18,708 nucleotides of DNA from the NCBI GenBank assembly GCA_030447945.1, contig JAUJNV010000021.1, forward strand, positions 1 through 18,708. Reading direction: 5' to 3'. The notes beneath the pieces are model-generated. The model made no database searches. It was given only the letters and a program-made list of their open reading frames with translations, and was not told where the DNA came from. This stretch comes from Fimbriimonas sp. GTDB taxonomy: Bacteria; Armatimonadota; Fimbriimonadia; Fimbriimonadales; Fimbriimonadaceae. The translations under genes and the position numbers were made by a program. Below, piece by piece: positions 1-18,708 of this stretch. Each line of letters starts with the position of its first letter. Position 1 is the first letter of the stretch.

Positions 1-105
1 CCTGAAGACGTCGCGAAGGCGATCTGCTTTCTCCTGAGCGACCTCGCCGGGTTCGTGACGGGCAGCACCGTCACCGTAGACGGCGGGATGGACATGCGGG
101 GCTGA
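1..105 (+). CDS. Short-chain dehydrogenase/reductase (FabG-like), C-terminal end only
   Basis: The window opens inside this gene; the last 34 codons are visible, ending in TGA at 103-105. The reading contains AICFLLSDLAGFVTGSTVTV followed by DGG and a terminal methionine-rich tail. This is the classic C-terminal signature of SDR-family enzymes such as 3-oxoacyl-ACP reductase: the 'FL.SD.A.FVTG....VDGG' segment that packs against the cofactor and tetramer interface. The substrate cannot be told from this fragment, because the Rossmann N-terminus and the catalytic Ser-Tyr-Lys lie outside the window. It converges on the carB-type gene, with only 3 nt between the two stop codons. Confidence 0.85.
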   Translation, partial: PEDVAKAICFLLSDLAGFVTGSTVTVDGGMDMRG

Positions 106-108
106 GGG

Positions 109-2694
109 TCACTTCGGAGCCCGCACCGCGTCGTCCTCTTGCTCAAACGTCCCGTAGTAGTACGGCGTCTGCGAATCGAACTCGCCTGCGCACGTGTCGA
201 CCATCTTGAACACAGGCTGGACCTTCTGGCGCTCTATCTGTACCGCCGCCTCCAGAAGAAAACCGCTTTGTCCGGGCTGCCCACCCCGAACATGCCCCAG
301 AACACTACTCATCGTAGGATCGACGTTCAGGGCTTTCCACTTCGCACTGAACGCTGGGTTCGAGAAGAGTTCTTCGAGCGCTGAGGTATCCGCCTCCCGA
401 AACACTCGCGACTCCTCGGGACTGAAGAGGACGTCCGCCGCTCGAAGACCACGCGCAACATCGGAGGCGAGTGCCACCGGCACCTGAAGCAGATCAGCGA
501 TCGTGCGTGATGGATAGCCCAAAAGGAAGGCCTGGGCGACTAGGCCCTTCAATGACTCGCTCGTCCCCACCTCTTCCCGCGCGCGCACCAGCCTCTGTTC
601 CATGTCCACGAGGCACTGAATCCGCCGCAAGAACCAAGGGTCGACCCGCGAGATGCGGTTGACCTCCTCCACGCTCCACCCCCGCCGCAGTCCTTCCGCC
701 AGCGCCCAAAGGCGCTCGTCCGTCGGCTTCCGAATGGCCTCGCGCAGCTCGTCGTCCGCCATCCCCGTGGCATGGCCGTCCCGGCCATGAGTCCCCGGCG
801 CGTCCCGCGCCGTCCCGTCCTCCCTCTCCCTCTCCCCGTCCCCCACCCAAGCCCAATCCCCCAACCGAGCCTGCGCCGGGTTGGCCAAGATGTAAGCCCG
901 GCTCCGCTCATAGTCCCGCTCGTCGCGGACCATGTGGTCGTAATACTCCTCCTGCCACAGCTCTCCGGAACGGCCAAGAGCTTTGTTGATCTCCTTGGCG
1001 GTGTACGACTTCCAACTGTGGAGGATGCCAGCGAGACCATGCTCGCCCTGCGGCTCGACCAAAGCGTGAACGTGGTTCGGCATCACGCACCAGGCGTGCA
1101 GGCGGTAGCGCTGGCCGTCGAAGTGGCCCAAGGCGTCGGCGGCTATCTGGGCCGCTCGAGGGTCGCGAAGCGCGCACGAACCCGCGCCGGAGTCGAGGTA
1201 TCGCTCTAAGCGCTCCGAGTCGAGCCGCTTTCGCTCGTGCTCCTCTTTGGGCGAGAGGGGACGGTAGCCTCGCCGCTCGATCTCCGCGAGGCGCTCGCGC
1301 TCCTCGGCCCACTCCCGCAGCGTCGCCTGCGGTATGGCGTCGGCGAGGCGGAAGGTGACGGAATAGATCGCGCCTTCGCGGGTCCAGTGGGGGAGGTAGG
1401 CGCCTTGGCGTCTTTTTATTTCGGGGGAGACGAGCGGGACGCTCGGGGGACGCACGGGCGGGACGCCCGTGCCACGTTGGAATTTGGGGTGGCGGAGGTC
1501 TTTTTGCTTGAGCTCCAGGCCGCGGATGGCCTTCATGAAGGCGGCCTCAAAGGAGCGATCGATCGCCATCACCTCACCCGTAGCCTTCATCTGGGTGAAG
1601 AGGCTGCGGTCGCCGGTGGCGAACTTGTCGAAGGGCCAACGGGGGATCTTCACCACGCAGTAGTCCAGCGCGGGCTCGAAGCAGGCTCTGGTGGTGCCGG
1701 TTACGGCGTTTTCGATCTGATCCAGCGTCTTCCCCACCGCGATCTTCGCGGCGACGCGGGCGATGGGGTAGCCCGTAGCCTTGGAGGCCAGAGCCGAGGA
1801 GCGGGAGACGCGGGGGTTGACCTCGATGATGTAATAGTCGAAGCTGTCGGGGTTCACCGCGAGCTGCACGTTGCAGCCGCCCTCGATGCCCAGGGCCTGG
1901 ATGATCTTCAGACTCGCCGTGCGGAGCATGTGGTACTCCAGGTCGCTGAGGGTCTGGCTGGGGGCGACGACGATGGAGTCGCCCGTGTGGACGCCCATCG
2001 GGTCGAGGTTTTCCATGTTGCAGACGGTGATGCAGTTCCCCGCCTTGTCCCGCATGACCTCGTATTCGACCTCCTTCCACCCGAGAAGCGAGCGCTCGAC
2101 CATGATCTGTGAGCGCAGGGAGAGCATCAGGCCCTTCTGCCCGATCTCCCACAGCTCCTCGCGCGTGTTCGCGACGCCACCGCCCGTGCCGCCGAGGGTG
2201 TAGGCCGGCCGGATGATGCAAGGGTAAGGGACCACGTCCAGGATGCCCTGCAACTCCGACTCGGAGGTGACGATCCAGCTTTCGGGCACCGGCTCACGGA
2301 TCTCACGCATAAGCGACCGGAAGCTCTCGCGGTCCTCCGCCTTCTTGATCGCGGAGAGGGGCGTGCCGAGCACGCGGAGGCCGTACTTCTCCAGGATGCC
2401 GAGATCGGCGAGCTGGGTGGCGAGGTTGAGGCCCGTCTGCCCGCCGAGGGTGGGCAGGAGCGCGTCAGGGCGCTCGCGGGCGATCACGCGCTCCAGGAAC
2501 TCCGGGGTGAGCGGCTCGATGTAGAGGGCGTCCGACACCTCGGGGTCGGTCATGATCGTGGCGGGGTTGGAATTCACCAGCACGACCTCGTGCCCCTCCT
2601 CCCGCAGGCTCTTGCACGCCTGCGTTCCCGCGTAATCGAACTCCGCGGCCTGACCGATGACGATGGGGCCGGAGCCGATGACCAGAACCTTCAT
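109..2694 (-). CDS. carB: Carbamoyl-phosphate synthase large subunit, N-terminal half (CarB1-like), with in-frame RAYT transposase insertion
   Basis: 861 codons from ATG at 2694, chosen because [20 protein letters not shown] is the canonical CarB N-terminus. Residues 1 to about 406 are the carboxyphosphate ATP-grasp domain ([32 protein letters not shown]). Residues about 645-861 are the oligomerisation domain, ending at the VDTCAGEF...TPYYYGTFE segment. Between them, residues about 407-644 are a REP-associated tyrosine transposase that keeps the frame open. The protein then stops, exactly where E. coli CarB (about 1,070 aa) would begin its second, carbamoyl-phosphate synthetase half. Split carB genes are known in Aquifex and Methanocaldococcus, so the second half may lie elsewhere; loss is the alternative. 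The subunit would use glutamine-derived ammonia from CarA plus bicarbonate and ATP. TACATT lies 6 nt before the ATG. Whether the fusion protein works is unknown. Confidence 0.9.
767..796 (+). repeat. REP-like hairpin, left end of the RAYT element
   Basis: GTGG at 767-770 is followed by a perfect 8-bp stem, CATGGCCG (771-778) with CGGCCATG (782-789), around a TCC loop, then AGTCCCC. It has the same layout as the element's other end and as the solo copy near 11057. In RAYT systems such palindromes are the transposase's recognition sites. Confidence 0.8.
1446..1475 (-). repeat. REP-like hairpin, right end of the RAYT element (inverted)
   Basis: Read on the minus strand: GTGG, then a perfect 8-bp stem, CACGGGCG with CGCCCGTG, around a TCC loop, then CGTCCCC. 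On the plus strand the stem arms are 1453-1460 and 1464-1471 and extend one further base pair outward. Orientation is opposite to the copy at 767-796, giving the head-to-head pair expected for an excisable unit. Confidence 0.8.
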
Positions 2695-2700
2695 TCTAAG

Positions 2701-2706
2701 AATGTA
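2701..2706 (-). promoter_or_regulatory. Candidate -10 box (TACATT) for a leaderless carB transcript
   Basis: TACATT on the minus strand ends 6 nt before the carB ATG, a spacing that would put the transcript start at or near the start codon. No convincing -35 box or Shine-Dalgarno sequence is seen. It is one of three such boxes in the window. Confidence 0.35.
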
Positions 2707-2723
2707 GTGTGACGCATCGGGCG

Positions 2724-2729
2724 TAGAAT
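2724..2729 (+). promoter_or_regulatory. Candidate -10 box (TAGAAT) for the DUF433/DUF5615 pair
   Basis: TAGAAT ends 7 nt before the ATG at 2737, within the 42-nt gap between the divergent carB and antitoxin starts. There is no Shine-Dalgarno sequence, which suggests leaderless initiation. Confidence 0.3.
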
Positions 2730-2736
2730 GGACCCT

Positions 2737-2958
2737 ATGGACTGGCGGCAATACATCGTGAGCACACCGGATACTCGATCCGGTAAGCCGCGGATCGACG
2801 GCACGCGCATCACCGTCCAAGACATCCTGGAATACCTCGGCGGTGGGATGGCGGTCGAAGAGTTGCTTGAGGATTTTCCCCAGTTACGCCGCGAGCAGAT
2901 TTAGGCTTGCATAGCCTTCGCGGCTGACCGAGAAAGGCTCTTTATGACCAATGGATGA
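2737..2958 (+). pseudogene. DUF433-family antitoxin with internal TAG stop
   Basis: The first 55 codons read as a DUF433 protein: a start, '[20 protein letters not shown]', then [16 protein letters not shown]. This is the small helix-turn-helix antitoxin partner of PIN-like DUF5615 toxins. A TAG at 2902-2904 interrupts it, but the same frame continues with ACIAFAADRERLF, the conserved family C-terminus, and ends at TGA 2956-2958. That TGA overlaps the next gene's ATG by 4 nt. The frame is otherwise intact, so a single substitution explains the break; a glutamine, lysine or similar codon would restore about 73 residues. A truncated 55-aa antitoxin is an alternative. It is divergent from carB. 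Confidence 0.8.
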
Positions 2959-3305
2959 GGCTGCTCATCGACGAGAACCTCTCGTATCGCCTCATTCCCC
3001 CTCTACCGGAGCTTTTCGATGAGGTGCTCACGTAGCGTCTGGGCTTGGCCGCAACGGCCGACGAGCGTATTTGGAGGGCGGCAATCGAGCAGGATTTTGC
3101 CATCTTGACGAAGGACAACGACTTCGCAGATCGCGCACTGATCGAGGGACCGCCGCCGAAGGTCATCCGTCTCCGGATCAGAAACGGCCACTGGCGGCGA
3201 GCACTTACAGTCGTAGAAGCAAACCTGGATCTTATTCGCCGTTTTCTCCTGGACGATGAACCGGCATGTCTGATTCTTACGGCCTTCCCGAACGATCCGA
3301 TCTGA
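2955..3305 (+). pseudogene. DUF5615 PIN-like toxin with internal TAG stop
   Basis: The frame starts MRLLIDENLSYRLIPPLPEL, with the N-terminal aspartate of PIN-like nucleases (residue 6), and continues after a TAG at 3033-3035 (codon 27) with RLGLAATADERIWRAA and DFAILTKDNDFADRA, the family's second acidic motif. About 115 residues in total, the normal length for this family of presumed RNase toxins. The ATGA overlap with the upstream DUF433 frame is typical of toxin-antitoxin operons. The stop falls before most of the nuclease core, so the product as written would be inactive. Both members of the pair carrying exactly one TAG and no frameshift is unusual. Confidence 0.8.
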
Positions 3306-3316
3306 TGTCCCGAAAG

Positions 3317-3664
3317 TCACCGCACGTAGTGGATCTCCACGATACGCCCGCCCGCGAAGAGCAGCAGGCACGAGAGCTTCGGCTTGCTTAGCGCGATCTC
3401 CCGCGCCTCTTCGAACGTCTTGCTCACGATCTCGCCGCTCAGGCCGGCGAGCAGGCCCATGTAGGTCGTCGCGTCGTCGGGGCTGGGGAAGCACGCGAGG
3501 CCGTCCACGTTCTGCTCGGCCGGCAGTGTGACGTTGTTCGCGGCGTACTTCCCCTCGGCGGGGGAGATGAGATACAGTCGGTCGGGGAATCCCCCGAAGC
3601 CGCCGAGCATCTCCTCCTCGAGGACGATGCCGCCGGGGCGGTCGAGGATGTTGGGGCCTGCCAT
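3317..3664 (-). CDS. Hypothetical protein ('gene A') with MAGPNILDRPGGI N-terminus
   Basis: A 115-aa protein that I do not recognise. It begins MAGPNILDRPGGIVLEEEML and continues with GGFGGFPDRLYLISPAEGKY, a central FPSPDDATTYMGLL segment and the C-terminus KLSCLLLFAGGRIVEIHYVR. No signal peptide or clear membrane helix. The ATG at 3664 is preferred over an in-frame ATG 18 nt upstream (3682), because the two partial copies of this 5' end (at 4585 and 5264) begin at exactly this codon. Its first 66 nt recur at 4520-4585 with about 8 differences and, more diverged, at 5223-5264. It is probably an old neighbour of carA, since both flanks of the island's cargo derive from carA and this gene. Confidence 0.7.
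   Translation of the reverse strand: MAGPNILDRPGGIVLEEEMLGGFGGFPDRLYLISPAEGKYAANNVTLPAEQNVDGLACFPSPDDATTYMGLLAGLSGEIVSKTFEEAREIALSKPKLSCLLLFAGGRIVEIHYVR
3599..3664 (-). repeat. Gene-A 5'-end repeat, copy A (within the full-length gene)
   Basis: 66 nt encoding MAGPNILDRPGGIVLEEEML and two glycines. It matches 4520-4585 at about 58 of 66 positions in the same orientation. Together these copies bracket the plus-strand nucleotidyltransferase module as direct repeats. Confidence 0.8.
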
Positions 3665-3706
3665 CGTGAGGAGTTTACGCATCTCGGCGCGTCAGAATGA
3701 AAGGCG

Positions 3707-3940
3707 ATGGACAAGGAGGCGGTGCTCCGGTGGAAGGCGGGATGGGAAGAGGTCGAGCGAGTACGTATCGAGGAGATGCGGGCGCTGACCATGGAGGACC
3801 GCTGGCGAGAGATGCGCGCGATCGGGCGCCGCGCGAACCTGTACGGCTTCTACCAGGCGCGGCCAGACATCGACGAGGCGCTCGCCGAACGTTGGGAAAA
3901 GATTCGCAAAGCTCATGGGATCGAGCGAGCCGCGGCCTGA
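3707..3940 (+). CDS. Small charged protein, partner of the nucleotidyltransferase
   Basis: 77 aa from ATG 3707, beginning MDKEAVLRWKAGWEEVER and containing LTMEDRWREMRAIGRRANLY. It is rich in Arg, Glu and Trp and predicted helical, with no membrane segment. I do not recognise a named family. Its 26-nt overlap with the following nucleotidyltransferase frame marks a translationally coupled pair, the usual arrangement of a small antitoxin or partner with an NTase toxin; that role is inferred from context only. The module is on the opposite strand to the surrounding carA-linked genes, which supports separate acquisition. Confidence 0.75.
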   Translation: MDKEAVLRWKAGWEEVERVRIEEMRALTMEDRWREMRAIGRRANLYGFYQARPDIDEALAERWEKIRKAHGIERAAA

Positions 3941-4499
3941 CCTCGAGGAGCTCGACGACGCGGGCGCTGCGATCGCGAGAGTGATCGAGGGGCTCGGCGG
4001 CAACGGGGTGATTATCGGGGGATTCGCGGTATCGCTCATCGCTCGGCCCCGTTTCACGCAGGACGTCGACGCTATGGTGCTTCAAGGCGAGCGGACCATC
4101 GCCCAGTTAATCATCGCCTTTGGGGAGGAAGATATTCGCCCCCGCGTGTCCGATCCGGTAGAGTTCGCGCGTCGTACGCGCATGCTCCTGTTGCGACACG
4201 AGCCGAGCGGGGTCAGCGCGGACATCGCGCTTGGCGCAACCCCTTTCGAGGAGGAGATGGTTCGCCGATCCACGCAGGTGGACCGGGGCGGCCAGAGCAT
4301 CCGCCTTCCGTCCCCCGAAGACCTCATCGTGATGAAGGCCGTCGCAGGACGAGACCAAGACTGGCCGGATATCCGGGCAATCGTCGAGGCGCGTCCAAAC
4401 TTAGATCGTCGCCGTGTCATGCACTGGGTCCGGCAGTACGCCGAAGTGCTGGAACTTCCCGACATGGCCGATACCGTCGAGCGATTGCTGCGGCCCTGA
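3915..4499 (+). CDS. Nucleotidyltransferase-fold protein (AbiEii/MNT-like, probable TA toxin)
   Basis: 194 aa. Residues about 30-60 contain GVIIGGFAVSLIARPRFTQD followed by VDAMV, the Pol-beta-type nucleotidyltransferase signature (GG ... T-x-DVD) with two metal-binding aspartates. A third acidic position is probably in SADIALGATPFEEEMVRRS. The C-terminal part (LPSPEDLIVMKAVAGRDQDW, then PDIRAIVEARPNLDRRRVMHW) matches the helical region of the family. Such enzymes transfer nucleotides to tRNA or to partner proteins in type II/IV toxin-antitoxin or abortive-infection systems; the target here cannot be inferred. It overlaps the 77-aa gene upstream and ends 2 nt from the convergent 27-aa ORF. 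The pair is bracketed by direct repeats of the gene-A 5' end. Confidence 0.85.
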   Translation: MGSSEPRPDLEELDDAGAAIARVIEGLGGNGVIIGGFAVSLIARPRFTQDVDAMVLQGERTIAQLIIAFGEEDIRPRVSDPVEFARRTRMLLLRHEPSGVSADIALGATPFEEEMVRRSTQVDRGGQSIRLPSPEDLIVMKAVAGRDQDWPDIRAIVEARPNLDRRRVMHWVRQYAEVLELPDMADTVERLLRP

Positions 4500-4501
4500 A
4501 A

Positions 4502-4585
4502 CTACATCCCGCCGGGAAGGCCGCCGAGCATCTCCTTCTCGGGGACAATGCCGCCAGGGCGGTCGAGGATGTTGGGGCCGCTCAC
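4502..4585 (-). CDS. 27-aa micro-ORF, truncated copy of the gene-A N-terminus
   Basis: GTG at 4585 overlaps the stop of the preceding 189-aa gene by 4 nt (GTGA), so it could be translated by coupling. The product is (M)SGPNILDRPGGIVPEKE, then MLGGLPGGM and a TAG stop. It matches the first 22 residues of gene A with conservative changes, then diverges. It may be a remnant left at a cassette junction and not a functional peptide. The differences from gene A are partly silent, which leaves open past selection on the peptide. Confidence 0.5.
   Translation of the reverse strand: MSGPNILDRPGGIVPEKEMLGGLPGGM
4520..4585 (-). repeat. Gene-A 5'-end repeat, copy B
   Basis: 66 nt, about 88% identical to 3599-3664 and in the same orientation. 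It lies at the downstream end of the 189-aa gene and the upstream edge of the plus-strand nucleotidyltransferase module. Confidence 0.8.
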
Positions 4586-5151
4586 GAGTCTTCCTCCCGA
4601 GTGAAGCGCTCCTTGAGCTCGACGGCCTCTTGATCAATCCGGACCGGCTCTCCTGGGCTCCAAACCTTATAGGGCTCTCGCTCCTCGTTCATCCGCTTTC
4701 GGGCTCGAAAGAACGGGCCAAGCTCCTCGTTCAAGAAGTCCGCGCCGTGCTCCAGAAGGTCTTGACGAGCCTGATGAATGAAACTGGTGAGGGTCACACC
4801 CTGGAGTCGATACTCAGCGGCCCGCCAGTCGGGATCTTTCTCCCGGACGACTCTCCACAAGGCCGTAGCGTTCCAGTCGCCTTCCGGCCAGCCCGATTTC
4901 CCGACGCCGAGGATCACGTTCCCGTGGACGGGTACATCGTGCCAGTGGGTATTCACCTCGACCGTCACGTACCGCTCGTCGCAACGATACGTACGAGAAG
5001 CGAACCACTCATTGGTCGACGACGTCTCGTGAGCAAACCCGTGCGCGGCTAATGGCTCGTCTAGTATTTGCGCGGCCACTGCGTCAAAGCCCTCGACGGA
5101 AGTACATGCTTTCAGCGGCGTCTCTACGCTGATCCTCTTACCCCACCTCAC
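4582..5151 (-). CDS. Hypothetical 189-aa cytosolic protein
   Basis: Unrecognised protein starting at GTG 5151, whose GTGA overlaps the stop of the upstream chimeric ORF. It has a globular, aromatic-rich composition: EPLAAHGFAHETSSTNEWFA, then RYVTVEVNTHWHDVPVHGNV, ILGVGKSGWPEGDWNATALW and a charged C-terminal helix region (LGPFFRARKRMNEEREPYKV). No signal peptide or membrane segment. The 'GF...S.x.F.R.Y' beginning resembles some small immunity-type domains, but I cannot assign it. Its start abuts a duplicated carA 3' end, in the same relation that the 86-aa gene has to the real carA, so it looks like a second cargo gene placed behind a carA tail. Confidence 0.75.
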   Translation of the reverse strand: MRWGKRISVETPLKACTSVEGFDAVAAQILDEPLAAHGFAHETSSTNEWFASRTYRCDERYVTVEVNTHWHDVPVHGNVILGVGKSGWPEGDWNATALWRVVREKDPDWRAAEYRLQGVTLTSFIHQARQDLLEHGADFLNEELGPFFRARKRMNEEREPYKVWSPGEPVRIDQEAVELKERFTREEDS

Positions 5152-5222
5152 CGCTGCACCAACCGCGTCCGCTCCACACAGTCGCTGATACGGCCGCGGG
5201 TCCCACGACCCCGGCGCCGCCT
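5148..5222 (-). repeat. Duplicated carA 3' end (carA tail copy)
   Basis: Plus-strand 5168-5222 aligns with carA 5543-5597 at roughly 85% identity, with a 2-nt deletion; the shared core includes TACGGCCGCG and GTCCCACG. The similarity becomes weaker towards the stop codon but carries through to the overlapping TGA. It ends abruptly at 5222/5223, where the gene-A repeat begins. Confidence 0.8.
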
Positions 5223-5264
5223 GATGATTCCGCCCGGGCGGTCGAGGACGTTCGAGCCGCTCAT
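5223..5264 (-). repeat. Gene-A 5'-end repeat, copy C (42 nt)
   Basis: 42 nt matching the outer part of copies A and B (about 34 of 42 positions against copy B), including the shared block GGGCGGTCGAGGA. It is joined directly to the carA tail copy. Confidence 0.75.
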
Positions 5265-5521
5265 TGGACCTCCCGAATTTTCTTCTGAAGAATGTAGCCG
5301 CCGCAAACGCCTAGCAGTGCCAGAAGAGCGCCTGTTCCAAGCAGGTAAGGCGCGAGGCCGAGATTGCCAACATCGATTCCGGTGCGAGCGCGAGGGCTTG
5401 CCGGACCCGCCGGCAAGTACGACATGAACGCGACGAGGGCGAGGATCGCGCCCGATCCTAAACATGCCGCAAAGAGGCGTCGTAAACGCTCATATCGAGC
5501 AAGACGATGAGCACACTTCAT
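5261..5521 (-). CDS. Small two-helix membrane protein
   Basis: 86 aa starting MKCAHRLARYERLRRLFAAC from an ATG at 5521 that overlaps the carA stop by 4 nt (ATGA). Two hydrophobic stretches, about residues 17-38 (LGSGAILALVAFMSYL) and about 57-78 (APYLLGTGALLALLGVCGGY), are separated by a short polar loop. The N-terminus is strongly basic and the C-terminus reads ILQKKIREVQ. By the positive-inside rule both ends would be cytoplasmic. No family recognised. A longer ORF starting at 5581 exists, but it would run into carA and lacks support. Coupling to carA means it is probably co-transcribed with it, though nothing links it to pyrimidine synthesis. Confidence 0.7.
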   Translation of the reverse strand: MKCAHRLARYERLRRLFAACLGSGAILALVAFMSYLPAGPASPRARTGIDVGNLGLAPYLLGTGALLALLGVCGGYILQKKIREVQ

Positions 5522-5597
5522 CGCCCCGCCGCCCTCCGCATCTGCTCCACGAAGTCGCTGAAATACGGCCGCGAGTCCCACGGACCCGGTGCCGCCT
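5518..5597 (-). repeat. carA 3' end, parent copy of the duplicated tail
   Basis: This is the real carA terminus, coding AAPGPWDSRPYFSDFVEQMR and the stop. It is the partner of the copy at 5148-5222. The two direct copies bracket the 86-aa membrane gene and gene-A repeat C, an attL/attR-like arrangement. Confidence 0.75.
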
Positions 5598-6630
5598 CGG
5601 GGTGGTACTGGATGCTCGCCGCGTCCAGGTCCGGCACGTGGATGCCCTCCACGGTGCCGTCGTTGAGGTTCAACTGGGTGACCTCAGCGCCCGTCCCCTT
5701 AAGCGAGTCGGGGGAGACGGCGTAGCCGTGGTTCTGCGAGGTGATCGTGACCTTGCCCGTCGCGAGGTCCTGCACCGGGTGGTTCGCGCCGCGGTGGCCA
5801 AACTTAAGCTTGAAGGTCTCGCCGCCCACGGCCTGGCAGAGGATCTGGTTGCCCAGGCAGATGCCGAACATCGGCTTCTTGCCGAGGAGCCCGCGCACGG
5901 TCTCCACCACCGGACCGAGCCGGGCGGGGTCCCCGGGTCCCGGCGAGAGGAGGATGCCGTCGGGGTTCCACGCGAGGACTTCCTCAGCGGTGGTGGTCGC
6001 GGGAAGAACGATCGGGCGGCAGCCGGCGCCCCAGAAGCGGCGCAGGATGTTGAACTTCAGCCCGCAGTCGAGCACCGCCAGGCGCAGCCGCCCGGGCTCG
6101 TCCGGCTCTTCCACAGTCTCCTTGCCGGAGGGGCCCCACTTATACGGCGCCTTCGTGCTGACTCCGAGCACGAAGTCGGTCTCGTCGTACCCCTGGGCCT
6201 CCTGCAGCACGCGCCGGCCTTCCGCGAGATCGTCGGCGATCACGCCCATCGTGACGCCTCCGGTGCGGATGCGCTTGGTGATGGCGCGCGTGTCGAGCCC
6301 CTGGATGCCCACCATGCCTCTCTCCTTCATGAGCGTGTCGACGGACTTCGTCGCCCGCCAGTTGGAGGGGATCTCGCACGCTTCGCGCACGATCAGGCCG
6401 GTCGGCTGGAGGCGGTCCGACTCGAAATCGTCCTCGTTGATCCCGTAATTGCCGATCAGCGGATAAGTGAGGAGGACGATCTGGCCGGCGTAGCTCGGAT
6501 CGCTCAGGATCTCCTGGTAGCCCGTCATGCCCGTGTTGAACACGACTTCTCCAACCGTGTGGCCAGCGGCCCCGAGGGGCTTCCCTTCGAATACGGCGCC
6601 GTCGCCCAAGAGGAGGTAGCGGGGGGTCAA
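5518..6630 (-). CDS. carA: Carbamoyl-phosphate synthase small (glutaminase) subunit
   Basis: CarA hydrolyses glutamine and channels ammonia to CarB. The N-terminal domain shows RYLLLGDGAVFEGKPLGAAG and EVVFNTGMTGYQEILSDPSY. The C-terminal class I amidotransferase domain shows GICLGNQILCQAVGG (nucleophile Cys), FGHRGANHPV, SQNHGYAV and QYHPEAAPGP (catalytic His and Glu). The frame is open to a TTG at 6711 inside a tandem heptamer. The TTG at 6630 gives 370 aa, the usual CarA length, and begins right at the conserved LTPRYLLL segment, with GGAGG about 16 nt upstream; I prefer it, without certainty. The stop overlaps the ATG of the 86-aa gene. The normal partner, carB, is about 2.8 kb downstream beyond the accessory island. 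Confidence 0.93.
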   Translation of the reverse strand: MTPRYLLLGDGAVFEGKPLGAAGHTVGEVVFNTGMTGYQEILSDPSYAGQIVLLTYPLIGNYGINEDDFESDRLQPTGLIVREACEIPSNWRATKSVDTLMKERGMVGIQGLDTRAITKRIRTGGVTMGVIADDLAEGRRVLQEAQGYDETDFVLGVSTKAPYKWGPSGKETVEEPDEPGRLRLAVLDCGLKFNILRRFWGAGCRPIVLPATTTAEEVLAWNPDGILLSPGPGDPARLGPVVETVRGLLGKKPMFGICLGNQILCQAVGGETFKLKFGHRGANHPVQDLATGKVTITSQNHGYAVSPDSLKGTGAEVTQLNLNDGTVEGIHVPDLDAASIQYHPEAAPGPWDSRPYFSDFVEQMRRAAGR

Positions 6631-6705
6631 AGGAGGAAAAAGCGTACCTCCAGGGGCAGCCTCGGCGCAAAGGACGGGCGGGAGGAGGACAGGGATGGGC
6701 TTGTA

Positions 6706-6733
6706 CCTCAACCCTCAACCCTCAACCCTCAAC
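6706..6733. repeat. Tandem heptamer, four perfect copies of CCTCAAC
   Basis: Four uninterrupted copies of CCTCAAC (GTTGAGG on the minus strand), followed by a partial unit. The GH26 gene's stop codon lies inside the array, and the array supplies the far-upstream TTG of carA. It is the kind of short tandem repeat that varies in copy number between strains. Confidence 0.9.
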
Positions 6734-8395
6734 CCTTCCCCGGCGCCTTCTTCTTGTTCTGCGGGCCCTGGACGCCCGGTGGGCGGCGGACGTAGACGAT
6801 CTCCGAGGCGCGCGCCGTCACTCGTCCCTGCGCGTCCAGCACGGCCAGGCCGATGGTGGCGCGGTTGGTTTTGATGTCCACGGTGTCGAGGTCCCATTTC
6901 GCGGGGCTGGGGCCGCGGGTGCGGCTGACTTCCTTGCCGTTCAAGCTCCACACGATCGTCGTGCGGTCGTCCCATGTCTTCGCCCACGCGCTCAGGCGCA
7001 CGATGCCGTTGACCATGTTCGCCCCGCTTAGCGGCACGACCTCCACGGGGGCCGCCTCCTTCCGGTAGTCCTTCAGGAAGTACGGCGAGCCGGTCAACTC
7101 TCGGTACAGCGCGGCCTTGGGCGCCGAATTCAGGAGGGAGTAGTCGTTCTTCTGGCGGCCGGGCATCGCGTGCTCGATGGCGTTCATGCTCAGCCAGCAC
7201 ACCGCCTTCACCCTCGGGAAGAGGCGAGGCAGCGCCGTGTAGAACTGCGTCATCTTGTCCAGAACGGCGTGCGGTCCTGCTTGATTTCGAGGCTGGACTT
7301 CCAGGGAGGCCGCGTACTCTGGCGATCATGATCGGGTGCTTCGCCGCGTACTTGCTGTAAAAGAACCGAGCTGGTCCGCCGGATTGCGCCAGTCGGCACG
7401 GCGTTGGCGATCGTTGTCGTTGAACGGTACGGAGTAGATGTTGATGCCCACCCAGTCCGTCCACTCTTCGTCGGGGGTACGCCTCGATCCTCTTCTGGGG
7501 CATCTCGAAGGGGACACCAGACCATCGCCACGTTCGGCGCTCTCCTCGCGCATAACCTTCGTCACGAGGCGAAACTTTCTTTGTACAGCTCGGGGTTACC
7601 GTTGTAAGAGGTCCAGTTCCCGTTCATCTCGCTCGCGAAGCGCAGGAAGATCGGGACACCTACCTGCCGGCATTCGCGGGCGAACCCGCGCAGATAGTAG
7701 TCGTCCCGCACCTTGTCGAGGTGCTCGGGCCCCACGCGATCTGGGAGCGGCGCCGATCCCCTTAAGGTGCTCGATCCAGCGCCGGGGAACTTCCGGCTGT
7801 ACTTGGAAGTAATTCAAAGAAGATGGGCGTGGTTCACGCCCAGGCTCTTGTCGAACGCGTCCGTCCCGTCGCCGGATGTTGTAGTCGTCGGCGTAGCCGA
7901 TGGGCGGTTGCCCGTGCTCGACGAACGCGCCGATGTAGCACCCGACGGCCGGCCTGTTCTTCGCGAGCTTCCACCGGGGCTTGACGCTCGCCGGACGGGT
8001 GACGTAGATGCGCGCCTCCGGCGTGTACCTCTGCGCGAGGTTTTCCAACACGAGGCGGCATCGACGTCCTCGGGAGCCGTTCGTACCCTGGGCGGCCTTC
8101 CGGCAGGCCAGCGGGACGAGGGTGAACTGGCCTGTCTGCACATAGGCGTTGGCGAGGGACCGCCATCGCGAAGGCGACTCCGGCTGATCCACCACCAGTC
8201 GTTCGTAAAAGGCGACTCTTTCTCCAGGGTCCGCCGGAACGCGCTTCTTGCCTCGCGGCGAACGCCATAGCCGCCCACGAGAGCGAACACGACGCCTAAG
8301 CCGACGTAGGGCCAAGGGCCTTGCGTCTAACCCGGAGAACTCCTTGAAGCCACCTGTACCAGCGTCTCCTTTCTCCGCCAAAGCGTAAGCTCCAT
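6729..8395 (-). pseudogene. GH26-like glycoside hydrolase (beta-mannanase type), multiply frameshifted
   Basis: Pieces in all three minus frames assemble into one protein of about 550 aa. It begins at ATG 8395 (SD AAGGAGAGG; MELTLWRRKETLVQVASRSS) with a membrane anchor (YVGLGVVFALVGGYG). Next are LVVDQPESPSRWRSLANAYV, helical and TPR-like, and the catalytic part with VGCYIGAFVEHGQPPIGYAD and IFLRFASEMNGNWTSYNGNP. Last are WTDWVGINIYSVPFN, HPIMI...EYAAS and the intact C-terminal piece starting MTQFYTALPRLFPRVKAVCW. The candidate acid/base Glu (codon 7628-7630) and nucleophile Glu (codon 7317-7319) are about 104 codons apart, as in GH26. Roughly half a dozen or more indels break the frame. Since purF also carries indels, sequence error is as likely as gene decay. 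Confidence 0.75.
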
Positions 8396-8409
8396 ACCTC
8401 TCCTTCAAG

Positions 8410-9263
8410 CTACCGCCTCGGGTCCATTCCTAAGGCGACCGAACGCACCAGCGGTGCGAATCTGCGCGCAAAGCGAGGAACTCCGGCCGGTATTCGGGGA
8501 CATCGCCCCTCCAGCGCGAGGAGCTTCCCGATCCGCGCCCCGGCATCTCCGACTGAGGAACGGCACCGCGCCGCGCCGCCCTGTCCGTTCCAATCTTCTG
8601 CAAGATCTCAAGCCCCGTCCGCACCTTTCTTTCTTCCCGGCTCGCCAGGAGCCGGCGCGCGACGGCGAGCCCTTCGTAAAGGAAACCGGCCGAGGAACGC
8701 GATTACCGCTTTGCGCGCGGGCAGAACCGGAGATTCGAGACACGCTTCCGCCGTGTCCACGGCGGTCTCGTCGCCGACGAGGGCTAAGGCGAGAAAAGCG
8801 TCGAGGGCAGCGTCAGAGCCTTTGGACGTGGCCAGAGACATGAGGACGGGTCCCGTTCCTCCGGAGCCGCAGCGGAAGCGGCGGCTCGTGCCGCTTGGCG
8901 TCGCAATGCTGGACGGGTTAGCGCGGCGACGATCGCTCCCCGTGCCTCTTCTGCTCCCGCCATCGCGGCTACCTCCATCGCTTGACGCGCTATCACTTCG
9001 TCGTCGCCGAGGATGATGGGCGTTAGGAGCGAGCGTCCTTCCGCGCCGATAGCGTTCATGAACAGGGCGATGAAGCGAAGCTCGCTCCGATCCGCATCCT
9101 CAAGGCATCGGACAGCATCCACTGGAGAGCGGGTCGTCCGCTATCAAGTGGCGAGAGATGTGTTGTCCGCCGCAACGGCCTCTCGGTATTCCGACCCAGC
9201 ACCGAGGGCGGGGAGCGGTCTCGGCTCCGGCTTCCTCGGCAAACCGGGTGGTCCACGTGGGCC
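8410..9263 (-). pseudogene. HEAT-repeat-like C-terminal part of the upstream secreted protein, frameshifted
   Basis: Minus-strand fragments in different frames read as consecutive alpha-helical, HEAT-like sequence: MDAVRCLEDADRSELRFIAL, LLTPIILGDDEVIARQAMEV, AMAGAEEARGAIVAALTRPA, then LDAFLALALVGDETAVDTAE and RTGLEILQKIGTDRAARR. Upstream fragments such as LPALGAGSEYREAVAADNTS bridge to the ORF ending at 9264, so this is probably the rest of that protein. A TAG at 8410-8412 would end it 14 nt before the GH26-like start, implying a two-gene operon. No single frame longer than about 110 codons survives. No catalytic function is implied. Confidence 0.6.
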
Positions 9264-11015
9264 TCACGAGCAACGATTCCCTTGCTCGTAGCTCGCGCTC
9301 CGAATACCGTCCGCGGCCCTTCGTCCTGTCGTGGCGGCTGGTGCCTCTCGGTCAGAGCCTAGATCGACGAACATCGATAATCCGCGCGCGTTCGCCTCCG
9401 GCCCCCTGAAGTGATCCCTGGGATAGACGTCGCTCCCGGATCCATCAAGAAACAGGGCGACACCGCCCACAGAAGCGGATCCGGGCGGCCCACTGGAGGT
9501 GATGTAAAGGTCGTTGCCTGCTCGGTCCACTTGAAACGCGAGGCTGTCTGAGGCTGCGTTCGAAAGGGACGTGCCGCTGTGGGCGGCATAAAGGTCATCG
9601 CCCGCGAGATCGAATAGCATCGCAACGGACGCTCGGTCTGCGCTCGCCTGTGCCGTGGATTGGGCCGAGTAAGTATCCGCTCCCGAGGCATCGTAAAGGG
9701 AGCCCACTGAGGAGATGCGGGCCGTCCCTTGACATCCGCTGCCTCCGACATAAGCGTCGTCGCCACCCAGATCGCTGAACAACCCCGCTCCGCCCCCGAG
9801 CGTGCCGTTGTGCCCCGAGGCATAACCCTGACCACCGCGCGCGCCTCCGCGATACGTCTCGTCGCCCCGGGCGTCCGCCAGCCAGCCCGCACCACCCGTC
9901 CGCCCGGCGCCCTGCGACCACGAGCCCGCCGTGTACGAATCGTCACCGGCAGCGTCGAGCAGCACGCCCATGCCGAGTGCGCCGAATCCCTGCGTAAGCG
10001 CGCCCGACCGGTACGTGTCGCGCCCCCCCGCGTCGTAGAGCGCGCCCACGCCGGCGAGGCCCGAACCCAGGGCCAAGGCACGCGCCTGGTAGACGTCGTC
10101 GCCCTCCCCCAGATCGCACGCCAGCCCGATCCCGAGAAGGCCCGCGCCAAGGCTGAGATCGGGAACGCGGTAACGGTCGTCCCCGCCGAGGTCCAGGAGG
10201 ATGGAGGCGTAGCCGACTCCGGCTCCGTAGCGCCCCGTGTAGGTATCGTTGCCGCCGAGGTCGATGCAAAGGGCCGTGTCGCGGGAGGCGTGCACGTCGC
10301 TTCCCTGCCCCGAGAGCTCGATGCGCAGGCCGCCCGCGTTCAGCCGGATCGTCTCCTTCAGCGTCATGGTCCGCGCCAGCGTCTGGAGCGCCCGCACCTC
10401 CGACCCCAGCCGCCCCGCGAGGCGACGCGCCGCAAGGCGGATTGCGGGCAGGTCGACGAGAGCGATCAGGCGCTCCACCTCCCGAGCGTGCGGCCGGGGG
10501 CGCTTGACGAACTCGATCTTCAGCGCCGAATCCTCGGCCACCCATCCGGGCAGCGCCTCCAACAGCCTCCGTCGTTGATCCGGCGTGAGCCTGCTAAGAG
10601 CCTGCTGCAGGGAGCCGTTGGCTTCCCGAAGCGCCCCCGCTAGATTCCCGAGCGGACGGCGAAACGGCTCCGGCAGCTTCGTCCCCACGTCGGCGGGACG
10701 GCCAGCCGGCTGGCCCTCGCCGATCCGGTCGCCGAAGACGCGGGAGGACAAAGTAGCCAGGTTCGCGGCCATCGAGCCACCGCTAGAGGCGTGCATCGCC
10801 ATGAGGGCGCTCGCCCCCTCCAGCGGCCTCGCCAGCGCGAGCTCCACGAGCGGGAGCCGGTAAGGCGCGGTCGACGGCTCGCGCGGAAGGTCCAGGTCGC
10901 TCAGCGTCATGTTCCCCACGTACAGCGCCTCTTCGATCCCCTTCGTCTCCATCGGCGTCAATTGGGCGCCGGCGACGGAGGTGAGACAGACGAACGGGAG
11001 ACACAAGGCGCGCAT
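9264..11015 (-). CDS. Secreted protein with D-x-x-G-x-D-x-Y repeats (probable beta-solenoid)
   Basis: 583 codons from ATG 11015. Residues 1-17 are a signal peptide (MRALCLPFVCLTSVAGA, likely cut before Gln18). Residues about 20-245 are helical and unrecognised. From about 250 to 550 there are eleven repeats of 26-34 residues, each with a core like DLGGNDTY, DLGGDDRY, DAGGRDTY, DLGGDDAY or DLAGDDLY, followed by a Gly/Ser/Ala-rich strand region. The regular Asp-Gly-Asp pattern resembles calcium-binding RTX-type turns and suggests a metal-stabilised solenoid outside the cytoplasm. A twelfth core (DLGSD) is cut short near position 9360, and the remaining tail looks out of frame, so the native protein probably continued into the HEAT-like part at 8410-9263. 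Function unknown; surface adhesion or scaffolding are guesses. Confidence 0.75.
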   Translation of the reverse strand: MRALCLPFVCLTSVAGAQLTPMETKGIEEALYVGNMTLSDLDLPREPSTAPYRLPLVELALARPLEGASALMAMHASSGGSMAANLATLSSRVFGDRIGEGQPAGRPADVGTKLPEPFRRPLGNLAGALREANGSLQQALSRLTPDQRRRLLEALPGWVAEDSALKIEFVKRPRPHAREVERLIALVDLPAIRLAARRLAGRLGSEVRALQTLARTMTLKETIRLNAGGLRIELSGQGSDVHASRDTALCIDLGGNDTYTGRYGAGVGYASILLDLGGDDRYRVPDLSLGAGLLGIGLACDLGEGDDVYQARALALGSGLAGVGALYDAGGRDTYRSGALTQGFGALGMGVLLDAAGDDSYTAGSWSQGAGRTGGAGWLADARGDETYRGGARGGQGYASGHNGTLGGGAGLFSDLGGDDAYVGGSGCQGTARISSVGSLYDASGADTYSAQSTAQASADRASVAMLFDLAGDDLYAAHSGTSLSNAASDSLAFQVDRAGNDLYITSSGPPGSASVGGVALFLDGSGSDVYPRDHFRGPEANARGLSMFVDLGSDREAPAATTGRRAADGIRSASYEQGNRCS

Positions 11016-11056
11016 GGGAAGCTTCTATTCTATCTCCTCGCGCACGCGGGGAAAAC

Positions 11057-11079
11057 GTGGCTCGGGCTTCCAGCCCGAG
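11057..11079 (+). repeat. Solo REP-like hairpin
   Basis: GTGG (11057-11060), then a perfect 8-bp stem, CTCGGGCT (11061-11068) with AGCCCGAG (11072-11079), around a TCC loop. The layout matches the ends of the RAYT element in carB (GTGG, 8-bp stem, TCC), although the stem sequence differs. It lies in the 127-nt gap between the repeat protein and the PGM-like gene, where it could also act as a transcription barrier. A degenerate second copy may follow (CTCGCCCTTCCATCCCGAG). Confidence 0.65.
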
Positions 11080-11142
11080 GAGTAGCTCGCCCTTCCATCC
11101 CGAGAAGACGGAGCACCGTCTCCCCCGGGCAAGCGGAGAAGG

Positions 11143-12243
11143 CTACGGATGCAGCGCGATCTCCACGGAATCGTGTAGCCCCAATGTGGAAAGCGTACGC
11201 TCTTCCAACGCCCGCTCGTCGAAAGGCACGACGTTCGAGGCGCGGCGCGAGCCGTCGACGGTCAATGCCAGCCCGGTCTCCGCACGGGGAGCGAGGAGGG
11301 CGAGCCGCATGGGCTCCCGCCGTAGGGTGTCCAGGAGGGGCCCCAGGAGCGCGGCGTCCAGCTCCCGCACGAACCAGTGCAGCTCCTCCTCCTGCCCCTT
11401 GGCCCGAAGCCCTTCCAAGGCATCGACCAGCGAGATCGACACATCCTCCCGCAGCAGCCGATCCGCCAACGGCCGCAGGCGCGTGCTCAGGCCCCGCCCG
11501 AACGTCGCGCGGTCGCCGTGGGTGTAGCCCGAGAGGCGCGCCAGGCCCGCAAGGCGCATCGAGGCGCTATCCACCCGCACGCGCTCGCCACGCCGCAGGA
11601 GCAGGTTCGGCACCGGCCCACGCACGCCGTGGCCCCAGGGCCAGAGGAGGTTCAGCCGGGGGAGCCCTTCGTCGATCCGCTGATCGTTGAGGGGTAGCTC
11701 TGAGAGGAGGTTCACCGAGTCGTCGACCAGCCGCCGCAGCGCGGTCTCGCCGTCCCCTTCCGGTAGGTGGGCCCGCAGAGGCTGGCCGTCCACCTCCGTG
11801 GCGGGGGTCGTGCCGAGATCGCCCATCCCCTCCCACACCAGCCCATGATCCAACCCCTCCCCCGCCAGGAGAGTCAGGGTCTTCGTATGGAGCCGCTCCG
11901 CCCGCTCCATCAGCGTCCGCAGCTCTTCCGCCGAAGGCTCGACGATCGGTACGCTCACGACGCCGTCCGCGAAGGAGAGGAGGGAGAGGTGGAAGTGGGT
12001 CGAGCGCTCGGGAGGGTCGGCCCCGAGCGCGGCGACCGTCAGAGGCCCCTGCCGAAGCTGCCCCTCGCTCGGCTTCAGGCCCAGGTACAGCGCTTCGGGC
12101 GTCTCCACGGGAGGCAGCGGCGCGAGCTTCGTCAGCGTGCCGATCTCCGCCAGCGCGTTCAGGTTCGGCAGGTTTTGACGCAGGGGCGAGTCGGCGCCCC
12201 CGGGCGAGATCAGGCTAGGGACGATAAGGATCGTTCGCCGCAT
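11143..12243 (-). CDS. ApgM-like protein (cofactor-independent phosphoglycerate mutase family), probably catalytically inactive
   Basis: 366 aa from ATG 12243, 8 nt after the purF stop, so co-transcribed with it. Overall layout and several segments follow archaeal-type phosphoglycerate mutase: RRTILIVPSLISPGGADSPL, LPNLNALAEIGTLTKLAPLP, QLRQGPLTVAALGADPPERS, and LLWPWGHGVRGPVPNLLL (compare SIWPWGQG...P.LP). The alkaline-phosphatase-superfamily catalytic parts are missing. The N-terminal metal-binding DG(x)xD has become SLISPGG, the nucleophile-serine region (PGSD-like) reads VETPEALYLG, and no DEAGH or DH...H metal motifs are seen in the C-terminal part. I infer a pseudoenzyme or a changed activity. 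The family assignment comes from recall of motifs, without a profile search. An upstream in-frame extension to 12543 overlaps purF and is not real. Confidence 0.7.
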   Translation of the reverse strand: MRRTILIVPSLISPGGADSPLRQNLPNLNALAEIGTLTKLAPLPPVETPEALYLGLKPSEGQLRQGPLTVAALGADPPERSTHFHLSLLSFADGVVSVPIVEPSAEELRTLMERAERLHTKTLTLLAGEGLDHGLVWEGMGDLGTTPATEVDGQPLRAHLPEGDGETALRRLVDDSVNLLSELPLNDQRIDEGLPRLNLLWPWGHGVRGPVPNLLLRRGERVRVDSASMRLAGLARLSGYTHGDRATFGRGLSTRLRPLADRLLREDVSISLVDALEGLRAKGQEEELHWFVRELDAALLGPLLDTLRREPMRLALLAPRAETGLALTVDGSRRASNVVPFDERALEERTLSTLGLHDSVEIALHP

Positions 12244-12251
12244 GGTGGCCC

Positions 12252-13726
12252 CTAATCCGTGTCGAGGAGCCGCATCTGCCCGTGCGAGAGCGCCGCCATC
12301 TGGCCGACCTCGGGGGGATCGTCGAAGGCGTGCTTCGTGAGGTCGGCGGACACGGGGATCGGGTAGTCGCCGCTGAAACAGGCGAGGCAGAACTGGTCTT
12401 TCCCTTTGCCGACCGCCTCCACCGCTCCGCCGATGCTCAGGTACCCAAGGCTCGTCGCGCCGACGTACTCCGCCAACGCCTCTAGGCTCATCCGGGCGGC
12501 GGCGAGCTCGCCCTTGCTCGCCATGTCGATCCCGTAGAAGCACGGAAACTTGATCGGCGGCGCGGTGATCCTGACGTGGACCTCCTTCGCACCCGATTCG
12601 AAAAGGAGCCGCACGATCTGCTTCGTCGTGGTTCCCCGCACGATGGAGTCGTCCACCAGCACGACCCGCTGGTCCCGGATGTGCTCCTCCAGCGGGGTGA
12701 GCTTCATCCGCACGCCCATCTCGCGCATGCGCTGGTCGGGCTGAATGAACGTACGGTGGATGTAGCGGCTCTTGGTCATCCCCTCGCGGTAGGGGATGCC
12801 GCTCTGGCGGCTGAAGCCCAGCGCGGCGGGGATCCCGCTGTCGGGCACGGGCACGACGATGTCCGCCTCGACCGGGTGCTCGCGCGCCAGACCCTCACCC
12901 ATCCGCTCCCGGGCGCTGTAGAGGAGCGTGCCGTACATCTGCGAGTCCGGGCGGGCGAAGTAGATGAACTCGAAGAGGCACATCGCCTTCAGAGGCGTCT
13001 CGACCCCCTGCGCGAAGCGCATCCCCTTTTCGTCCACGATTACCATCTCGCCCGGCTCCAGCTCCCGCTCGGGCTTTCCACCCACCGGTCCGAACGCGCA
13101 CGTCTCGCTTGCGACCATATAGCCTCCCGGCAGGGTTCCCGCGGTGAGAGGCCGAACGCCCGCCGGATCGCGACAGCCGATCATGAGGCGGGGCGTGATG
13201 AGGACGGTAACGCTGTAGGCGCCCTTCGCGCGCCGCATGACCTCGGCGACGGCGGCCTCGGGACCGTCGCCCATCCGTCGCACGAGAATGCGGGCGAGGA
13301 TTTCGAATCGCTGGTCGAGTCGAACCGCTCTCCCTCCGCCTCCAGCTCCGCGCGCAGCTCGCGCGCCGTTGACGAGGTTCCCGTTGTGCGCAACGGCGAT
13401 CTCACCGACGAGGCTCTGGCAGAACACCGGCTGCGCGTTGCGCAGCACGCTCGCGCCGGTCGTGCTGTACCGGTTATGCCCGACGGCCATGTGGCCAGGC
13501 AGCGCTTCGAGGGTGTCCGGGGCGAACACCTGGCTCACCAGGCCCATCCCCTTGCGCATGCGGACGCGGCACCCTCGGAAACCGCCCTTCTCCCCGACTC
13601 CTGCCCCCGCTGCTCGAGGCCGAAGAGTCCGAAGAACGCTGTGCGCGCCCCTTCGCCGTCCTGCGTCACGACACCCAGCACGCCGCATTCTTCATTAGGG
13701 CTATCGTCGTCGAAGGGATCGCTCAC
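12252..13726 (-). CDS. purF: Amidophosphoribosyltransferase (PurF), with three apparent frameshifts
   Basis: First step of purine synthesis: PRPP plus glutamine to phosphoribosylamine. The likely start is GTG 13726 (VSDPFDDDSPNEECG), with a short propeptide before the N-terminal nucleophile Cys14. Other marks are HNRYSTTGASVLRNAQPVF, HNGNLVN, the PRPP loop VVLVDDSIVRGTTTKQIV, and CLACFSGDYPI with upstream cysteines in KAMCLFEF and KFPCFYG, the [4Fe-4S] ligands of the B. subtilis type. The N-terminal piece (to GLEQRGQES...AVSEG) is out of frame with the rest, switching near 13570. A second pair of shifts (near 13367 and 13307) brackets ARELRAELEAEGERFDSTSD, which belongs to the protein but sits in another frame. 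A nearby insertion and deletion that cancel look like sequencing indels. TATAGT lies 6 nt before the GTG. Confidence 0.92.
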
Positions 13727-13732
13727 CGGCAC

Positions 13733-13738
13733 ACTATA
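13733..13738 (-). promoter_or_regulatory. Candidate -10 box (TATAGT) for a leaderless purF transcript
   Basis: TATAGT on the minus strand ends 6 nt before the purF GTG. No -35 box or Shine-Dalgarno is evident. It lies in the 127-nt divergent gap between purF and the first cyclase gene. Confidence 0.35.
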
Positions 13739-13853
13739 CAGGACGGCTGTTTGCACGCGGACGCGACGTTCGGAGGAGGGGCCGAGCCTATACTTCGGAG
13801 GAGTCGTCTTACAATGGAAGAGCGACAATAGCGGCAATCCCGAGAGACGGACC

Positions 13854-16553
13854 ATGAATGACCTTCCGACCGGCACGGTCACGTTCCTGATGACGGACGT
13901 GGAGGGCAGCACACGGAAGTGGGCCGAGGACCCGGAGCGGATGCGCGCCTCGCTGGAGCGCCACGACCGGCTCGCGCAGCGAGTCTGCGATCGCCATCAC
14001 GGAACGCTGGTGAAGCAGAGGGGCGAGGGAGACAGCCTTTTCATGGTGTTCCGCCGCTGCCAAGACGCGGCCTTGGCCGCCACCGAGCTGCATCAGGGTC
14101 TGCGGGAGGACGGCGAGGAGGGCATGCTTCGCCTGTCCGTGCGCGCCGCCATCCACGTCGGCGAGACGCAACTGCGGGACGAGGACTACTACGGGCCGGT
14201 CATCAACCGGTGCGCGCGGCTGCGCGGGATCGGACACGCCGGGCAGACGCTCGTTTCCGAGGCGGTGGCGCAGATCCTACGGGACGAGCCGCCGACTGGT
14301 CTGATCTTGCGAGATCTGGGGTTCCACCGCCTGAAGGACCTGCTGCGGGCGGAGCGTGTCTACAGCCTTCAGAAGGAGACGGAGGCCAAGGATTTCCCGC
14401 CTCTGCGCTCATTGAACACGCAGGTGGGCGCACTGCCCGTGCAGCTCACCAGTCTCATCGGGCGCGAGAAGGAAGTAGCCGACATCCTCGGCCTGATCGA
14501 GTCGCACCGCCTCGTTACGCTTACGGGATCGGGAGGGGCGGGCAAGACGCGCCTGGCCCTGCAAGCCGCCGTGGAGGCGGCGGAGAGCCACCCGGACGGG
14601 CTGTTCTTCATCGACTTGGTGCCGGTGGCCCCGAACGAACCGATGCCCGAGGTGATCGTTCGCTCCTTGAAGATCAGCGTGGAGCCGGGGCAGGACGCGG
14701 TCCGGGCCCTCCAGACGATGTTCGGCGGCTCCTCGCCGTTGCTCGTCCTGGACAACTGCGAGCACGTCATCGAAGACGCCGCGGAAACGTGCGAGGATCT
14801 GTTGACCTCGTGTCCTGGCCTACGCATTCTCGCCACCAGCCGGGAGAGTCTACGGCTGCCCGGCGAAGCGACTTATCTCGTGCCTCCTCTTCGGTTTCCG
14901 TCGGTCCCCTGCCGGCTGCCCCCCGATGAGATCCTTGGGTATGAGGCGGTGGCCCTGTTCTGTGAGCGCGCGGCTTTGCGATCCCACGGGTTCGCCTTGG
15001 ACGGGAACAACGCCGAGGCGGTGGCGGAGATCTGCTGGCTGCTGGACGGCATACCGCTCGCCATCGAGCAAGCGGCCTCGAACGTTGGCTTCCTGACTCC
15101 CGGACAGATTCTTGAGGGACTGCGCGAGGGGCTCAACAGCCTTCGCGCGACCAGCCGAGGAGGCGAGCGACGCCACAAGACCCTGGAGCTTACGAACGAG
15201 TGGAGCTTCTCCCTCCTCGCAGAGGAGGAGCGCGCGCTCTTCGCACGCCTCGGTGTCTTCGCCGGTGGCTGGACCCTATCGGCCGCCGGAGAAGTTTGCG
15301 CCGGAGACGACATCCGCGCCGGTGCGGTGCCCGGTCTGTTGGGCGGGCTGGTTGCCAAGTCCCTCGTCACCGCGAACGACGAGGGACGTGGGGACAAGCG
15401 GTACCGCTATCTGCACGCGGTCAGAGAGTTCGCGCTGAAGAAGCTCGGGAGCGAGGACGCGCCCGTACGCGCCCGCCACTTCGCTTGGTGCCTGGCGGTA
15501 GCTCGGCGGGCGGAACCCGAGTTCCTCGGCAAGGACCAAACCGCGTGGCTGGAACGCTTCGACCGCGACTACAGCAACCTGCGTCAGGCCCTCGACTGGG
15601 GCTTGCGCACGCGCCATGGTGGCTTGCTGGATCTGGTCTTCCTCCTCCGCTACTTCTGGCTGTTCCGCAGCGACCTTGCGGAAGGGCGACATTGGGTGGA
15701 GCGCGCGCTCGAGGCTGTCCCGGGCGCGCCGGCCCGGCTTCGGGCTCAGAGCCTGAACCTCCTCGGTGCCCTCATCTACAAGCAGAATCTTCCCGAGCTC
15801 GCAAAGTTGCACCACCAGCACAGCCTGGCGCTCTGGAAGACTCTGGAAGACCCCGGCGGTGAGGCCGACGTCCACAACAACCTCGGTCTCGTCGCCATGC
15901 ATCAGGGAAACGTTGCGGAGGGGCGGGAACACTTTCGCACGAGCCTGTCCATCTACGAATCTCTCGAGCAACCGGGGAAATCAGCTCAGTCGGCTCTCAA
16001 CGTGGCGCTGTGCGAGGAAGAACTGGGCAACTACGCCGAAGCAATGACTCTGATTGAGCAGGCATTGCGGCTTGTGCGGAGGCAGGGCGGCAATCCGTGG
16101 CTCGAAGCGGGGGCTACTCTCTGCCTTGCCAATGTCGCCCGGCAGTTGGGTTCCCAGCGAGAGTGCCTTCAACACCTGGAAGCCGCTCTCATCCTTCAGC
16201 GCGAACTTAGGAACAAGCTGGCGATCTTCGCCGCGCTGACCTTGCTTGCCGAACAGGCCCACGAGAAGGGGAAGAACTTCCAAAGCGCCTGGTTGCTCGG
16301 TGCCGCCGATGGCCTTCGAGAGGCAAGTGGACATGCGCCGAAAGGCACTCATTGGAAGATCCAGCAGGAAGTGTCCCAAGCGGTGGCGGAAGTGCTATCG
16401 ACGGCGGAGATCGAACGGCAACAAGCACTGGGACGGGCTGCTCCCATCGAGGTGGTCATGGAAAACTCCCTAGAGCTACTTCGTACCTTGACACTTGTAG
16501 GAACAAAGAGTAGCATCGCGGGGAGGAACGGTTCCCCAGTAATTCTGTTGTAA
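13854..16553 (+). CDS. Class III adenylate/guanylate cyclase-STAND ATPase-TPR signalling protein (copy 1)
   Basis: 899 aa from ATG 13854; the open frame extends far upstream, but only from here does it read as protein, starting PTGTVTFLMTDVEGSTRKWA. Residues about 8-170 are a class III nucleotide cyclase domain: metal Asp15, KQRGEGDSLFMVF, and the N...R transition-state pair in YYGPVINRCARLRGIGHAGQ. Residues about 205-560 are an NB-ARC/STAND ATPase with Walker A GSGGAGKT (Lys231), Walker B LLVLDNCEHV (Asp300), sensor ILATSRESLRLPGE and GIPLAIEQAA. A winged-helix region and TPR repeats (for example EADVHNNLGLVAMHQGNVAE) fill the C-terminus. No DNA-binding domain of LuxR type is seen. It is presumably a cytosolic switch coupling a signal sensed by the TPRs to cAMP/cGMP output. 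A TACAAT box (13810-13815) lies 38 nt upstream. Divergent from purF. Confidence 0.9.
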   Translation: MNDLPTGTVTFLMTDVEGSTRKWAEDPERMRASLERHDRLAQRVCDRHHGTLVKQRGEGDSLFMVFRRCQDAALAATELHQGLREDGEEGMLRLSVRAAIHVGETQLRDEDYYGPVINRCARLRGIGHAGQTLVSEAVAQILRDEPPTGLILRDLGFHRLKDLLRAERVYSLQKETEAKDFPPLRSLNTQVGALPVQLTSLIGREKEVADILGLIESHRLVTLTGSGGAGKTRLALQAAVEAAESHPDGLFFIDLVPVAPNEPMPEVIVRSLKISVEPGQDAVRALQTMFGGSSPLLVLDNCEHVIEDAAETCEDLLTSCPGLRILATSRESLRLPGEATYLVPPLRFPSVPCRLPPDEILGYEAVALFCERAALRSHGFALDGNNAEAVAEICWLLDGIPLAIEQAASNVGFLTPGQILEGLREGLNSLRATSRGGERRHKTLELTNEWSFSLLAEEERALFARLGVFAGGWTLSAAGEVCAGDDIRAGAVPGLLGGLVAKSLVTANDEGRGDKRYRYLHAVREFALKKLGSEDAPVRARHFAWCLAVARRAEPEFLGKDQTAWLERFDRDYSNLRQALDWGLRTRHGGLLDLVFLLRYFWLFRSDLAEGRHWVERALEAVPGAPARLRAQSLNLLGALIYKQNLPELAKLHHQHSLALWKTLEDPGGEADVHNNLGLVAMHQGNVAEGREHFRTSLSIYESLEQPGKSAQSALNVALCEEELGNYAEAMTLIEQALRLVRRQGGNPWLEAGATLCLANVARQLGSQRECLQHLEAALILQRELRNKLAIFAALTLLAEQAHEKGKNFQSAWLLGAADGLREASGHAPKGTHWKIQQEVSQAVAEVLSTAEIERQQALGRAAPIEVVMENSLELLRTLTLVGTKSSIAGRNGSPVILL

Positions 16554-16609
16554 GACGTTGAAAAGTGCTCAAGATGAGAAAGAACCAACGTGCTGGCCGG
16601 AGGGCGACG

Positions 16610-17422
16610 ATGAGCAACCAGACGACAGGTGACGAGGTCGAACCTACGGATCAAGGCTCAGGCCAGCTTGCGCCTAACGGGAGAAAGGGAAAGGAACGAA
16701 GACCACCGGGCAAGGCTCCCATCTCCCTCCGTCTCATGCACGAGTACCTGCCTATGACGGCTCAGACGGTGTTGGCCTGCGTATTTCTTGACGAAGTCGA
16801 ACAGCAAGACGTCAAGATCGAGGTCACGCCAACGCTTGTCACGGGCCAAGTGGTCGAAGGTCGCCCAAACGACACAAGCGGGGAGGCGATGGACGTAACG
16901 ATCGAGGCAGGCAAGAGGAGCGTCTCATTCGAACTTCCGATTCCCACCGCTGGAGCAGAGGAAGTCCCGCACGAGCGCTTGCTGCACGTCCGTGCTATGG
17001 CGCGTCGCTTGCGCGCCTTCTCCGATGCCGTCTGCATCCTTATTTCAGGTACCCCTGCGCTCCAACCCGATGAGCTTCTCTCAAGCCATGGCTTTCCTAT
17101 CGTGCAGTTGGAGGAGCTGGGGCCCTATCCTTCGGATGCGGGCATTGATATCTCCATCGCGGTGAATCCCGACGGGCCTCGCCCGGCGGACGTACTGGTT
17201 CAAGAGATCCACGGGTCCGAGAGCCGGAACGCCGTAGTCGCGGTGCCGTTGTCCGGCCCCGCGTACCACACGATCCCTACGTCGAGGGACCTCGACGGCA
17301 CTTCTATAACCGCGCGAGCCGCGCCAGGTAGCGACCCGTCCCAATTCGGCCCATACATGGAAGCCGTGACCTTGGCATCGACGGCGACGGCTGACGAACC
17401 GGGGCTGGGGCCAAGGCCCTGA
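16610..17422 (+). CDS. Hypothetical 270-aa protein between the two cyclase-STAND genes
   Basis: Unrecognised. The ATG at 16610 is chosen because GGAGGG lies 5 nt upstream, a good Shine-Dalgarno; an in-frame GTG at 16565 would add 15 residues. The first 50 residues are polar and low in complexity (NQTTGDEVEPTDQGSGQLAP). A globular part follows: ISLRLMHEYLPMTAQTVLAC, then VSFELPIPTAGAEE, LRAFSDAVCILISGTPALQP, DELLSSHGFPIVQLEELGPY and DISIAVNPDGPRPADVLVQE. The tail is again disordered and proline-rich. No signal peptide, membrane helix or catalytic motif that I can see. It starts 56 nt after copy 1 on the same strand, so co-expression is likely. A role as partner or target of the cyclase-STAND proteins is suggested by position alone. 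Confidence 0.7.
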   Translation: MSNQTTGDEVEPTDQGSGQLAPNGRKGKERRPPGKAPISLRLMHEYLPMTAQTVLACVFLDEVEQQDVKIEVTPTLVTGQVVEGRPNDTSGEAMDVTIEAGKRSVSFELPIPTAGAEEVPHERLLHVRAMARRLRAFSDAVCILISGTPALQPDELLSSHGFPIVQLEELGPYPSDAGIDISIAVNPDGPRPADVLVQEIHGSESRNAVVAVPLSGPAYHTIPTSRDLDGTSITARAAPGSDPSQFGPYMEAVTLASTATADEPGLGPRP

Positions 17423-17661
17423 GAAAATCGAGATTCACGCGCGAGCAAAGGGACCAGCCACAAAACCCACGCAAGGACAAATACCCACCGACGTAAGAGC
17501 CGCTGACACCCGGCGTCGCGATATGCCCGCGGCGGAGATCTCGTCGGAGGAGCCTAGGAAGTAGAGAGTGCAAGACGAAGACCGATGCAAAATGCCGCAT
17601 CGTCTCCTTAGGCGACTTTGTACTACAATAGAGTTCTAGCTGCGAAAGGGCCCGCGGAACC

Positions 17662-18708
17662 ATGCAAACGCTGCCGACCGGCACGGTCACGTTCCTCATG
17701 ACCGACATCGAGGGGAGCACCCGGCTCTGGGAAGAGCACCCGGAGGCGATGGCGCTCGCGGTCGCGCGGCACGACGCGTTGATCTCGGAGACGGTCGGGG
17801 CGCACCACGGGCGGATTCTAAAGGAGCGGGGGGACGGGGACAGCCACTTTGCGGTCTTCGACCGGGCGAGCGACAGCGTCGCCGCGGCTCTCGAAATCCA
17901 GCGTCTGCTCTTGCACGAGGCGTGGCCGTCCCAGACTCCCCTGAAGGTGCGTGTCGCCCTCCACACGGGGGAGGCCCAGGAGCGGGAAGGGGACTACTAC
18001 GGCCCTGCGGTCAACCGCACGGCTCGACTGCGGTCGATCGCCCATGGGGGGCAGGTGGTGCTCTCGCAAGCGACCGAGACGCTCGTGCGCGACCGACTTC
18101 CCGCCGAAGCCGGCCTCCTTAGCTTGGGGCTGCACCGCCTGAAGGACCTCCTGCGGCACGAGCGGGTGTCGGCGCTGATGCACCCTGCCCTACCGAACGA
18201 CTTCCCTCCCTTGCGTTCTCTGGACTTCGTGGGGCCAAACAACCTGCCGGTGCAGCTCTCGAGCTTTGTCGGGCGCGAGGCTGAGGTGGCGCGTCTGCGG
18301 GGGATTTTAGCGACGACACGGCACGTGACCCTGACGGGTTCGGGAGGGTGCGGCAAGACGCGCCTGGGCCTCCAGGCGGCGGCCGATATGCTGGACGCGA
18401 CGCCGGACGGTGTGTGGCTGGTGGATCTCACGCTCCTCAGCGATCCGGCCGCCGTGCCGGGTGCCGTGTTCTCCACGTTGGGCCTCCCGGACGCGGGAAG
18501 CGCCGATCCGCTGGAACGGTTGTGCGAGCACTGGGGGGACCGAAGCGCCTTGCTGCTGCTGGACAATTGCGAACACGTGGTGGCAGGCGCCGCGAGACTC
18601 GTCGACACCCTTCTGCGCCAATGCCCGGGGATCAAGGTGATGACGACCTCTCGCGAACCGTTGCGGTTGCCGGGGGAGGTCACCTTCCGGGTCCCCCCGC
18701 TGTCGTTC
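17662..18708 (+). CDS. Class III cyclase-STAND ATPase protein (copy 2), cut by the window end
   Basis: 349 codons are visible from ATG 17662, with no stop. The start MQTLPTGTVTFLMTDIEGST matches copy 1 almost exactly, including a run of about 23 identical bases. The cyclase domain shows Asp15, ILKERGDGDSHFAVF and YYGPAVNRTARLRSIAHGGQ. It is followed by LPVQLSSFVGREAEVARLRG, Walker A GSGGCGKT (Lys232), Walker B LLLLDNCEHV and TTSREPLRLPGE. The winged helix and TPR region expected from copy 1 lie beyond the window. Divergence across the domain indicates an old duplication or two family members, not a recent copy. A TACAAT box (17624-17629) lies 32 nt upstream, as in copy 1. No terminator or gene is evident in the 239 nt before it. 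Confidence 0.9.
   Translation, partial: MQTLPTGTVTFLMTDIEGSTRLWEEHPEAMALAVARHDALISETVGAHHGRILKERGDGDSHFAVFDRASDSVAAALEIQRLLLHEAWPSQTPLKVRVALHTGEAQEREGDYYGPAVNRTARLRSIAHGGQVVLSQATETLVRDRLPAEAGLLSLGLHRLKDLLRHERVSALMHPALPNDFPPLRSLDFVGPNNLPVQLSSFVGREAEVARLRGILATTRHVTLTGSGGCGKTRLGLQAAADMLDATPDGVWLVDLTLLSDPAAVPGAVFSTLGLPDAGSADPLERLCEHWGDRSALLLLDNCEHVVAGAARLVDTLLRQCPGIKVMTTSREPLRLPGEVTFRVPPLSF

What the first reader, a model, noticed from the sequence alone, without database searches (positions are those of the whole stretch)
767..1475. RAYT transposase with inverted REP ends inserted in frame inside CarB
A complete Y1 HUH transposase of about 238 codons, including both REP hairpins, keeps the carB frame open and lands at the junction of the carboxyphosphate and oligomerisation domains. 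The host protein may therefore tolerate it as an extra domain. In-frame persistence in a central enzyme, with the transposase expressed only as part of CarB, would be an unusual lifestyle for a RAYT.
Basis: partly seen in the sequence, partly recalled or inferred. Interest (0 to 1): 0.85.

Follow-up and report, generated by a model that had tools for sequence, protein, structure and literature searches.

The report
Transposase living inside CarB enzyme
A small jumping-gene enzyme is built, in frame, into the middle of an essential metabolic enzyme, and relatives show that such elements occupy this same spot in several lineages, usually keep their key catalytic residues, and sometimes fossilise into a permanent part of the host protein.

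Summary
Window 767-1475 (minus strand) is a 709-bp element with GTGG-tagged hairpin REPs at both ends and a RAYT with its HUH and Tyr residues, read without a stop inside carB1. CarB1 is the N-terminal half of a split carbamoyl-phosphate synthase large subunit (fused protein 861 aa, 95.9 kDa). The insert sits between the carboxyphosphate ATP-grasp and oligomerisation domains; 26 of 30 relatives without a RAYT have a plain 20-residue linker there.

It is not a one-off. I found 20 further CarB sequences with a RAYT or RAYT remnant in this linker. On a host tree with 18 of the 21, the trait changes seven times and a single clade is rejected. Related RAYTs sit in frame in ValRS, isochorismate synthase, DnaE, MetH and others (488 long proteins; 120 inspected). 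In three relatives tested, the fused CarB1 is the only copy found. One pair of near-identical CarBs carries different RAYTs. Four CarBs keep an open-frame remnant without the catalytic Tyr.

Best reading: a gene-resident RAYT hitchhiking on host expression and purifying selection. In-frame short REPs are published; I found no paper describing whole RAYTs living this way. Expression, activity and the window's own genome are untested.

The parts
109..2694 (-). carB1-RAYT fused ORF, 861 aa, N-terminal half of a split carbamoyl-phosphate synthase large subunit
1717..2691 (-). CarB preATP-grasp (D1) and carboxyphosphate ATP-grasp (D2) domains, residues 2-326
   Evidence: Pfam
767..1475 (-). whole inserted element, 709 bp, GTGG...CCAC, residues about 407-643
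1452..1475 (-). left outer REP: GTGG tag (1472-1475) and 9-bp-stem hairpin
1431..1445 (-). left inner REP hairpin
1066..1074 (-). HUH motif, HVH, residues 541-543
892..894 (-). presumed catalytic Tyr of the YILANP motif, residue 601
   Evidence: motif as tabulated in PMC6006769
796..812 (-). right inner REP hairpin
767..789 (-). right outer REP: hairpin and CCAC tag (767-770), inverted relative to the left REP
490..741 (-). CarB oligomerisation domain (D3), residues 652-735
   Evidence: Pfam
5518..6711 (-). carA, small subunit, upstream on the same strand; purF-phosphoglycerate mutase-carA-carB1 order shared with L001

Best explanation
The insert is a REP-flanked RAYT (REPtron-like element) resident as a domain of CarB1. 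Shown by sequence: the RAYT and both REP pairs are read in the carB frame, the HUH and Tyr residues are present, and the site is a variable interdomain linker that is empty in close relatives and filled in several separate lineages. Inferred: it is translated as one ~96-kDa CarB1-RAYT protein; the RAYT folds on its own on two disordered REP-encoded tethers while CarB keeps working; the RAYT can still bind and cut single-stranded REPs in trans. By sitting in a housekeeping gene it gains steady expression and protection, because frameshifts, stops and imprecise deletions would destroy the host enzyme. The occupant of the linker is sometimes replaced. In some lineages the REP ends and catalytic Tyr are lost and the rest stays as a fossil CarB domain.
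For: 488 long proteins hold a relative of this RAYT at E <= 1e-3; of the 120 listed, 110 have at least 60 residues of other sequence on both sides, often housekeeping enzymes. Twenty further CarB sequences have it in this linker. In a six-frame search of 113 genomes, 10 of the 14 best of 50 RAYT hits lie in frame in a host ORF, none of the other 36. Only one CarB1 was found in each of three relatives with a filled linker. By pattern, HUH is present in 132 of 132 and the Tyr motif in 130 of 132 fused RAYTs. In 12 of 12 chosen pairs of fused RAYTs, changes avoid columns conserved in free RAYTs (p 0.002 to 1e-9). A right-hand REP-coded peptide follows the RAYT in 108 of 120 long but 22 of 120 short proteins. 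AF2 puts the RAYT core and D3 in order and most of the REP-coded stretches below pLDDT 50. P0048/P0050: host 96.2%, RAYT 54% identical. P0242-P0244: Tyr-less, REP-less inserts shared by three CarBs.
Against: No expression, protein or activity data. No genome for the window. The RAYT tree does not reject one CarB clade (p-AU 0.09), so one old insertion with losses and recombination is not excluded. [quoted passage not shown] Conserved columns may be kept for folding rather than catalysis. In L095 the insert has decayed (28 of 65 conserved columns kept). G079 has an embedded RAYT but no REP by my pattern. The pattern used found only the left REP in the window, no more than chance. Most relatives of this RAYT are short proteins (4189), so gene residence is a minority state.
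Confidence: 0.75

Rival explanations
1. Neutral passenger: the linker tolerates almost anything; the RAYT is a harmless insertion without a role, seen in frame only because out-of-frame insertions in this gene are lethal.
For: The linker also holds an unrelated 63-residue insert in L096 and a short REP-like scar (by eye) in L121. L095 has decayed.
Against: Changes between fused pairs avoid conserved RAYT columns in 12 of 12 chosen pairs; HUH and Tyr kept in 130 of 132; P0043/P0027 keep an 84%-identical RAYT with no gap.
Confidence: 0.2
2. Pseudogene or assembly join: this carB1 copy is dead or chimeric and an intact copy exists elsewhere.
For: The window's genome is not held, so it cannot be excluded directly.
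Against: The same architecture occurs on many separate contigs with different RAYTs; the frame is open on both sides; gene order is conserved with L001; one CarB1 per genome in three relatives.
Confidence: 0.05
3. Intein-like or separate expression: the RAYT is removed from the protein or RNA, or made from an internal start.
For: GTG 414, TTG 522 and GTG 537 precede the HUH motif in frame.
Against: No intein family among the Pfam or NCBIfam hits of the fused protein; no Rfam match in the window at gathering thresholds; no in-frame ATG of the insert before the HUH motif.
Confidence: 0.07
4. History only: a single old insertion into CarB with many losses, and RAYT alleles later swapped by recombination, rather than repeated insertion.
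For: A single clade of CarB RAYTs is not rejected (p-AU 0.09); RAYTs cluster by host gene (42 changes against 113 in shuffles).
Against: The host tree rejects one fused clade (p-AU 5e-8) and needs seven changes (counts cannot tell gain from loss); 26 of 30 empty linkers have the plain length; insert boundaries differ between CarBs.
Confidence: 0.35

Closest known systems
RAYT / TnpA-REP and REPtrons (PMC6006769, PMC8266576, PMC8049555; abstracts or passages seen)
   Same: HUH plus single Tyr core, GTRG-tagged REP hairpins in inverted orientation at the ends
   Different: Those described are free-standing genes; over-long members were discarded as fusions or annotation errors (PMC6006769). Here the RAYT is read as part of a host enzyme, without a stop at either REP.
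Short in-frame REPs, and Rickettsia RPEs as cited there (PMC3733652; abstract and passages seen)
   Same: Palindromic elements read through in frame inside protein genes
   Different: Those passages report inserts of 20-82 residues of REP; none carries a transposase
REPs in frame inside tnpAREP genes, subclass 2.4 (PMC6006769; passages seen)
   Same: REP DNA read in frame as protein, attributed to flexible regions
   Different: There the transposase gene receives REPs; here a host gene receives transposase plus REPs
Inteins with homing endonucleases (general knowledge; PMC1635734 seen in a listing with its abstract start only)
   Same: In-frame nuclease domain in conserved host genes, same site used in different hosts
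   Different: No splicing module found; variable linker instead of a conserved site; insert presumably stays in the protein

Membership tests
RAYT (REP-associated tyrosine transposase) | Y1 transposase domain | tested here: met
   PF01797 35.2 bits, cut-off 23; phmmer match to 4er8
RAYT (REP-associated tyrosine transposase) | NCBIfam NF047646 at its curated cut-off | tested here: inconclusive
   79.5 bits against 80
RAYT (REP-associated tyrosine transposase) | HUH and Y-I-x-x-N-P residues | tested here: met
   PNHVH and YILANP
RAYT (REP-associated tyrosine transposase) | REP cleavage activity | not testable with these tools
   needs an assay
REPtron | RAYT flanked by GT[AG]G-tagged palindromes | tested here: met
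   GTGG...CCAC with four hairpins
REPtron | REPs dispersed in the same genome | not testable with these tools
   window genome not held; in relatives 14 in G077, 20 in G103, but 0 in G079
Split CarB1 | D1, D2 and D3 domains, ending after D3 | tested here: met
   same end in L001-L003
Split CarB1 | a separate CarB2 in the genome | tested here: inconclusive
   separate 546-581-aa frames in G001-G003, named CarB2 by eye; none seen in the 18.7-kb window
Intein | splicing domain | tested here: not met
   no intein family among Pfam or NCBIfam hits at E <= 0.001

The most novel reading that the evidence does not exclude
A RAYT subfamily has become resident in host genes. It dispenses with its own start and stop codons, lives as a domain of essential enzymes, mobilises REPs from there, re-enters the same interdomain linker in new hosts (homing-like, without splicing), and now and then is domesticated into a permanent non-catalytic domain.
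Probability: 0.4. Interest if true: 0.9.

Novelty: new variant of a known kind. Interest (0 to 1): 0.78.

Why it matters
How and why RAYTs are maintained is posed as a question in PMC6006769 (passage). Physical residence inside essential enzymes gives a direct, testable answer for at least one subfamily: the host gene supplies expression and purges disabling mutations. It also shows a possible route from mobile element to new protein domain, with apparent stages in one gene (empty linker, intact element, Tyr-less remnant). And it warns annotators that long 'transposases' and oddly long ValRS, CarB or DnaE proteins may be real fusions and not errors.

Tried and rejected
Own-genome checks failed: no genome is held for the window, so copy numbers of carB1, carB2 and REPs there are unknown. 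My first reading that the catalytic Tyr lies in 'SWKSYT' was wrong; the 4er8 alignment and the motif table of PMC6006769 place it in Y-I-x-x-N-P, and Tyr loss was judged on that. P0042/P0043 first looked like a RAYT shared by 85%-identical hosts, but nearly all host differences lie in one stretch of D3, so I do not use the pair as transfer evidence. dN/dS was not done: I held no close DNA pair of fused genes. An assembly join was judged unlikely because the architecture recurs on many contigs. Rfam found nothing in the window at gathering thresholds. PHROGs gave one family of unknown function. The 50 Foldseek rows shown are carbamoyl-phosphate synthetases and biotin-carboxylase-type ATP-grasp enzymes; the RAYT part did not surface there. 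Rows left out: from the second host tree L004, L120, P0045, P0062, L106, L109, L118, and L134 was in neither host tree; from the large RAYT tree the short proteins above P0175 other than P0001-P0120. Supplements of PMC3733652 and PMC6006769 were not read (no look-ups allowed) and may list some fusions. Bertels et al. 2017 was seen only as cited by others.

Full report
What is there. The minus-strand ORF 2694..109 encodes 861 aa. It is CarB1, the N-terminal half of a split carbamoyl-phosphate synthase large subunit: preATP-grasp, carboxyphosphate ATP-grasp and oligomerisation domains, with a stop where CarB1 of relatives L001-L003 also ends (550-569 aa). In those relatives a second, separate frame of 546-581 aa matches at 37-38% identity and is CarB2 by eye. 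Residues 407-643 are a RAYT. The DNA element is exactly 767-1475, 709 bp, from GTGG to CCAC, and one of its six frames, the carB frame, has no stop. Each end forms an outer and an inner hairpin, better than all 200 shuffles. The REPs are translated as GTGVPPV... and ...THGRDGHAT.

Orthologous empty sites. Of 30 carB1 loci without a RAYT, 26 have a 20-residue linker; L001 and L109 have 23, L121 has 28 (a REP-like scar by eye) and L096 has 83 (another insert). The window has 257. These 30 are close relatives chosen by similarity to the window. L001 shares the purF-phosphoglycerate mutase-carA-carB1 order.

It recurs. A search with the RAYT part alone, among proteins of fusion length, gave 488 proteins at E <= 1e-3, of which 120 were listed. 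In 110 of these 120 the RAYT core has at least 60 residues of other sequence on both sides. Hosts by precomputed Pfam include ValRS, CarB, isochorismate synthase, DnaE, MetH, IspG, helicases, alpha-mannosidase and modification enzymes (host names are my reading of the accessions). CarB sequences with a RAYT or remnant in the same linker: the window, 13 more in that list, L093, L094 and L095, L134 (at a contig edge) and P0242-P0244, 21 with the window; P0241 is L094 again. L141 carries a RAYT at another place in an unsplit CarB. For contrast, this RAYT has 4189 relatives among proteins of its own length range, 120 listed: gene residence is a minority state overall.

A search that ignores the host frame. 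A six-frame search of 113 genomes of the class gave 50 RAYT hits (E <= 1e-15) in 28 genomes. Ten of the 14 best hits lie in the frame of a host ORF: CarB four times (G103, G077, G079, G172), mannosidase twice, alcohol dehydrogenase, MetH, and C-terminal fusions to TetR and PrmC. None of the other 36 does, judged by loci where held and otherwise by open frames of at most 300 aa; the one longer frame, G136 with 393 aa, shows no host by eye. Fisher p is 9.7e-8. The query is itself a fused RAYT, so this says that residence clusters in the kin of this RAYT. Of the four free ones among the 14, three (L167-L169) look intergenic by eye and one (L166) lies near a contig end. L095's remnant is too diverged to appear in this search. 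Across the phylum, a search of 291 genomes with the fused CarB listed three with the whole insert covered (G077, G103, G129), so the filled linker is rare.

Free relatives have their own ends. Of 120 short relatives, 107 start with Met and 96 end within 30 residues after the core; a right-hand REP-coded peptide follows the core in 22 of 120, against 108 of 120 long ones; on the left the figures are 53 and 85.

History. On the CarB host tree (43 rows, insert left out) the fused state needs seven changes, at least three forced by starred branches, and a single fused clade is rejected, p-AU 5e-8. The first, quick tree of 47 rows gave six. On the RAYT trees CarB RAYTs need six or seven changes, but a single clade is not rejected (p-AU 0.09). 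RAYTs cluster by host gene (42 changes for 13 labels against 113 in shuffles). P0048 and P0050 have 96.2% identical CarB but RAYTs only 54% identical, with different right boundaries: the occupant of the site was replaced. P0043/P0027 and P0006/P0034 look co-inherited, with the RAYT diverging faster than the ATP-grasp half. So I read residence, inheritance and turnover together. Whether turnover is by reinsertion or by recombination between CarB alleles is open.

Is the RAYT kept functional? By pattern, HUH is present in 132 of 132 and the Tyr motif in 130 of 132 fused RAYTs; the two without are L095 and P0002 (P0242-P0244 were found later and are not in this count). Of 65 columns conserved in 119 short RAYTs, the window keeps 60 and L095 keeps 28. 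In 12 of 12 pairs that I chose (six CarB, one mannosidase, five ValRS), changes avoid these columns (p 0.002 to 1e-9). This can reflect folding as well as catalysis.

Fossils. L095 and P0242-P0244 carry RAYT-derived inserts in the same linker with the catalytic Tyr replaced and no recognisable REP-coded ends; HUH is kept. P0242-P0244 still match the RAYT model (E 1e-14 to 2.5e-13), L095 only weakly (1.5e-4). In P0242-P0244 the insert diverges at the pace of D3 (68.6-83.0% against 66.5-84.9% identity) while the ATP-grasp half is 96-98% identical. I read these as permanent, non-catalytic CarB domains.

REPs. A tagged-hairpin pattern finds 14 REPs in G077, 20 in G103, 8 in G078, 60 in G172 and 166 in G083; 0 in G129 (Tyr-less remnant) and in G079; 1, 0, 0 in G001-G003; backward-read controls 0-2. 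G077's only two RAYT hits (E <= 1e-15) are both embedded, so its REPs were plausibly moved by an embedded RAYT or by one since lost. G079 goes against a simple link. In the window a hairpin pattern found only the left REP, no more than chance.

Structure. AF2 on 42 rows gives mean pLDDT 81, pTM 0.69. The RAYT core and D3 are ordered; within the REP-coded stretches 408-423, 432-435 and 625-643 are below 50. Foldseek's best 17 matches are carbamoyl-phosphate synthetases. This fits a tethered extra domain and does not show activity.

Literature. Short REPs in frame in genes, and Rickettsia RPEs as cited, are in print (PMC3733652, abstract and passages). REPs in frame inside tnpAREP are in print, and unexpectedly long TnpAY1 proteins were discarded there as gene fusions or annotation errors (PMC6006769, abstract and passages). 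GTAG takes part in cleavage-site choice, and a GTGG variant gave cleavage at CC in one system (PMC8266576, passages). RAYTs as single-copy, vertically inherited, domesticated transposases: PMC8049555 (passages). The listings showed no title or abstract start that describes whole RAYTs in frame in host enzymes; they cover open-licence papers only and show at most 20 papers each, and supplements were not readable.

Verdict. The feature is a new variant of a known kind: a RAYT with an in-gene lifestyle.

Noticed in passing
window 2737-3305 (+): A DUF433-DUF5615 gene pair (Pfam on stop-free pieces) just upstream of carB1 has an in-frame TAG in each gene; it looks like a decaying toxin-antitoxin-type pair (function recalled, not tested).
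   Followed up: partly
window 3915-4499 (+): Nucleotidyltransferase matching DUF6036 and AbiEii models.
   Followed up: no
window 13965-16553 and 17662-18708 (+): Two ORFs that look alike by eye (MTDxEGSTR... start); the first has AAA and TPR domains, the second runs off the window.
   Followed up: no
ValRS fusions, e.g. P0009, P0038, P0052: 29 of the 120 listed long proteins were labelled ValRS with an internal RAYT, most of them just before the stretch TVATTRPETMLGD; several carry Planctomycetes names. A second recurrent site worth its own study.
   Followed up: partly
L160 (G172), ORF 928-3891 (-): This unsplit CarB carries, besides a RAYT, repeated stretches of other kinds read in frame in its C-terminal half (for example ...TAWERG...VGEGG...), by eye.
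   Followed up: no
L096 (G085): The CarB linker holds a different insert, 63 residues more than the common linker, with no RAYT likeness by eye.
   Followed up: no
P0042 and P0043: CarB proteins identical over the first 400 residues of host sequence but very different in one stretch of the oligomerisation domain: recombination or an assembly chimera.
   Followed up: no
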